Under the pieces are notes generated by a model, which worked only from the letters and a program-made list of their open reading frames with translations, was not told the origin of the DNA and did no database searches. The position numbers were made by a program, and so were the translations under genes. A stretch of DNA of 64,000 nucleotides from Frateuria edaphi (GTDB taxonomy: Bacteria; Pseudomonadota; Gammaproteobacteria; Xanthomonadales; Rhodanobacteraceae), in contig NZ_CP088251.1 of assembly GCF_021117405.1 (NCBI RefSeq), positions 2,852,001-2,916,000 of the forward strand, read 5' to 3'. Each line of letters starts with the position of its first letter. Positions within the stretch are counted from its first letter, which is position 1. Positions 1 through 64,000 of the stretch are shown piece by piece.

Positions 1-2
1 CG

Positions 3-866
3 CCGGTCGCCCGGCTGGTGTTCTTCACCGCGCTGCTGGTCGCCGCCAGCATGCTGTTCGGGCTCGTTCCGCACGGGCCGGCCGAGAGCCCCGTCGCCAA
101 GGGCCTGCGCGAGCTTGGCTTCCGGGCCGTGGCGCCGCTGCTTGCCTACCTGGTGCTGGTCAAGCTGATCGAGCGCCGGCCGGTGCGCGAACTGGCGCTG
201 CGGCGCCTCGCGCCTGAGGGCGCGCTCGGCCTGGCCGCGGGCGCGCTGCTGTTCAGCGCCGTCGTCGGCAGCCTGTGGCTGCTCGGCAGTTACCGGATCA
301 TCGGCACCAACCCGGAAGCGCACTGGATGCTCGCGGCACTGACGGTAGGCCTGGGCGCCGGCATCGGCGAGGAGATCATCTGCCGCGGCGTGCTCTACCG
401 GATCGTCGAGGAAGGCCTGGGCAGCTGGATCGCGCTGCTGGTGTCGGCCTTGTTCTTCGGGGCCGCGCATCTGAACAACCCGGGCGCCACGCTGTGGGCC
501 GGCCTGGCGATCGCCATCGAGGCCGGCATCCTGTTCGGACTGATCTACCTGGTGACCCGTTCGCTGTGGATCTGCATGGGCCTGCACGCGGCCTGGAACT
601 TCATGCAGGGCACGGTCTACGGCATCCCCGTATCGGGGACCCGGGCGGATGGCTGGCTGGTATCCACCCGCAGCGGGCCGGACTGGCTGAGCGGCGGCGT
701 GTTCGGCGCCGAGGCGTCGGTGGTCGCGCTCGTGCTGTGCACGCTGGTGTCCGCCATGCTGCTGGCAGTGGCGCTGCGACGCGGCCTGATCGTGCCGCCC
801 GGCTGGCGCCGCCAGGGGACCGAACCGCGTTCGGGTTCCCTACCCATGCCCACCCCGGGCAGCTAA
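3..866 (+). CDS. CPBP family intramembrane metalloprotease (5' end outside window)
   Basis: Membrane protein of the CPBP (CAAX protease and bacteriocin-processing, Abi) family. Three family motifs are visible in order: GEEIICRGVLY (the EExxxR glutamates and arginine), FFGAAHLNNP (FxxxH) and HAAWNF near the last helices. These residues bind the metal in the family. The rest is mostly hydrophobic helices. The frame is open to the left edge, so the GTG at 18 is probably internal and the gene starts outside the window. The next gene starts 84 bases after the stop. The family cleaves or binds prenylated or signal-like peptides in the membrane, but the substrate cannot be read from sequence. Confidence 0.85.
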   Translation, partial: PVARLVFFTALLVAASMLFGLVPHGPAESPVAKGLRELGFRAVAPLLAYLVLVKLIERRPVRELALRRLAPEGALGLAAGALLFSAVVGSLWLLGSYRIIGTNPEAHWMLAALTVGLGAGIGEEIICRGVLYRIVEEGLGSWIALLVSALFFGAAHLNNPGATLWAGLAIAIEAGILFGLIYLVTRSLWICMGLHAAWNFMQGTVYGIPVSGTRADGWLVSTRSGPDWLSGGVFGAEASVVALVLCTLVSAMLLAVALRRGLIVPPGWRRQGTEPRSGSLPMPTPGS

Positions 867-949
867 TCTGGTTCCATCGCCGGCGGCAGGCACCACGAGG
901 TCGTGGCGGCAAGCACTCCACGGCCCTCCGCAACCACGGCGACATACGC

Positions 950-3900
950 ATGCCGGCAGCAGTACCCGACGATTTCCAGCCCGATCCCTCCCGTCATTCC
1001 TGGCTGGCGCACCTGCCGGTGCAGCGCAAGATGCTGCTGGTGATCGGCCCGCTGCTGCTGGTGTTCCTGCTCGCCAACCTGGCCACGCTCTACTCGCTGC
1101 AGGAGCAGACGGTCAATCGACGGTGGACCGAGCACACCTACCGGGTACTGCTCGCCATCGATTCGGTCAAGGACGCCATGCTGACCGCGCAGATCGGGGC
1201 CCGCGGCTACATGCTGACGCAGAGCAGCGCGGAGCTGGCCGGATTCGAGAAGGGCGGCCGCAGCCTGGCCTCCGGGTTCAGGCTGCTGCGTACGCTGACC
1301 ACCGACAACCCGCTGCAGCAAGCCAGGCTCGACCGCGCGGAGGTGCTGGCGACACGCTGGCAGCGCGAGATCGTCGCCTACGTGGTCACCCCGGCCAGCC
1401 GCGGCAGGATCGACGCCGGGGCGCGCGAGCGCATCCAGCAGGACTTCTTCGCCCACCGCACCGTCACCGCGCCGGACGTGACCGGCGTGCTGGCCCAGAT
1501 GGCGGGCACCGAGGAGGCGCTGCTGGCCGAACGCAACGCGCGGCTGCAGCGGACGCTGGACCTCATGCGGGTGTTCAACGCGCTGGCCGCCGCGCTCTCG
1601 CTGCTCTACGGGGCCTACGTACTGGAGCTCACCCGGCGCATCATCACCCGGCCGCTGCACCAGATGACCACCCTGATGTCCCGCCTGGCGGCGCACGACC
1701 ACTCGGTCACGATCACCCGCCAGGGCCGGCGCGACGAGATCGGCCAGATCGCGCGGGCACTGGAAGTGTTCAAGCGGATGGCGATCGGCTCGAGCGAGCA
1801 GAACTGGGTCAAGAGCGAGATCTCGCGACTGGTCCAGCGCCTGCAGCAGCTTGGCACGCACCGCGACTTCGGCGCTGCGCTCGCCAGCGAACTGGCGCCG
1901 CTGACCCAGTCCGGGGTTGCGCTCTATTACGGCTACGACGCCGCAAGCGAACGGCTGGACCTGCTCGGCAGCTACGGCCTGCGCCAGTCATGGAACCCTG
2001 CTGAAGCCTACGTGCCCGGTGAGGGCCTGGTCGGGCAGTGCGTGATCGAGCGCAAGCCGATCGCCCTGGACGAGGTGCCCGAGCGCTATCTGCGCATCCA
2101 TTCGGCCGCCGGCGAGGCCTCGCCCGGGCACGTGCTGATCCTCCCGGTGCTGTTCCGCGAGCGCCTGGTCGGCGTGCTGGAGCTGGCAAGCTTCAAGCCG
2201 CTGACGCCGTTGTGCCGCGAATTCCTGGAGGAGCTGCTGCCGATCGTCGCGCTCACCCAGGAAAACCTGACCCGCGCCATCGCCACGCAGGACCTGCTCG
2301 AGCAGACCCGCGAGCAGGCTGACCACCTGCGCCGATCCGAGGAAGCGCTGCGCCGGCAGCAACAGGGCCTGCGCGATGCCAACGCCGCCTTGCAGGCCAA
2401 GACGCGCGAGCTGGAGGAACAGTCCCAGCGCCTGACCGTCTCCGAAGAAGAACTGCGCGTGCAAACCGAGGAGCTGCAGGCGTCCAACGAGGAACTGCGC
2501 GAGAAGGGCGACATCCTCAAGCAGCAGAAGCAGGCGCTCGAAGCGCTGCAGCGCGAGACCGCACAGAAGGCGCTCGAACTGGAGCGCGCCAGCCAGTACA
2601 AGTCCGACTTCCTGGCCAACATGTCGCACGAGTTGCGCACGCCGCTCAACAGCCTGCTGATCCTCTCGCGCAGCCTGGCCGACAACGACGGCGGCAACCT
2701 GGACGAGGAGCAGATCGAGTCGGCGCGGATCATCCACGACGCAGGCGCAAACCTGCTGCGGTTGATCAACGACATCCTGGACCTGTCCAAGATCGAGGCC
2801 GGCAAGATGGAGCTGGTCATCGACGAATTGCCGCTGGCGGTGTTCGCACGCGCGCTCAAGCGCACCTTCGCGCACGTGGCGCAGGAAAAAGGCCTGGCCT
2901 TCGAGGTGCAGGTGGACGAAGGCATGCCGCCGGCGCTGCACACCGACAGCGCGCGACTGGAACAGGTGGCCAACAACCTGCTCGGCAACGCGTTCAAGTT
3001 CACCGCCCGCGGCGGCGTGCGGGTGCGCATCGGCCACCCGGGCCCGGAGACCCGCGTTCCCCCCGCCCTGCTCGGCCAGCCGCTGGTGGCGATCGAGGTG
3101 AGCGACACGGGCATCGGCATTCCGGCGGAGAAGTTCGAGCGCATCTTCCAGGCGTTCGAGCAGGTCGACGCAGGAACCAGCCGCCAGTACGGCGGCACCG
3201 GCCTGGGCCTGGCGATCTGCACGCGCATCGCTGCGCTGCTGGGCGGCGACGTCGTGCTGCGCAGCACCCCCGGCGAAGGCAGCACGTTCACCGTGCTGCT
3301 GCCGGAAACCGCCCCGTCCGTCGCCATCCCGCCCGCCCCGGCAACGCCCGCACCGGCGCCACGCACCCATACCAGCGCGTTGTTGCCCGAGGCGATCGAG
3401 GACGACCGCGACCGGCTGGCGCCCGGCGACACGGTCATCCTGCTGATCGAGGACGACCCCGCGTTCGCCCGCATCCTGGCCGACATGATCCGTCGCAACG
3501 GCCACCGCGTGCTGGCCGCCGCCGACGGCGAGAGCGGCCTGGCGCTGGCGCGCGAATATCGCCCCACCGGCGTGCTGCTGGACGTGATGCTGCCCGGCAT
3601 GGACGGCTGGACGGTCATGGAGCGCCTGAAGACCGACGACGCCACGCGACACATCCCGGTGCATTTCATCTCCGCCATCGACGAGGCCGGCCGCGGCCGG
3701 GAGCTGGGCGCCGTCGGCTTCCTCACCAAGCCGGTCAGCCGCGAGGCGATCAACGCGGCGTTCGAACGCCTGCTGCACTTTGCCGAAGGCAAGACGCGCC
3801 GGCTGCTGGTGGTGGACGACGATGCCGCCTCGCGCACCGCCGTGCGTTCCATGCTCCGGGGCGAAGGGGTGGAGATCGACGAGGCTGATTCGGCCGAAGC

Positions 3901-4582
3901 CGCGCTGCGCATGACCGGCGAGGCGAAGTACGACTGCATCGTGCTGGACCTGGGCCTGCCCGGCATGTCGGGCATGGAGCTGCTCGAACACCTGGCCGCC
4001 ACGCCCGCGGGCGTGCCGCCGGTGGTGATCTATTCCGGCCGCGACCTCAGCCGCGAGGAAAACCTCAAGCTGCGCCAGTACACCGATGCCATCGTGGTCA
4101 AGGGCGCCCGCTCGCCCGAACGGCTGCTGGACGAGGTCAGCCTGTTCCTGCATTCGATCCAGCACGCACCGCGCCGCGCCGCGGAACAACCGCCCCCGGG
4201 CGAGGAACTGAAGGGCCGCCGCGTGCTGCTGGTGGATGACGACATGCGCAACCTGTTCGCACTGTCGAAGGTGATGCGCGGCTGGGGCCTTGCGGTGACC
4301 ATGGCGCAGGACGGCCACAAGGCGCTCAAGGCACTGGAAGACAATCCGTCCACCGAGCTGGTGCTGATGGACATCATGATGCCCGGCATGGACGGCTACG
4401 AGACGATGCGCGCGATCCGTGCACAGGACGAATTCGTTGAGCTGCCGATCATCGCGCTGACCGCCAAGGCGATGCGCGGCGACCGCGAGAAATGCCTGGA
4501 GGCCGGCGCCAGCGATTACCTCTCCAAGCCGGTGGACATCGACAAGCTCGCCTCGCTGCTGCGCGTGTGGCTGCCACACTGA
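950..4582 (+). CDS. Hybrid sensor histidine kinase: CHASE3-HAMP-GAF-HisKA-HATPase-REC-REC-REC
   Basis: A 1210-residue membrane sensor kinase. A first membrane helix (about residues 27-47) precedes a CHASE3-like periplasmic region. A second helix near 205-225 leads to a HAMP linker, then a cytoplasmic GAF domain (about 300-440) and a long Glu/Gln-rich coiled coil. The HisKA motif SHELRTPLN carries the phospho-acceptor His near residue 560, followed by an HATPase domain with a DTGIGIP box. Three receiver domains follow, with phospho-acceptor Asp near 878, 1000 and 1141. The frame is open from 275, but the ATG at 950 starts just before the N-terminal helix and avoids overlapping the upstream gene. 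cheR follows after 11 bases. The ligand is unknown. Confidence 0.9.
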   Translation: MPAAVPDDFQPDPSRHSWLAHLPVQRKMLLVIGPLLLVFLLANLATLYSLQEQTVNRRWTEHTYRVLLAIDSVKDAMLTAQIGARGYMLTQSSAELAGFEKGGRSLASGFRLLRTLTTDNPLQQARLDRAEVLATRWQREIVAYVVTPASRGRIDAGARERIQQDFFAHRTVTAPDVTGVLAQMAGTEEALLAERNARLQRTLDLMRVFNALAAALSLLYGAYVLELTRRIITRPLHQMTTLMSRLAAHDHSVTITRQGRRDEIGQIARALEVFKRMAIGSSEQNWVKSEISRLVQRLQQLGTHRDFGAALASELAPLTQSGVALYYGYDAASERLDLLGSYGLRQSWNPAEAYVPGEGLVGQCVIERKPIALDEVPERYLRIHSAAGEASPGHVLILPVLFRERLVGVLELASFKPLTPLCREFLEELLPIVALTQENLTRAIATQDLLEQTREQADHLRRSEEALRRQQQGLRDANAALQAKTRELEEQSQRLTVSEEELRVQTEELQASNEELREKGDILKQQKQALEALQRETAQKALELERASQYKSDFLANMSHELRTPLNSLLILSRSLADNDGGNLDEEQIESARIIHDAGANLLRLINDILDLSKIEAGKMELVIDELPLAVFARALKRTFAHVAQEKGLAFEVQVDEGMPPALHTDSARLEQVANNLLGNAFKFTARGGVRVRIGHPGPETRVPPALLGQPLVAIEVSDTGIGIPAEKFERIFQAFEQVDAGTSRQYGGTGLGLAICTRIAALLGGDVVLRSTPGEGSTFTVLLPETAPSVAIPPAPATPAPAPRTHTSALLPEAIEDDRDRLAPGDTVILLIEDDPAFARILADMIRRNGHRVLAAADGESGLALAREYRPTGVLLDVMLPGMDGWTVMERLKTDDATRHIPVHFISAIDEAGRGRELGAVGFLTKPVSREAINAAFERLLHFAEGKTRRLLVVDDDAASRTAVRSMLRGEGVEIDEADSAEAALRMTGEAKYDCIVLDLGLPGMSGMELLEHLAATPAGVPPVVIYSGRDLSREENLKLRQYTDAIVVKGARSPERLLDEVSLFLHSIQHAPRRAAEQPPPGEELKGRRVLLVDDDMRNLFALSKVMRGWGLAVTMAQDGHKALKALEDNPSTELVLMDIMMPGMDGYETMRAIRAQDEFVELPIIALTAKAMRGDREKCLEAGASDYLSKPVDIDKLASLLRVWLPH

Positions 4583-4593
4583 GCGCCCAGGCG

Positions 4594-5448
4594 ATGGACC
4601 GGATCGATCCCGCGCTGGAGGACATCGAACTGGAGCTGTTCGTGCGCGCGCTGCGCCAGCGCCACGGCTACGACTTCGGTCATTACGCGCCCGCCTCGCT
4701 GCGGCGGCGCGTGCGCCAGCTGGTGCACGCGCACGACACCGGCACGATCAGCGCGCTGACCGGCCGGCTGCTGCATGAACCGGAGTTCGTGTTCGAGGTG
4801 ATCGAGGGCCTGTCCGTGCCGGTCTCGGACATGTTCCGCGACCCGCCGGTGTTCCGCGCGCTGCGCGAGCAGGTGCTGCCGCTGCTCGCCTCCTGGCCGC
4901 GCATCAACATCTGGCAGGCCGGTTGCGCCAGCGGGCAGGAGGTGTACTCGCTCGCCATCCTGCTCGAAGAAGAAGGCCTCTACGACCGTTGCCAGATCTA
5001 TGCCACCGACTTCAACCCGGCCGCGCTCAGGCGCGCGCAGGAGGGCATCTACCCGGTTCGCGCCGCGCAGGCCTGGTCGCGCAACTACCAGGAGGCCGGC
5101 GGCCGCCATTCGCTGGCCGACTACTACAGCGCGCGCTACGAGTTCATCAAGCTCGACCAGCGCCTGCGCCGCAACGTCAGCTTCGCCAACCACAACCTGG
5201 TCACCGACAAGGTGTTCTGCGAGGCGCAGCTGGTGCTCTGCCGCAACGTGCTGATCTACTTCGCCAACCCGCTGCAGGACCGGGTGCTGGGGCTGTTCCG
5301 CGACAGCCTGGTGCGCGGCGGCTTCCTCTGCCTGGGACTGCGCGAGAGCCTGGACTTCGCGCCCAGCGCCGCCGATTTCACGGCGCTCGACGCCGACCTG
5401 CGCATCTACCGCCGCAACGTGTTTCCCGCTTCCGATGGCGCGGCTTGA
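4594..5448 (+). CDS. CheR-type SAM-dependent protein glutamate methyltransferase
   Basis: A 284-residue CheR-like enzyme, which methylates glutamates in receptor coiled coils using S-adenosylmethionine. The SAM pocket is visible as WQAGCASGQEVYSLA. Other typical CheR motifs are MFRDPPVF and the LVLCRNVLIYF segment near the C-terminus. An N-terminal helical domain with LRRRVRQL is present. No TPR extension or pentapeptide-binding domain is seen. The frame continues upstream to 4492, but the ATG at 4594 is preferred because it follows the kinase stop. The gene overlaps cheB by 14 bases. No chemoreceptor, cheA or cheW lies nearby, so the likely partner is the adjacent hybrid kinase. Confidence 0.88.
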   Translation: MDRIDPALEDIELELFVRALRQRHGYDFGHYAPASLRRRVRQLVHAHDTGTISALTGRLLHEPEFVFEVIEGLSVPVSDMFRDPPVFRALREQVLPLLASWPRINIWQAGCASGQEVYSLAILLEEEGLYDRCQIYATDFNPAALRRAQEGIYPVRAAQAWSRNYQEAGGRHSLADYYSARYEFIKLDQRLRRNVSFANHNLVTDKVFCEAQLVLCRNVLIYFANPLQDRVLGLFRDSLVRGGFLCLGLRESLDFAPSAADFTALDADLRIYRRNVFPASDGAA

Positions 5449-6007
5449 AGCGATCGTGATCGGCTGTTCGGCCGGCGGCCTGGGCGCGCTCGAGCCTCTG
5501 CTGCGCGCGCTCGCGCCGCCGCTCCCGCTGCCGGTGATCGTCTGCAGCCACAGCGCCGAGCCGGGCACCGGCCTGCTCGGACCGCTGCTGGCGCGGTACG
5601 CGCGGCTGCCAGTGCGCGAGGCGCGCGAGCGCTGGCCCGCCGAGGCGGGAACGATCCACCTGGCCCCGGCCGGTTATCATCTGCTGATCGAGCGCGACCG
5701 TTGTTTCGCCTATTCGGTAGACGAGCCGGTGCATTACTCGCGTCCCTCGATCGACGTTCTTTTCGAGAGCGCCGCGGATGCCTATGGCGCCGGCCTGGCC
5801 GGCGTGATGCTGACCGGCGCCAGCCCTGACGGCGCGAAGGGCCTGATGCGCATCCGCCAGGCCGGCGGCCTGGCCATCGTGCAGGATCCGGCCGAGGCGC
5901 TCGCGTCGGCGATGCCGCAAGCCGCACTCGACCAGGCCGGCGCCGATCACTGCCTGCCCCTGGCGCGGATCGCGCCGCTGCTCAACGAACTGGCTCACCG
6001 CGAATGA
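5435..6007 (+). CDS. CheB-type protein-glutamate methylesterase, catalytic domain only
   Basis: A 190-residue CheB catalytic domain that removes methyl groups placed by CheR. The catalytic triad can be placed: Ser12 in GCSAGG, His39 in CSHSAEPG and Asp132 in TGASPDGAKG. The N-terminal receiver domain of chemotaxis CheB, which restrains the esterase until phosphorylated, is missing. Activity must therefore be controlled another way or be constitutive. The gene overlaps cheR by 14 bases and the next gene by an ATGA junction, so the operon is tightly coupled. Confidence 0.87.
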   Translation: MARLEAIVIGCSAGGLGALEPLLRALAPPLPLPVIVCSHSAEPGTGLLGPLLARYARLPVREARERWPAEAGTIHLAPAGYHLLIERDRCFAYSVDEPVHYSRPSIDVLFESAADAYGAGLAGVMLTGASPDGAKGLMRIRQAGGLAIVQDPAEALASAMPQAALDQAGADHCLPLARIAPLLNELAHRE

Positions 6008-7002
6008 ACGACACGACGCGACCGAAGATCCTGGTGGTCGACGACACCCCGGCCAACCTGGTGGCGATGCGCCGCCTGCTGGCCCACGCCGGCGCGGACC
6101 TGTACGAGGCCGGCAGCGGCAACGAGGCGCTGGCGCTGTGCCTGGACCACGAGTTCGCGCTGATCCTGCTGGACGTCAACATGCCGGACATGGACGGCTT
6201 CGAGGTGGCCTCGCTGCTGACCGAGGCCGACCAGATGCACGAGACGCCGATCATCTTCGTCACCGCCGCCTATGCGGACGATCTCAACCGGCTCAAGGGC
6301 TATCGCTCCGGCGCGGTGGACTACGTCGCCAAGCCGATCAACGACGTGATCCTGCAGTCGAAGGTGCGCGTGTTCCTGGAGCTCTACGGCGCGCGCGTGA
6401 AGCTGGAGCAGACGCTGGAGGAACTGTCCGAGCGCAACCACCAGTTGCAGCAGGAGATCGCCGAGCGCGAGCGCGTCGAGGCGCAGGTGCGCCACCAGGC
6501 GACCCACGACATGCTGACCGGCCTGCCCAACCGCGTGCTTTTCCATGACCGCCTCGGCGCTGCGCTTGCCCATGCGGTCGAGGGTGGGCCGGGCTTCGCG
6601 CTGGTGTTGCTGGATATCGATGGATTCAAGGGCGTGAACGACCGCTACGGCCATCCCGCCGGCGACGCGCTGCTGCAGGCGATCGCGGCGCGGCTGAAGC
6701 TCAACCTGCGCGCGGGCGACACGGTGGCGCGATTGGGCGGCGACGAATTCGCCCTGATCGTGGGCGAGATGGGGGAGCTTCCGGTGCTGCTTCGCCGCTG
6801 CGAGGAACTGGGCACCAGCCTGGCCGAGGCCTACCCGCTGGTGTCGCCGCAGGGGGCCTTCGAGGCCCGTGTCAGCGCAAGTATCGGCGTGGCGCCGTGG
6901 AGCGCGCAGGTGGCAAGCGACGAGGCGTTGATCCAGGCCGCCGACCGGGCGCTGTACCGGGCCAAGGACGGCGGCAAGAACCGCTGCGTGCTGGCGGACT
7001 GA
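6004..7002 (+). CDS. Response regulator with REC and GGDEF domains (diguanylate cyclase)
   Basis: A 332-residue protein that probably makes cyclic di-GMP when phosphorylated. The N-terminal receiver carries the acceptor Asp at about residue 57 (LLDVNMPDMDG) and the conserved Lys in YVAKPIN. A coiled-coil linker at 125-165 leads to a GGDEF domain with an intact GGDEF at 245-249. The RxxD inhibitory site just before it is also intact (RAGD at 236-239), so product feedback is expected. The start overlaps the cheB stop (ATGA). It is the likely output of the upstream hybrid kinase, though the kinase also has receivers of its own. Confidence 0.9.
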   Translation: MNDTTRPKILVVDDTPANLVAMRRLLAHAGADLYEAGSGNEALALCLDHEFALILLDVNMPDMDGFEVASLLTEADQMHETPIIFVTAAYADDLNRLKGYRSGAVDYVAKPINDVILQSKVRVFLELYGARVKLEQTLEELSERNHQLQQEIAERERVEAQVRHQATHDMLTGLPNRVLFHDRLGAALAHAVEGGPGFALVLLDIDGFKGVNDRYGHPAGDALLQAIAARLKLNLRAGDTVARLGGDEFALIVGEMGELPVLLRRCEELGTSLAEAYPLVSPQGAFEARVSASIGVAPWSAQVASDEALIQAADRALYRAKDGGKNRCVLAD

Positions 7003-7036
7003 CGCCTGGTCCGCGCCCTCGATGCCAGGGTATCTG

Positions 7037-8554
7037 TCAGGCCGTGGCGGCCCGGCAGTGCGCGTCGATGTAGTCCTGGTGCAACGGCATGGCTTCGGCG
7101 CCCGCTGCGATGGTCCTGCGCACGCGCTCGACGAACGCGACCAGGTCCGCCTCCGGCACCTCATCGACGATGGGATGGTAGCCGCGCGGCACGATGCGCT
7201 GGCCAAGCATGACCTGGACCCAGCTCGGCAACGCGAAGAAATCCTCACCGTTGCGGAAATAGCGGCCGTCGGTACGGAAAAGCTCGATCGTCTCGCGCAG
7301 CGGATCGGGAATGGCCATCGTGCGGCAGTGGTCCCAGAACGGCGTGTCGTCGCGTTCGGTCGCGTGGTAATGGAGCGCCAGGAAGTCGCGCACGCGTTCA
7401 TGCTCGAACACCGACTCGCGATTGAAGCGATCGGCCAGCATCGGGTCGAACCCGCGCGTCGGGAATAGTCCGAGCAGGCGCTGGATGCCCGACTGGGCCA
7501 GGTAGATGGCGGTCGATTCGAGCGGCTCCATGAAGCCACCGGCCAGCCCGACCGCCACGACGTTCCTGTCCCAGAACCGGCTACCCCTGCCGGGGGTGAA
7601 ACGCAGTGGGCGCGGATCGCCCAGCGCCTTGCCATCCAGGGTCCCGAGCAAGGTCGCAGCCGCTTCGTCGTCGCTGATGTGCCCGCTGGAATACACGTAG
7701 CCGTTGCCGGTGCGGTGCTGCAACGGGATGCGCCACTGCCAGCCCGCCGCGCGCGCGGTCACGCGCGTGTACGGCGTCAACGGCCCGGCGCTCTCGCAGG
7801 CCACGACCATCGCGCGGTCGCAGGGCAGCCACCGGCTCCAGTCCTCGTAGCCGGCCTTCAGGGTCTTTTCGATCAGCAGGCCGCGGAAGCCGGAGCAATC
7901 CACGAACAGCTCGCCCTCGATCCGCTCGCCGCCCTGGAGCACCACCGCTTCGACGAAACCGTCATCGCCGCGCTGGACGACGTCGACGATGCGGCCTTCG
8001 ATCCGCTGCACGCCCCGGCGTTCGGCCAGCTCGCGCAGGTAGCGCGCATACAGCCCGGCATCGAACTGGTAGCCGTAGGCGATGTCCGCCAGCGGCGAGC
8101 CTGGCGGCGCGTCGGCCACGTCGGCCGTGAACCTGTCCTGCGGTGCCGCGACGGTCGGCAGCGAGAACGCGCCGATGTCCGGGGCACGGCCGGCGAGGAA
8201 CAGCTTGAGCCAGTACTGGTGGAACGGCAGCGGCCCCAGCGAACGGCCGATCGTGCCGAAGCCGTGCACGTAACTGTCGCCAATACGGCCCCAGTCGTTG
8301 AACTGGATGCCGAGCTTGAACGTGCCTTGCGTCCGCGCGACGAATTCCGCCTCGCGGATGCCAAGCACCTGGGCGTTGAAGGTCTTCATGAACGGGACGG
8401 TGGATTCGCCCACCCCGACGATGCCGATCTCCTCCGATTCCACCAGGCGGACGCGGGCGCCCTTGCCCAGGTAGGTGGCCAGCGCCGCCGCGGCCGTCCA
8501 GCCGGCGCTGCCGCCGCCCACGACGACGATGGTGCGGATGCGGTTGTCGTCCAT
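7037..8554 (-). CDS. Tryptophan-halogenase-family flavin-dependent protein
   Basis: A flavoprotein of about 505 residues. An N-terminal FAD-binding VVVGGGSAGW (GxGxxG type) is followed by the GVGESTVP motif. A Lys in TFKLGIQFNDW aligns with the catalytic Lys of flavin-dependent halogenases, and PLESTAIYLAQ holds the family Glu. The family WxWxIP motif reads WQWRIPL, which keeps FADH2 away from monooxygenase chemistry. ATG 8554 is preferred; an in-frame ATG at 8581 would add nine residues and has no better ribosome site. The gene lies downstream of the TonB receptor. In Xanthomonadales and Caulobacterales such homologues commonly accompany TonB receptors, and their substrate is not established. 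Convergent with the diguanylate cyclase gene. Confidence 0.88.
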   Translation of the reverse strand: MDDNRIRTIVVVGGGSAGWTAAAALATYLGKGARVRLVESEEIGIVGVGESTVPFMKTFNAQVLGIREAEFVARTQGTFKLGIQFNDWGRIGDSYVHGFGTIGRSLGPLPFHQYWLKLFLAGRAPDIGAFSLPTVAAPQDRFTADVADAPPGSPLADIAYGYQFDAGLYARYLRELAERRGVQRIEGRIVDVVQRGDDGFVEAVVLQGGERIEGELFVDCSGFRGLLIEKTLKAGYEDWSRWLPCDRAMVVACESAGPLTPYTRVTARAAGWQWRIPLQHRTGNGYVYSSGHISDDEAAATLLGTLDGKALGDPRPLRFTPGRGSRFWDRNVVAVGLAGGFMEPLESTAIYLAQSGIQRLLGLFPTRGFDPMLADRFNRESVFEHERVRDFLALHYHATERDDTPFWDHCRTMAIPDPLRETIELFRTDGRYFRNGEDFFALPSWVQVMLGQRIVPRGYHPIVDEVPEADLVAFVERVRRTIAAGAEAMPLHQDYIDAHCRAATA

Positions 8555-8582
8555 CGCTGCTACCCGGAGTGAGATGCGCATA

Positions 8583-8623
8583 AGAAAAACGGCAGTGCCG
8601 GGGGAGTACAGGCGACTGCCGTT
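8583..8623 (-). terminator. Terminator-like hairpin after the TonB receptor gene
   Basis: On the minus strand, arms AACGGCAG and CTGCCGTT (8 bp, 20-base loop) are followed directly by a T-rich run (GTTTTTCTT). It lies between the receptor stop and the halogenase start. It may reduce but not abolish read-through, since both genes point the same way. A second hairpin, with arms CCCGTGCC and GGCACGGG, lies just before it at 8632-8651. Confidence 0.45.
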
Positions 8624-8662
8624 GGAAGGTTCCCGTGCCTTGCGGCACGGGGCAAGGCCTTC

Positions 8663-11600
8663 CTAGAACTTGTACGTCAGGCCCATGTACACGATGCGGC
8701 CAGCGTAGCCGTTGGAGTAGAAGCGGGCCTTGGTGTCGTTGCCCAGGTGCGAGCGCGACTCCTCCTTGGTGAGGTTGAGCACCGACGCGGTGACGCTGAA
8801 CGCCTTGGTGATGTTGTACGCGGCGTTCAGGTCGATCTGCAGGTAAGGCTCCTCGTAGACGTTCAGGCCGTTGACCAGGCCATCCACCACCTCGCCACGA
8901 CGGTTGTAGGAAGCCCGCGCCAGGAACCGCTCGGTCTCGTAGAACACGGTGAAGTTGGCCTGGTTCTTCGCGCTCCCGACCAGCGGAGACTTGCCGATCT
9001 CGGTGCCGTCCTCCAGGGTGATCGCCGCCTCGTTGGTCTTGTTGTAGGTGTAATTGACCTGGAAGCCGAGGCCGAAGTCCAGCGTGTGCTGCGCGTACAG
9101 TTCGACGCCCTTGGACACGCCGTCGCGGCCGCCGGCAGTGGTCGAGTAGTTCTGCACCGTCACGTTCTCGCCGCCGACGTCCAGGGACACGTCCTGCACC
9201 ACCGGCACCGAGAAGTTGCTGACGTCCTTGCGGAACACGTCGATGCCGAGCACCGAGCCGGGATGGAAGTACCACTCCGCGCCGACGTCGTACTGGGTCG
9301 CCTTGTACGGCTCCAGCTGCTTGTTGCTGCCCGCGCCGTACCAGCCGACCTCGTCGCCGCCGCCGATCAGGCGACGGTCGTTGACGTATTCCTGGCTGTA
9401 GTACTGCAGGCCGCCAGGGGAGGCGATGTCGTTGTAGCCCGGGCGCGAGATCACCTTCGAGGCGGCGCCGCGCAGCACCAGGTCGTCGGTCAGGTCGTAG
9501 GCGACATTGAAGCTGGGCAGTACGTCGGTGTAGGTGCGGTCGAGCGAGCTGACCACGAACGAGGACACGTGCCCGGTGGCCGGGTTGGTCTGGCTGTCCG
9601 GCAGCGTGGTGAAGCCGCTGACGCAGCCGGAGCCGGCGGGCGCGCCGGCCGCCGGCAGGTTGCCGGGCTGGCAGGGTGCCGGATTGCCATCGGCGCCGTC
9701 GAAGAAATAGTCGTTGTAGTAATCGACCTGGTCGGTCGAGTCGGCATGCTGCCGGGTGCGGGCAAGGCGCACGCCGACGTTGCCGCGCAGGCGCTCGGTC
9801 TTGAAGTTGAGCTGCACGTACCCCGAGTAGATCTTCTCGCCGACGTTGTAGATGAAGTTGTCCTCGTTGCGCGTCTGCATCTCCCCGTAGTTCTGGTTGA
9901 GGTAGGCGACGTAGGCGGGGTAGTTGATCGCCGGGAACGAACTGGCGTTGATGCCGCCGGCAAGGTTGCCGAGCGGCTGCCCGTACAGGAACTGCGGCTG
10001 GAACACCGAGGCGGTGGGATCGCAGCCGTTCTGGAAGCGGTTGTCGTAGTCGGTCGGGTCGGTGCCCTGGCAGACCCAGTAGTTGTTGCCCGTGCTGCGG
10101 TGGGTGCCGCCGTTGCGGTACTTCACGCCGAACTGCAGCGAGTCCATCCAGTCGCCGTAGGCGTGCCAGGTGAAGTCGGCCTGGGCGTACTTCTGCCGGG
10201 TTTCGTTGCGGGTCCACGAGGAGCCGGTCGAGCCCAGATCCACCTCGCCGATGCCGTTCAGAAGGTTCGCCATCAACTCCGGCGAGAAGTTCATCGTCGG
10301 CGTGCCGGCCAGGCTCCAGGAGCTGGCATAGTTGCCCAGGTCGTAGTCGCCGGATGCGTTCTGGCGGCGCGGTTTGATCGGTACCGAAATCTGCAGTTCG
10401 GGGCCACCGCTGGCCCAGGTCCGGCCGGCCTTGACGCTGGCGTCGAAGGATTCGCCGACCCACTCGGCGCCGAGGTCCGCGGTCTGCGACAGCGCGCTCT
10501 CGTGGTTGTAGCTGCCGGTGATCTGCGGAGTCGGGATGGAGCAGTCGTCGGGACCGAAGCCGCCGGTATTGGTCAATCCGCCCGCGGCCGCCTCGTCACC
10601 GCTGCAGTAATAGGCCTTGCCCGGGTGCAACGAGTAGTCGGCGCCGGTGACGATGGTGCCGCTGGGGTCGAAGGTCAGTCCGTCGAGCATGCGCCCGCCC
10701 GGCCAGTTGCCATCGCCGGCATAGCGGGCGAGGTTCCATTCCGGGATCTTCAGCGTGTTGGTCTGGGAATCCTGCGACAGGTCGAAGCGGAAGTAGTTGG
10801 CCGTCAGCGTGAGGTTGTCGACCGGCCGGAACTGCAGGGTCACCTGCCCGCCCTTGCGCTCGCGGTTCTCGTTGGTGACGTTGAGGTTCACCGAGGTCGG
10901 CATCATGAAGTTGCAGTAGTACCCGCACTCCGTGGGCCAGCCGTCCTGGAAGGTGCCGGTGTAGGGATGGTTCTGGTCGTTGAAGCCGGACTGGCCCCAC
11001 CAGTAGGAGGTCATGCCGGAGGGCTTGCCGTTGACGTCGGTGGCCGGGTGCGCGTCGTAGTCGTCGCCGTACCACTGCCAGTTCTCCGTGCTGGCGCCCA
11101 TCGTGCGCGTGGTCCGCTTCTGGCTGGTGTAGCCAACCAGGAAGCCGAAGCGCTCGTCCTTGTCGTGCCAGGAGTACTGGCCGGAGAACTGCCCGTCCGT
11201 CTTCTTGGTCGTGTCCGCCCAGGTACCTTCGGCGGAAACGAAGCCGCTGTTCGCCTCCATCTCCAACGGGCGGCGCGTATGCAGGATCACGGTGCCGCCG
11301 ATGCCGCCCTCGTCGATGCGCGCTTCAGGCGTCTTGAACAGCTCGGCGCTGGAAAGCATGTTCGACGGCAGCAGCGTGTAGTTGAACGAGCGCGTCGGGT
11401 CACCGTTGGACTCGGCCGTGGCGACGTAGTTGCCGTTCAATTCGGTCAGCGTCAGCTCCGAGGACAGGCCGCGGACGCTGACGTTCTTGCCCTCGCCGCC
11501 ATCGCGCGAAATGATCACGCCGGGCACGCGCTGCAGGGCATCGGCCACGTTCTTGTCGGGGAACTTGCTGACGTCCTCGGCCGTGACCACCTCGACGATC

Positions 11601-11854
11601 GCATTGGCCTCGCGCTTCTGGTCGAGGCTCTTCTCGATCGAGTAGCGGTAGCCGGTGACCTGGACCTTCGAGAGCGATACGGCCTGGTCCGGCTGCGCCT
11701 TGGCGCCTTTGCCGGTGTCGGCCTGGCCCTGCGGGGACTGACCCTGCTGGGACTGGTTCTGCTGGTCCTGCGTCTGCGCCTGCACGTTGCCGCAATAAAG
11801 CGCGGCCAGAACCGCCGCGGCCAACAGCGTGACCGGCACGAATGGGCTTTTCAT
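8663..11854 (-). CDS. TonB-dependent outer-membrane receptor
   Basis: A 1063-residue outer-membrane importer. A signal peptide (about residues 1-26, ending VQA) is followed by a Gln-rich stretch. The plug domain has the typical segment with VEVVTAEDVSKFPDKN and ALQRVPGV. The long beta-barrel ends in an aromatic residue (GLTYKF), as expected for BamA-dependent insertion. The length, over 1000 residues, fits the large sugar- or peptide-type TonB receptors of Xanthomonadales. A good ribosome site (GGGAGGGGAACC) precedes the ATG. Two palindromes in the leader suggest repressor control. The adjacent halogenase-like gene suggests a shared catabolic locus. The substrate is not known. Confidence 0.92.
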   Translation of the reverse strand: MKSPFVPVTLLAAAVLAALYCGNVQAQTQDQQNQSQQGQSPQGQADTGKGAKAQPDQAVSLSKVQVTGYRYSIEKSLDQKREANAIVEVVTAEDVSKFPDKNVADALQRVPGVIISRDGGEGKNVSVRGLSSELTLTELNGNYVATAESNGDPTRSFNYTLLPSNMLSSAELFKTPEARIDEGGIGGTVILHTRRPLEMEANSGFVSAEGTWADTTKKTDGQFSGQYSWHDKDERFGFLVGYTSQKRTTRTMGASTENWQWYGDDYDAHPATDVNGKPSGMTSYWWGQSGFNDQNHPYTGTFQDGWPTECGYYCNFMMPTSVNLNVTNENRERKGGQVTLQFRPVDNLTLTANYFRFDLSQDSQTNTLKIPEWNLARYAGDGNWPGGRMLDGLTFDPSGTIVTGADYSLHPGKAYYCSGDEAAAGGLTNTGGFGPDDCSIPTPQITGSYNHESALSQTADLGAEWVGESFDASVKAGRTWASGGPELQISVPIKPRRQNASGDYDLGNYASSWSLAGTPTMNFSPELMANLLNGIGEVDLGSTGSSWTRNETRQKYAQADFTWHAYGDWMDSLQFGVKYRNGGTHRSTGNNYWVCQGTDPTDYDNRFQNGCDPTASVFQPQFLYGQPLGNLAGGINASSFPAINYPAYVAYLNQNYGEMQTRNEDNFIYNVGEKIYSGYVQLNFKTERLRGNVGVRLARTRQHADSTDQVDYYNDYFFDGADGNPAPCQPGNLPAAGAPAGSGCVSGFTTLPDSQTNPATGHVSSFVVSSLDRTYTDVLPSFNVAYDLTDDLVLRGAASKVISRPGYNDIASPGGLQYYSQEYVNDRRLIGGGDEVGWYGAGSNKQLEPYKATQYDVGAEWYFHPGSVLGIDVFRKDVSNFSVPVVQDVSLDVGGENVTVQNYSTTAGGRDGVSKGVELYAQHTLDFGLGFQVNYTYNKTNEAAITLEDGTEIGKSPLVGSAKNQANFTVFYETERFLARASYNRRGEVVDGLVNGLNVYEEPYLQIDLNAAYNITKAFSVTASVLNLTKEESRSHLGNDTKARFYSNGYAGRIVYMGLTYKF

Positions 11855-11870
11855 GGTTCCCCTCCCGAGA

Positions 11871-11892
11871 GAATTTGGATCGTTACAAATTC
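11871..11892. promoter_or_regulatory. Imperfect palindrome in the TonB receptor leader, candidate operator
   Basis: A 22-base dyad with 7-bp outer arms GAATTTG and CAAATTC around eight central bases. 9 of 11 half-site positions match, and the dyad is centred on a CG step at 11881-11882. It lies 17 to 38 bases upstream of the receptor start codon. CG-centred dyads of this length are typical of LacI-family operators. No lacI gene is in the window, so the cognate regulator is unknown. Confidence 0.45.
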
Positions 11893-11957
11893 AGAGCAAC
11901 TGCATCCCCTTGCGCTCGACCTGGACCCGCCTTGCCACCTGCTCTCGACCCGGACGG

Positions 11958-11973
11958 TTTAGATCGATCTAAA
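11958..11973. promoter_or_regulatory. Perfect 16-bp palindrome, candidate operator
   Basis: TTTAGATCGATCTAAA is a perfect 16-base palindrome with a central CG, about 104 bases upstream of the TonB receptor start. It shares an ATCG core with the second dyad at 11871-11892, 76 bases away centre to centre. Two CG-centred dyads flanking one promoter are compatible with looping by a LacI-type repressor. This is inference. Confidence 0.5.
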
Positions 11974-12145
11974 TCTGGTACGGCCGAAACATAGCCTAAA
12001 TTTCCGGCGATGTAATGCTGCGAGACAGCAAGGCATGCGCGGCGGACGCGCGGCGGCGCCGCGCCCGGTTCGGCGGGTCGGAAGTCGGTCAGGGATGGCG
12101 TCCCGCCGGGCCTGCTGCCGCGGGCCGGATGGGGCGCTGCGTGGA

Positions 12146-12186
12146 AAGCCCTCCCCGAAAGGGAGGGCTTCGTCGCCGCTTTTTTG
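12146..12186 (+). terminator. Perfect 10-bp hairpin with downstream T run
   Basis: Arms AAGCCCTCCC and GGGAGGGCTT enclose a CGAAA loop. On the plus strand a run of six T follows after ten bases. On the minus strand it lies about 70 bases past the fadE stop. The spaced T run makes it an imperfect intrinsic terminator in either direction. Confidence 0.4.
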
Positions 12187-12240
12187 TGACCTGCCCGCTT
12201 AAGGAGAGCCGGGGTGGGAGGCTGGGCCCGCCCTGGCGCG

Positions 12241-14712
12241 TCAGGCCACCGCCACCGAACGCGGCTTGTGGTCGGACCGGGTCACCTTCGCACCCAGTTC
12301 GGACGGATCGAAATCGTCCACCGAAATGAACTCGAACACGCCCTCGTGCACGCGCTTGAGCAGCGCGGCCTCGGCCTCGGTGATCACGCCTTCGCGCACC
12401 GCCTCGGCCAGCTGGCCTTGGTACTCATGCGCCTGCAACTGGCCGGCCTTGAGCGCCTTGCCGAACTTGCGCTCGACCGGCTCGGCGGCGATCACGTCAG
12501 GCAGCAGTGCGTTCATGCGGCCGATGGTGTTGTTCGGCGTGGGCGTGAGATAGACCCAGTCGATCAGCCGGTCGCGCGCCTCGCCGGGCGCGGTCAGGAT
12601 GGCGGCCACGCGCCGGCCCAGGCGATCCGACGGCGGCACCTCGCGACGGCCGAACGGGAACACCAGCACGCGCAGCAGGAAGCCGATCGGCTTGACCGGG
12701 AAGTTGCGGATCGCCCCGTCCAGCGCCATCTGCGTGCGCCACATGCACTCGTGGAAGGCCCAGGCGAGCAGCGGACGGTCGGCTTCCGGGCGACCGGTGT
12801 CCTCGTAGCGCTTGAGCATGCTGCTGGCGATATACAGGTACGAGAGCACGTCGCCCAGGCGCGCCGAAAGCTTTTCCTTGAACTTCAGCTTGCCGCCCAG
12901 CACGCCCATGAACACGTCGGCGCACAGGGCCAGCGCGGCCGAATAGCGATCGAGCTTGCGGTAGTAGCGGCGCGTATAGGCGTCGCCCGCGCCTTGGCCG
13001 ATCGACGCGCCGGTGATGCCGAGCACGAAGCTGCGCACCGCGTTGGAAATGCCGAAACCGATGTGGCCGAAGAGCAATCGGTCGAAGGTGCGCAGCTTCT
13101 CGCCGTAGTCGGCGATGGAGAGCGCCTGCATTTCCTTGAGCACGTACGGATGACAGCGGATCGCGCCCTGCCCGAAGATCATCAGGCTGCGCGTCATGAT
13201 GTTCGCGCCTTCCACGGTGATCGCGATCGGCACGCTCTCCCAGCCGCGCGCGGCGTAGTTCTTCGGGCCCAGCTGTACCGCCTTGCCGCCGTGCACGTCC
13301 ATCGTGTCGCTGGCGACCTGGCGCGCCCATTCGGTGGCGTGGTACTTGGCGATGGCCGAGGTCACCGCGGGCTTCTCGCCGCGGTCGACCGCCGCCGCGG
13401 TGGCGCGCGAGAGCGCCGCGGTGGCGTAGGTCAGTCCGCCGATGCGCGCCAGCGCTTCCTCCACGCCCTCGAAACGCGCGATCGCCAGGCCGAACTGCTT
13501 GCGCATGCGCGCGTAGGCGCCGGTCGCCGCAGCCGAGGCGCGCATCGCGCCGGTGGCGTTCGACGGCAGCGAGATGGCGCGGCCGACCGACAGCACCTCG
13601 ACCAGCATGCGCCAGCCGTGGCCAGCCATCTGCGGTCCGCCGATGATCGTCGACAGCGGCGCGAACACGTCTTTGCCACGCACCGGACCGTTCTGGAACG
13701 GGATGTTGAGCGGGAAGTGGCGGCGGCCGACTTCCAGGCCCGGGGTCGTGTGCGGCAGCAGCGCCAGCGTGATGCCCAGGTCCTCGGTCTCGCCGAGCAG
13801 ATGCTCGGGGTCGTACATGCGGAAGGCCAAACCGATCACCGTGGCGATCGGTGCAAGCGTGATGTAGCGCTTGTCGAAGTTGAGCTTCACGCCCAGCGTC
13901 TCGACGCCGTCGACCATCTGCTTGCAGACGATGCCGTAATCGGGAATCGAGGTGGCGTCGGAGCCTGCGTAGGGACCGGTCAACGCGAAGCAGGGGATCT
14001 CTTCGCCGACGGCCAGGCGCGGCAGGTAATGGTTCTTCTGCTCATCGGTGCCGTAGTGCAGCAGCAGTTCGGCCGGCCCCAGCGAGTTCGGCACGGCCAC
14101 CGTGGACGACACCGTGGCCGACGCCGTCGACAGCTTCTGCAGCACCGCCGAATGCGCCAGCGCGGAGAACTGCAGGCCGCCGTACTGCTTGGGAATGATC
14201 ATCCCGAAGAACTTGTTCTTCTTGATGAACGCCCAGACCTCCGGCGGCAGGTCCGCCAATTCGTGGGTGATCTGCCAGTCGTCGATCATCGCGCAAAGTT
14301 GTTCGACCGGGCCGTCGAGAAAGGCTTGCTCCTCGGTGCTGAGTTCGGGCTTCGGCTGCTTGAGCAGTTGCTTCCAGTCCGGCATGCCCGAGAACAGCTC
14401 GCCCTCGAAACCGACCGTGCCGGCCTCCAGCGCAGTCTGTTCGGTGGCCGAAAGCGTCGGCGTGGCGCGGGCGAACATCTTCAGAACCGGCGCGCTGACC
14501 TGGCGCCGGCGGAAGGCCGGCATCAGCAGCGGCACGGCGATCAGCAGCTCGATGACGAGCAGCACGATCATCGTCACCCAGGCGCCGGTCAACACGCCCA
14601 CCACCAGCGTGGCGGCCACCGTGGCGATAGCCCAGGTGCGCAGGCTGGTGCGGTGGTAGGCGCAGGCGCCGGTCGCCAGGATCGCGGCCAGCAGGGTCAG
14701 GAACACGGACAT
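12241..14712 (-). CDS. fadE: Acyl-CoA dehydrogenase, FadE type
   Basis: An 823-residue acyl-CoA dehydrogenase matching the long FadE architecture (E. coli FadE is about 814). It catalyses the first oxidation step of fatty-acid beta-oxidation, with FAD passing electrons to ETF. Two to three N-terminal membrane helices (residues 1-65) precede the dehydrogenase core, with substrate and FAD segments such as FALTGPYAGSD. A C-terminal extension of about 300 residues is typical of FadE. The start at 14712 is set by an upstream AGAGGTG and by lying one base after the hydrolase stop; longer in-frame starts would overlap that gene. etfBA and ETF-QO, its electron acceptors, are elsewhere in this window. 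Confidence 0.92.
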   Translation of the reverse strand: MSVFLTLLAAILATGACAYHRTSLRTWAIATVAATLVVGVLTGAWVTMIVLLVIELLIAVPLLMPAFRRRQVSAPVLKMFARATPTLSATEQTALEAGTVGFEGELFSGMPDWKQLLKQPKPELSTEEQAFLDGPVEQLCAMIDDWQITHELADLPPEVWAFIKKNKFFGMIIPKQYGGLQFSALAHSAVLQKLSTASATVSSTVAVPNSLGPAELLLHYGTDEQKNHYLPRLAVGEEIPCFALTGPYAGSDATSIPDYGIVCKQMVDGVETLGVKLNFDKRYITLAPIATVIGLAFRMYDPEHLLGETEDLGITLALLPHTTPGLEVGRRHFPLNIPFQNGPVRGKDVFAPLSTIIGGPQMAGHGWRMLVEVLSVGRAISLPSNATGAMRASAAATGAYARMRKQFGLAIARFEGVEEALARIGGLTYATAALSRATAAAVDRGEKPAVTSAIAKYHATEWARQVASDTMDVHGGKAVQLGPKNYAARGWESVPIAITVEGANIMTRSLMIFGQGAIRCHPYVLKEMQALSIADYGEKLRTFDRLLFGHIGFGISNAVRSFVLGITGASIGQGAGDAYTRRYYRKLDRYSAALALCADVFMGVLGGKLKFKEKLSARLGDVLSYLYIASSMLKRYEDTGRPEADRPLLAWAFHECMWRTQMALDGAIRNFPVKPIGFLLRVLVFPFGRREVPPSDRLGRRVAAILTAPGEARDRLIDWVYLTPTPNNTIGRMNALLPDVIAAEPVERKFGKALKAGQLQAHEYQGQLAEAVREGVITEAEAALLKRVHEGVFEFISVDDFDPSELGAKVTRSDHKPRSVAVA

Positions 14713-14713
14713 G

Positions 14714-15601
14714 TCAATGCACCTCTTGCGGAATGGTCGGGCGGGCAACGCCGTCCGGGTAGACATCTTCGATGAAAGCGGCGATTTCGCGCGTAAACGC
14801 GTCATTGGCGTCGCCGGCAAGCATGTGCGTGGCGCCGGGCACCTCCACATGGCGCGCGTGCGGCACCAGTTTCAGGAACTCGGCCACGGTTTCGCGTGAC
14901 ACCACGTCGCTGCGTTGCCCGGAGAGCAGCAGGACCGGTACGTCCACGCGGGCCGCCGCGGCCAGCAGGCGCGGCTGGTAGCGCTCGCTTTCCCGCACCA
15001 CGCCCGCCAGCATTGCCGGATCCCAATGCCAGCGCAGGCGACCGTCCGTGCCTTCGCGCAACAGCGGCTTGAGCTGTTCCTCGCTCTTGCGCTCGCGTCG
15101 CTGCGGCAAGTAGGCGGCGATCTGTTCGGCCGCCTCGGCATAGTCGGCGAACCCGTCCGGGTGGGCCTGCATGAAGGCAAGGATGCGTTCGACTCCGGCG
15201 GTTTCCCAACGCGGCGTGATGTCGACCAGCACCAGCGCGCGGAACGGCGCCGGGCGGGCCTCGCCCGCCAGCACCAGCCCCAGCAGGCCGCCCATCGAGG
15301 CGCCGACCAGAATCGGCGGCTCCGGCTGCGCCAGCGCTAACGCATGAAGGTCGCTGGCGAACTGGTCCATGTGGTAATCGCCGCCAGCGACGCGGCCGCT
15401 CTGGCCATGGCCGCGGCTGTCGAAGCTCACGCAGCGGCATCCCCGCGCCGCCAGCGCGTCGGCCGCGCCGTTCCAGGCGCCGCGGGTCTGCCCGAAACCA
15501 TGCGCGAACAGCAGCGGTGGCTCGCCAGCACCGTTGCGTGTTTCAACCGCCAGATGCAAGCCATCAGGGGCGTAAAAGCGATCATTCGAAACCATACGCA
15601 T
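14714..15601 (-). CDS. Alpha/beta-hydrolase
   Basis: A 295-residue alpha/beta-hydrolase fold protein. The oxyanion region LLFAHGFGQTRGAW and the nucleophile elbow GASMGG (Ser) are visible. A late HARHVEVPGATHML segment supplies the expected catalytic His. It could be an esterase, thioesterase or lipase-like enzyme. It is immediately upstream of and coupled to fadE (one-base gap), suggesting a role in fatty acyl metabolism such as releasing acyl groups. Start 15601 is used; a second ATG at 15595 is equally possible. The start codon lies within the loop of an inverted repeat that may be a TetR operator. Confidence 0.82.
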   Translation of the reverse strand: MRMVSNDRFYAPDGLHLAVETRNGAGEPPLLFAHGFGQTRGAWNGAADALAARGCRCVSFDSRGHGQSGRVAGGDYHMDQFASDLHALALAQPEPPILVGASMGGLLGLVLAGEARPAPFRALVLVDITPRWETAGVERILAFMQAHPDGFADYAEAAEQIAAYLPQRRERKSEEQLKPLLREGTDGRLRWHWDPAMLAGVVRESERYQPRLLAAAARVDVPVLLLSGQRSDVVSRETVAEFLKLVPHARHVEVPGATHMLAGDANDAFTREIAAFIEDVYPDGVARPTIPQEVH

Positions 15602-15612
15602 GAGTATGGTTT
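15589..15612. promoter_or_regulatory. Inverted repeat between divergent hydrolase and TetR genes, candidate operator
   Basis: Perfect 9-bp arms AAACCATAC and GTATGGTTT are separated by six bases. The dyad covers the hydrolase start codon, which is in the six-base centre. It is 165 bases upstream of the divergent TetR-family gene. Size and position fit a TetR-type operator controlling the hydrolase-fadE pair. It could also form an mRNA hairpin that hides the start codon. Confidence 0.5.
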
Positions 15613-15776
15613 GACCCGCGCGCGAGGTCAACTGCCGCGCTCCTTGCGGAATCCCACTTGGCGCCGCTCCCCCACATTTACGCCAGGACCATCGCTCGCT
15701 AGTGGGCTTCAACAAGGCCGCGGCGACTGTCGCGCCCGCCTGTCGCGGCCCTGCCCACAAGCGCTACCATGCGCAG

Positions 15777-16355
15777 ATGAACGCCAGCAGCAAGCCCGAA
15801 CGTACCCGCCTGTCCGCCGAAAACTGGGAGGACGCCGCCCTGGATCTGATCGCCGAGCAGGGCGTCGGGGCACTGGCGGTGGAAGCCTTGGCCCGCCGGC
15901 TGGGTGTGACCAAGGGCAGTTTCTACTGGCATTTCCGGACCCGCGAAGCGTTGCTGCAGGCGGCGCTGGAACGTTGGGAGCAGTACGGCGAGCGCGAAGT
16001 CATCGCGCAGATCGAGTCCATCGCCGATCCGCGAGAGCGCCTGCCCGAGCTGTTCCGTCGCGTCGCCCACGAACTGCGCCCGCACCGCGTCTACGCTGCG
16101 CTGCTCAAGGCGCTGGATCACCCGCTGGTGGTGCCGGTGATGGCGCGCGTGTCGCAACGGCGCACCGAATTCCTGGCCACCGCCTTCCGTGAGGCCGGCT
16201 TGCCGCCGGTCCAGGCGCTCAACCGGGCGCGGCTGACCTATGCCGCCTACGTCGGCTTCCTGCAGCTCAATTTCACGCTCGGCCTCCCCCGCATCAGCCA
16301 CGAGGATTTCGACGCCTACGTGGAACACATGATCGCGACATTGATTCCGGCCTGA
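15777..16355 (+). CDS. TetR/AcrR family transcriptional regulator
   Basis: A 192-residue regulator. The N-terminal helix-turn-helix of the TetR family is clear (ALDLIAEQGVGALAVEALAR, then LGVTKGSFYWHF). The C-terminal part is helical and probably binds a ligand, possibly an acyl-CoA given the neighbours. Divergent from the hydrolase-fadE pair. ATG 15777 is chosen because the regulator domain begins about 15 residues later. It does not look like PsrA or FadR at the N-terminus, so no name is assigned. Confidence 0.88.
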   Translation: MNASSKPERTRLSAENWEDAALDLIAEQGVGALAVEALARRLGVTKGSFYWHFRTREALLQAALERWEQYGEREVIAQIESIADPRERLPELFRRVAHELRPHRVYAALLKALDHPLVVPVMARVSQRRTEFLATAFREAGLPPVQALNRARLTYAAYVGFLQLNFTLGLPRISHEDFDAYVEHMIATLIPA

Positions 16356-16480
16356 TAAAGCTCTCGGGGGCGGTTGCGCGCGTCTGCGCGCGCCTTTTGC
16401 TGCACTCAACCTTGCAATACCAGTGCACGCAAACTAGCGTTTCGGAACCCTTTTTTCCTAAGACCTTAGAAGAGGACATC

Positions 16481-18259
16481 ATGGCCAGCAAGCTGGAAGC
16501 GCTCGAGCGCTGGGTGAACGAGGTGGCCGCGCGCACGCGGCCATCGAAGATCCATTGGTGCGACGGCTCGGAGGCCGAGTACCAGCGGTTGGTCAAGGAG
16601 ATGCTGGCCGACGGCACCCTGATCGAGCTCAACCAGGAAACCCACCCGGGCTGCTACCTCCACCGCTCCAACCCGTCCGACGTGGCGCGCGTGGAGCACC
16701 TGACTTTCGTCTGCCACAAGAACCAGGACGACGCCGGCCCGAACAACCACTGGATGGACCCGGCCGAGGCGCACGCCAAGATCGACGCCTTGTTCGACGG
16801 CTGCATGGAAGGCCGCACGATGTACGTGATCCCGTACTGCATGGGCCCTATCGACTCGCCGCTGTCGCGCTGCGGCGTGGAGATCACCGACAGTCCATAC
16901 GTGGTTGCCAACATGCGCATCATGACGCGCATGGGCAAGGCCGCGCAGGAGCGCATCGAGCGCGAGGGTACGTTCGTCAAGGGCCTGCATTCGACCGGCG
17001 AGCTCGACCCTGAGCGCCGCTTCATCATGCACTTCCCCGAGGAGCGCACGATCAAGTCCTACGGTTCCGGCTACGGCGGCAACGCGCTGCTGGGCAAGAA
17101 GTGCCATGCCTTGCGCATCGCCTCCAACCAGGCCCGCGACGAGGGCTGGCTCGCCGAACACATGCTCATCGTCGGCCTCGAGAACCCCCAGGGCGAAACC
17201 CGCTACATCGCCGCGGCCTTCCCGTCGGCCTGCGGCAAGACCAACCTGGCCATGCTCATTCCGCCGGAGGGCTACCGCAAGGACGGCTGGAAGGTGTGGA
17301 CCGTGGGGGACGACATCTGCTGGATGCGCCCGGGCGCGGACGGCCGGCTGTACGCGATCAATCCGGAAGCCGGTTTCTTCGGCGTGGCGCCGGGAACGAG
17401 CACGGCGACCAATTCCAACGCGCTGAAATCCATCTCGCGCGACACCATCTTCACGAACGTCGCGGTTACCGCCGACAACCAGCCGTGGTGGGAAGGCCTG
17501 CCCGGCACGCCGGTCACCGACTGGCAGGGCCGTCCCTATGATGCCGCCAACGGTCCGGCCGCACACCCGAATTCGCGCTTCACCGTGAGCGCGAAACAGT
17601 GCCCGACCTGGTCGGAGAAGGCCGAGGACGCGCAGGGCGTGCCGATCGACGCGATCGTTTTCGGTGGCCGCCGTCCTTCGCTGCTGCCGCTGGTGATGGA
17701 AGCGCGCGACTGGGCGCACGGCGTGCTGATGGGCGCGGCGATGGGTTCGGAAACCACCGCCGCGGCCACCGGCGCGGTCGGCGTGCTGCGCCGCGATTCG
17801 ATGGCGATGAAGCCGTTCTGCGGCTACCACTACGGCGACTACTTCGCGCACTGGCTGTCGTTCGACAAGCCGGGCATGAAGCTGCCGAAGGTCTTCCACG
17901 TCAACTGGTTCCGCAAGGGCAAGGACGGCAAGTTCCTCTGGCCGGGCTTCGGCGAGAACCTGCGCGTACTGGAGTGGATGATCAACCGCGTCGATGGCAA
18001 GGCGCGTGGCGTGGAGACGCCGATCGGCATCGTGCCGGCCGAAGGCGAGTTGAAACTGGAAGGTCTGAACCTCCCGCGCGAAGCCGCCAGCGAACTGCTC
18101 GACATCGACACGGCCGGCTGGCAGGCCGAACTCGACGCCATCGGCGAATACCTTGGCAGTTTCGGCTCTCGCATGCCCGAGCGCCTGCGTCAGGAGCAGC
18201 AGCGTGTAGCCAGCGGCCTGTCAGCCGCCAAAACCGAGCCGCGCGCCGCCACGGCCTGA
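16481..18259 (+). CDS. pckG: Phosphoenolpyruvate carboxykinase (GTP)
   Basis: A 592-residue GTP-dependent PEP carboxykinase, which converts oxaloacetate and GTP to phosphoenolpyruvate, CO2 and GDP for gluconeogenesis. The kinase P-loop with the mobile reactive Cys, FPSACGKTNLAML, is near residue 250. The C-terminal region carries FLWPGFGENLRVLEWM. Length is usual for the GTP enzyme. An AGAGGAC ribosome site precedes ATG 16481. The gene stands alone. Next to the fatty-acid oxidation genes it fits growth on fatty acids or acetate, though co-regulation is not shown. Confidence 0.96.
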   Translation: MASKLEALERWVNEVAARTRPSKIHWCDGSEAEYQRLVKEMLADGTLIELNQETHPGCYLHRSNPSDVARVEHLTFVCHKNQDDAGPNNHWMDPAEAHAKIDALFDGCMEGRTMYVIPYCMGPIDSPLSRCGVEITDSPYVVANMRIMTRMGKAAQERIEREGTFVKGLHSTGELDPERRFIMHFPEERTIKSYGSGYGGNALLGKKCHALRIASNQARDEGWLAEHMLIVGLENPQGETRYIAAAFPSACGKTNLAMLIPPEGYRKDGWKVWTVGDDICWMRPGADGRLYAINPEAGFFGVAPGTSTATNSNALKSISRDTIFTNVAVTADNQPWWEGLPGTPVTDWQGRPYDAANGPAAHPNSRFTVSAKQCPTWSEKAEDAQGVPIDAIVFGGRRPSLLPLVMEARDWAHGVLMGAAMGSETTAAATGAVGVLRRDSMAMKPFCGYHYGDYFAHWLSFDKPGMKLPKVFHVNWFRKGKDGKFLWPGFGENLRVLEWMINRVDGKARGVETPIGIVPAEGELKLEGLNLPREAASELLDIDTAGWQAELDAIGEYLGSFGSRMPERLRQEQQRVASGLSAAKTEPRAATA

Positions 18260-18269
18260 TGGCACGAAG

Positions 18270-18330
18270 CCCCACTCCCCTCCGGGGGAGAGGGTTGGGT
18301 TGAGGGCCCACCCTCGCGAAAGGGTCGGGA
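18270..18330. repeat. Hairpin-rich intergenic element after pckG
   Basis: Two short hairpins occur: CTCCCC/GGGGAG at 18275-18290 and ACCCT/AGGGT at 18310-18325. The GC-rich wording (CCTCCGGGGGAGAGGGTTGG) resembles dispersed REP-like elements seen between genes in Xanthomonadales and Pseudomonas. Only one copy is seen in this window. It may act as the pckG terminator. Confidence 0.3.
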
Positions 18331-18462
18331 TTGAAGCAAGCCAAAAGCGCAGCCTGCCAGGCAAGCGCCAAACCACGAATCGCCCTCGCCCATCTCTTGC
18401 CCCGAAGCGGAGGGTAAGCCTGCTTAAACGTTCCGCCACTTGCGTGCATCCAAGCTGGCAAG

Positions 18463-19047
18463 ATGGATGCCGCCTGCCTCGCCACTGGAAGCCCGATGCC
18501 ACCACCGCCTGTCGCGTGGTCCGACGCCGATGACGCGCGCGCCGCGGCCAGGGGCGATCGCCAGGCGTTCCAGCGGCTGTATCGCCAGCACGTCGACCGC
18601 ATCTACGGCGCGGTCTACCGGCTGGCCGGCTACGACCACGCACGTGCCGAAGACCTGACCCAGGACGCCTTCGTGCGCGCCTGGCAGAAGCTTGCCGACT
18701 TCCGCCACGAAAGCGCCTTCGGCACGTGGCTGTACCGGCTGGCGGTGAACGTGGCACTGATGGACATCCGTTCGCGCGGCGCGCAGCCGGTCGGCTTCGT
18801 CGGCGAGGACGACCTGCCGGACCCGGGCGAGGTGCCCTTCTGCGCCGCCGAGCGCGAGGAGCTGGAGCGCGCCATCGCCAAACTGCCGCCCCGCGCCCGC
18901 GCGGTGCTGGTCCTGCACGACGTGGAAGGCTGGCTCCACGAGGAGATCGCCAGCGAACTGGACATGGCCGTCGGTACATCCAAAGCGCAGCTGCACCGTG
19001 CCCGCGGCCTGCTGCGGCGGATGCTTGAACCCGGAGAACCGTCATGA
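18463..19047 (+). CDS. ECF-family RNA polymerase sigma factor
   Basis: A 194-residue sigma-70 factor of the extracytoplasmic-function class. Region 2 includes AFQRLYRQHVDRIYGAVYRL and DLTQDAFVRAWQ. Region 4 includes LPPRARAVLVLHDVEG and the HTH EIASELDMAVGTSKAQLHRA. An alternative start at 18496 has a better ribosome site (GGAAG) and would shorten the protein by 11 residues. The stop overlaps the next gene in an ATGA junction, which pairs it with a putative anti-sigma protein. Confidence 0.9.
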   Translation: MDAACLATGSPMPPPPVAWSDADDARAAARGDRQAFQRLYRQHVDRIYGAVYRLAGYDHARAEDLTQDAFVRAWQKLADFRHESAFGTWLYRLAVNVALMDIRSRGAQPVGFVGEDDLPDPGEVPFCAAEREELERAIAKLPPRARAVLVLHDVEGWLHEEIASELDMAVGTSKAQLHRARGLLRRMLEPGEPS

Positions 19048-19466
19048 ACGAATTCGAATGGCGTCGCCAGCTGCGCGGATTGCGCGCGCCGGTCGCACCG
19101 TCCCACGATCTGTGGGCGCGCATCGACGCCGCGCTGGAACCGACTGCACCAGTGCGCACCAGCTCGCGTCCGGGCTGGCTGCTTGCCGCGAGCTTCGCCG
19201 GCCTGAGCCTGCTCGCGGTGTCCCTGAGCACGCGCCAGGACGGGCTGCTCGTCCACCCGCAAGCCGCCGCCACGGCCACCACCCAGGCGCCGTGGAAGCC
19301 TGACGACCCGCGCCTGGCCGGTGCGGCGATCGAACTGGACGCCGCGCGCCTGGAACTTAGGCAGGCCCTGGAGCAGTCCCCCCATTCACCGGCATTGCAG
19401 CGACTCCTGTCGCGCACCCATCAACAGCAATCGCGGCTGCGCCAGCTCGACCAGCAGGCCGGCTGA
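19044..19466 (+). CDS. Putative anti-sigma factor, single-pass membrane protein
   Basis: A 140-residue protein with a short cytoplasmic N-terminus (residues 1-42) and one membrane helix (about 44-60, WLLAASFAGLSLLAVSLS). The periplasmic part is rich in Gln, Ala and Leu and likely helical. No known catalytic motif was seen. Its ATGA overlap with the sigma gene and its topology are typical of membrane anti-sigma factors. The zinc-binding HxxxCxxC motif of ZAS domains is absent, so the assignment rests on context. Confidence 0.7.
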   Translation: MNEFEWRRQLRGLRAPVAPSHDLWARIDAALEPTAPVRTSSRPGWLLAASFAGLSLLAVSLSTRQDGLLVHPQAAATATTQAPWKPDDPRLAGAAIELDAARLELRQALEQSPHSPALQRLLSRTHQQQSRLRQLDQQAG

Positions 19467-19490
19467 GAACACCGTTCAAGGAGTCATTCG

Positions 19491-20399
19491 ATGAAAACCG
19501 CTCGTTACCTTCCCCTGCTGCTCACCCTGTGCATCGGCCAGGCGCTGGCCGACACGCCAATCAACCTGCATCACCCGGCAAACGCCGACGCGCGCATCAA
19601 CGTGAGCAACGTCAAGGGCCAGGTGACCATCACGGCCTGGGACCGCAACGAGGTGCAGGTTACCGGCACGCTCGGCGAAGGCGCGGCTCCGCTGGTCATC
19701 GACGGCGACAACGGCAACCTGGAAATCAAGGTCAAGCCCAAGGGCGACGGATCCAAAGGCTGGTTCAACTGGAACGGCGACAATTCCATGGGCGATACCA
19801 CGCTCGACCTGCACGTTCCCAAGCGCGCCTCGCTCGACGTGGAAGTGGTCAGCGCACCGCTGGGCATCGACGGCATGGATGGCGGCGACATCTCGGTCAA
19901 CTCGGTCAGTGGCCGCGTGCGGATCAACGCCCGCACGCCCGACCTCTCGGTCGAAAGCGTGAGCGGCACCGTGCAGCAGTCGGGCCACGCCGTGCGCGCC
20001 GACCTGCAAACGGTCAGCGGCGACATCCTCGCCCCTGCGCTGGGCAGCCAGGCCGAGCTGCAGACGGTCTCCGGCCGCATCCAGGCGAGCGGCGGGCCCT
20101 GGAAGAAATTCGACCTGAGCACGGTTTCCGGCGACGTGCAGCTCAACGGCGACCTCGCCGAAGACGGCAGCATCGAAGTCGACAGCATGAGCGGTGACGT
20201 GCAGATCCAGGTGCCCGCCAGCCTGTCCGCATCGATCCACGCCAGCAGTTTCAGTGGCGATCTGCGCAGCGACTTCGGCCAGGCCATCGAGCACGACCAT
20301 GGCCCCGGCAGCGAGCTCAACACCGAAGTCGCCGGCAGCAAGGGGCGCATCCATGTGGAAACCTTCAGCGGTGACCTGCGCATCCGCAAGAAGGACTGA
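19491..20399 (+). CDS. DUF4097-family beta-strand repeat protein, exported
   Basis: A 302-residue exported protein. A signal peptide (residues 1-20, ending QALA) is followed by a repetitive series of short beta-strands with recurring VSG, VSGD and TVSG turns, typical of the DUF4097 adhesin-like beta-helix. No enzyme motif is visible. AAGGAG lies seven bases before the ATG. It is the third gene of the sigma/anti-sigma operon (24-base gap), so it may be a target or sensor of an envelope stress response. Its molecular function is unknown. Confidence 0.8.
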   Translation: MKTARYLPLLLTLCIGQALADTPINLHHPANADARINVSNVKGQVTITAWDRNEVQVTGTLGEGAAPLVIDGDNGNLEIKVKPKGDGSKGWFNWNGDNSMGDTTLDLHVPKRASLDVEVVSAPLGIDGMDGGDISVNSVSGRVRINARTPDLSVESVSGTVQQSGHAVRADLQTVSGDILAPALGSQAELQTVSGRIQASGGPWKKFDLSTVSGDVQLNGDLAEDGSIEVDSMSGDVQIQVPASLSASIHASSFSGDLRSDFGQAIEHDHGPGSELNTEVAGSKGRIHVETFSGDLRIRKKD

Positions 20400-20543
20400 G
20401 GACCGCGGCTCTGCGGGAGGCACTCCGCGCGCCTCTGCCGCAGCGAACGCACACCACCTGCGGCGGGCTTTCCGGAAGTTGCGAGCCTCGGACGACGATG
20501 TGGCGTCGTTTGCGATGCTCGGCCCGTACGGCGGAGTCGAAAC

Positions 20544-20577
20544 AAAAAAAGGCCGTCGCATGCGACGGCCTTTTCGT
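20544..20577. terminator. Bidirectional intrinsic terminator
   Basis: A perfect palindrome, GGCCGTCGCATGCGACGGCC, is flanked by a run of A on the left and T on the right. It therefore forms a terminator hairpin with a U run in both directions. It lies between the convergent DUF4097 gene and the gene ending at 20592. Confidence 0.8.
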
Positions 20578-20591
20578 GTTCGGTGAAAAGC

Positions 20592-21485
20592 TTAAAGGTC
20601 TTGGTGGTATTGCACGTAAGGCGTGCGCGACTGGTCGGGCTCGGGGCCGGCCGGCGTAGGCACCGAGGCGCCCGACGACCACAGGTTCTGCGCACCGATG
20701 CTCAACTCGCCTTGCCATGGCAGCCGCAGCGTGACGCCCAGGTCGATGCTGCTCCAGCGCTTGTCGCCGTAGTAACCGCCCGGCAGCGTCGGCTGCATGG
20801 TGCGGCCGACGAGCATGCCGCTCAGCGGGCCGTGGTCGACGCCGAAGCTCAGCGCCTTCTGGTCCAGCGAGTTGACACCCAGTTCGTTGCCCGGCAACAG
20901 GCGGATCCGGCCCACGCTCGCGCCCAGATCGATGCCGCTCTGCCCGCCGACCGCCACGCGGCCACGTGCATTGAGTTGGGCGCTGCTGTCGAAGTCGGGC
21001 AGGCCATTGACGCCCGGCGTGGCGCCCGGCAGGACGCGCGGCAGGCGCTGGTCGGGCGTGCTGTCGGCGCCTACGCTCACGCCCACGCTGTAGCGCCCGA
21101 GATTATAGGTGGCGCCAATCTCGCTGCCGACGACCCGCGGACCGCGGGCCATCCCGTTGTGTTCGCTCAACCCGGCATGGATCTGCAGATGCGGATCCAG
21201 TCCATACTGCAGGTCGGTCGACGTGACGTTCCCGGCATCGACCACGGGGAACGACAGCGAGGCATCGGCACGCTGGCCCGAACCCGCCGGCTGCGCGGCT
21301 GCCTTCAACATGAGCATGTGACCATCGCGGTCGCGCCACATCGGCACCACGACGCCATAACCGAGGTCGACCGTCTGGCCCGTCACCGGATGCAACAGCT
21401 GCTGCGCCTGACTGTTTCCAGCCAGCGACTGCCCTGCCGCGGCGAGCGGCATCAGCAAAGTCAGCAGGGGCAGGATGCGGCGCAT
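20592..21485 (-). CDS. Exported protein of unknown function, probable outer-membrane beta-barrel
   Basis: A 297-residue protein with a signal peptide (about 1-18, LLMPLAAAGQ). The mature part alternates hydrophobic and polar residues, with many Gly and Leu (for example SIDLGVTLRLPWQGELSIGAQ). This suggests a beta-barrel or other beta-rich envelope protein. It does not end in a clear C-terminal Phe signature, so barrel assignment is inference. I do not recognise the family. It is transcribed alone and shares a bidirectional terminator with the DUF4097 gene. Confidence 0.72.
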   Translation of the reverse strand: MRRILPLLTLLMPLAAAGQSLAGNSQAQQLLHPVTGQTVDLGYGVVVPMWRDRDGHMLMLKAAAQPAGSGQRADASLSFPVVDAGNVTSTDLQYGLDPHLQIHAGLSEHNGMARGPRVVGSEIGATYNLGRYSVGVSVGADSTPDQRLPRVLPGATPGVNGLPDFDSSAQLNARGRVAVGGQSGIDLGASVGRIRLLPGNELGVNSLDQKALSFGVDHGPLSGMLVGRTMQPTLPGGYYGDKRWSSIDLGVTLRLPWQGELSIGAQNLWSSGASVPTPAGPEPDQSRTPYVQYHQDL

Positions 21486-21750
21486 GGGTCGATGATAAGC
21501 AGTCGGAAGGTGACAGGCGGGCGTATGCCATTCGTTGGGGACAGTATAGCTCCTTTACGTTTACCTAACACCCCATCGCAGCGGACCGGCCGCTCAAACG
21601 GTGAACCCAGGCACATATCCCATGCCCATGGACCCCGACGTGAAAACAGGGTTCCCTGCGGTTAAAAAATCAGGCAAATCGGACTCCTACAAAGCCCGCT
21701 GCGCACGATATAGTCACGCCACGGCCCTGCCACGGAACCTGAGAACCGCC

Positions 21751-24645
21751 ATGAACCCGGCTCCCCCCACCCGCGAGCCCACGACCTTCCCGGCCGACCG
21801 GGAAGTGTTGCACCGGGCGGTCGAGCGGCTGTTCGGGGCGCCGGATGCGGGCAGCGTAGCGGCCGTCTGCGAGACGTTGTTGTCGGACTGGCACGTGCGC
21901 GCCCGACTCGGGTGGCGCCAACTCGGTGGCGAGGAGGTTCCGGCCGCCGCTGGCCGGATGGAACTGGCCGAAGACCCCCAGGGACTGCGCGTACTCGTGC
22001 TGGAACCCGAGGCCCCGCTGTCCGAACCGCTGCGCGAGCGGCTTGCCTGGTTCGGCCGCCTGGCCGGCACGCGGATGCGCCAGCAGGCCGAGACCGCGCG
22101 GCTGTACGAGGCGATTTCCCGCCTGGCGCTGGCCGAGCGGTTGCAGCGCGCGCTGTTCGCGATCGCGGAACAGGCCGGCACCGAACGCAACATGGCCGAG
22201 ATGATGCGCTCGCTGCACGCCATCGTCGGCAGCCTGATGTACGCGGAAAACTTCTACATCGTGCTTTACGACGTGGCCACCGACAGCGTGCGCTTCCCGT
22301 ACTACGCCGATGCGGCCGATCGCGACCCGCCCTCGCCCGAGCGCAGCGTGCCCCTGTCCGACCTGGAGCACAGCCTGACCTGGAACCTGCTCAAGGGCGG
22401 GCGGGCCATGATGGGTTCGATCGAGGAGCTCAACCGGACGGTGCCCGATCGACTGGTGCTGATCGGGCCGGACTGCGAGCACTGGCTTGGTGTGCCGCTG
22501 CTGCGCGAGGCCAAGGTGGTCGGCGGCATCGTGATCCAGAGCTACCGCGCCGATACCCAGTACACCACGCAGGATCGTGAGCTGCTCTGTTACGTGGCCC
22601 AGCACGTACAGGCCGCTCTGGAGAAGCGCCAGGCGCAGGCCGAGCTCGAACGGCGCGTGGCCGACCGCACGGCCGCCCTGCGCGAGGCCAATCGCGTGCT
22701 TCGCCAGCAGGTGCTGCAGCGCCAGCGCGGCGAGCGGCTGCAGGCGGCGCTGTTCCGCATCGCCGAGCTGGCCAGCACGTCCGAGGGCCTGGACACGTTC
22801 TACTCGGCGGTGCACCGGGTCATCGGTGGGCTCCTGTACGCGCGCAACTTCTATATCGCCCTGGTCGACGAGGACAACGGGCAGCTGACCTTCCCGTACT
22901 CGGTCGATGAGGTGGACAACGTGCCAGCCCCGCGCCTGCACGGCCGCGGCGCGACCGAGTACGTGCTGCGCCACGGCAAGCCGCTGCTGGCCGACTCGGA
23001 GCAACTGGAACGGCTGACCGCACTGGGCGAAATCCAGCGCCAGGGCACCCATTCACTGTGCTGGCTGGGTGTGCCGCTGGTGTGGGGCGAAAAGGTGATG
23101 GGCGTGCTGGCGGTGCAGAGCTACACCCCCGAGCACACCTACAACGAGCGTGACCAGGAACTGCTCACCTTCGTCAGCTATCACATCGCCAACGCCTTGC
23201 AGCGCAAGCACACGGCCGAGTCGCTCAAGCAGGCCTACGCGGGGCTGGAGCGGCGCGTCACCGAGCGCACCCGCGCGCTGGCGCTGGCCAACCGCGACCT
23301 GCGCGAGCAGATCGCCGAGCGCGAGCGCGTCGAGCGCCGGCTCAAGTACGAAACCCTGCACGATTCGCTGACCGGCCTGCCCAATCGCACGCTGCTGCTG
23401 CAACGCATGGAGCAGGCACTGGAGCGCTATCGCGGCGAACCGGATGAAGGCGGCTTCGCGGTGCTGTTCATCGATCTGGACCGCTTCAAGGTGATCAACG
23501 ACTCGGTCGGCCACCTGGTCGGCGACGACCTGCTGTTCCAGGTCGGCGGACGCATCCGCGCCTGCCTGAAGACCCGTGACGTGGTCGCGCGACTCGGTGG
23601 CGACGAGTTCGCCGTGTTGCTAGAGGGCATCGTCGATCCGGCCACCGCGGTGACTGTCGCCGAGCGCGTCATCGGGGAGCTGCAGGTGCCATTCCGATTG
23701 GGCGCCAAGGAGATCTTCACGTCCGCGTCGATCGGAGTGGCCCTGCCCGGCCCGCACTACCAGAAGCCGGAGGAACTGCTGCGCGATGCCGATGCGGCGA
23801 TGTACCGCGCCAAGGATGAAGGCCGCCATCGCGCGGCCGTGTTCGACGACCGGCTGCGCCGCGAAGCGCTGTCGCTGCTCGAACTCGAAAGCGACCTGCG
23901 TCGTGGCCTGGCGCGCAGCGAATTCGTGCCGTTCTACCAGCCCATCGTGGCGCTGGAGGACGGTCGCGTGGTGGGCTACGAGGCGCTGCTGCGCTGGCAC
24001 CACCCCGACCGCGGCCTGCTGGCACCGGGGGAGTTCTTGATCATCGCCGAGGAAGCCGGCTGTGCCGAAAGCATCGACTGGCAGATCTTCGAGCAGGTCT
24101 GCGCGCAGGCACCGGCGCTGCTGGGCAAGGACGGCTTCGTCAGCATCAACGTCTCCGGCCGCCATTTCCGCCTGCCGGATCTCGATGCCCGCCTGCTCGC
24201 CCTGCTGGCCGAGCACGGTCTGCCGCCGCGGCAGGTGCGCATCGAGGTGACCGAACGCGCGCTGCTGGACAACCCGGCGCAGGTCAAGCGCATCCTGGAG
24301 AACATGCGCAGCCGCGGCGTGCGGGTCGCGCTGGACGACTTCGGTACCGGCTACTCGTCCCTGAGCTACCTGCACCAGTATCCGTTCGAGACGCTGAAGA
24401 TCGACCGCTCCTTCATCACCGAACTGCCGCGCGAAGGTGAAAGCCAGGGCGTGGCGGTGGTGCGCGCGATCCAGGTGTTGGCCGATTCGTTGAACATGCT
24501 CGTGATTGCCGAGGGCATCGAAGAAGAGCACCAGCGCCAGGCGCTGATGCGGGTCGGCTGCCGCTTCGGGCAGGGCTTCCTGTTCGCCCGTCCGCAGCCG
24601 ATCAGCGTGTGGCTGCCCGCCGATCCGACGCCGGCCGTGGCGTAA
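21751..24645 (+). CDS. GAF-GAF-GGDEF-EAL cyclic di-GMP metabolising protein
   Basis: A 964-residue soluble protein. Two GAF domains (about residues 145-290 and 325-470) are separated by coiled-coil linkers ending in LEKRQAQAELERRVADRTAA-like helices. Then come GGDEF (RLGGDEFAVLL near residue 615) and EAL domains. The EAL domain keeps YEALLRW, the Asn in NVSGRHFR, the Glu in EVTERALL, DDFGTGYSS, the Lys in LKIDRSF and EGIEEEH, so phosphodiesterase activity is expected. GGDEF is also intact, but the RxxD inhibitory site reads KTRD, lacking the Arg. ATG 21751 is favoured over the in-frame upstream 21601. Monocistronic. Confidence 0.9.
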   Translation: MNPAPPTREPTTFPADREVLHRAVERLFGAPDAGSVAAVCETLLSDWHVRARLGWRQLGGEEVPAAAGRMELAEDPQGLRVLVLEPEAPLSEPLRERLAWFGRLAGTRMRQQAETARLYEAISRLALAERLQRALFAIAEQAGTERNMAEMMRSLHAIVGSLMYAENFYIVLYDVATDSVRFPYYADAADRDPPSPERSVPLSDLEHSLTWNLLKGGRAMMGSIEELNRTVPDRLVLIGPDCEHWLGVPLLREAKVVGGIVIQSYRADTQYTTQDRELLCYVAQHVQAALEKRQAQAELERRVADRTAALREANRVLRQQVLQRQRGERLQAALFRIAELASTSEGLDTFYSAVHRVIGGLLYARNFYIALVDEDNGQLTFPYSVDEVDNVPAPRLHGRGATEYVLRHGKPLLADSEQLERLTALGEIQRQGTHSLCWLGVPLVWGEKVMGVLAVQSYTPEHTYNERDQELLTFVSYHIANALQRKHTAESLKQAYAGLERRVTERTRALALANRDLREQIAERERVERRLKYETLHDSLTGLPNRTLLLQRMEQALERYRGEPDEGGFAVLFIDLDRFKVINDSVGHLVGDDLLFQVGGRIRACLKTRDVVARLGGDEFAVLLEGIVDPATAVTVAERVIGELQVPFRLGAKEIFTSASIGVALPGPHYQKPEELLRDADAAMYRAKDEGRHRAAVFDDRLRREALSLLELESDLRRGLARSEFVPFYQPIVALEDGRVVGYEALLRWHHPDRGLLAPGEFLIIAEEAGCAESIDWQIFEQVCAQAPALLGKDGFVSINVSGRHFRLPDLDARLLALLAEHGLPPRQVRIEVTERALLDNPAQVKRILENMRSRGVRVALDDFGTGYSSLSYLHQYPFETLKIDRSFITELPREGESQGVAVVRAIQVLADSLNMLVIAEGIEEEHQRQALMRVGCRFGQGFLFARPQPISVWLPADPTPAVA

Positions 24646-24664
24646 CGATCTCGATGCCCGGCCG

Positions 24665-24711
24665 GGGCGGGTTTCCGCCCACTTCAGACCGCGACGATGG
24701 TGGGCTGAAGT
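24665..24711. terminator. Hairpins between convergent genes
   Basis: GGGCGG/CCGCCC with a four-base loop (24665-24680) is followed by arms ACTTCAG and CTGAAGT (24681-24687 and 24705-24711). No strong T run is present. Position between two converging stops suggests termination. Confidence 0.35.
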
Positions 24712-24724
24712 TCACCCTACCGGT

Positions 24725-25624
24725 TTACTGCGCGGTGGTGGACGTATCGGCGCTGACCCCGCCGCTGAGCACGTGTTCGGCATCGATGCGGTCGAAGGTG
24801 TAGCGCTGCGCGCAGAACTCGCAGATCACCTCGATCTCGCCATCGCGCGCCGCCAGTGCCGCTTCCACTTCTTCGCGCCCCAGCGAGCGCAGCATCGACT
24901 CCACTCGCTCGCGCGAACAACTGCAGCCGAACGCCAGCGGTCGCGGCTCGAACAGCCGCACGGTTTCCTCGTGGAAGAGCCGGTAAAGCAACTGCTCCGG
25001 CGCCGTGGCCAGCATTTCCTCACGGCCCAGCGTGCCGGTCAGGTGCAGTACGCGGTTCCAGGCATCCTCGTCCTCGACCGCGCCGTGGCCGCCCTCGTCC
25101 GGAAGCTTCTGCAGCATCAGCCCGACCGCGTGCGCGCCGTCGGCCGCCAGCAACAGGCGCGCGGGCAGCTGTTCGGACAAGCGGAAGTAGTTTTCCAGCG
25201 CGCCGGCCAGGTCCGGCTGGCTGAGCTCGACCAGGCCCTGGTAGCGCTGGCCGCGCTCGGCATGGCCGATGGTAATCGCCATCACCGCGCCCGGCAGCGC
25301 GGCCAGGTTCAACGGCTCGGGCAGCGGATCGTTCCAGCGCGCGAGGCCGCGCAACCGTCCCTGGTCGCTGCACTCGGTGAACAGCAGACGCAGCGCGCCG
25401 CTGCTCTTGAGCTCGATCGACAACGCGCCGTCCAGCTTGATGTTGCCCGTCAGCAACGCACTGGCCGCCAGGCTCTGGCCAAGCAGCTCGCGCAGTGGCG
25501 TCGGGTAGTCCGCACGCCCAGCGACCTCGCGCCAGGCGGCGCCCAGCCGCACGAGCACGCCGCGCACGCCGGCGCGTTCCAGCACGAAGCGATGCAGCAC
25601 GTCCTCGACAAGCACGGTTTCCAC
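24725..25624 (-). CDS. hslO: Redox-regulated molecular chaperone Hsp33
   Basis: A 299-residue Hsp33 chaperone, activated by oxidative unfolding in the cytoplasm. The C-terminal redox switch is intact: CSC, a spacer of about 30 residues, then CEFC, the four zinc-binding cysteines. The N-terminal core has LLTGNIKLDG and GRLRGLARW. There is no suitable ATG. GTG 25624 is chosen because GAGGT lies eight bases upstream; an in-frame GTG at 25642 lacks such a site. Divergent from mtgA. Confidence 0.93.
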   Translation of the reverse strand: METVLVEDVLHRFVLERAGVRGVLVRLGAAWREVAGRADYPTPLRELLGQSLAASALLTGNIKLDGALSIELKSSGALRLLFTECSDQGRLRGLARWNDPLPEPLNLAALPGAVMAITIGHAERGQRYQGLVELSQPDLAGALENYFRLSEQLPARLLLAADGAHAVGLMLQKLPDEGGHGAVEDEDAWNRVLHLTGTLGREEMLATAPEQLLYRLFHEETVRLFEPRPLAFGCSCSRERVESMLRSLGREEVEAALAARDGEIEVICEFCAQRYTFDRIDAEHVLSGGVSADTSTTAQ

Positions 25625-25733
25625 AGAAGATGACCTCGACACGGGGGATCGGAAGAAATGGGGACGGCGCCGGCGCGGGACAATGGGCCGCTTATACTCC
25701 CCGGGATTGCAACCGAAGGTCGACGCCAAGACG

Positions 25734-26474
25734 ATGCCAACGCTGCGCACCGCCCTCCGCCGCCCGCTGCGCGCCCTCGCCATCTTGATGGTGTCGTGGC
25801 TGGCGCTGTCCTGGCTGGTGGTGCTGGTGCTGCGCTTCGTGCCGCCGTGGACCTCGGCCGTGATGATGGAGCGGCGCGTCGGTGCCCTGCTGCATGGCGA
25901 GCACGATTTCCGGCTGCAGCAGCGTTGGGTGCCATGGGAGCGCGTCTCGCCGTATGTGCCGCTGGCGATGGTTGCGAGCGAGGACCAGAAGTTCCCCTTC
26001 CACCACGGCTTCGACCTGGACCAGATCCAGGACGCCCTGGACGATGCCGATGATGGCAAGCGTCTGCGCGGCGCGAGCACCATCAGCCAGCAGGTCGCCA
26101 AGAACCTGTTCCTGTGGAACGGCCGCAGTTTCGTGCGCAAGGGGCTGGAGGCCTACTACACCGTGCTGATCGAACTGACCTGGCCCAAGCGGCGCATCCT
26201 CGAGGTGTACATGAACATCGCCGAGCTCGGCGACGGCATCTACGGCGTGGGCGCGGCGAGCGATGCCTATTTCCACGTGCCGCCGGCGCGACTCGGGCCG
26301 GCGCAGGCCGCGCGCCTGGCCGCGGTGCTGCCCAGTCCGCGCCGCCTGCATGCCGATCGTCCCAGCGCCTACGTCCAGCGCCGCACGCAATGGATCCAGC
26401 GACAGATGCAGCACCTGGGCGGCCCCGGCTACCTGGACGCCAGCCACCCCCCGCGCGTGCGCCGAGGACACTGA
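25734..26474 (+). CDS. mtgA: Monofunctional biosynthetic peptidoglycan transglycosylase
   Basis: A 246-residue GT51 enzyme that polymerises lipid II into glycan strands. One N-terminal membrane helix (about 15-38) anchors it to the inner membrane. Catalytic-domain motifs are present: ASEDQKFPFHHGFD with the catalytic Glu, and GASTISQQVAKNLFLW. No transpeptidase domain follows, which separates it from class A PBPs. ATG 25734 begins just before the basic and hydrophobic N-terminus. A TTATACT sequence about 40 bases upstream could be a -10 element. The next gene starts three bases after the stop. Confidence 0.94.
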   Translation: MPTLRTALRRPLRALAILMVSWLALSWLVVLVLRFVPPWTSAVMMERRVGALLHGEHDFRLQQRWVPWERVSPYVPLAMVASEDQKFPFHHGFDLDQIQDALDDADDGKRLRGASTISQQVAKNLFLWNGRSFVRKGLEAYYTVLIELTWPKRRILEVYMNIAELGDGIYGVGAASDAYFHVPPARLGPAQAARLAAVLPSPRRLHADRPSAYVQRRTQWIQRQMQHLGGPGYLDASHPPRVRRGH

Positions 26475-26477
26475 GCC

Positions 26478-27419
26478 ATGAGCGAACTGACCGTCGTCGT
26501 CCCCGCCTACAACGAGGCGGCCGTGCTCGATGCCTTCCACCAGCGCCTGGGCGCGGTGCTCGACACGCTGGGACTGGACAGCACCGTGCTCTACGTCGAC
26601 GACGGCAGCACCGACGGCACCTGGCGGGCGATCGAGTCGCTGCTGGCCGGCGACGGGCGCGTGCGCGCGCTCAAGCTCTCGCGCAATTTCGGCAAGGAGG
26701 CAGCGCTGACCGCGGGACTGGACCACGTCACCACGGGCGCCGCCGTGGTGATCGACGCCGACCTGCAGGACCCGCCCGAGCTGATTCCCGAACTGGTGGC
26801 ACAGTGGCACGCCGGTTTCGACGTGGTCTACGCCACGCGAAGCGCACGTGCCGGCGAGACGCGACTCAAGCGCCTCACCGCCGCGGCTTTCTACCGCGCC
26901 ATGGAACGGGTCTCGGACACGCCGCTGCCACGTGATACCGGCGACTTCCGCCTGCTCTCGCGCCGCGCGCTGGACGCACTCTCGAGATTGCGCGAACGCC
27001 AACGCTTCATGAAGGGCCTGTTCGCCTGGATCGGCTACCGCCAGACGGCCGTACGCTACCAGCGCGAACCGCGCCACAGCGGCCGCACCAAGTGGAACTA
27101 CTGGCGGCTCACCCAGCTGGCCATCGAAGGCATCACTTCCTTCTCCAGCGCACCGCTGCGGCTGGCCACCTGGGTCGGCCTGGGCTCGTCATTGCTGGCG
27201 TTCGCCTACGGCCTGTGGGTGCTGACCAAGGCGCTGATCTGGGGCGACCCTGTGCGCGGCTACCCGACGCTGATGCTGGTCATCCTGTTCCTGGGCGGCG
27301 TGCAGTTGCTTGCGCTGGGCGTGATCGGCGAATACCTGGGCCGCAGCTATGCCGAGAGCAAGCAGCGGCCGCTGTACTTCATCGAGGAAGAGCGCCAGCA
27401 CGGCGACCGCCCCGCGTAG
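26478..27419 (+). CDS. Family 2 glycosyltransferase, polyprenyl-phosphate type (GtrB/ArnC/DPM1-like)
   Basis: A 313-residue membrane transferase. GT2 motifs are VVVPAYNE, YVDDGSTDGT and IDADLQDPPELIPEL (DXD-like). KLSRNFGKEAALTAGLDH is typical of dolichol/undecaprenyl-phosphate sugar transferases. Two C-terminal helices (about 230-255 and 268-290) end in IGEYLGRSYAESKQRP. Such enzymes load a sugar onto undecaprenyl phosphate. The sugar is unknown. It lies three bases after mtgA, so it is probably co-transcribed. It is the same length and architecture as the GtrB-like protein at 51962-52903. Confidence 0.88.
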   Translation: MSELTVVVPAYNEAAVLDAFHQRLGAVLDTLGLDSTVLYVDDGSTDGTWRAIESLLAGDGRVRALKLSRNFGKEAALTAGLDHVTTGAAVVIDADLQDPPELIPELVAQWHAGFDVVYATRSARAGETRLKRLTAAAFYRAMERVSDTPLPRDTGDFRLLSRRALDALSRLRERQRFMKGLFAWIGYRQTAVRYQREPRHSGRTKWNYWRLTQLAIEGITSFSSAPLRLATWVGLGSSLLAFAYGLWVLTKALIWGDPVRGYPTLMLVILFLGGVQLLALGVIGEYLGRSYAESKQRPLYFIEEERQHGDRPA

Positions 27420-27533
27420 GAACCAGTCGCGGGCGACACTCGCTACGGCAGGCATTGCGCGCAACGAACTCCTACACGCCCTGCCGACGCGCCAGCGCTA
27501 CACTCCGCCGCAGGCCGAAGAGGAGCATCGGGC

Positions 27534-27962
27534 ATGCGTCAGGTAAGGCATCTTCTGCAAAGCAAGGGCAGTGACGTCTATGCGATCGCACCCGAGGCGC
27601 CCGTACTGGACGCCATCCGGCAGATGGCCGAGCGCCGTGTCGGCGCACTGGTGGTGATGAAGGGCGAGGCGTTGTCAGGCATCGTTTCCGAGCGCGACTA
27701 CGCCCGCAAGGTGATCCTGCAGGGCCGCTCCTCCGCGCAGACCGCGGTGGCCGACATCATGAGCGGCGAACCACTCACCATTTCGCCCGAAACCGACGTG
27801 TTCGACTGCATGCGCCTGTGCACCGAGCGCCGCGTGCGCCACCTGCCGGTGGTCGAGGGTGGGCGCGTGGTCGGCGTGATCTCGATCGGCGACCTGGTCA
27901 AGGCGGTGATCGACGCCCAGGCGGAGCAGATCGAGCAGTTGAAGCGCTACATCACCAGCTGA
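27534..27962 (+). CDS. CBS-domain pair protein
   Basis: A 142-residue protein made almost entirely of two CBS domains. The first includes VLDAIRQMAERRVGALVV and GIVSERDYARKV, and the second VFDCMRLCTERRVRHLPVV with GVISIGDLVKAVI. CBS pairs bind adenine nucleotides and act as sensors. A GAGGAG ribosome site precedes the ATG. It stands alone, and no partner enzyme is obvious nearby. Confidence 0.9.
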   Translation: MRQVRHLLQSKGSDVYAIAPEAPVLDAIRQMAERRVGALVVMKGEALSGIVSERDYARKVILQGRSSAQTAVADIMSGEPLTISPETDVFDCMRLCTERRVRHLPVVEGGRVVGVISIGDLVKAVIDAQAEQIEQLKRYITS

Positions 27963-27974
27963 CGCGCTTCGCAG

Positions 27975-28025
27975 GCGGGCGTCGGCCCGCCGGTTTGGAA
28001 GTGAGGAGGGGGCGGAAGCCCGCCC
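27975..28025. terminator. Two GC hairpins between convergent genes
   Basis: GCGGGC-GTCG-GCCCGC (27975-27990) and GGGCGG-AAGC-CCGCCC (28010-28025) lie between the CBS gene stop and the transporter gene stop. No T run follows. Position suggests a shared terminator. Confidence 0.35.
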
Positions 28026-28042
28026 TACGGCTACGGCCCGAC

Positions 28043-29311
28043 TCAGTCCTTGGCCAGATCCGGCGCCCGCCCCGCGCGACGCGCCACCCACGCCGACGTC
28101 GCCGCCACGCCCGCGCCGATCAGGCCCATGCCGCCGACGCCGACGCCCAGCCACGTCAGCACGCTCACACCGCTGGTCACCAGCACGTCGCCGAAGCGCC
28201 ACACGGCTGTCTCGACGAAGTTCTTGCCCTTGTAGCGCGTCTCGCGCGGCACGCGGGTATACAACGCATCGACGGCCGGCTTGGTCATGCCGTAGGCGAA
28301 GCCGCGTGTGGTCACCAGCATCACGGCCAGCAGGGGCACCGCCATCCCCAGCAGCCGCACGTCGCCGGCGCCGAACACCGCGACCATCAACAGCAGGCCG
28401 ATGTTGACCAACGCCGGCACGACCAGGCCCCAGCCGGCGCCGAGGCGCACCATCAACCAGCGCGTCAACGTCAATTGCAGCAGGGCACCCAACGCGTTCG
28501 TCGCCAGGTCCAGGTCGTTGTAGAAAGACGTGCGCGCGACGCGGTCAACGAAGTGCGCCTTCGCGTAATCGGCCATCAGCGCGTAGGCCAGCGTACCGAT
28601 GCCGTCGCCGAGCAGCATCAGCATCGCCATGTAGCGCAGGAACGGCCGCGACCACAGCTCGCGGATGCCGGCCCACAGCGAACCGCCGGTGCCCTGCATG
28701 GCACGCCCGTCTCCCGCCTGCTCGTCTCGCGCGGACAGTTGCAGCAGCAACACCAGCGCCAGGCCCAGTGCCACGGACGACACCACCAGCAGTTGCGCCA
28801 CGCCGAGCACGTGCAACAGCAGCCGGGTCAGCAGCGGTCCGAAGATCGCCCCGCCCATGCCGCCGAGCGCGATCAGCGGAAACACCCGCCGCGCTTGCTG
28901 GCTGGCGAAAATGTCGGCCATGAAACTCCAGAACAGCGACACCACGAACAGGTTGAACACGCTGACCCATACGTAGAACACCACGCCCAGCAGGCGCGCG
29001 CCGATCCGTTCCTGCGCCAGGAACGCGGGGACGAACGCGACCAGGCAGAGGATGAAGAAGCTGTAGCTCCACGTCAGCAGCCGACGCCGCGATACGTGCG
29101 CGACAAGCCAGCCGAACACCGGCGTCAGCAGCAGCATCACGGCGAAGGTCACCGCATAGAACAGCGGCAGCGACTGCGATCCGACGGCGCCGCCCAACTG
29201 GTCGCGCACCGGTCGGATGATGTAGTAGCCGGCCATCACCAGGAAGAAGGCCAGTGTGGACAGGATCAGCCCGGTGCGTTCGTCGGCGCGGGCGTTGTGG
29301 CGCAGGCTCAC
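28043..29311 (-). CDS. MFS-type transporter, ATP/ADP-translocase-like
   Basis: A polytopic membrane protein of 422 residues with about 12 helices. The first helix, FFLVMAGYYIIRPVRDQLG, and the segment with FNLFVVSLFWSFMADIF and PLIALGGMGGAIFGP resemble the bacterial COG3202 (NTP/NDP-exchange-like) branch of the MFS. The substrate cannot be predicted, and free-living bacteria with such proteins need not import ATP. GTG 29311 is used, with GAGG upstream. An in-frame ATG at 29350 would add 13 residues. Divergent from the serine hydrolase gene. Confidence 0.8.
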   Translation of the reverse strand: MSLRHNARADERTGLILSTLAFFLVMAGYYIIRPVRDQLGGAVGSQSLPLFYAVTFAVMLLLTPVFGWLVAHVSRRRLLTWSYSFFILCLVAFVPAFLAQERIGARLLGVVFYVWVSVFNLFVVSLFWSFMADIFASQQARRVFPLIALGGMGGAIFGPLLTRLLLHVLGVAQLLVVSSVALGLALVLLLQLSARDEQAGDGRAMQGTGGSLWAGIRELWSRPFLRYMAMLMLLGDGIGTLAYALMADYAKAHFVDRVARTSFYNDLDLATNALGALLQLTLTRWLMVRLGAGWGLVVPALVNIGLLLMVAVFGAGDVRLLGMAVPLLAVMLVTTRGFAYGMTKPAVDALYTRVPRETRYKGKNFVETAVWRFGDVLVTSGVSVLTWLGVGVGGMGLIGAGVAATSAWVARRAGRAPDLAKD

Positions 29312-29546
29312 GGGGAGTCTAGCCTCATGGGGAGCGCAAAAGCCTAGCATGGCTGCCGGGCCCGCTCCCGCCGACCGGACGCAACCTCTTCCCCATGCAC
29401 CCCGATCGGCTGAACACTGGCAGCCCGACGCCTGCCTGTTCACGTTGTAGAGCCAGCCCAAGTGGCCCACAATTCGGGAATCGCGCCTGCTCCAGGCCGG
29501 CTTTTTTCCTCCACTTTCCACGGCTTTGCGCCGGACTCTTCCAGGC

Positions 29547-30830
29547 ATGCAGCTTCGTACGCTTTCCTTGCTGATCGCCGGCCTTCTGGGCGCAGCGAAC
29601 ACTCCTGCATTGGCCCGCGCCTCCACGCTGGCTTCATCACCCGCCTCCACCCCAGCCATCCAGTCCGCCCCGCAGTCGCTTCCGCCCGAGCGCGTGAAGG
29701 AGACGCTGGAGGCGTACAGGCAGTGGCTCGGCAAGCTCGACCAACGCGACTCCGTTGCCGGGTTGGCCACCGCGGTCGTGGTGAACGACAAGGTGGTGTT
29801 CGAAGGCACCATCGGTTACGCCAACGCGGCCGACAAGGAACCGGTCAAGCCCGACACGGTGTTCCGCCTGGCGTCGCTGTCCAAGGCCTTTGCCACCGGC
29901 CTCACCGCGGTCCTCGTGCAGGACGGCAAGCTGGCGTGGGACACGCGGCTGGTCAACGTCCTGCCGTTCTTCAAGCTCAAGAACGTGCCCGACACGCAGC
30001 GCGCCACCGTCGCCGACATCCTTGGGCAACGAATCGGGTTGCCGCGCAACACCTACGACAACATGCTCGAAGACGACGTCCCCTACGAGCAACTGGTGCG
30101 CAAGCTCGACGAGGTCGACATGACCTGCGGCGTGGGCAAATGCTACGGCTACCAGAACGTCGCCTTCAGCCTGATCGGCGATGTGGTGTACGCCATGACC
30201 GGCAACTTCTTCTACAAGCTGGTCGACCGCCGCATCTTCCTGCCATTGGGCATGTCCACCGCCAGCTACGGTCGCGCCGGACTGGAATCGAGCGAGAGTT
30301 GGGCGCGCCCCCACCGGCGCACCCGGCGCGGCTGGGTGCCCTTCGAGCCTAAGGAAAACTACTACCGCGTGGCCCCGGCTGCCGGCGTCAACGCCAGCCT
30401 GCGCGACATGGAAAAGTGGCTGATCGCGCAAATGGGGGGACGCCCCGACGTGCTCTCACCCGCAGCGCTGGAAGTGCTGCACGATCCAGGCGTGCGCACG
30501 CCGACGGAATTGCACTCCTCGCCCTGGCGCAATGGACGCCTCACCTCGGCGGCCTACGCGTTGGGCTGGCGGGTGTTTACCTACGGTGGTGAAACGCTGG
30601 TCTATCACGCCGGCGCGGTGGAGGGTTACCGCACCATGATCGGTTTCTTTCCCAAATACCACGCCGGGGTGGTGACGATGTGGAATGCCGGCGTGCCGAC
30701 GCCGTCGGGCCTGATGCCGATGGTGTTCGACAGCCTTCTCGGATTGCCGCACGTGGACTGGGCAGGTCTTGAAAAGAGCGCCCCCGATCGCCCACGAAGG
30801 GCAAGCCCGAGGCGCCACCGTCGCCACTAG
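29547..30830 (+). CDS. Serine hydrolase of the class C beta-lactamase/esterase family, exported
   Basis: A 427-residue exported protein. A signal peptide (1-25, ending ALARA) is followed by a beta-lactamase fold. The SxxK motif is SLSK (Ser110, Lys113), the YxN motif is YQN near residue 207, and an HAG near the C-terminus (YHAGAVEGY) fills the KTG position. HxG in place of KTG is common in esterases and D-amino-peptidases of the family, so a true beta-lactamase role is unlikely. ATG 29547 begins the signal peptide. The substrate is unknown. Confidence 0.88.
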   Translation: MQLRTLSLLIAGLLGAANTPALARASTLASSPASTPAIQSAPQSLPPERVKETLEAYRQWLGKLDQRDSVAGLATAVVVNDKVVFEGTIGYANAADKEPVKPDTVFRLASLSKAFATGLTAVLVQDGKLAWDTRLVNVLPFFKLKNVPDTQRATVADILGQRIGLPRNTYDNMLEDDVPYEQLVRKLDEVDMTCGVGKCYGYQNVAFSLIGDVVYAMTGNFFYKLVDRRIFLPLGMSTASYGRAGLESSESWARPHRRTRRGWVPFEPKENYYRVAPAAGVNASLRDMEKWLIAQMGGRPDVLSPAALEVLHDPGVRTPTELHSSPWRNGRLTSAAYALGWRVFTYGGETLVYHAGAVEGYRTMIGFFPKYHAGVVTMWNAGVPTPSGLMPMVFDSLLGLPHVDWAGLEKSAPDRPRRASPRRHRRH

Positions 30831-30920
30831 ACGAAACCCGCGCCACGGTCCGGCGGTGTGCACCACCGCCTGACCGGCAACTTGCCTGACCCGCGCAAGC
30901 CTGGTTTTGGGCGATGCCCG

Positions 30921-30953
30921 CGCAAAAAAAAGGCAGCGCCAGGCGCTGCCTTT
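30921..30953 (-). terminator. Intrinsic terminator for the TonB-like gene
   Basis: Arms AAAGGCAGCG and CGCTGCCTTT enclose a five-base loop. Read on the minus strand it is followed by eight T. It lies just past the stop of the gene ending at 30971. The T run is weaker on the plus strand. Confidence 0.8.
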
Positions 30954-30970
30954 CCTGCCCTGTACATCGC

Positions 30971-31966
30971 TCAGAGCTTGAACTCGATCTTCTTCTGCAG
31001 CTTCGCTTCCACGGGCGTGCCGTTGCGCGTGGCCGGCTTGTACTTCCAGCGTTCGACCGCGTTGACCGCCTCGCGATCGAACATGTGGCGCGGCTGTGCA
31101 TCGACCACCTGCACGCCGCCGACGTTGCCTTCGGTATCAACCGTGTAGCCCACCAGTACCCAGCCTTGCGTGCGCGTACGTTGCGCCTGGGTCGGGAAGC
31201 GCGGCTGCACATACTTGGTCATCACCGGCTCGGTCGATACGACCTGTTGCGCCGCCGGCTTGTTCGGCTCGGCGGTGGCCGGCGTGTTGGTCGCTGCAAC
31301 CGCGGTCGGCGCCTTCTGTTCGGACGGCTGCGCCTTCTGCTGGGTGGCGAGCTTGTCGGCGGCCGCCTTGTCCGCCGCGGCCTTGTCGGCTGCCAGCTGC
31401 TGCTGGCGCTGCTGCTCGAGCGCCTGCTGCTGTTCCTTGTCCAGCAGCTTGCGCTGGGCATCGAGCTTGGAGCGCAGGATCGTCAGCGTGTAGTTGGCCG
31501 GGTCGGCCTTCGCGAGCAGGTCGATCTCGCGCTGCGCCTCATTGAAGTCGCGCCCGTTGATCGCCTGCTCGGCGCCGCTGGCTGCGAACGGGAAGGTTTC
31601 GCGCAGGGCGTCGGTGGCCACCGGGTTGCCCGGCTGCTTCTCCAGCGCTTTGAGGTAGAACTCGAATGCGTTGTTGCCGGCCGGCGCAAGCACGCGATGG
31701 TCGTTCATCGCCTTGCGCGCCTCGGCCAGCAGCTGGTTCAAGTCCATCGCCTCGACGTTGGCGGGCGGCGCCACGGCGATCTTGTCGGTGGACACCGGGG
31801 TGGACGGATGCCCGCCACCGTCCTGCATGACCAGCTCCTGGTGCGGCTGCAGGATCAGGAACCAGCTGGCCACGGCCAGCAGGACGAAAATGGCGATAAC
31901 GGCAATCAAGGTGGGGCGGGCGGCCCCGCGCGCGCGTGCGCGCATAGATCTGGTACGGGTATCCAT
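30971..31966 (-). CDS. TonB-family energy-transducing protein
   Basis: A 331-residue protein with a basic N-terminus and one membrane helix (about 17-38, AVIAIFVLLAVASWFLIL). A periplasmic helical region with tetratricopeptide-like segments (EFYLKALEKQPGNPVATDAL) is followed by a long Gln/Ala/Lys coiled coil. The C-terminal TonB domain has YPxxA-like PRFPTQAQ, GWVLVGYTVDTEGNV and RWKYKPAT. It would couple proton-motive force to outer-membrane receptors or play a TolA-like role. No exbB or exbD is adjacent. The start is either 31966 or 31990. Confidence 0.85.
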   Translation of the reverse strand: MDTRTRSMRARARGAARPTLIAVIAIFVLLAVASWFLILQPHQELVMQDGGGHPSTPVSTDKIAVAPPANVEAMDLNQLLAEARKAMNDHRVLAPAGNNAFEFYLKALEKQPGNPVATDALRETFPFAASGAEQAINGRDFNEAQREIDLLAKADPANYTLTILRSKLDAQRKLLDKEQQQALEQQRQQQLAADKAAADKAAADKLATQQKAQPSEQKAPTAVAATNTPATAEPNKPAAQQVVSTEPVMTKYVQPRFPTQAQRTRTQGWVLVGYTVDTEGNVGGVQVVDAQPRHMFDREAVNAVERWKYKPATRNGTPVEAKLQKKIEFKL

Positions 31967-32139
31967 GGGACGTTCACCATTGGCTGGCATGAGATACCCG
32001 CGCTTTTTCCCCCTGTAGGAGCGGCCGTCCCCCTGGACGTGCGCGGCGCGAGTGCGCACAAGTTACCGCCAATGCGCCGTTGCGGCAAATACGGAAGCCT
32101 CGGTCGGAGACCTGCATTTTCCCGCCCCCGAAACGAAGC

Positions 32140-32204
32140 GTCCCGGCCGGGGCCGGGACGAATCGCTCTTCGAAGTACCCTCCCTGCGCTGGGCACCGCA
32201 GGGA
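32140..32204 (-). terminator. Hairpins downstream of the MetJ-H1 fusion gene
   Basis: Read leftward from the fusion gene stop, two hairpins occur: TCCCTGCG/CGCAGGGA (32181-32204) and GTCCCGGCC/GGCCGGGAC (32140-32159). The second is followed by the moderately T-rich GCTTCGTTTC. Probably a weak intrinsic terminator. Confidence 0.4.
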
Positions 32205-32243
32205 GAGAAAGTCGATACCGCTTGTTGGTCTTCTAGAAAAAAC

Positions 32244-32774
32244 TTACTTCTTGGCCTTGGCGGTCTTGGTGGCCTTGACCACCTTGGCCGGCGCAGCCTT
32301 CTTCGGGGCCGCCTTCTTGGCGGCAACCTTCTTGACGGCAACCTTCTTGACGGCAGCCTTCTTGGCGGCGGCCGGCTTCTTGGCGGCAACCTTCTTGGCG
32401 GCCGGCTTCTTGGCGGCGACCTTCTTGGCGGCCGGCTTCTTGGCAACCGGCTTCTTCGCGGTGGCCTTCTTCACAGCAGTCTTCTTGGCGGGCGCCTTTT
32501 TGGCGGCCGGTTTCTTCGCAGCGGTTTTCTTGGCAGTGGCCATTCGTCTCAGCTCCTCATCAGTTGGCAGTGGTTGCCCAGTAAAAGCGTGCAGGAACGC
32601 CTCAACCAGCAAGTCGCTGTTGGTGGCGTGCCGAAGATTGTTCACTTGACGGCGGGTGCGCTCGTCGGAAAGCAGACGCAGGACATGCAGCGGAATCGAC
32701 ACGGTGATCTTGCGCACCGCGCCGGCCTTCTCGCCGTGATCGACATAAGGCGTTATGAATTTCGATGCAGCCAT
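32244..32774 (-). CDS. metJ: MetJ-type methionine repressor fused to a histone-H1-like Lys/Ala tail
   Basis: A 176-residue protein in two parts. Residues 1-78 match the MetJ ribbon-helix-helix repressor: the DNA-contacting strand KITVSIP (22-28), [17 protein letters not shown] and [13 protein letters not shown]. This includes the Arg, Glu, His and Phe positions that bind the co-repressor SAM in E. coli MetJ. Residues 79-176 are only Ala, Lys, Pro, Val and Thr, with 17 Lys-Lys pairs in a near five-residue period (AAKKP/V). This is like the C-terminus of AlgP or histone H1-like proteins. Ordinary MetJ (about 105 residues) ends soon after the core and has no such tail. The ATG at 32774 is fixed by the MetJ alignment. 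Expected role: SAM-dependent repression of methionine genes, with extra non-specific DNA binding or compaction. Confidence 0.9.
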
Positions 32775-33240
32775 GTGGACCCGTTCCCCTGATCTGAAGC
32801 GAAAGCTATTCCTGAAGATTTCAACTGTCAATTGATTTCGACCAGAAAATTCGACCGGTCGAAAGCCCGTCCCGGAGGCCGCAAAGGGCCGCGCGGCAAG
32901 GGTTGGCGGATTAACCGTGGCATTTATAAATGGACGTATAGACGGCCATATAAAATAACAACGCAAATGACCAGCACCCCGCAAAGCCTTGCTCCACAAG
33001 GCTTCGCGCCATATCGATGGCTTTGCCCGAGCGCGCGCGACGCGCACCGCAACGGTACGCCAGAGCAGTCCCGCGGGAGCAGCGGGAGCCCTCGTTTCGA
33101 ATGAATGGAAGTCGACCAGCCGCACGATCGACGGCGATGATCGATCACCTCGGAGGCTCCCGGATCGCACCTTCCGGGCAGCCAGCAGATGCCGGCGAGC
33201 CGCTCGTGCGCCGCCGGCGGCGGCGCACGACGATGGACCG
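32775..33240. other. Intergenic region upstream of the MetJ-H1 gene, with an AT-rich island
   Basis: No convincing gene is seen in these 466 bases. An AT-rich stretch at 32915-32965 stands out from the GC-rich flanks and probably holds the promoter of the MetJ-H1 gene (minus strand). The candidate met-box repeats lie inside it. The remaining 33000-33240 portion looks unremarkable. Confidence 0.5.
32932..32947. promoter_or_regulatory. Candidate tandem met-box operator
   Basis: Two adjoining 8-mers, GGACGTAT and AGACGGCC, each match the palindromic met-box consensus AGACGTCT at 6 of 8 positions. MetJ binds tandem met boxes as adjacent dimers. The site is in the AT-rich island about 160 bases upstream of the MetJ-H1 start, so it could mediate autoregulation. 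Matches are modest, and chance occurrence cannot be excluded from one site. Confidence 0.4.
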
Positions 33241-33636
33241 TCAGTGGTCTTCGTTCTCGATCTGCTCGGCGTACGCGTCGGCATCGAGCAGTTCGTCCAG
33301 CTCGGCGCGATCGCTGATGCGCACGGCGAAAATCCAACCGTCGCCGAAGGCGTCTTCGTTGATCGTCTCGGGCTTGTCGTTGAGCAGCTCGTTGACCTCG
33401 ACGATCTCGCCGGACACCGGCGAATAGATGTCCGACGCGGCCTTCACCGACTCGACCACGGCCACGCCGGTGCCGGCCTGCACGCTGGCGCCGATCTCCG
33501 GCAACTCCACGTACACCAGGTCGCCCAACTGACCCTGCGCGTGGTCGGAGATGCCCACGCGCACCACGCCGTTGTCTTCGACGCGGGCCCACTCGTGGGA
33601 TTTGAGGAACTTCAGGTCGCCGGGAATCTCGCTCAT
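33241..33636 (-). CDS. gcvH: Glycine cleavage system H protein
   Basis: A 131-residue lipoyl carrier of the glycine cleavage complex that shuttles the aminomethyl group between the P, T and L proteins. The lipoyl-Lys lies in [13 protein letters not shown]. The flanking beta-strands and the ESCHARGED end (NEDH) are as expected. It lies downstream of gcvT on the same strand (84-base gap), so they are probably one operon. gcvP is not in the window. Confidence 0.96.
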
Positions 33637-33720
33637 GGTCGGGTCCAGTCGTTGTCGTGGGATTGGAGCGGCGATTCTAGCCGCTCCGGAGGAAACTCTA
33701 TAAAGGGATGCGGGCCTGGA

Positions 33721-34821
33721 TCAGATGCCTTCGCAAGGCTTGCCATCGCGCACGAACGGATACTTCACCACGCGCACCGGCACCTCGCGGCCACGGATGT
33801 CCACCCGCACCTCGCCCGGCTCGCCGGCCGGAATGCGCGCGAACGCCACCGCCTTGTCGAGCGTGGGCGCAAAGCTGCCGGACAGGACCTCGCCCTCGCC
33901 GTTGGCAGTGAGCACCTTCTGGCCGTGGCGCAGCACGCCTTTTTCGTCGAGCACCAGGCCGACCATCACGCGCGGCACACCAGCATCTTTCTGCGCCTCG
34001 AGCGCCTTGCGGCCGATGAAGTCGCGCCCCTCATCCAGCACGATGGTCCAACCCAGGTTCGCCTCCCACGGCGACACCGTCTCGTCCATGTCCTGCCCGT
34101 AGAGGTTCATGCCTGCTTCCAGGCGCAACGTGTCGCGCGCGCCCAGGCCAGCCGGCTTGACACCGGCGTCGGCCAGCGCCTGCCACAGGGCGACCGCCTG
34201 CTCGCCGGGCACGATGATCTCGAAGCCGTCTTCGCCCGTGTAGCCGGTGCGCGCGATGAACAGCGGCATGCCGTGCGGGCCCTGCGCGGCGGCGGCGGCG
34301 AAGCGGCCGAGCTTCTCGATGCGCGGGCGATCGACCTCATGCAGCAGACCGATCACCCTGGCGCGGGCGTTGGGGCCCTGCACCGCGATCATCGCGAAGT
34401 CGGGGCGCTCCTTCACTTCCACGCCGAACGCCCTGGCCTGCTGTTCGATCCAGGCCAGGTCCTTGGCGCGCGTGGCGGCGTTCACCACCAGGCGGAAATG
34501 CGCCTCATCGAAGAAGTACACGATCAGGTCGTCGATCACCCCACCCTGCTCGTTGAGCATGCACGAGTACAGCGCCTTGCCCTGCACCTTGAGCTTGTCG
34601 ACGCTGTTGGCCAGCAGATGGCGCAGGAACTCGCGCGTGCGTGGACCGTGCAGGTCGACCACGGTCATGTGCGAAACGTCGAACATGCCGGCGTCGCGGC
34701 GCACCGCGTGGTGCTCCTCGATCTGCGAGCCGTAGTTGATCGGCATGTCCCAACCGCCGAAGTCCACCATGCGGGCGCCCGACGCGCGGTGGGTGTCGTT
34801 GAGTACGGTCTTTTCGGTCAT
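33721..34821 (-). CDS. gcvT: Aminomethyltransferase (glycine cleavage system T protein)
   Basis: A 366-residue folate-dependent enzyme that releases ammonia from the H-protein aminomethyl arm and forms methylene-tetrahydrofolate. Typical segments include [14 protein letters not shown] at the N-terminus, MFDVSHM, the catalytic-Asp region [16 protein letters not shown] and the C-terminal barrel. Length is usual. gcvH follows on the same strand. The one-carbon units link naturally to the neighbouring methionine regulator, but no direct control is shown. Confidence 0.96.
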
Positions 34822-34945
34822 CGGACGGACGCCTTGGGGAAAGGTGGATTATCGCTGCGGGCCGGACGCAAGCCAAGCTGCGCGCAGCTCTCCGCCGAAG
34901 CGCATCCGTGCAACCGTCGCGACCCAAGGTTGCGTGGGCGCGCTC

Positions 34946-35533
34946 CTATGGGATCCGGCGAAAGGTCAGATTGATGCGTGGCGTAAGGACGCGCGCGGCG
35001 CGCGGCAGGGCGTGCTGATAGAGGCGCTGGGTCGCGCCGGCCATGCGCAGCAGGCTGCCGTGCGGCAGCTCCAGTTCCAACGCAGCCGAACTACGCGGCG
35101 ATTTGCGTCGAAAGAGGAAGCGGCGCGATGCACCGAGGCTGAGCGAAGCGATCACTGGCGCCGGTCCCAGCTCCGGCTCGTCATCGCTGTGCCAGCCCAT
35201 GGCGTCATGGCCGTCTCGATAGAGATTGGCCAGCACGCTGTTGAACGTGCCCCCGCAGGCCTGCTCCAGGCGCGGGCGCAGCGCCGCCAGGGCAGGCGGC
35301 CACTGACGTGGCTCGAAGCGCGTGCGCGAATAGACGTAGCTCGCGCCGGGGTCGCCAATCCAGCAACTCAACCGCGGCGAGGCGACCTCGCGACCGAACA
35401 TGCGGATGACGTGAGTCTCCCAGGCAATCGTGTCGCGGAGCTCCTCAAGCAGCGCATCGGCCTCGGCCGGTGCCAACCAGTGCGTCCACAGCGCGAGGTC
35501 CGCGCCGGCGAGCGCGAGCGGCTGCCAGCCCAC
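34946..35533 (-). CDS. alkB: AlkB-family 2-oxoglutarate/Fe(II) dioxygenase
   Basis: A 195-residue dioxygenase of the AlkB DNA/RNA dealkylation family. The iron ligands HxD (WHSDDE, His115 and Asp117) and the distal His174 (YQHALPR) are present. The 2-oxoglutarate-binding RxNxTxR (RINLTFR, from Arg186) is also present. GTG 35533 is chosen because it sits just after the amidase stop; longer readings overlap the amidase gene. It is co-directional with the amidase gene (four-base gap). It repairs alkylated bases in the family; its preferred substrate is not predictable here. Confidence 0.88.
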   Translation of the reverse strand: MGWQPLALAGADLALWTHWLAPAEADALLEELRDTIAWETHVIRMFGREVASPRLSCWIGDPGASYVYSRTRFEPRQWPPALAALRPRLEQACGGTFNSVLANLYRDGHDAMGWHSDDEPELGPAPVIASLSLGASRRFLFRRKSPRSSAALELELPHGSLLRMAGATQRLYQHALPRAARVLTPRINLTFRRIP

Positions 35534-35537
35534 GCGC

Positions 35538-36935
35538 TCAGGCGATCGCCGGGTAGGTCGGCTCGGCGTCCAGCGTCGAGGAGCACACCGCGGCCAGCTC
35601 CAGCAGGCGCAGGTCCGAACCGCGCGCACCGACGAACTGCAGGCCGATCGGACGGCCATCAGGCAGCGCGCCCATCGGGATGCTCACCGCCGGGCAGCCG
35701 GCGAGGCTGGCGAAGCTGGTCAGGTCGGCCGCCGAGTCGGGCGCGGGGACATCCAGCGGAAACGCTCCCTGCGGCGTGGTCGGCAACACCAGCACGTCGA
35801 TCTGCGCGAACAGGCGACGCATCTTGAGCGTGGCCGCGTCGAGCACGCGGTCGGCGATGGCGTAGTCTGCCGCGCTCTTGCGCGCGGCGTAACCGAGCAT
35901 CTCGCGCAGCCGTGGCGAAACTGGGCGTGCCGTGTCGGCCAGATCCTCGGCGAAGGTGCCGAGCATCTCCGCTTCCATCAGCAGCAGGCCGGCACGGCGC
36001 GTGCGTGCGAAGTTCCAATCGGAGAAGTCCACCGTGCGCCGCTCGCCGAGCTCGCGCGGCAGGCGGGCCAGTGCAGCCTCGAACACCTCGATCACGTCCG
36101 GCTCGACGCCGATCGCCGCCAGGTCCGGCAGCAGGCCAGCGCGCAGGTTGCCCGGCTCCCAGTCCGGCGGCGAGAACGCCACGCGTCGGCGGCGCGAGCG
36201 AGCGTCGTCGGCGTCGTAGCCCGCGAGCACCTGCAGCAGCACGGTCAGGTCGTTGGCGCTGCGCGCGAGCAGGCCCACGGCGTCGAGCCGCCGCGCCGCC
36301 GGCAACATGCCGCGGGCGGAAATCTCGCCGTGCGTCGGCTTGAGGGCGTATACGCCGCAGTAGCTGGCGGGGATGCGGATGGAGCCCAGGCTGTCCGAAC
36401 CGACCGCCGCCGCCGCGAGCCCGGCCGCCACCGCCGCGGCCGCGCCGCCGGAGGAGCCGCCGGCGCTGTAACCGGGCTTGTACGGATTCTGGGTCGGACC
36501 GTAATGCGGGTTATCGGTGGCCGCGCCCAGCGCCGCCTCGTCCATGTTGGTCTTGCCCACCAGCACCGCACCGGAAGCGCGCAGTCGTGCGACCACGTGG
36601 GCATCGTCCTGCACTGGCTGTTCGCGCCCGGGCAAGCCGGCGCGGGTGGGCCAGCCGGCCATGTCGAAATTGTCTTTCAGCGCGATCGGGATGCCGTCGA
36701 GCCGACCCAGCACACCGTCGCGGCGGCGGTGGGTCGCGGTGCGCGCCTGCTCCTGCAACAGGCCCGGGCGCAGGTCGACGTAGGCATTGAGTTCGGGATT
36801 GATCCGCTCGATGGCCGTCTGGTAGACGTCGGCCAGTGCCTGGGGCTGCACGCGCCCAACCGCCAGCCAGTGCAGTAGCTGGCACACGCTGGCTCGGCGC
36901 AGGTCGATGTCGGCGATCGGCGGGGTCGAATTCAT
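35538..36935 (-). CDS. Amidase-signature family hydrolase
   Basis: A 465-residue amidase-signature enzyme. The Ser-cisSer-Lys triad can be placed: Lys87 in IALKDNF, the cis-Ser in the GGSSGG box (about 161) and the nucleophile Ser185 in DSLGSIRIPAS. The usual DTGGSIR is DSLGSIR, a mild change. It is similar in layout to GatA, but the gatB and gatC partners are not adjacent, so it is more likely a stand-alone amidase. It is upstream of alkB. Divergent from ETF-QO. Confidence 0.88.
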   Translation of the reverse strand: MNSTPPIADIDLRRASVCQLLHWLAVGRVQPQALADVYQTAIERINPELNAYVDLRPGLLQEQARTATHRRRDGVLGRLDGIPIALKDNFDMAGWPTRAGLPGREQPVQDDAHVVARLRASGAVLVGKTNMDEAALGAATDNPHYGPTQNPYKPGYSAGGSSGGAAAAVAAGLAAAAVGSDSLGSIRIPASYCGVYALKPTHGEISARGMLPAARRLDAVGLLARSANDLTVLLQVLAGYDADDARSRRRRVAFSPPDWEPGNLRAGLLPDLAAIGVEPDVIEVFEAALARLPRELGERRTVDFSDWNFARTRRAGLLLMEAEMLGTFAEDLADTARPVSPRLREMLGYAARKSAADYAIADRVLDAATLKMRRLFAQIDVLVLPTTPQGAFPLDVPAPDSAADLTSFASLAGCPAVSIPMGALPDGRPIGLQFVGARGSDLRLLELAAVCSSTLDAEPTYPAIA

Positions 36936-37016
36936 GCCTCGTCCTTCAGGGTGGATTCCCGATTATCGCCATGGGCCGCAAAGCGATTGCAAGCGGCCTT
37001 TAGTGAAGAGTCCGGT

Positions 37017-37045
37017 TTGCCGCCGGGGCCGCGAAACCGGACAAT
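37017..37045 (+). promoter_or_regulatory. Candidate sigma-70 promoter of ETF-QO gene
   Basis: TTGCCG at 37017 and GACAAT at 37040 are separated by 17 bases, each matching 4 of 6 consensus positions. The predicted start lies about 30 bases before the ETF-QO start codon. It is in the divergent amidase/ETF-QO gap. Confidence 0.35.
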
Positions 37046-37084
37046 GCCTCTCTTTCCTTATATGTACGCCGCACGGAGTCCGCC

Positions 37085-38701
37085 ATGAGCGAACGCGAAA
37101 CGATGGAATACGACGTGGTCGTGGTCGGCGCCGGCCCGGCCGGGCTGTCGTTCGCGATCCGCCTGAAGCAGCTGCAGCCGGACACCACCGTCTGCGTGAT
37201 CGAGAAGGCGTCCACCATTGGCGCGCAGATCCTGTCCGGCGCGGTGATCGAGCCGGCCCCGCTGGACGCGCTGCTGCCCGGCTGGCGCGACAACCCGCCG
37301 CCGATCTGCGTGCCGGCCGGCGAAGACGAATTCTGGCTGCTGACCAAGACCGGCGGCCGCAAGCTGCCGGTGCCGCCGGGGATGAACAACCACGGCAACT
37401 TCATCGTGTCGCTGGGCGCCATGTGCGCCTGGCTGGCGCCACAGGCCGAGGCGCTGGGCGTGGACGTGTTCCCCGGCTTCGCCGCCGCCGACAACGTCTA
37501 CAACGAGGACGGCTCGGTCGCGGGCGTGCGCATCGGCGACATGGGCGTGGCCAAGGACGGGACCCACAAGAGCGGCTACACCCAGGGCATCGACATCAGG
37601 GCCAAGGTCACCGTGCTGGCCGAAGGCGCGCGCGGCAGCCTGACCAAGCAACTGATCAAGCGCTTCGCGCTGGACAAGGACAGCGACCCGCAGGGTTATT
37701 CGATCGGCATCAAGGAACTCTGGCAGGTGCCCGCCGGCCGCGTCACGCCCGGCAAGATCGTGCACAGCTTCGGCTGGCCGGCCGACAACGACACCTACGG
37801 CGGCAGCTTCCTCTATCACCTGGACGGCGACCGCATCGCCCTGGGCTACGTCAGCGGACTGGATTACCGCGACCCCGAATACAAGCCGTGGGAAGCCTTC
37901 CAGCAGTGGAAGAACCACCCGCACGTCAAACCGTTGCTCGAGGGCGGCAACATCCTGTCGGCCGGCGCGCGCGCCATCGTCACCGGCGGCTACCAGTCGC
38001 TGCCGAAAGTCGAGATGCCGGGTGCGATCCTGATCGGCGACACTGCCGGCCTGCTCAACGTGCCCAAGATCAAGGGCACCCACCAGGCGATCCGCAGCGG
38101 CATGCTCGCCGCCGAACACCTGGCCGCCAACGGCCTGAACGCCGCCGGCTTCGACGCCGCCCTGCGGGCCTCACCGGCGATGGCGGAATTGAAGCAAGTG
38201 CGCAACATCAAGCCCGGCTTCAAGAAGGGCCTGTGGTTCGGCATGGCGAACGCCGCCTGGGAAACGGTCACCCGCGGCGCCTCGCCGTGGACGCTGAAGA
38301 ACAAGCCAGACTGGAGCTCGCTGGAAAAGGTTGGCGAATACGAGGAACCCAAGCGCGACTACGTGACGCGCGACCTGGCCCCGCGCGATCGCCTGGCCGG
38401 CGTCTACTTCGCCGCCACCGAGCACGACGAAGACCAGCCGATCCACCTGCACGTGGCCGATACCAACATCTGCATCGAACGCTGCAGCGTCGAGTACGAC
38501 AACCCCTGCACCCGCTTCTGCCCGGCGAACGTGTACGAGATCGTGGAAGACGCCCTGCCCGATGGCAGCCAGTCCAAGCGCCTGCAGATCAACGCCGCCA
38601 ACTGCGTGCACTGCAAGACCTGCGACATCAAGGATCCGTACGAGATCATCACCTGGGTTACCCCCGAGGGCGGCTCGGGTCCCAACTACCAGAACATGTA
38701 A
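37085..38701 (+). CDS. Electron transfer flavoprotein-ubiquinone oxidoreductase
   Basis: A 538-residue membrane-associated enzyme passing electrons from reduced ETF to ubiquinone. The N-terminal FAD dinucleotide site is VVVGAGPAGLS. The C-terminus carries the 4Fe-4S cluster motifs CIERCSVEYDNPCTRFCP and CVHCKTCDIKDP. The GGAGTCCGCC before ATG 37085 is a usable ribosome site. It belongs functionally with fadE and etfBA in this window. Confidence 0.95.
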   Translation: MSERETMEYDVVVVGAGPAGLSFAIRLKQLQPDTTVCVIEKASTIGAQILSGAVIEPAPLDALLPGWRDNPPPICVPAGEDEFWLLTKTGGRKLPVPPGMNNHGNFIVSLGAMCAWLAPQAEALGVDVFPGFAAADNVYNEDGSVAGVRIGDMGVAKDGTHKSGYTQGIDIRAKVTVLAEGARGSLTKQLIKRFALDKDSDPQGYSIGIKELWQVPAGRVTPGKIVHSFGWPADNDTYGGSFLYHLDGDRIALGYVSGLDYRDPEYKPWEAFQQWKNHPHVKPLLEGGNILSAGARAIVTGGYQSLPKVEMPGAILIGDTAGLLNVPKIKGTHQAIRSGMLAAEHLAANGLNAAGFDAALRASPAMAELKQVRNIKPGFKKGLWFGMANAAWETVTRGASPWTLKNKPDWSSLEKVGEYEEPKRDYVTRDLAPRDRLAGVYFAATEHDEDQPIHLHVADTNICIERCSVEYDNPCTRFCPANVYEIVEDALPDGSQSKRLQINAANCVHCKTCDIKDPYEIITWVTPEGGSGPNYQNM

Positions 38702-38821
38702 GGCCGCGAGGGCACGCTCCTGATCGGCAATCTGCAATGGCGCTTCCGGCGCCTGTGCTACCAGTGGCAACGCACACGCGGCAGCATCGCGCTGCGCGGC
38801 TGGCGGGGTACGCTGGCGCGC

Positions 38822-40792
38822 GTGCGCCAGGAATGGACCTCGCGCCCCGCGATCGCCGACGAGCTTGCGCTGCTGCCGCTGGACCTGCCATTCGAGCCGT
38901 TCGCCGTGCCGGGCTCAGACGCGCCGCGGGTGTCGATCGTGATTCCGGTCCACGGTAAGCTCCCCTACACGATCGCCTGCCTGCGTTCGCTGGCAAGGCA
39001 TCGCGCGCGCGCTCCGTTCGAGATCATCGTGGTCGATGACGCCTCGCCGGACGAGACCGCCACAGTGCTCGACCAGGTCGATGGATTGCGGCTGCTGCGC
39101 AATCCCCGCAACGTGGGCTTCATCGACAGCTGCAACGCTGGCGCCGCGGCGGCCAGGGGCGAGTTCCTGCTATTCCTCAACAACGATACGCAGGTCACGC
39201 CCGGCTGGCTCGATGCACTACTCGCCTGCTTTGCCGAGCGTGCCGATTGCGGTATCGCCGGGGCCCGTCTGGTCTATCCGGACGGACGCCTGCAGGAAGC
39301 CGGTGGGCTGGTGTTCGCCGACGGCGGCTGCTGGAACACCGGACGGTTCGAGGATCGCGACGCACCCGCCTTCCAGTACCGCCGCCGCACCGATTACGTC
39401 ACTGGGGCCGCCCTGCTCGTGCGGCGCGAGGTGTTCGACCGTGTCGGCGGATTCGACATCCGCTACCGACCGGCCTACTACGAAGACACCGATCTTGCCT
39501 TCGCCGTGCGTCAACTTGGACTAGCCGTGTATTACGAACCGGCCAGCACGGTGATCCACTGCGAGGGGATCACCTCGGGCACCGATACCGGCAGCGGGGC
39601 AAAGCATCATCAGGTGACCAACCAGGCCGTGTTTGTGGCCAAGTGGGCCGACCAGCTCGCCCTTCAGCCGCCGCCGGGCACGCCTCTGGAGCAGGCCGTC
39701 CGCTGGCATGCGCGTGGCCGGGTACTGGTGGTCGACGCCACCGTGCCCGATCCGACGCGTGACTCCGGTTCGCTGCGCTTGTGCGGCATCCTGCGTCTGC
39801 TCGAGCAACAGGGATGGAGCACCTGTTTTTTCCCGGACGACCGGCGCGCCACGCACCGCGACATGCTTGCGCTGGGCGAGCTCGGCTGCGAGATGCTCAG
39901 CGCGGAAGACCTCCCAACCTGGTTGCGCCGACATGGGCGCCAGCTCCATGCGGTGATCCTCTGCCGCCACACGGTGGCCGGCCAGTACGCCAGCCTCGTA
40001 CGGCGCCACGCACCGCAGGCCAGGCTGGTTTTCGACACGGTGGACCTTCATTTCCTACGCGAAGGACGCGCCGCCGACCTCGCCGGCCATCCCGGGCTCG
40101 CCCGACAGGCCGCGGCTTCGCGGCGCAGCGAACTGCGTCTGATCGAGCGCTGCGACACGACGCTGGTGGTGAGCACGCACGAACAGGCGCTGCTGGCGGC
40201 GCTGCTGCCGCAGGCACGCGTGGAGCTGCTCTCGAACATCCACCATGTCCGTGGCTGTCGCCGATCGTCGGCCGAGCGCCGGGATCTGGTGTTCATCGGT
40301 GGCTGGGGCCACCCACCGAACGCCGACGCGATCCGCTGGATCGCGCAGGACATCCTGCCGCGCCTGCGCGAGGCCCTGCCGGACATCCGCGTTCACGTGC
40401 TGGGCGACCTGCCCGATGACGCGGTGGCGGGGCTCGCCCGCCCCGGGCTGGAGTTGCATGGCCGCGTGCCTGACCTGGAGCCATGGCTCTACCGGTGCCT
40501 GGCCTCGCTTGCGCCGCTGCGCTTCGGCGCCGGGGTGAAGGGCAAGATCAACATGGCGATGAGCTTCGGCCTGCCGGTCATCGCCACCACGATCGCCGTC
40601 GAAGGCATGCAGCTGAGCGACGGCGTGGACGTGCTGGTAGCTGACGATCCGTCGGCGTTCGCCAAGGCGACGGTGCGCCTCGCCAGCGACGCCTCACTCT
40701 GGCAGCGGCTGTCTGACCACGGATTGGAAAACGTCCGCCGGCACTTTTCCGTCGATGCCGCGGCTGCCACCCTCGAACGCGTCCTGGGTTGA
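38822..40792 (+). CDS. Two-domain glycosyltransferase (GT2 plus GT1/GT4-like)
   Basis: A 656-residue putative bifunctional transferase. The N-terminal GT2 domain (about 37-270) has VSIVIPVHGK, IIVVDDASPDE, FLNNDTQV and a DTDLAF metal-binding Asp segment. A second domain (about 310-656) has a Rossmann-type start VVDATVPDPTRDSG and a late GAGVKGKINMAMSFGLPVI, typical of family 1/4 transferases. GTG 38822 is the first standard start. The frame is open back to the ETF-QO stop at 38701 and reads plausibly, so the true start could be upstream (see findings). The gene ahead is ETF-QO; the next is a WbsX-like gene after five bases. Confidence 0.85.
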   Translation: MRQEWTSRPAIADELALLPLDLPFEPFAVPGSDAPRVSIVIPVHGKLPYTIACLRSLARHRARAPFEIIVVDDASPDETATVLDQVDGLRLLRNPRNVGFIDSCNAGAAAARGEFLLFLNNDTQVTPGWLDALLACFAERADCGIAGARLVYPDGRLQEAGGLVFADGGCWNTGRFEDRDAPAFQYRRRTDYVTGAALLVRREVFDRVGGFDIRYRPAYYEDTDLAFAVRQLGLAVYYEPASTVIHCEGITSGTDTGSGAKHHQVTNQAVFVAKWADQLALQPPPGTPLEQAVRWHARGRVLVVDATVPDPTRDSGSLRLCGILRLLEQQGWSTCFFPDDRRATHRDMLALGELGCEMLSAEDLPTWLRRHGRQLHAVILCRHTVAGQYASLVRRHAPQARLVFDTVDLHFLREGRAADLAGHPGLARQAAASRRSELRLIERCDTTLVVSTHEQALLAALLPQARVELLSNIHHVRGCRRSSAERRDLVFIGGWGHPPNADAIRWIAQDILPRLREALPDIRVHVLGDLPDDAVAGLARPGLELHGRVPDLEPWLYRCLASLAPLRFGAGVKGKINMAMSFGLPVIATTIAVEGMQLSDGVDVLVADDPSAFAKATVRLASDASLWQRLSDHGLENVRRHFSVDAAAATLERVLG

Positions 40793-40797
40793 CCGCG

Positions 40798-42867
40798 ATG
40801 ACTTCTTTCCTCGCCAAGCGCTACCTGTTCCGGGCCATGCGGCTGGGCTTCCGGATCCTGCCGTTGCCTACCGCCACCCGCGACCGGCTGCGCCAGCGAT
40901 TCCTGGAGCGCTACGTCAACCTCGTGCCAGCCGGCCCGCGCGGTCAGGTCACGGAAAACGCAAGGCGCCGTCCACACCTACATGCCGCGGCACGCGCGAT
41001 CGGCTTCGTCGAACCACGCGCCGAGGCGCTGCCGGCGCCGCTGCCCGCGACGCTGATTGCGTTCTACCTGCCACAGTTTCACCCGATACCGCAGAACGAC
41101 GCCTGGTGGGGCGAGGGCTTCACCGAATGGACCAACGTGGCGCGCGCGCTGCCCCAGTTCGAGGGCCACGCGCAGCCGCGCCTGCCGGGCACGCTGGGTT
41201 TCTACGACCTGCGGCTCCCGCAGGTGATGCGCCGGCAGATGGAGTTGGCCCGCCAGTACGGCATCGGCGCATTCTGCAGCTACTTCTATTGGTTCGGTGG
41301 CGAACGGTTGCTCGAACAGCCGCTGCTGCAATGGCTGGAAGATCCGTCGCTGAACCTGGCGCTGTGTCTTTGCTGGGCCAACGAAAACTGGTCGCGACGC
41401 TGGGACGGACGCGCGGAGGACATTTTGATCGGCCAGCGGCACAGCCCGGAGGACGACCTCGCCTTCATTGCACACGTCGCACGGTGGCTGCGTGATCCAC
41501 GCTACCTGCGCGTGCAGGGCAAACCGCTGCTGCTGGTCTACCGCCCGGGCCTGCTGCCCGATCCGAAGGCGACCGCAGCGCGCTGGCGCGACTGGTGCCG
41601 CGAGGCGGGCATCGGCGAGATCCATCTCGCCTACGTGCAGAGCTTCGACCGGGTCGATCCACGCGACATCGGCTTCGATGCGGCGGTGGAGTTCCCTCCC
41701 AACAACGCGACGCCCGCGCCGATCACCGCACGCCAGCGGTTGCTTGATCCGGAATATCGGGGCGACGTGTACGACTGGCGCGAACTGGCCCGCCAGGCCA
41801 TGGCACTACCCGATCCGCCTTACCCGCGTTACCCGGGGGTAAACCCAGGCTGGGACAACGAGCCTCGTCGCAGCGGCAAGGGCCGGGTATTTACGCATGC
41901 CTCGCCGCGCGGCTACCGCGACTGGTTGCGCCAGGCGATCGCCGTGGCGCGCCGGCGCCAGCCGGACCAGCCGCTGGTGTTCGTCAACGCCTGGAACGAG
42001 TGGGCCGAAGGCGCCGTGCTCGAACCCGACGCGAGGCTGGGCCACGCCTGGCTGCAGGCCACCCGGGACGCCCTGCGCGCGACGCCCGCCGCGGCAGCGG
42101 CCGCGCAGCCCTGCGCGGTGATCCACGTTTGGTACGTCGAGGTGCTGGACGAGATCCTAGCGACCCTGCAAGGTTCCGGCCTGGCATGGCGCATCATCGT
42201 CACTACCGCGCACGAGCGGGCCACGGCGGTACGCGAACGGCTCCAAGCGCTGGGTACGGCCGCGGAAGTGCACGTGTTCGAGAACCGCGGACGCGACATC
42301 CTGCCCTTCCTGCATGTGGCCAACCAGTTGCTCGATGAAGGCACTGAGGTGGTGTTGAAGCTGCATACCAAGCGCTCGGTACACCGCGAGGACGGCGAGC
42401 TTTGGCGGCGCGAACTGCTCGACGGACTGGCCTCACCTGCACGTGCCCGTGCGCTGGCGGCGGCGTTCGCGGCGGACCCGACGCTGGGCTTGGTGGCACC
42501 GGACGGGCACGTGCAGCCGCTCGGGTTCTACTGGGGCGCCAACCGTGACACGGTCGGTTATCTGGCCACCCGGCTCGGCCTGGCCGAACCGGACGTCGAG
42601 CACGACTGCTTCGTGGCCGGCAGCATGTTCTGGGCGCGGCTTGAGGCGCTGCGTCCGCTGCTGGATGCGCACCTGGGCGAATGGGAGTTCGAAGCCGAGG
42701 CCGGCCAGCTCGACGGCATGTTCGCACACGCAATCGAGCGGATCGTCATGCTGGTCGTGCGGCACGCCGGGTTCCGTGCGACCGAAGCCGCCGGTCTGCT
42801 GGGTCTGGCGTCCTCGCAGCGGCCCTTTCCCTATGCAGCCGCGGACGGTGCTGGCGCGCGTCAGTAG
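40798..42867 (+). CDS. WbsX-like/rhamnan synthesis F domain protein
   Basis: A 689-residue protein with two parts. The first (about 80-390) has IAFYLPQFHPIPQNDAWWG and FTEWTNVARALPQFEGH, typical of the WbsX (GH99-like) family common in O-antigen and rhamnan clusters. A C-terminal RgpF-like part (about 430-650) has HVWYVEVLDEI, ENRGRDILPFL and VLKLHTKRS. Both are found in lipopolysaccharide biosynthesis. It is coupled to the two-domain glycosyltransferase (five-base gap). Precise activity is unknown. Confidence 0.83.
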   Translation: MTSFLAKRYLFRAMRLGFRILPLPTATRDRLRQRFLERYVNLVPAGPRGQVTENARRRPHLHAAARAIGFVEPRAEALPAPLPATLIAFYLPQFHPIPQNDAWWGEGFTEWTNVARALPQFEGHAQPRLPGTLGFYDLRLPQVMRRQMELARQYGIGAFCSYFYWFGGERLLEQPLLQWLEDPSLNLALCLCWANENWSRRWDGRAEDILIGQRHSPEDDLAFIAHVARWLRDPRYLRVQGKPLLLVYRPGLLPDPKATAARWRDWCREAGIGEIHLAYVQSFDRVDPRDIGFDAAVEFPPNNATPAPITARQRLLDPEYRGDVYDWRELARQAMALPDPPYPRYPGVNPGWDNEPRRSGKGRVFTHASPRGYRDWLRQAIAVARRRQPDQPLVFVNAWNEWAEGAVLEPDARLGHAWLQATRDALRATPAAAAAAQPCAVIHVWYVEVLDEILATLQGSGLAWRIIVTTAHERATAVRERLQALGTAAEVHVFENRGRDILPFLHVANQLLDEGTEVVLKLHTKRSVHREDGELWRRELLDGLASPARARALAAAFAADPTLGLVAPDGHVQPLGFYWGANRDTVGYLATRLGLAEPDVEHDCFVAGSMFWARLEALRPLLDAHLGEWEFEAEAGQLDGMFAHAIERIVMLVVRHAGFRATEAAGLLGLASSQRPFPYAAADGAGARQ

Positions 42868-43684
42868 CGCGCGCGGCGCCAGCGCCCGCTGGTCTCGAGC
42901 ATCACGTCGATAGTGGTGCAGGTTCTGCCGGCTTCGCCCTCGTGCGCCCCGCGCTGGGCGCCACTAGCGCCTCCGGTTCCGCTCGCGGCGCGGACCACAC
43001 TCGAAGTGAGCGTCCACGCCCGCGACCCGGCGTGCCTCGATGACGTGCACCAGCGTGCCTATGCCCGCCGCTTAAGTTGAAGAGCACGCGCCGTTCGCGT
43101 CCGTGAAACCAGCGCCCGCAGGTGCACACGCACCACCGTCCCGCGCCCTGTTTCGGGGTCCAGTCGAGGCCGGGGGAATCTCCGTTGGGTGCAACTTGCG
43201 ATTCCGCCGCACGGATCCGCCCCTTGGCGTTTAAGCAGCGCGGGACTGTCAACGCAGGCCATAGGCGCGGAGTACATCGCGGGCGAGCGCTCGAACCCCG
43301 GTTCGCTGGCGCCGCAGGGTTGGTCGACGGCGTGCACCTCGTCATTCAGCGGAACCCGGGGCTGCCCGAACGGGGCGGCGTGGAGGAAAAACATCAACCG
43401 CTCCACGTTCGCTTCACCCATGCCCCGGGCAGCTCCAAGCTGCCGCTGACGCTGTTCTTGTCGTAGGCACACGGCCCCACGACCAATTCGCCACCCGGAG
43501 AAAGAGCGCAGAACCGCATCATCGCGTCAAAGCGCGCATCGCCTGACACGCACGCTGCTTCATGGGCTGGCGCTCCATGCTTCCGACCAACCCGCATACG
43601 CCGGCACATGCCCGGTCGGGTTAGAATCGGCGATTCACGTCCCTTCCCATGCCGCCTGCGGAGCGGCACACCCAAGGAACCGAA
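42868..43684. other. Gene-poor region before etfB, with decayed coding sequence
   Basis: No intact gene is visible in these 817 bases between the WbsX-like gene and etfB. Most of it reads as a decayed minus-strand gene (listed separately). The last 50 bases before 43685 form the etfB leader, with AAGGAACCGAA as the ribosome site. Confidence 0.5.
42890..43545 (-). pseudogene. Decayed minus-strand gene, possibly a SAM-methyltransferase
   Basis: Coding-like segments on the minus strand lie in different frames in the expected order. First (about 43400-43540) is a stretch with FCALSPGGELVVGPC and ELPGAWVKRTWSG, then a stop. Next, in another frame, comes VERLMFFLHAAPFGQPRVPL with DEVHAVDQPCG and PGFERSPAMYSAP. 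Further traces continue to about 42890 with TTIDVMLETSGRWRRARY and a stop. LSPGGELVV resembles the post-I motif of methyltransferases. The frame changes argue for a pseudogene. Function is a weak guess. Confidence 0.4.
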
Positions 43685-44431
43685 ATGAAGATTCTGGTCG
43701 GCTACAAGCGCGTCGTGGACTACAACGTCCGCATCCAGGTCAAGCCCGACGGCACCGGCGTGGTGACCGAGGGCGCCAAACTCTCCGCCAACCCGTTCGA
43801 CGACATCGCCCTGGAAGAGGCCCTGCGCCTGCGGGAGAAGGGCGTGGCCGAACAAGTGGTGATCGTCGGCATCGGCCCGGCCGACCTCACTGCGCACCTG
43901 CGCAACGGCCTGGCGATGGGCGCGAACCGAGCCATCCACGTCACCACTGCCGAGGCAATCCAACCGCTCACCGCCGCGCGCGCCTTCCTCAAGCTGGTCG
44001 AAAAGGAGCAGCCGGGCCTGGTGATCCTGGGCAAGCAGGCGATCGACGACGACGCCAACCAGACCGGCCAGATGCTCGCCGCGCTGTGGGACCGTCCGCA
44101 GGCCACCTTCGCCAGCAAGGTGGAGATTGCCGATGGCAAGGCCACCGTGACCCGCGAGGTCGACGCCGGGCTGGAAACCATCGAGGCCGAGCTGCCGGCG
44201 GTGATCACCACCGACCTGCGCCTCAACGAACCGCGCTTCATCAAGCTGCCTGACATCATGAAGGCCAAGTCCAAGCCGGTCGACGTGATCGAGTTCGCCT
44301 CGCTCGGTGTCGAAGGCGGTGACCACCTCAAAACCACCCACTACGCCGCGCCCCCCAAGCGCACCAAGGGCGTGATGGTGAAGGACGCGGCCGAGCTGGT
44401 CGCCACCCTCAAGCAGAAGGGCCTGCTCTAA
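43685..44431 (+). CDS. etfB: Electron transfer flavoprotein beta subunit
   Basis: A 248-residue ETF beta subunit. Typical features are KILVGYKRVVDYNV at the N-terminus, NPFDDIALEEALRLRE, and the AMP-binding/recognition part with LGKQAIDDDANQTGQMLAA. The start at 43685 is preceded by AAGGAACCGAA; an in-frame upstream ATG at 43649 lacks one. etfA follows after 27 bases. The heterodimer carries electrons from acyl-CoA dehydrogenases such as FadE to ETF-QO. Confidence 0.96.
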   Translation: MKILVGYKRVVDYNVRIQVKPDGTGVVTEGAKLSANPFDDIALEEALRLREKGVAEQVVIVGIGPADLTAHLRNGLAMGANRAIHVTTAEAIQPLTAARAFLKLVEKEQPGLVILGKQAIDDDANQTGQMLAALWDRPQATFASKVEIADGKATVTREVDAGLETIEAELPAVITTDLRLNEPRFIKLPDIMKAKSKPVDVIEFASLGVEGGDHLKTTHYAAPPKRTKGVMVKDAAELVATLKQKGLL

Positions 44432-44458
44432 GCAGCCGCCGGGAACAGGAGAGAAGAC

Positions 44459-45403
44459 ATGAGCAAGATCCTCGTCATCGCCGAACACCTGGACGGCAAG
44501 CTGAACCCCTCGACCGCGCGCGCCGTGAGCGCCGCCGCCGCGGCCAAGCCCGAAGCCATCGACGTACTGGTGCTGTCCGACAACGCCGATGCCATCGCCG
44601 CCGAGGCCGCGAAGATCGAATGCGTAAGCCGCGTGCTCGCCGCCACCCGCGCCGAGAACGCGCACGCGCTCGCCGCCGTGCTGGCGCCGCAGGTGGCCAA
44701 GGCCGCCGCCGGCTACAGCCACGTGTTCGCACCCTCCACCACCTTCGGCAAGGACCTCGCCCCGCGCGTGGCCGCCCTGCTCGGCGTGGCGCAGGTCAGC
44801 GACGTGATGGCGATCGAGGGCGCGCACACCTTCAAGCGCCCGATCTATGCCGGCAACGCGATCGTCACGGTCGAGGCCGACCCGGCGCACACCGTGGTCG
44901 CCACCATCCGCACCGCCTCCTGGCCAGCGGCCACCACCGGCGCCAACAGCGCCCCGGTCGAGGCGTTGAACCTCGACGTCGCCCTGCCATCCCACACCCG
45001 TTTCGTCGAACTCAAGCAGGGCAAGAGCGACCGCCCGGACCTGCAGAGCGCGAGCAAGGTCGTCTCCGGCGGCCGCGGCGTGGGCTCGAAGGAAAACTTC
45101 GAGATCATCTACAAGTTCGCCGACAGGATCGGCGCGGCGGTGGGCGCCTCGCGCGCCGCGGTGGATGCGGGCTACGTGCCCAACGAAATGCAGGTCGGCC
45201 AGACCGGCAAGATCATCGCGCCCGAGCTGTACATGGCGATCGGCATCTCCGGCGCCATCCAGCACCTGACCGGCATCAAGGACGCCGGCACCATCGTGGC
45301 GATCAACAAGGATGGTGAGGCGCCGATCTTCGAGGTAGCCGATATCGGCCTGGTCGGTGACCTGTTCAAGATCATTCCGGAACTCGAACAAGCGCTGGGC
45401 TGA
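44459..45403 (+). CDS. etfA: Electron transfer flavoprotein alpha subunit
   Basis: A 314-residue FAD-carrying ETF alpha subunit. The C-terminal FAD-binding region is typical: [57 protein letters not shown] and [14 protein letters not shown] strong ribosome site (GGAGAGAAGAC) precedes ATG 44459. It forms an operon with etfB. Confidence 0.97.
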
Positions 45404-45495
45404 ACATGTGGCGGGCAAATGCCCGCCACCAGGGGCGGCAACCACCGGGCAGCTCGGACTGACCGCCTGCGAATGTCTCAAGGGGACGGCTGCTG

Positions 45496-47276
45496 GTGAT
45501 TGATCCCGGCGTATTGCGTGCCAATGGGTGGTTCACGGTCGGTGTGATCGTCATCGCGCTGATCTTGCTGGTGACCAAACGCCTCGCCCCCTTATGGATT
45601 CTCGGCGGAGCGGTCGCCCTCCTGGTCATCGGCGGCGTGCTCAGTCCGGCGACGGCAATCGCCGGTTTGGCAACAGGGCCGTACTGACCGTGGGCGGCCT
45701 TGTTCCTCATCACGGCGGCCTCCGGCATACGGGAGCCATTCGCTGGGTTGGCGCCTGGGTGCTCGGACGCCCCTAGCGGGCTGTTCGCGGCCCAGGCCAG
45801 GCTGGTTGGTATCGCCGCGAGCATGAGCTCGTTGGTCAACAACACGCCCATTGTCGCGATGCTTACCTCGGCTGTCGAAAGTTGGTGCCGCCGCGCGGGA
45901 TTCCCGCCCTCCAAGGTGCTGCTGCCGCTCAGCTACGCGACGATGCTCGGCGGCATGTGCACCTTGGTCGGCACCAGCACCAATTTGTGTCGCCGGATTG
46001 GCACACGGCCATCCGGAGCTGCCGCCGCTGGACCTGCTCACCCCCGCTTGGGTAGGCATCCCTGTCGCCGTCTCGGGCCTGCTCTACCTAGTCACGCTTG
46101 GCCGGTGACTGCTGCCCTCCCGGGCGGGCGCGATCGAGCAGGCAGCCGATACCCGTGAGTGCGTGCTGGAGCTGCAGGCGGATGCCGGCGGGGCCATGCA
46201 GGGGCGCACGATCGCCGAGGCCAGGCTGCGGCGCCTGCGCAACCTTTGCCTGGCCGAGATCGACCGCCATGGCGCCATTATTCCCGCGCCGGGCCTCCAC
46301 ACCACCCTGCAAGCGGGCGATCGGCTGATATTCGTCGGCTTGCCGAACGGTGCGTGTGAGCTGCGCGGACTGCAGGGCCTCTCATATGCCCAGACGCCAC
46401 TGTTACCCGTCGACCCGGACTCCGGCCGCCATTTCGTGGAGGTGGTGCTGTCGCGCCTGGCCCCGGTGATCGGGCGCTCCGTGCGCGATTCGCAGTTCCG
46501 CGAGCGGTACGGTGCCGTGGTGCTGGCCATCAACCGGCATGGGCGGGAGCTGCGCGAGAAGCTCGGCGAGGTGGTACTGCAGAGCGGTGACACGCTGCTG
46601 CTGGAGACCAAGCCCGACTTTGTGCTACGGCACGACCAGTCGCACGATTTCGCCATGCTCAACCGTGTCGGCGAGGACAACGGGATCGACCCGCGCCGCG
46701 CTTTCATGGCGCTGGCTTTCGTGGTGGCGACGATCGCCGCCAATGTGCTCCTCCGGGCGGACGTGCTCACGTCCGCGCTGGCCGCGACGCTCGGCATGCT
46801 GGCGACGGGCTGCCCTTCCTTTCCGCTCCGTCTGGCGCGCCCTGGAGGTGCCGCTGATTGCCACGATCGCGTTCGCCTTCGCGATCGGTCAGGCATTCAA
46901 CGACACCGGGGTGGCTGCTGCCATGGCGCGCCTGTTGTTGGCCGTCGCCCCATCGAACCCCTGGACTGCCTGGTCGCCGTCAACGGCGCCACAGTCGTGT
47001 TCACCGAGCTGGTCACTAACAGCGCCTCGGCGGTGCTGATGTTCCCTGTGGGCCTCGCGACCGCCGCGCAGCTGGGCGTCCACCCGATGCCGTTCGTGAA
47101 GACTGTGATGTTCGCCGCTTCCGCGTCGTTCATAACGCCCATCGGTTATCAGACGAACTTGATGGTTTACGGCCGGGTGGGTACCGCTTCATCGACTACG
47201 TGCGCGTGGGCACGCCACTGGCCGTCGTCGTCGGGCGTTGGTGACCACGCTGGCGCCGCACATCTGGCCATTCTGA
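45496..47276 (+). pseudogene. Frameshifted SLC13-family permease with TrkA-C domains, remnant
   Basis: Adjacent pieces in all frames together form a SLC13-type sodium:sulfate/dicarboxylate permease of the RCK_C-containing type. They read in order GWFTVGVIVIALILLVTKRL, GLRHTGAIRWVGAWVLGRP, SLVNNTPIVAMLTSAVESW, LLTPAWVGIPVAVSGLLYL and then the TrkA-C-like DADAGGAMQGRTIAEARL region. After these come further helices and the C-terminus, YRFIDYVRVGTPLAVVVG then TLAPHIWPF and a stop at 47276. At least five frame changes and an in-frame TGA at 45685 are needed. It is next to cysD, so the ancestor was plausibly a sulfate permease. Confidence 0.78.
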
Positions 47277-47354
47277 TGGGACAAAAACGGCAAAATGTTG
47301 CGCAAGAAGTTTCCACATCCCACTACAATCACGTGATTTGCTGAGGAACCGGCC

Positions 47355-48275
47355 ATGAAGGCGACCCATGCTCATCATGCGAGCTCCCACCTGGATCGCC
47401 TTGAAGGCGAGAGCATCCAGATACTGCGCGAGGTCGCTGCCGAGTTTTCGAATCCGGTGATGCTGTATTCGATCGGCAAGGATTCCTCCGTGCTGCTGCA
47501 CCTGTTGCAGAAGGCGTTCCGTCCGGCGCCCCCGCCGATTCCGCTGTTGCATGTAGACACGACCTGGAAGTTCCGCGAAATGATCGCCTTCCGAGATCGG
47601 CGGGCGAAGGAAACCGGTTGCCGGCTGATCGTGCACACCAACCCGGATGGCCTGCGCGACGGCGTCGGGCCCTTCAGCCATGGTTCGGCGGTGCACACCG
47701 ACATCATGAAGACCCAGGCGCTGAAGCAGGCGCTCAATGCCCATGCTTTCGACGCCGCCATCGGCGGCGCCCGGCGCGACGAGGAAAAGTCGCGCGCCAA
47801 GGAACGCGTCTTTTCGTTCCGCAACGAGCAACATCGCTGGGATCCGAAGAACCAGCGGCCGGAATTGTGGAACCTCTACAACGCCCGCATCCGCAAGGGC
47901 GAAAGCGTGCGTGTGTTTCCCCTGTCCAACTGGACCGAGCTGGACATCTGGCTCTATATCTACAGGGAAAACATCCCGGTGCCGTCGTTGTACCTGGCGG
48001 CCGACCGGCCGGTCGTGGAACGTGACGGCATGCTGATCATGGTCGACGACGACCGCATGCCGCTCGCGCCCGACGAGCGTCCCGCCATTCGCAAGGTGCG
48101 CTTCCGCACCCTCGGTTGCTACCCTCTCACCGGTGCGATCGAGTCCGAGGCCGACACCTTGCCCAAGGTGATCCAGGAGATGCTTGTCGCCAGAACCTCC
48201 GAACGACAGGGGCGCCTGATCGACCAGGATGCCGGTGCCTCCATGGAGAAGAAGAAGCAGGAGGGCTATTTCTGA
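47355..48275 (+). CDS. cysD: Sulfate adenylyltransferase subunit 2 (ATP-sulfurylase, CysD)
   Basis: A 306-residue ATP sulfurylase small subunit that makes adenylyl sulfate from ATP and sulfate. The PP-loop [17 protein letters not shown] and [20 protein letters not shown] segment are typical. GAGGAACC lies before ATG 47355. The stop overlaps the start of cysNC (TGATG). TACAAT at 47324-47329 could be a -10 box, but no -35 at normal spacing is clear. No cysH, cysI or cysJ is adjacent. Confidence 0.96.
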
Positions 48276-50185
48276 TGCGCCGCGACGAACACCCCCCAAT
48301 CGACGCCCTGGCCGCTTCGGCCGTGGATGCCTACCTGCAGCAGCATGAGACCAAGGGCCTGCTGCGCTTCATTACCTGCGGCAGCGTGGACGACGGCAAG
48401 AGCACCTTGCTCGGGCGCCTGTTGTACGACACCAAGCTGCTGTTCGACGACCAGTTGGCCGCGCTCGAAGGTGACAGCCGCCGCCACGGCACGCAGAACG
48501 GCGAGCTCGACTTTGCCCTGCTGGTCGACGGCCTGGCGGCCGAGCGCGAGCAGGGCATTACCATCGACGTAGCCTACCGCTTCTTCGGCACCGATCGGCG
48601 CAAGTTCATCGTTGCCGACTGCCCCGGGCACGAGCAGTACACGCGCAACATGGCAACCGGTGCCTCCACTGCAGACCTCGCCGTGGTGCTGGTGGACGCG
48701 CGCAAGGGCCTGCTCACCCAGACGCGCCGGCACAGCTACATCTGCAGCCTGCTCGGCATCCGTCACGTGCTATTGGCGGTCAACAAGATGGATCTGGTGG
48801 ACCATGCCCAGGCCACCTTCCGGGGCGTCGAGGCAGCCTACCGAGAACTGGCCACCCAGCTGGGCATTCCCGAGGTCACCGCGATCCCGGTATCGGCCTT
48901 GCGCGGGGACAACGTGTCGGCCCGCAGCACCGTGATGCCCTGGTACACCGGCCCAAGCCTGCTCGAACACCTCGAAACGGTGGCCATCGAGCCGCCGGTC
49001 GCCACCACCGGCTTCCGCATGCCGGTGCAGTGGGTGTGCCGCCCGGACCAGCATTTCCGCGGCTATGCCGGCACCCTCGTAGCCGGCGAGATCAAGCCCG
49101 GTGACGAAGTGGTGGTCCTGCCCGGCGGCGCGCGTTCCCGGGTCGAGCGCGTGCTTGGGCCGGACGGCGACATCGAGCTGGCCCGTGCCGGCCAGGCCGT
49201 CACGCTGACCCTCGCCGACGAACGCGACGTCAGCCGCGGCGACGTGCTCGCCAGCGCGAACCAGCCGCCGCAGGTGGCCGACCAGTTCGCCGCGCACATC
49301 CTCTGGATGGACAACCAGGCCCTGCTGCCCGGGCGCCCTTACTGGCTGAAGATCGGGGCCCGCACGGTCAGTGCCCAGATCACCGAGATCAAGCACCGGA
49401 TCGACGTGAACACCCAGGAGCACCTGGCCGCCAAACGGCTGGAGCTCAACGAGGTTGGCGTGTGTAACCTCAGCCTTGACCACGCCATTCCCTTCGAGGC
49501 TTATGAGCACTGCCGCGAGCTCGGTGCGTTCATCCTGATCGATCGCCAGACCAATGCCACGGTGGCCGCCGGCGCGCTCGACTTCGCGCTGCGGCGCGCC
49601 GAGAACATCCACTGGCAACACCTGACCATCGACCACCAGGCCCGCTCCCGCATCAAGGGCCAGCGCCCGCGTTGCGTGTGGTTCACCGGCCTGTCCGGCT
49701 CGGGCAAATCGACCGTCGCCAATCTGCTGGACAAGCGCCTGCATGCGATGGGCTACCACACCTACGTGCTGGACGGAGACAACGTCCGCCACGGCCTAAA
49801 CCGCGACCTGGGCTTTACCGACGAGGACCGCGTGGAGAACATCCGGCGTGTGGCCGAAGTCGCCAAACTCATGGTCGATGCGGGCCTGATCGTGCTGGTT
49901 TCCTTCATCAGCCCGTTCCGCAGCGAACGCGCGATGGCGCGCGAGCTGTTCGGCGAAGGAGAGTTTGTCGAGGTATTCGTCGACACTCCGCTGGAGCTCT
50001 GTGAGCAGCGCGATCCCAAGGGCTTGTACGCAAAGGCGCGCGCCGGCGGCATTCGCAATTTCACCGGCATTGATTCGCCGTACGAGAAGCCGCAGGGTGC
50101 CGAACTGATTCTGACCACGGCGGACCACGCCCCAGAGGAGCTAGCTGCGCGCGTGGCGGAGGTACTGGTTCGTGAGCAGCAATGA
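48275..50185 (+). CDS. cysNC: Bifunctional sulfate adenylyltransferase subunit 1/adenylylsulfate kinase (CysN-CysC)
   Basis: A 636-residue fusion. The CysN GTPase part has [13 protein letters not shown] (near residue 36), [17 protein letters not shown] and NKMDLVD. It energises ATP-sulfurylase with CysD. The C-terminal APS kinase part, from about residue 455, has its P-loop [16 protein letters not shown] near 469 and [15 protein letters not shown], producing PAPS. This is the NodQ-type arrangement. Start 48275 is set by GGAGGG and the one-base overlap with cysD. PAPS feeds sulfate reduction or, as likely here, sulfation of a glycan by the sulfotransferase at 60277-61230. Confidence 0.95.
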
Positions 50186-50517
50186 GAGGAGTCCCCGCCT
50201 CAAGAGATCTCGGAGCATGTGAAGAGGTCCAGCGATGGCTCCGCTGAGCATCGCCATCGGCAGCGCCTAAACCATCGGCCTGACGGTTGCGGGGACATGG
50301 GCCGGGCGGCCGGCGCTCTAGCTGGCCATGAGATCACTCGCTCATTGCCGTACGCCCAGGGAAAACTCGCCTTCTCCCCAACCCGTGCGCCGCAAGCACC
50401 AACACTGCAGCGAAAGCCGGATGCCCAGCTCGATGAATCTCGACAATCCGGTCCAAGCCGGCTGTTGCCCGCGTGGCGCAGGGCCTTCGAACTGCTTGGG
50501 CCAATGCCCCCTACGAA
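50186..50517. other. Intergenic region between cysNC and the gtr-like block
   Basis: 332 bases between the converging cysNC and GtrC-like genes. No gene, clear terminator hairpin or known motif was recognised here. It marks the border between the housekeeping-like cys genes and the lower-GC block. Confidence 0.4.
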
Positions 50518-51981
50518 CTACCGCAGCGACCCATCAGGAGCGGGCAGGCCATGCACTTCCATGACCGGCCGTGAATAGAGATTCAATCGGTGGTCATATA
50601 GAAGGCTAATCAGCACCGATCGTTTTTCCGGGCCCATGCGGCATATCGGCAGCTGGGGGGCGCAGCGCTCCGGCGTATTGCGGGGGTCCTTCCGCATCAG
50701 GTCGATTTGCCGAGCGAACAACTGGTAAGCACTGCGATGATATGGAGCGGCCCTCCATGCGTGAACGCTGAGCGGAAGCTGCAGTGCCACGTAGCAGGCC
50801 GCCAGCCCGGCCGCGATCCACCGAGCGCGCGTCATGTGGCCGGCATCGACGGCGCGAGCGCAAAGCATGATGACAAGCGCCACGAGGTTGAACTGATAGT
50901 AAAGGATGTATCTCGGCGAGTTCAGGTAGTCCGAGCCGAACACAGTCACCCGGGAAACGATGATCCCGCCCACGAGACCGTAGAAGAAGAGCATCAATAT
51001 CGCGGCAAAAGTTCTCGACCGCGTTGTTGGTGACCGAAAAAAAGAGACCCAGAACCCGACGTGGCATCCCGCCAGCAAACACGCCAGTAGTACTTGCGTC
51101 AGGACCACATGGTGTGGGACCAGGGCTCGCAACCGCTCGAACGAGACCAGCGCGTTGGCCAAGGGCAGAACAATCCATTCCCAGGCATTCGGCAGCTGGG
51201 CCAGCAGCAAGCGACCGGTATCCGTAGATGCCGCGGCCCCGCCAACAACCGGAGTTATCAGGTACAGGACAGCATCCGTCACGAGAAAGGCCACCACGAC
51301 GGCCGCCACTGTCCGCCATCCATCGTGGCGGAAGGACCGATATCGCAACAGCGCAGCGACCACGCTCGCAATAACGGCGATGGTGGATACGTCGCTCGCC
51401 ACGACCGTCGTCAAGACCGTTGCCGCGATGGCCGCAGCAACCCCTCGCCCCCGGACCAATGCCGAGGCAAATAGCGAGAAGAAGACCGCCACCACGAGGA
51501 ATATCACATATTGGACACTGACGTCTGGCCAGGTCCAAACCGCACCGCTGTTGAGCGAAAGAAGTGGAGTCAGAACAGCGGCAAAGCCCAGCCAGGCAAT
51601 CCACCCGTTCCCGTCCTCCTTGATGTCCTTGTTCAAGTTGCGCTTGATGACATAGGCGATGCCGATGGCGCATGCAAAACCGAGGATCGCCTGCGGCACG
51701 AAGTCAAGCTCGAAAAACCAGAGTTCGACAAGGTAGATCAGCTTCAACAAAGGCTGTGAGTGATCCACGCCGGCGCGACGAACGAAGAAGTCGCGCAACG
51801 CAAGATCATGTTCGATGCCTTTCCTCAGGAAAACGTCGAGGTAGTACCAGCCATCCGAGACAAGCAGCGGATTAGCGGCATACGCCACGAACAGCAGGCC
51901 GTTGATCACCAGAGCCACCGGCCACACCGCCAACAGCGGCTTCAGCCGATCCGAGAACCAATCAGTCCTGGCGCTTATCAT
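50518..51981 (-). CDS. Polytopic membrane protein, GtrC-like glycosyltransferase candidate
   Basis: A 487-residue protein with about ten or more membrane helices, for example PLLAVWPVALVINGLLFVAY and CLLAGCHVGFWVSFF. An early acidic segment (LVSDGWYYLDVFL) lies in a loop after the first helix, as in GT-C fold enzymes. It is the last gene of a block with GtrB-like and GtrA-like genes, the usual place of the variable GtrC-type transferase that moves the lipid-linked sugar to its target. ATG 51981 is used; 51993 is also possible. Both overlap the upstream gene by 20 bases or more. Sequence similarity to a named family is not obvious. Confidence 0.75.
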   Translation of the reverse strand: MISARTDWFSDRLKPLLAVWPVALVINGLLFVAYAANPLLVSDGWYYLDVFLRKGIEHDLALRDFFVRRAGVDHSQPLLKLIYLVELWFFELDFVPQAILGFACAIGIAYVIKRNLNKDIKEDGNGWIAWLGFAAVLTPLLSLNSGAVWTWPDVSVQYVIFLVVAVFFSLFASALVRGRGVAAAIAATVLTTVVASDVSTIAVIASVVAALLRYRSFRHDGWRTVAAVVVAFLVTDAVLYLITPVVGGAAASTDTGRLLLAQLPNAWEWIVLPLANALVSFERLRALVPHHVVLTQVLLACLLAGCHVGFWVSFFRSPTTRSRTFAAILMLFFYGLVGGIIVSRVTVFGSDYLNSPRYILYYQFNLVALVIMLCARAVDAGHMTRARWIAAGLAACYVALQLPLSVHAWRAAPYHRSAYQLFARQIDLMRKDPRNTPERCAPQLPICRMGPEKRSVLISLLYDHRLNLYSRPVMEVHGLPAPDGSLR

Positions 51982-52903
51982 TCCCGGTCCCATCGCTCTT
52001 GATAATATAAAGGGGCTTGGCCTTGATCTCGTCCAGGATTCGCCACAGATACTCGCCGATCAGGCTCAACATGAACATGATCATGCCGCCTATCACCAGT
52101 ACCACGACCATGATCGGCGCCCAGCCTTGGAACGGCACATCACCTATCAGTCGAAGCACAATGATCAGCGCCGCGTAAGACAGGCCGAGGACGGAACTCA
52201 GCACCCCGCAGACAGACATGATCCGGATGGGTAGATAAGAGCCGTCCAAAAGAAAGTCGTAGAACAATTTCAACTTCTTACTGAAATTATATTGGGACTT
52301 GCCAATCGTCCGTTTTCTCCGCACATAGGGGATGAAGGTGGCGGGAAGGCCCGACCACAGCACATCACCCTGAAAGAACCGGTTGCGACCCTTGAAAGTC
52401 AGGAAAATGTCGAGCGCATATCTGCTCAGCAGAACAAAGTCGAATCCGCCCTCGGGAATATTGGGATTTGAAACCCGAAGCGCACCATAGGCCAACTTCG
52501 AAAGCATGCGGGCCATCATCGAGTCCTCGCGGTCAGCCCGATGACCGACCACGACATGCGACCCGGCACGCCACGCCCGCACCATGTCGACAGTGAGTTC
52601 GGCCGGATCTTGCAGGTCCGCGGACATATTGATGATCGCGTCGCCTGTCGCGTGTTCGTAGCCGGCGACGATCGCTGCGATCTGTCCAAAATTCCGCGTG
52701 AACTGGATCAGCCGAACTTTTGGATCCTTAGCGGCGACTTCCTCCATTTCGGTAGCCGACCGATCCTTGGATCCATCATTTACGAACAGTATTTCGTAAT
52801 CGTAGCCAGCCAGCCCGCTTGAGAAGAGGCTGACGATGGCTTCCCACGTCCGTTCAATCGAACCCTCGTTCTGATAGACCGGAATGACGTAACTTATTTT
52901 CAT
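51962..52903 (-). CDS. GtrB-like undecaprenyl-phosphate glycosyltransferase
   Basis: A 313-residue GT2 membrane enzyme. The motifs ISYVIPVYQNE, FVNDGSKDRS and NMSADLQDPAELT (DXD-like) are present, and FTRNFGQIAAIVAGYEHA is typical. Two C-terminal helices end in IGEYLWRILDEIKAKP. It would load a sugar from a nucleotide donor onto undecaprenyl phosphate. It overlaps the aminotransferase gene by ATGA. Codons and base content are more A/T-rich than in most of the window. Confidence 0.9.
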   Translation of the reverse strand: MKISYVIPVYQNEGSIERTWEAIVSLFSSGLAGYDYEILFVNDGSKDRSATEMEEVAAKDPKVRLIQFTRNFGQIAAIVAGYEHATGDAIINMSADLQDPAELTVDMVRAWRAGSHVVVGHRADREDSMMARMLSKLAYGALRVSNPNIPEGGFDFVLLSRYALDIFLTFKGRNRFFQGDVLWSGLPATFIPYVRRKRTIGKSQYNFSKKLKLFYDFLLDGSYLPIRIMSVCGVLSSVLGLSYAALIIVLRLIGDVPFQGWAPIMVVVLVIGGMIMFMLSLIGEYLWRILDEIKAKPLYIIKSDGTGNDKRQD

Positions 52904-54018
52904 GATTCCAGGCCTGCCTTGACCAAAGACGACGCAAGGGTCTCGACAATGTAATCCACGTCTGAATCGCTAAGCTCCAGGTGGAACGGGATACCGAGGA
53001 TTCGCTCCCCGATGTCCTTCGCAACGGGGAGGCTTCCGGTCGTCGGCCGGTCGACCATGGGAGGATGGAGGTGTAGCGGCGGGCAATACCAGCGGCGAGT
53101 CTCAATACCCGCCTCGGACAAATCCTGTGCGACGGCAGATGCCTTGGCGTCTCGAGGCAGAAGCGTGGCAAGGATGGGATAAATCCCGTCGATCGCCTTC
53201 TTTTGCATTCTCAAGGAGGGACATCTTGCAGACAGCGCGGAAGCGAACTTCTTGTCCAGCTGTCTCCGTTGCGCCTTGATATCCTCCCAAAGCTCGAACG
53301 TGGCCAATCCGACGGCCGCGTGATACTCGCTCATTTTTCCGTTGGTTCCCGATTCCGCGAGGAGGCTGCGGGAGGTATCGATCCCGAAGTTGGAAAGCCG
53401 GCGGATATGGTCGATTCGCGCCTTGTTCGACGAAATGACCATGCCGCCTTCGCCTGCGCCCAGGGATTTCGTGGCATGAAAGCTGTAGACAACATCGGTC
53501 ATGCGGCCTGGCTTCTGGTTACCGAACGCCCCAGCGGCGTCGACGATCACGGGCTTGCCGGTGTCGGACGCCAACGCATCCCAGTCCGAGGCATTGTGGC
53601 CATAGCCAAAGGTGCTGACCGGCATGAAAGCGTCGACCATGCCGGCGTGTTCGCGGGCGGTGTCCGGCATGAGTGCCCACGTATGGGCATCGACGTCGGC
53701 GAACACCGGAACCATGCCCACCCGTTCGATCGCCGTGGCCGTAGCGACGAACGTCAGTGTTGGCAACAGGACCCGGCTGCCGGGGGCCAGCCCGGCTGCC
53801 TGCAGGGCAAGCTCAAGACCGACTGTGCAATTGGCTACCGTCGTGGCGTAGTAGCTGGCGCCGTGGTCGCTCCCGACTTCGGCGAGCACCCGCTGTTCGA
53901 ATCGGTCATTCAGCGGGCCGAAGTTCGTGTAGTGGCGGTTCCTGTCGATCTCCTCGAGGTACGGATGAATCCTGTCGGCCTTCGGCATGGTCGGAACCAG
54001 CAATCGGATTTTTTTCAT
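52900..54018 (-). CDS. DegT/DnrJ/EryC1-family sugar aminotransferase
   Basis: A 372-residue PLP-dependent enzyme that adds an amino group to a keto nucleotide sugar. The PLP Lys lies in HATKSLGAGEGGM, with the PVSTFGYGHNAS and DAAGAFGNQ segments upstream as usual. The N-terminal ADRIHPYLEEIDRNRHYTNFG is typical. It lies between gtrB- and gtrA-like genes, coupled on the downstream side by ATGA overlap and separated from gtrA by three bases. The presence of an amino-sugar enzyme and a NeuD-like acyltransferase points to an N-acylated amino sugar donor. Confidence 0.92.
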   Translation of the reverse strand: MKKIRLLVPTMPKADRIHPYLEEIDRNRHYTNFGPLNDRFEQRVLAEVGSDHGASYYATTVANCTVGLELALQAAGLAPGSRVLLPTLTFVATATAIERVGMVPVFADVDAHTWALMPDTAREHAGMVDAFMPVSTFGYGHNASDWDALASDTGKPVIVDAAGAFGNQKPGRMTDVVYSFHATKSLGAGEGGMVISSNKARIDHIRRLSNFGIDTSRSLLAESGTNGKMSEYHAAVGLATFELWEDIKAQRRQLDKKFASALSARCPSLRMQKKAIDGIYPILATLLPRDAKASAVAQDLSEAGIETRRWYCPPLHLHPPMVDRPTTGSLPVAKDIGERILGIPFHLELSDSDVDYIVETLASSLVKAGLES

Positions 54019-54021
54019 GAC

Positions 54022-54447
54022 TCACCTGGAAAAGGAGTAGTGCTTGTGAGCCACGTAGCTCACTATGGTACTGAACGAGACAAAAATCGCCTGCGAAACC
54101 AATGGACCGATTCCTGTAAACCTGACGAACAGCGGCAGAAATACCAAGTTCGAGAAGAAGATGAGGCTATTCGCAAGCACAAAACGGCGAAATGATACCA
54201 GCCAGCGAGTGCCGTGATTGAAGACAAACCTCCTCTGCATATAAAACGCAAGAGGAAGAGCGATCATGTAGGCGATCACGATCACAAGCAGATCCCCTAC
54301 TCGGCGTGCAATGAGAAGGTGGACCAAAACGAAAATGCCATAGCCCGCCACGGTGTTCCAGGCGCCCACAGCAAGAAAGCGGATACGCTGATCCAACCAA
54401 AATAAGCGGATGAGGTTGGCCGGTCGCCGTGTCGCGAGCACCTTCAT
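54022..54447 (-). CDS. GtrA-family flippase
   Basis: A 141-residue membrane protein with four helices. Typical GtrA segments include FLAVGAWNTVAGYGIFVLVH, YMIALPLAFYMQRRFVF and ANSLIFFSNLVFLPLF. GtrA proteins are proposed to flip undecaprenyl-phosphate sugars to the periplasm. The start at 54447 overlaps the acyltransferase stop (ATGA). Shorter than a 195-residue in-frame reading, which is not supported by homology. Confidence 0.88.
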   Translation of the reverse strand: MKVLATRRPANLIRLFWLDQRIRFLAVGAWNTVAGYGIFVLVHLLIARRVGDLLVIVIAYMIALPLAFYMQRRFVFNHGTRWLVSFRRFVLANSLIFFSNLVFLPLFVRFTGIGPLVSQAIFVSFSTIVSYVAHKHYSFSR

Positions 54448-55076
54448 CTGGGCAATTCCCGCGCCGGATTGCCTGCGTGTATCTTGTCGGCAGGTACATG
54501 CTTGACTACGACCGCTCCCATACCCACGAGCGCCCTTTCGCCGATGGATACGCGTTCCCGCAAGCATGCGGCGGCACCTATGTAGGCGGACGTCCCGATC
54601 TGGCAATTGCCGCTGATGACGGCTCCAGGCGCTACGGTCACGTAATGGCCGAGATGACAGTCATGCCCCACATTGACCGAACGGTCCAGGTGCACGTGGT
54701 GGCCGATAACGACGTCTGTCGTGATGATGGCGCCAGCGCAGACGATGACTCCGTCGCCGATGTCCGCGCATCGCGAGATTATTGCAGCCGGGTCGATCAG
54801 AGTCGGATATCTAATATTGCCAGACAAAGATTCCCTCAAAGATTTCCGCACGGCGGGATCGCCAATCGCAAGAATGAGCTCCCCCCCGGATTGATCAAGC
54901 CGGCTCAAGGGAAGAACATCGAAACCTGCCACGCGGCGTTTCTTCCAGACGTTGTCGCTCTCATAGAGGCCGCGGACATGCGCGACCTTGCCAAGGCGGT
55001 CAAGAAGGAACAGCACTTCGCGCGCAAATCCTCCCGCGCCCACTATGGAAATGCCTGAAATTCGCGTGCTCGACAT
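54444..55076 (-). CDS. NeuD/PglD-family hexapeptide-repeat sugar acyltransferase
   Basis: A 210-residue enzyme with an N-terminal Rossmann-like part (ISIVGAGGFAREVLFLLDRL) that binds the nucleotide sugar. A left-handed beta-helix of hexapeptide repeats follows (for example IGHHVHLDRSVNVGHDCHLG, with the likely catalytic His in NVGHDCHLG). It transfers an acyl group, usually acetyl, to an amino or hydroxyl sugar. It is the first gene of the five-gene block. Confidence 0.9.
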   Translation of the reverse strand: MSSTRISGISIVGAGGFAREVLFLLDRLGKVAHVRGLYESDNVWKKRRVAGFDVLPLSRLDQSGGELILAIGDPAVRKSLRESLSGNIRYPTLIDPAAIISRCADIGDGVIVCAGAIITTDVVIGHHVHLDRSVNVGHDCHLGHYVTVAPGAVISGNCQIGTSAYIGAAACLRERVSIGERALVGMGAVVVKHVPADKIHAGNPARELPR

Positions 55077-56029
55077 AAGAAGAAAAGATAAGGGCTTTCA
55101 GTGTGCGCACCGACCTGGCCCCAGCCAGGCTGAGCGTCGGAAATGGCGATGATCAAGCGAACAACGAGCCTGGTGCCTATCGCAGACGTGCACCGTTTCC
55201 TGTGATTCCACGTGTCCTACCGAAATGGCGGAGACGACGAATCCGCCGAGATCAGCCAGCCCATTGGATGGCACCGCGCGAAGGCATGCCGACGTCAGGA
55301 CTCTCCACCCCGATGCCTCGCCAATAGTGCAGCACCAACAGGAGCCGCGACATGATGGTTATCCCTACGCCCCCGTCGTGGCCGCCCCACGAGGAGCAGG
55401 TGCAAGTTGCAGAGATGCTCACCCATCGGCTTTCCGCGCGTAGCCAGATCGCGTGACGCGCCTCCAATGACTGAGCGTATTTGACGTCTTCCTGCACGTC
55501 CGGTGCAGCGCGTGCCGGGCAGGCTTGTCCTCCGGCCCGATACTAGTGATTCGACTCCAGGTTGTCCGAGCTCCGACTACGGCTTCCGCGCTGCTTTGGC
55601 CGCAGCCGCGCTATTGTCGCTGTAGCTGCGCCCCCCAGCAAGCTCCGATGCGGCGCCAGCGGCCTTGAGGTCCGAACAGTTGTCGCGAGCTTTGCAACGA
55701 CACCAAATTCCGGGCTAGGGATCATTTGCCGCACGCAAAAGCCCAGTCCGGCGGCTCAATCTCTTCGCATCTCGACGGAGCCATGGGATGCACGGCCCCC
55801 TGACCTCATGGATCTGCCCCAGGCTCGGGCTTGCGTGGGACTTTTAAAGTCGCCATCATCCCAGCTCCGCGATGAACACCCATCCTGGCCTGAATGTGAC
55901 ATCTTCCGTTCAGCTCGCTGCACGACAGGACCGAAGCAACCATGACTTGCAAGTTTAGGCCCGGGCCCGGGAGGGTGCCGCCCTCCCCCTCGCGGCCCTC
56001 GTCCGAGCCCGCCACTGAAGGACGTGCGG
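55077..56029. other. Gene-poor stretch between the gtr-like block and the ABC exporter
   Basis: These 953 bases contain no recognisable long gene. The best candidate is a very short open frame listed separately. The sequence is GC-rich at the end near 55960-56020. It divides the leftward gtr-like block from the rightward exporter genes, so it may carry promoters for both and may be an assembly or recombination scar. Confidence 0.4.
55352..55456 (+). CDS. Very short ORF candidate, 34 residues
   Basis: A 34-residue reading (MMVIPTPPSWPPHEEQV at the start) preceded by AGGAG eight bases before the ATG. No family recognised. A good ribosome site alone is weak evidence, and chance or a relic of a longer gene is as likely. 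Confidence 0.15.
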   Translation: MMVIPTPPSWPPHEEQVQVAEMLTHRLSARSQIA

Positions 56030-56821
56030 ATGCCCAGGTTCCTGCCTGAAACGCTTGCCGAGTTTCGCGCGATTTTTTCGACACGGCCCGTATGGATGGC
56101 GCTCGCACGCGAGGACATCGGAGATCAGCACCGCCGGACTTGGCTGGGCCCACTCTGGTTGCTCGTAAATTATCTGATTTTCGCGGGAACATTCATCTAC
56201 GTTTTCCAGGGCGCGGGAGCGAAGGCAGGGAACTACACCGCCTACGTCTGCCTTGGCCTGCTGACGTGGTTCTACATGACGGAGGCGATCACGCTAAGCG
56301 TTTCGCTGTTCGTGCGCGAGGAGAGCTTCATCAAGGGGACCAAGCTGCCGCTTACGACCTATGTCATGCGGCTTGGCATGCAGTCGGTGATCCGTTCCGG
56401 TTACGCGCTGGCGGGCTGCCTGGCAATCCTGTGGCTCAATGGCGTTACCCCCTCCCCCGCCTGGGCATGGTCAGGCCTCGGTGTACTGCTGATCCTCTGG
56501 GTGACTCCGGCGGCCATCACTGTGTTCGCGTTCCTCGGTGCCTTCTTTCCCGACAGCCAGTTCATCGTTGCCAACCTCATGCGGATTGGCCTCTTCCTCA
56601 CACCGGTCCTGTGGACACCGGAAACCGCAACCGGGATCCGCCACCTGTTCTATTATTGGGACCCATTCACCTATTTCCTCGAGATCGTACGGGTGCCCAT
56701 CCTGGCCGGCTCCGTCCCGATCCACGCGTTCGTTGTCTGCCTGGTCACGGGCCTTGCACTTTGGCTCGTGGCCCTCTTACTCCTGGGCCGCTACCGCCGG
56801 CACATTGTGTTCGTAATCTGA
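56030..56821 (+). CDS. ABC-2 type polysaccharide export permease (Wzm-like)
   Basis: A 263-residue membrane protein with six predicted helices. The amphipathic N-terminus with [17 protein letters not shown] and [20 protein letters not shown] is typical of the Wzm/KpsM family, as is the C-terminal FLTPVLW and [18 protein letters not shown]. It would pair with the ATP-binding gene downstream (TGATG overlap) to export a lipid-linked polysaccharide. Start 56030 is supported by AAGGA; a GTG at 56024 is too near it. Confidence 0.9.
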
Positions 56822-57582
56822 TGGTCTCTATCGTTGCGAAAAATGTGAGCCTCACCTACTCGGTGCAGGAGAAACTGAGCCTCGCACCTCGGGATCGTCG
56901 GCTGGGCGCTACCGGGGGGCATATCGACGAGAAGTTCGGCAAGCGGTTGGTGCGGGCACTCCAAGACGTCAGTTTCGAGCTCGCGGCCGGCGATCGCCTC
57001 GCGCTGGTCGGCTCCAATGGAGCCGGGAAGAGCACGCTGTTGAAGGTGCTTTATGGGATCTACCAGCCAACGGACGGGTGCGTCGAAATCAGCGGTCGCG
57101 TGGACGCGCTGTTCAACATCAATATTGGTTTTCGCCGCGAGGCGACTGGGCGGCGCAACATCGAACTGCGCGGGCTGATCAACGGCTGGTCGCGTGAGGA
57201 GATCGCCGAGCGCATGGAGGAAATCATCGATTTCAGCGAACTCGGTGATTTTATCGACATGCCCTTCAAGAGCTACAGCCAGGGCATGGGTGCAAGGCTG
57301 GCATTCTCGATCGCCACGAGCCTGGAGCCGGAGATTCTGCTGATGGACGAATGGATCGGCGCGGGAGATCCGGCCTTCCAGGAAAAGGCGCGGCTGCGGA
57401 TGGAGGCGATCGCTGAAAAAGCCGGCATCATTGTGCTGGCCAGCCACAACCACGCACTGCTGAAGCGGGCGTGCAACAAGGTGCTGGAACTGGAGGGCGG
57501 GCACGTGAAAGCCTTCGAATCCATGGACGCCTGGGCAGCCCAAGCGGACCCATCCAACGCTGCGTCCTCCCCGACCGCTTAG
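56821..57582 (+). CDS. ABC transporter ATP-binding protein (Wzt/KpsT-like)
   Basis: A 253-residue ATPase. Walker A is [12 protein letters not shown] (near residue 61), the signature is [12 protein letters not shown] and Walker [15 protein letters not shown], all typical for O-antigen/capsule exporters. A C-terminal glycan-recognition domain, as in Wzt of terminally modified O-antigens, is absent. Overlaps the permease stop by one base. Confidence 0.92.
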
Positions 57583-57673
57583 GCTCCCCGCGGCCCGCAG
57601 TATCGCCTTCCGGCAATTGCGGGACCGCGGCACTGCTGTCGGGGCCTCGGTGAATGCGCCACGACAGGACCGA

Positions 57674-58726
57674 TCAGATCCGCACCCGGTCGATGGCCTC
57701 CTCGTCACAAACGATGTCGACGTCGACCGGGCCGTGCGCGCTGGCTACCGATCCACTCTCGGTGCCGCTGCGCTGACCGGTGTAATGCTTGAGGAAACAG
57801 CGCATGGCATGGTCCACGCCGATGGCGTTGATCCCGCGGTAGTCGGCCTCGTAGTAAGCCGAGTTGTTGTAGTTGCCCGTAATTATTTCGAACGAAGGGA
57901 AGTACTCGACCCATTCCGGAAACTTCCGGTAAAGCATGTCTGCGGCCACCCGAAGAACCGACTTGCTGTAGGTGGTGGAGACCAGCACGTTCCTGTCTTC
58001 GTAGGTGGCGATCAAGGGCACGGGTGAAACGGTGAGAACCACCTTGACGCCAGGGTTGATCTCCTTGAGCCCGGTCAGGAATCGCTCCATGTCGCCCGTT
58101 ACGTCATGGATGTCCAGATTGACGAATTCGTGGACGGAAGGATCGAAGCTGCCGCCGGCGACGCCCGGCGCGAGCGGATAGACAGTACCGTCCGTGCGGC
58201 TGCGCCATGTCTCCGTCAGACCGAGGGTGAACACGAAGATGTCGCAGCTCTCGAACATTTCCCGCACTTTGGCCAGGTGCTGCGCGCGGGCCGAAAGGAC
58301 CTCCTCGGGTGACGCAAACCCTTCCGGGCTGATCTGGGGACGAAGCGCGTCGACGTAACGGCCGTCGTCCCGCTGCCATGCGTGGCCTGCCGAAGGGCGC
58401 TTCCCGATACATTCCTCGAACAACTGGACGAGTTGTCGCGAGGTGTAGATGTTTCCATACCGGGCGGAGAAGACCCCATAGTTCTCCGCTTTCCGACAGC
58501 TCTCCTCCAGGTCCTCGCCACGTTCGGTGACGTAGTAATTGAAGCCGACCTTGGCCAGCTGGTTGGAAATGTGCTGCGCAAAACAGCTGCCCGCCGTCGC
58601 GACCCGCTGCGTCGGCCCAATCCTGAAGCGCGTATTCACCACCGGGTCAAAGCGAAAACGCTCAACACCGGCGACGGCGCGCCGCCAGAAACGGTAGTTC
58701 TCGAGGTTCTTGTACGGGTTCGACAT
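57674..58726 (-). CDS. GSCFA-domain protein
   Basis: A 350-residue protein of the GSCFA family. The name motif is seen as ATAGSCFAQHIS near the N-terminus, with FVFTLGLTETWRSR and VLTVSPVPLIATYEDRNV further on. GSCFA proteins resemble SGNH/GDSL esterases and occur in exopolysaccharide clusters, possibly as O-acyltransferases or esterases. Start ATG 58726 has AGGGC upstream and overlaps the WcbI-like stop (TGATG). Last gene of the leftward run. Confidence 0.88.
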   Translation of the reverse strand: MSNPYKNLENYRFWRRAVAGVERFRFDPVVNTRFRIGPTQRVATAGSCFAQHISNQLAKVGFNYYVTERGEDLEESCRKAENYGVFSARYGNIYTSRQLVQLFEECIGKRPSAGHAWQRDDGRYVDALRPQISPEGFASPEEVLSARAQHLAKVREMFESCDIFVFTLGLTETWRSRTDGTVYPLAPGVAGGSFDPSVHEFVNLDIHDVTGDMERFLTGLKEINPGVKVVLTVSPVPLIATYEDRNVLVSTTYSKSVLRVAADMLYRKFPEWVEYFPSFEIITGNYNNSAYYEADYRGINAIGVDHAMRCFLKHYTGQRSGTESGSVASAHGPVDVDIVCDEEAIDRVRI

Positions 58727-59631
58727 CACGCTGCCCTCAGGACAGTCATCGCGTTCTCGAGCATGGCCGCATGTTCGGGTATCGGAGCGGCGCTCGGTGC
58801 GGCGGCGTATACGGAAAAACTGTCTTGCAGAAACTGCTCTAGGCGGATGAACCGATAGGAGCCGCCGAGCTTGAACAGATAGTTGCCCCGCACCCCGAGC
58901 CTCAGCCCGATCTCGGGATAAACAGGGAAGGCAGGCCCATTCATGAGGTTGTCGTGCGGCAATTCGCTAAGGTAGTCCTGCCGCTTGCCCGCCCGGGACA
59001 GGATCGCCTTGGCGATGTCCATGAGGCAATGGACCTTGACGTGATTGTTCGAATACATGAACGCACTCGTGCGGCTCCAGTTGGCGAACGACAGGCCCAG
59101 ATCGAAACCGGCCCGGGCAAACTTATCCAGAAGTTGCTGCTTCGCGTGATCCCAGCAATCGAAGTAGCCCAGCCGGGCATAGGTATCTTCGTTGTACATC
59201 CGCAGCACCTGAGTGGCGGACAACCCCAGCTTGAACCCGGCATAGGCAATGGTCGAGTGGTAATCATCCATCGGCCCCTTCAGCGGCGCGCCCCGAAAGT
59301 TGAGATAGCAGATGTCGGGATGGTAGGCGGTGAAGGACACTGTCGGGATTTGCCAGATCTTCTCCGAGTTGCGGTATCCGGCCGGAAGCAGCTCCAACAA
59401 TTGCGGCGCGACCAGCACACGCTGGTAGGAGTCCCAGCGGCGCAGAATGCCGGCCGAATCCTTTTTGAAACCCGCGGGGTGATAGTGCTCGACCTCTACC
59501 TGATCGGTAACTAGGTTGAGGCAATTGGCGAGACCCAGGGCCTGGCAGTTGGAGAGCAGGAGCCAACTTTCGCGCTCGGACGCAGCAGCGTGGGGTTCGG
59601 GGCCGGCTCCGGTTTTCGATACGGTGGGCAT
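58726..59631 (-). CDS. WcbI-family polysaccharide biosynthesis protein
   Basis: A 301-residue protein with the WcbI-type N-terminus LLLSNCQALGLANCL. WcbI of Burkholderia is a capsule enzyme thought to bind CoA and acetylate a polysaccharide. Other segments include FTAYHPDICYLNFRG and GYFDCWDHAKQQLLDKF. In-frame starts at 59700 and 59718 are possible; 59631 is chosen as closest to the conserved domain. Same operon as the GSCFA gene. Confidence 0.83.
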   Translation of the reverse strand: MPTVSKTGAGPEPHAAASERESWLLLSNCQALGLANCLNLVTDQVEVEHYHPAGFKKDSAGILRRWDSYQRVLVAPQLLELLPAGYRNSEKIWQIPTVSFTAYHPDICYLNFRGAPLKGPMDDYHSTIAYAGFKLGLSATQVLRMYNEDTYARLGYFDCWDHAKQQLLDKFARAGFDLGLSFANWSRTSAFMYSNNHVKVHCLMDIAKAILSRAGKRQDYLSELPHDNLMNGPAFPVYPEIGLRLGVRGNYLFKLGGSYRFIRLEQFLQDSFSVYAAAPSAAPIPEHAAMLENAMTVLRAA

Positions 59632-59770
59632 GGATGGTTGCCTGGTTGGTCTCGCCACACCGAAAAGACATGGCTGTGGAAATTGGGTCGGGGAGGGCAT
59701 CGGCTCGGCGCGGAGCACCTGCGCTGCCTTTGGCTGGCCCCGTCATGCCGGGCCCTCCTCCTGCGCGGGG

Positions 59771-60178
59771 TCATCTGGCGATTAGATCGACCTTTTCGCT
59801 CGATATCCTTGTGCCTTCCTTCGTCGTTTCGACCACGTCCAGCGTGTGCGTTCCGGCCTGGGCGTAGAAGGAGGCCGGCACGACCGCGGTGACCAGGCTG
59901 CCTTTGGCCACGGTGTGCAGTGCCGTGCCGTCAAACTCCAGGGTGGCATGACTCCCATCGACCGGGTGATCGAGGCGCACCCACGCCGCTGCACTTCCAT
60001 CCGGCTGCGTGTTGAACGGCACGCCCGCCTCGATGCGTTTCGGGCCGAAACCGACGATTTTCAATGACACTGTGGCGCCAGCCTGCAGGCCCGAGCCGTC
60101 GTTGTACGACGGGCCACAGCCGGAGAGAAGCAGGCTCGCCAGCGCCGAGCAGACGAGACCTCTGATCCTGGAATTCAT
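59771..60178 (-). CDS. Small lipoprotein of unknown function
   Basis: A 135-residue lipoprotein. The signal peptide ends with the lipobox LLLSGC, giving Cys near residue 20. The mature part looks like a single immunoglobulin-like (IPT/TIG-like) beta fold, for example VSLKIVGFGPKRIEAGVPF. ATG 60178 is used since upstream residues are not signal-like. It lies between the WcbI-like gene and the sulfotransferase gene. Role unknown; perhaps binding to the exported glycan. Confidence 0.7.
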   Translation of the reverse strand: MNSRIRGLVCSALASLLLSGCGPSYNDGSGLQAGATVSLKIVGFGPKRIEAGVPFNTQPDGSAAAWVRLDHPVDGSHATLEFDGTALHTVAKGSLVTAVVPASFYAQAGTHTLDVVETTKEGTRISSEKVDLIAR

Positions 60179-60276
60179 GAGTGCGCGTTCTCTTGTGGAA
60201 GATCGCTGCGAAGAACGATCGGGAAAAAAAACAAAGCAGTATCGCGGGTGAAGGATCCGGCCACCGGACGGCGGCT

Positions 60277-61230
60277 CTAGATCAGTTCGCGGTCGTGGCA
60301 ATAGTCCAGGAAACGCTGTTTTAGCACCTGCTCAGCCGCCCCATCGGGCTGATCGGGAACGCCCGAGGAAGCAATGTGCCTGAACAGGGTTTCGGCCTTT
60401 TCGTAGTCCTTGATCTTCAGCAACTTGTGGCGATTGGCCTCGCGCTGATCATCCACCTCGGAGGAATTGAGCCGCCGCTGCAATGGCAGCAGGCAATCGG
60501 CCGAATATTCCTCTCCAAGGAAGGCAAGGATGTCGCGGACCAGGTCTTCCGGATCCTCCCCCACCCGGTGGAAGTCGGCGCGGAATACCTTGCCTGCGCC
60601 GTAGGCCTGCTCGGCATACCAGGCATTCTCCGTATGCTGGAACCACGTCGCGACCCCGTCCCGCAGCGGTTGCGGGTTGGCACCTACTGTGGCGAACCCT
60701 TCCAGCGAGGTGATCACCTCGTCAGGCCGGCGCAGGTTGTGGATGAAGCGGGCACCGGGGAACATCTGCGACAGGATCCAGATGTACTGCGAGTTCAGCG
60801 GGGTACCGTCGATCCACCGTTGCTTGGGATCGTCCGGCGACCTGAGCAACTGGAGTTCCGGGTTGGGGCTGTTCGGGCTTGAGCGCAACTTCCCCTTTTC
60901 GCGGAAATCGCCGTAGAAACGCCGGCAGCGCACATCGAAGACATCGTTTACGACGTCGTCGACGTATCTTCCCAGTTTTTCCAGGAACGGCTCCATGGGG
61001 TATTCGACGTTCGACAGGTGCGAAAACCGCCCGCGCTCGGAGCCTTTGCAGTAGGAAAGGTAGCCACCCACACCCATGCTCGCGATCCATGCTGTCTCGG
61101 GCATGGGCTGGATGTTGGGGTGCTGGCCAAGCGCCCAAACCATCGCCGACGTGGCTGAGCGGGGCGCTCCGATGATGAAAATGGGACGGACGGCCGTCTC
61201 GGGTCTGGTCGTTTTGTGGTCGACGTGCAC
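60277..61230 (-). CDS. Sulfotransferase family protein
   Basis: A 317-residue PAPS-dependent sulfotransferase. The 5'-phosphosulfate loop is IFIIGAPRSATSAM (17-30), with the 3'-phosphate-binding region later as FIHNLRRPDEVITSLEGF. The usual GxPRSGT reads GAPRSAT, still consistent. GTG 61230 is preceded by GGAG nine bases upstream. It could transfer sulfate from PAPS made by CysD/CysNC to a hydroxyl of the polysaccharide. The acceptor is unknown. Confidence 0.88.
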   Translation of the reverse strand: MHVDHKTTRPETAVRPIFIIGAPRSATSAMVWALGQHPNIQPMPETAWIASMGVGGYLSYCKGSERGRFSHLSNVEYPMEPFLEKLGRYVDDVVNDVFDVRCRRFYGDFREKGKLRSSPNSPNPELQLLRSPDDPKQRWIDGTPLNSQYIWILSQMFPGARFIHNLRRPDEVITSLEGFATVGANPQPLRDGVATWFQHTENAWYAEQAYGAGKVFRADFHRVGEDPEDLVRDILAFLGEEYSADCLLPLQRRLNSSEVDDQREANRHKLLKIKDYEKAETLFRHIASSGVPDQPDGAAEQVLKQRFLDYCHDRELI

Positions 61231-61355
61231 TTGCTGACACTCCAGATAAAAATGACTTCAGGGGTCGCCTGGCCAGGCAGGGAACACGCTGCTAACCGAT
61301 TGATGCGGGGCGCACGGCCCTTGGACCGCTAGATCCTTCCGCCCCATTCGACCGG

Positions 61356-63998
61356 CTAGGCGCGCTTGCCGCCAAGAGCCTTATTGATGGCTTCATCAAG
61401 CGCCGCACGGGAAAAATTTTGGCTGATGAAAGCACATCCCCGCTCCGAGACGCGGGCCCACTCGGCGTCGTCATCGAGCAACAGGGAAACGCTGCGCGCA
61501 AGTTCCGCGGGGTCGTCATGAACCGGTATGTCGGCGGCCAGGTCCGGGAGCCCTTGCGCACCCACCGAGGTGGTGACCAGCGGGACCCCGTGGCGCATGG
61601 CCTCGAGCACCTTGAGTTTGACGCCGGCGCCGAACCGGAGAGGTGCGATGACGACCCGTGCACGGGCGTACATCTCCTCCAGCCGGGCAGTATCGACATA
61701 ACCATGTACGGTCACATCATCGCTCGCCAGCGCCTTGACCTCGTCCGAAGGGTTGGATCCGACCAGGTCGAGCGCCACGTCCGGGTTGTTCTGGCGGATC
61801 CGCGGCAGGATCTCATCGACCAGCCACATCGCTGCATCGACATTCGGTGGGTGGGCAAATCCGGCCACGAAGAGAATGCCCTGGCGCCCGTCCGATTCCG
61901 CACGGGTAACGGAATCGAATGCGACCAGCGGCACCGCGCGAGCGTCCACCCCAGGCTCCAGATCACGCACCATGGCCGCCTCTTCTTCGGAGGGGTACAG
62001 CACCACGTCGCAATCTTTCCAGACGCCACGCTCCAACAGTTCCATCTCTCGCGCCTGTTCGGCCAGGCCCGGTACCGCCTGCACTTCATTGCGAAGCCGC
62101 ATGCGCCGGAAATGCAGGTCATGGCCGAAATAGAGCAGCCTGGCCTCGGAGCGGCTCCGCACGGCCTCGATGTACTTGCGGGCTACATAGGGCCGGCTGA
62201 GCATGACGTGCCGCAAGGCCGAGCCGTATTCGGCCATGTACTTTTCGAAGTTCCCGGCCCAGGCCTGACCATAGATCACCTCGATACCCATCTGCTGAAG
62301 CTGCCGCGCATAGGGCTTGTCGTACCAGAGGTTGTCGGGCCAGAACACGACGCGTAATCCCAGCGAGCGCATGGAGCGCATGAAGTCGACCATGACCCGG
62401 GAACCGGCATCCTGGTCCGGCTGGGGTATGTAGTGGTCGACAATCAGGATGCCGGGGCGGGAACTGCCCCGGTCGCGCGCCAGATGGAGCCTAGCGGGAT
62501 CATGGGTGTGCTGGTTTTTCAGGGCGCCGGCCCAGCGCTCCATGAATTTCTGCCGGTTGATGACCTGGTGTGCCTTGACACCCTGGCTTTCGTCGGTTCC
62601 GTGCGAAACCCCTTCATGGTGAATCACCACTGAAAATGGCGTGTAATAGACCTTCCGGCCGGACTCCCTGATCTTGAATGCAAGATCCGTGTCTTCGTAG
62701 TACGCGGGCGCGTAGCGCGCGTCGAAACGACCCAGCTCTTCGAACACGTCCCGCCGGATCAGCAGCGAGGCGCCCGAGCAATAGTCGGCTTCGCGCACAT
62801 AGTTATATTCCGGAGCCTCGGGGTCCTGCAGCCTTCCGTAGTTCCATCCGTCGCCGTCGTTCCAGATGATGCCGCCAGCCTCCTGCAGGCGCCCATCCGG
62901 ATAGACCAGCTTGGATCCGACCATGCCGCAGTCGGGATGGTCACGAAAGACCTCCAGCATGGCGTCGAGCCAGCCCTCGCTGACTTCGGTGTCGTTGTTG
63001 AGAAAGTAGAGGAACTCGCCACGAGCCAGCCCGGACGCGCGGTTGCACGAGAGCACGAAACCGAGGTTTTTCTCGTTCTCCTCGTACCGCAGCCCCGGAA
63101 CACCCGACAGCGCATCGATCTGGGGATCACCCGACGCATCCTCCATCACCAGCACCTCAACGGGAACCTGAGGTAGATGGTCGCGGATGGAGCGAAGGCA
63201 TGCGGCGGTTACCGGCAGGTTGCCGTATCCGGGGATGATGATGCTGACTTTGGGCGAGTGATAGCTCGGAAACGTCAGGCCCGCCAGCAGGTCCTCGGGA
63301 CGCGAAGCGATCTCACCGGCCCGGGCAACCTTCTTCGCGTCGTCCAGAGACGGATTCCCGGCCACCGGCGCGCTCCCGGAACGGGCGATCATGCGGTTCA
63401 TGCGCCGCTGCGCAGTTATCGCACGGAGCGTGGCGATATCGCCCCGAAGCAGCATCGAGAGGACGCGGATCGGGCGGGTGATGCGCCAGGAGTTCGAACG
63501 CAGGAGCCGGTCGTATTGCTCCCTTTGCGCGAGCAGCTCGCCACCAAGTCGATCAGCCTTGGCCCTCAACCGTTCCTGCTCGCTCTGCAGGGAGGTGATC
63601 AGCTCGTTCCGGTCGTGCAGCTCGCAATCGAGGGATTGCGCCCAGGCGGCAACGGTCTCGTGCTCGGTACGCAGCTTCTCCATCTGCTTGGCCGTGGTCT
63701 CAACGTTGGCCCTCAACCGTTCCTCCTCACTCTGCAGGTACGCGATTCGCTCGTCCCGGTCGTGCACCTCGCGATCGAGGGAATGCGCCCAGGTGGCAAC
63801 GGTCTCGTGCTCGGCCCGCAGCGCCTCCATCTGCTTGACCGTGGCATCCAGTTCCCTGTCCAGGGACTTTCCCCACGCGGCAACCGCTTCGTGCTCCGCA
63901 TGCAGCGCATCCAACTGCTGGCGTGCCCCGTCCAGCTGTGCGTTGGCCTCGTCCACTTTGGCCTGCAAATGGTCCTGGACGGATTTCGGACGCAGGGC
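61356..63998 (-). CDS. Two-domain glycosyltransferase with long coiled coil, 5' end outside window
   Basis: A partial reading of over 870 residues, open to the window edge. The N-terminal 190 residues are a coiled coil rich in Glu, Leu and Arg, with a repeated 49-residue unit. A GT2 domain (from about residue 235) has [32 protein letters not shown] and [12 protein letters not shown]1/GT4 domain (from about 500) starts [17 protein letters not shown] and has [19 protein letters not shown]. The same two domains occur in the gene at 38822-40792. The coiled coil may anchor or form a complex with chain-length control proteins. Confidence 0.86.
63560..63906 (-). repeat. Tandem 147-bp in-frame repeat within the coiled coil
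   Basis: Two near-identical copies with a 147-base period are visible: the GGCCCTCAACCGTTCCT segment at about 63561 recurs 147 bases later, as does the GGCAACGGTCTCGTGCTCGG segment (near 63648 and 63795). A third, partial and more diverged copy follows toward 63906. The 147-base unit equals 49 codons, so changes in copy number would keep the frame. Confidence 0.8.
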
Positions 63999-64000
63999 TT

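Follow-up and report, generated by a model that had tools for sequence, protein, structure and literature searches.

Does one gene of Frateuria edaphi encode a methionine repressor, a histone-like protein, or both? The window analyzed here, a 64,000-nt stretch of F. edaphi DNA, contains a metJ gene that a first-pass annotation had read as a MetJ repressor joined to a histone H1-like tail, with the idea that a single polypeptide combines SAM-sensed methionine control with chromosome compaction or DNA bridging. We find that the MetJ core and the H1-like tail are kept together across the family, as that reading held. A single bifunctional polypeptide is probably an incomplete account, however, because evidence at the nucleotide level points to two products. 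We think it likely that one frame encodes two proteins: a SAM-type methionine repressor that carries an H1-like tail, and the tail alone, made from an internal start.

A MetJ core joined to a lysine/alanine tail

The proposal that MetJ and the Lys/Ala tail form one polypeptide is borne out by a single 176-residue frame whose profile scores lie above their cut-offs (Table 1). The Pfam MetJ model (PF01340) matches residues 5-85 of the fusion at 126.2 bits, with a cut-off of 25, and the NCBIfam equivalog model for MetJ (NF003622) scores the fusion protein at 130.3, with a cut-off of 110. E. coli MetJ crystal chains align without gaps over residues 4-85, or over residues 4-77 when the core is the sole query, and the region of the SAM pocket aligns closely to E. 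coli MetJ. Lys22 and Thr24, the counterparts of the base-contacting Lys23 and Thr25 of E. coli MetJ, are invariant in all 24 aligned sequences (the window's own plus 20 with and 3 without a tail). In one clade (loci L031-L037) the SDERT motif reads SDLRT. The Glu that is replaced by Leu corresponds to E. coli MetJ Glu39, near the SAM site, and the response to SAM may be different in this clade.

MetJ ordinarily has about 105 residues. The full MetJ length and the C-terminal helix are absent from the fusion: the Pfam match ends at model position 85 of 97, the core extends to E. coli residue 78 and no further, and about 26 C-terminal MetJ residues are replaced by tail. The tail begins at Met78, and its 99 residues comprise 38 Lys, 36 Ala, 10 Val, 8 Pro, 6 Thr and 1 Met, with no acidic residues and a net charge of +38. 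The first-pass count of 17 Lys-Lys pairs was correct, but its division into 78 and 98 residues was off by one; it named no strand and had not picked up the frozen codons described below. The Pfam HC2 model scores the tail at 36.7, below its cut-off of 40, and H1-like NCBIfam models give 38.3 (cut-off 80) and 29.5 (cut-off 135). Because these scores fall below the cut-offs, we call the tail H1-like by composition and do not count it as a member of those families. The AlphaFold2 model has very low confidence over its whole length (mean pLDDT 51.7, pTM 0.22). HupB and AlgP offer analogies that make it plausible for the tail to compact or bridge DNA. Two more Lys/Ala-rich proteins are encoded in the F. 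edaphi genome, one of 204 residues (L057, positions 1534-2148, minus strand) and one of 277 residues (L058, positions 1033-1866, minus strand), and a free tail would thus not be the sole H1-like protein of this genome.

Table 1. Features of the metJ locus and its surroundings, in window coordinates.
Feature	Position	Strand	Basis
TonB-C-domain protein directly downstream of the fusion gene	30971-32059	-	
GC hairpin followed by T-rich stretch, possible terminator 3' of the gene	32139-32160	-	1 found vs 1.7 expected in shuffles (weak)
metJ-H1 fusion gene, 176 aa	32244-32774	-	single ORF, ATG to TAA
Lys/Ala tail beginning at the in-frame ATG (99 codons and the stop); putative free H1-like protein	32244-32543	-	composition; HC2/H1-like scores below cut-off
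In-frame internal ATG, proposed free-tail start	32541-32543	-	same place in 85/86 loci
GAGGAG, proposed internal Shine-Dalgarno sequence, 9 nt ahead of the ATG here	32553-32558	-	85/86 loci
45-nt nucleotide-frozen junction element within MetJ codons	32544-32588	-	synonymous difference, identity
Coding RNA hairpin, codons +26 to +41	32589-32636	-	MFE z, covariation
MetJ core, residues 1-77	32544-32774	-	Pfam and NCBIfam MetJ; E. coli MetJ chains 1cma/1mj2
TTGACA-N17-TAGCTT, promoter-like, of metJ	32802-32831	-	conserved block in upstream alignment
Tandem met boxes (GGCCGTCT ATACGTCC), proposed MetJ operator	32927-32950	-	upstream of metJ
gcvH, upstream neighbor	33241-33636	-	Pfam, NCBIfam

PF01340 is found in 39 of 61 relatives, namely in all 37 sampled genomes of the window's family (f1) and in 2 of 24 from elsewhere in the order. 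Among 299 genomes drawn from the order, 96 have MetJ: 76 from f1, 13 from f9, 6 from f12 and 1 from f8. MetJ-bearing reading frames in this draw are at least 137 residues long in f1 and 80-88 residues long in f12. We read 86 tailed loci by script, which represent 84 of 85 matched f1 genomes (G229 was left out), Dyella choica and one MAG. The search across the order that the first-pass annotation had proposed recovers MetJ with Lys/Ala tails, in these 86 loci. MetJ of the neighboring families f12 and f9 is tailless, the former ending near ...DEELARPE and the latter in a short polar stretch, neither of them rich in Lys and Ala. At the f8 locus, the script's search for the core found none. Named relatives account for at least 17 loci; the two that were read for tails, D. 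choica (locus L040; Rhodanobacteraceae, placed in Lysobacterales at NCBI) and the MAG, are both tailed. In a plasmid collection, 15 records match the fusion protein, none with coverage of 80% or more, and the eight matches listed cover residues 3-77 only.

Tail length ranges from about 40 to 310 residues, and a stop codon is reached in 85 of the 86 tailed loci, the remaining one (L041) running off its contig. The longest tail, of about 310 codons in L076, has an AK fraction of 0.63. A frameshift or assembly error, raised at the outset as a way in which the tail could be spurious, is rejected. The core and the Lys/Ala-rich tail share one intact frame in 86 of 86 tailed loci, which makes chance or an assembly error an unlikely origin. 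The neighborhood is also largely kept: 79 of the 86 tailed loci have gcvH upstream in the same orientation, in line with the synteny that the first-pass annotation had proposed to check, and gcvH was not found within the sequence stretch examined in the other 7. A relative of the TonB-C-domain protein lies downstream of metJ in 32 of the 86 loci and was not found within the stretch examined in 54.

Frozen codons and a coding hairpin at the junction

Constraint on codon choice was measured in 84 distinct MetJ cores, with columns numbered relative to the beta-strand KK/RK. We used the synonymous pair difference, which is how often two genomes code the same residue by different codons. Columns +42 to +63, which hold the last 15 MetJ codons and the first codons of the tail, give a value of 0.143, compared to 0.488 in the remaining columns. 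Resampling codons within each gene gave a null value of 0.568, with a minimum of 0.533 over 300 runs. The kept codons, GCT TTT ACT GGG CAA CCA CTG CCA ACT GAT GAG GAG CTG AGA CGA, are mostly AT-ending; of the 15 columns from +42 to +56, 10 have a third-position GC of 0-0.17. Arg55 is encoded by AGA in all 82 loci that have Arg at that position, and Lys63, beyond the internal ATG, is encoded by AAA in 70 of 71. Identity to the 45-nt consensus averages 0.976 in tailed loci, the lowest value being 0.756 (L028); it is 0.60-0.73 in six tailless f12 loci, compared with 0.80-0.89 for control blocks of the same size. The frozen DNA at the junction suggests that the tail is also produced as a separate protein.

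A search with the 34-nt core of the element, allowing up to 3 mismatches, found it in 215 of 233 family genomes and 24 of 26 genera, and the reversed control gave 0 among the matches listed. Eighteen family genomes lack the element at this threshold. One of them (G010, locus L028) is the one clear loss: it has no GAGGAG, GTG replaces the ATG and other codons are used, yet the fusion is kept. This locus comes from the single species of its genus in the set, and its retention of the fusion without the Shine-Dalgarno (SD) sequence and ATG means that the short product would not be universal. A second genome (G020, locus L012) carries the element at 0.87 identity. Among the other 16, nine have MetJ above the cut-off, and eight of these nine carry the element at 0.84-0.89 identity together with a tail; the locus of the ninth is cut by a contig end. 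A further genome (G443) has only a MetJ fragment that scores below the cut-off, and the remaining six, which are 79-93% complete, have no match.

The junction element occurs once in the F. edaphi genome, and a recurring DNA site is thereby ruled out. An Rfam search of positions 31900-33400 (E ≤ 5) gave no match at the junction; likenesses to a hammerhead, a SAM riboswitch and a C/D box were weighed and dropped. The folding energy of the junction alone is ordinary compared to dinucleotide shuffles. One genome (G346) has the element twice, exact both times (C1:260227 and C1:5312231), which could reflect duplication or an assembly overlap.

The coding RNA hairpin has a mean MFE z of -3.08 relative to synonymous resamples, with z below -2 in 87% of 84 loci, while control codons +3 to +18 give z of +0.24. 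Third positions pair with third positions in its stem. Covariation in the hairpin is 0.673, whereas 300 within-column permutations of synonymous codons give 0.254 (sd 0.039, maximum 0.358). In 73 distinct rows, 50 cells are altered on both sides of the stem; shuffles give 27 and slid controls 0-20. Counted by pairs, those with any two-sided change number 5, which is no clear excess: shuffles average 3.6, 44 of 500 reach 5, and a slide of -3 gives 6. Parsimony on a tree of gcvH and the metJ core (77 loci) counts 8 paired-to-paired double changes in the hairpin, compared to 1-4 in five slid controls. It also counts 31 paired-to-unpaired changes, and the stem is thus not inviolate. One subclade (L005, L010, L029, L077, L089, L090 and L092) lacks the outer stem and keeps the frozen block. 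The folding energy of tailless f12 loci is -5.2 to -12.2 kcal/mol, compared to a mean of -18.5 kcal/mol.

When run on the alignment, RNAalifold picked another, partly overlapping structure. This alternative and an SD-sequestering helix (GCUUUU:GAGGAG) both fit the sequences, and covariation tests of the two found none; we regard them as possible structures that are not supported. A quite doubtful extension is that the covarying hairpin and the frozen 45 nt, in which GCUUUU can also pair with GAGGAG, form a riboregulator that would sense a signal and set the ratio of fusion to free H1-like protein, so that a SAM-autoregulated gene would couple one-carbon metabolism to nucleoid packing.

A candidate internal start and rival readings

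The proposed start of the free tail combines several features of a translation start. The spacer between GAGGAG and ATG is 12 nt in 80 loci and 9 nt in 5, F. edaphi included; a 12-nt spacer exceeds the usual optimum, which counts against the start. The computed energy of pairing with the 16S anti-SD sequence averages -7.4 kcal/mol at the internal ATG (83 loci); metJ's own start gives -4.4 kcal/mol (84 loci) and other core codons -2.2 kcal/mol (sd 2.5). RNA structure around the internal ATG is 4-6 kcal/mol weaker than in synonymous resamples (50-nt windows, 40 of 84 loci), and the folding z over +42 to +64 averages +1.36 in 84 loci, that is, less structured than the synonymous null. The first-pass annotation had considered that the MetJ part might be expressed alone; these patterns point instead to the tail being expressed alone, besides the fusion, and we infer that this second product arises from an internal translation start. 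In two f12 loci (L038 and L039), the stop of the tailless metJ (GAGTGAGC) overlaps the likely GTG start of the next gene, which by eye is glycosyltransferase-like, and GAGGAG lies just upstream of that gene in L038. In f12, this position may provide the ribosome site of a different gene.

Could the fusion protein be the only product? The tail would then raise non-specific DNA affinity, and the frozen codons would act as an mRNA element for stability, processing, sRNA pairing or pausing at the domain joint. All 86 loci have the fusion, including L028 with its missing ATG and GAGGAG, and AT-ending codons at a domain boundary could cause pausing. Moreover, the frozen block begins about 45 nt ahead of the tail codons, which exceeds the needs of an ordinary ribosome site, and part of the constraint may hence come from another RNA function. 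However, pausing calls neither for the GAGGAG and in-frame ATG that 85 of 86 loci share, nor for strong anti-SD pairing, nor for weak structure. The codon that precedes the ATG is free to vary (Thr, Asp, Ile, Ala or absent), and the element is single in the genome, hence no common protein or sRNA site. We consider it unlikely that the fusion is made by itself.

An internal promoter within metJ that transcribes the tail separately would also yield a free tail. The frozen block is placed where such a promoter would be expected, and TTTACT-N17-TGATGA has promoter-like spacing, but TGATGA is poor as a -10 element and the block extends through the ATG into tail codons, as for a translation start. 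A plain consensus scan of positions 32000-33250 found no sigma-70-like site, though the same scan also failed to list metJ's own TTGACA-N17-TAGCTT block. This origin of the tail is very improbable. A shift into the +1 frame, or a short overlapping frame, that ends in TGA or TAA at the junction and yields a tailless MetJ or a leader peptide would predict the same freezing, since frozen frame-0 third positions are +1 second positions, and CTG, CTA and TTA at Leu54 all create a +1 stop before AGA, but we discount it almost entirely: CTT in L012, L111 and L112 leaves no such stop, neither a conserved start codon nor a usual slippery site was noticed by eye, and AGA and AAA are frozen around and beyond the stop.

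Proposed regulon, mechanism and known systems

In 66 of the 86 loci, tandem met boxes with up to 4 mismatches precede metJ by about 160-270 nt, with 0 for the reversed control; no upstream double box was found at this threshold in the other 20. With at most 1 mismatch allowed, an 18-nt double box is present in 24 of 25 f1 genomes; of 16 other genomes, one has it, the MetJ-bearing G047 of f12. In the F. edaphi genome, a tolerance of up to 3 mismatches yields 52 forward and 56 reverse matches, compared to 9 and 12 for the reversed pattern.

The neighbors of these sites were examined in 46 site-bearing loci, a subset of all matches, and 10 proteins (including the unrelated L057) were compared to NCBIfam. 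The predicted operators at met genes are tandem AGACGTCT-like boxes. MetX is encoded beside met boxes in L153, L145 and L172 (the last in F. edaphi) and MetB in L151, from the neighboring family f12, all above the NCBIfam cut-offs. The N-terminal part of MetE lies beside met boxes in L149, where the sequence ends, and scores below the cut-off. An aspartate kinase is found in L152 and an aromatic aminotransferase in L163 (F. edaphi); the metX and aminotransferase sites of F. edaphi have 2 mismatches each. The neighbor in L148 is a TonB receptor that is BtuB-like at sub-cut-off scores only. The remaining sites lie inside genes or near genes with no known methionine link. A GC3 heuristic placed 16 of the 46 loci inside reading frames, at least two of them (L145 and L152) apparently wrongly. 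In L172 (F. edaphi 2846902-2846927), three met boxes, with mismatches, lie between metX and a divergent dioxygenase-like gene, which is a possible further MetJ target. The met boxes suggest continued function of the core as a methionine repressor.

With two products from one frame, the locus would operate as follows. The ribbon-helix-helix core of the fusion would bind the tandem met boxes ahead of metJ and the methionine genes, presumably in response to SAM, and the positively charged, presumably disordered tail would add non-specific DNA affinity or bridging to the fusion. The internal ribosome-binding site and internal ATG would give an H1-like protein of about 99 residues. GAGGAG would sit in the weakly structured frozen stretch, which the hairpin would set off on its upstream side. 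MetJ, acting through the upstream boxes, probably represses its own promoter, and the amounts of both products would therefore track SAM/methionine status. If the internal start is real, one frame would supply a metabolite repressor and a histone-like protein and link the SAM level to chromosome packing; if the tail is also a separate protein, methionine sensing would be linked to DNA packaging.

The frozen junction with internal start signals, the coding hairpin with its covariation, and the met boxes at metJ and at met genes are new here. We found no paper in the open-access literature on a MetJ with a histone H1-like or lysine-rich C-terminal tail, and database annotation of such proteins may well exist. 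Table 1 of one survey lists no MetJ in 4 Xanthomonadales genomes (PMC4239095), and a statement on one Xanthomonas strain reads 'metJ is missing' (PMC6230763), while a passing remark elsewhere describes the MetR/MetJ system as apparently conserved there (PMC7270179). Here, MetJ in an unusual form, with met boxes at metX and metE, is present in 37 of 37 sampled genomes of the window's family.

The fusion resembles E. coli MetJ in its core, which aligns ungapped to 1cma over residues 4-85, and in the tandem met boxes at metJ, metX, metB and metE. It differs in that a Lys/Ala tail, about 40-310 residues long, takes the place of about 26 C-terminal residues, and we know of no nested frame in E. coli metJ.

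Other systems share parts of this arrangement. Like HupB and HupS, in which HU carries an H1-like tail, the fusion joins a folded DNA-binding domain to a tail of PAKK/KAAK type, and the mycobacterial HupB tail is described as indispensable for nucleoid association (PMC5676037). The HU head is architectural, whereas the head of the fusion is predicted here to be a ligand-gated, sequence-specific repressor; the abstract of the HupB article mentions no nested product (PMC5676037). AlgP of Pseudomonas and Hc2 of Chlamydia are similar in composition and in the repeat-driven variation of tail length (PMC9239181, PMC2848022), and the AlgP C-terminus is reported to matter for granule spacing (PMC9239181). 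Unlike the MetJ tail, which scores below the HC2 and H1-like cut-offs, they are encoded by separate genes. The long and short forms of SpaO offer a parallel to a nested product, in that the C-terminal part also exists as a shorter, in-frame variant (PMC13059759). SpaO, however, is a secretion-platform protein, whereas the frame described here is proposed to give a repressor and a chromatin-like protein and contains a coding RNA hairpin.
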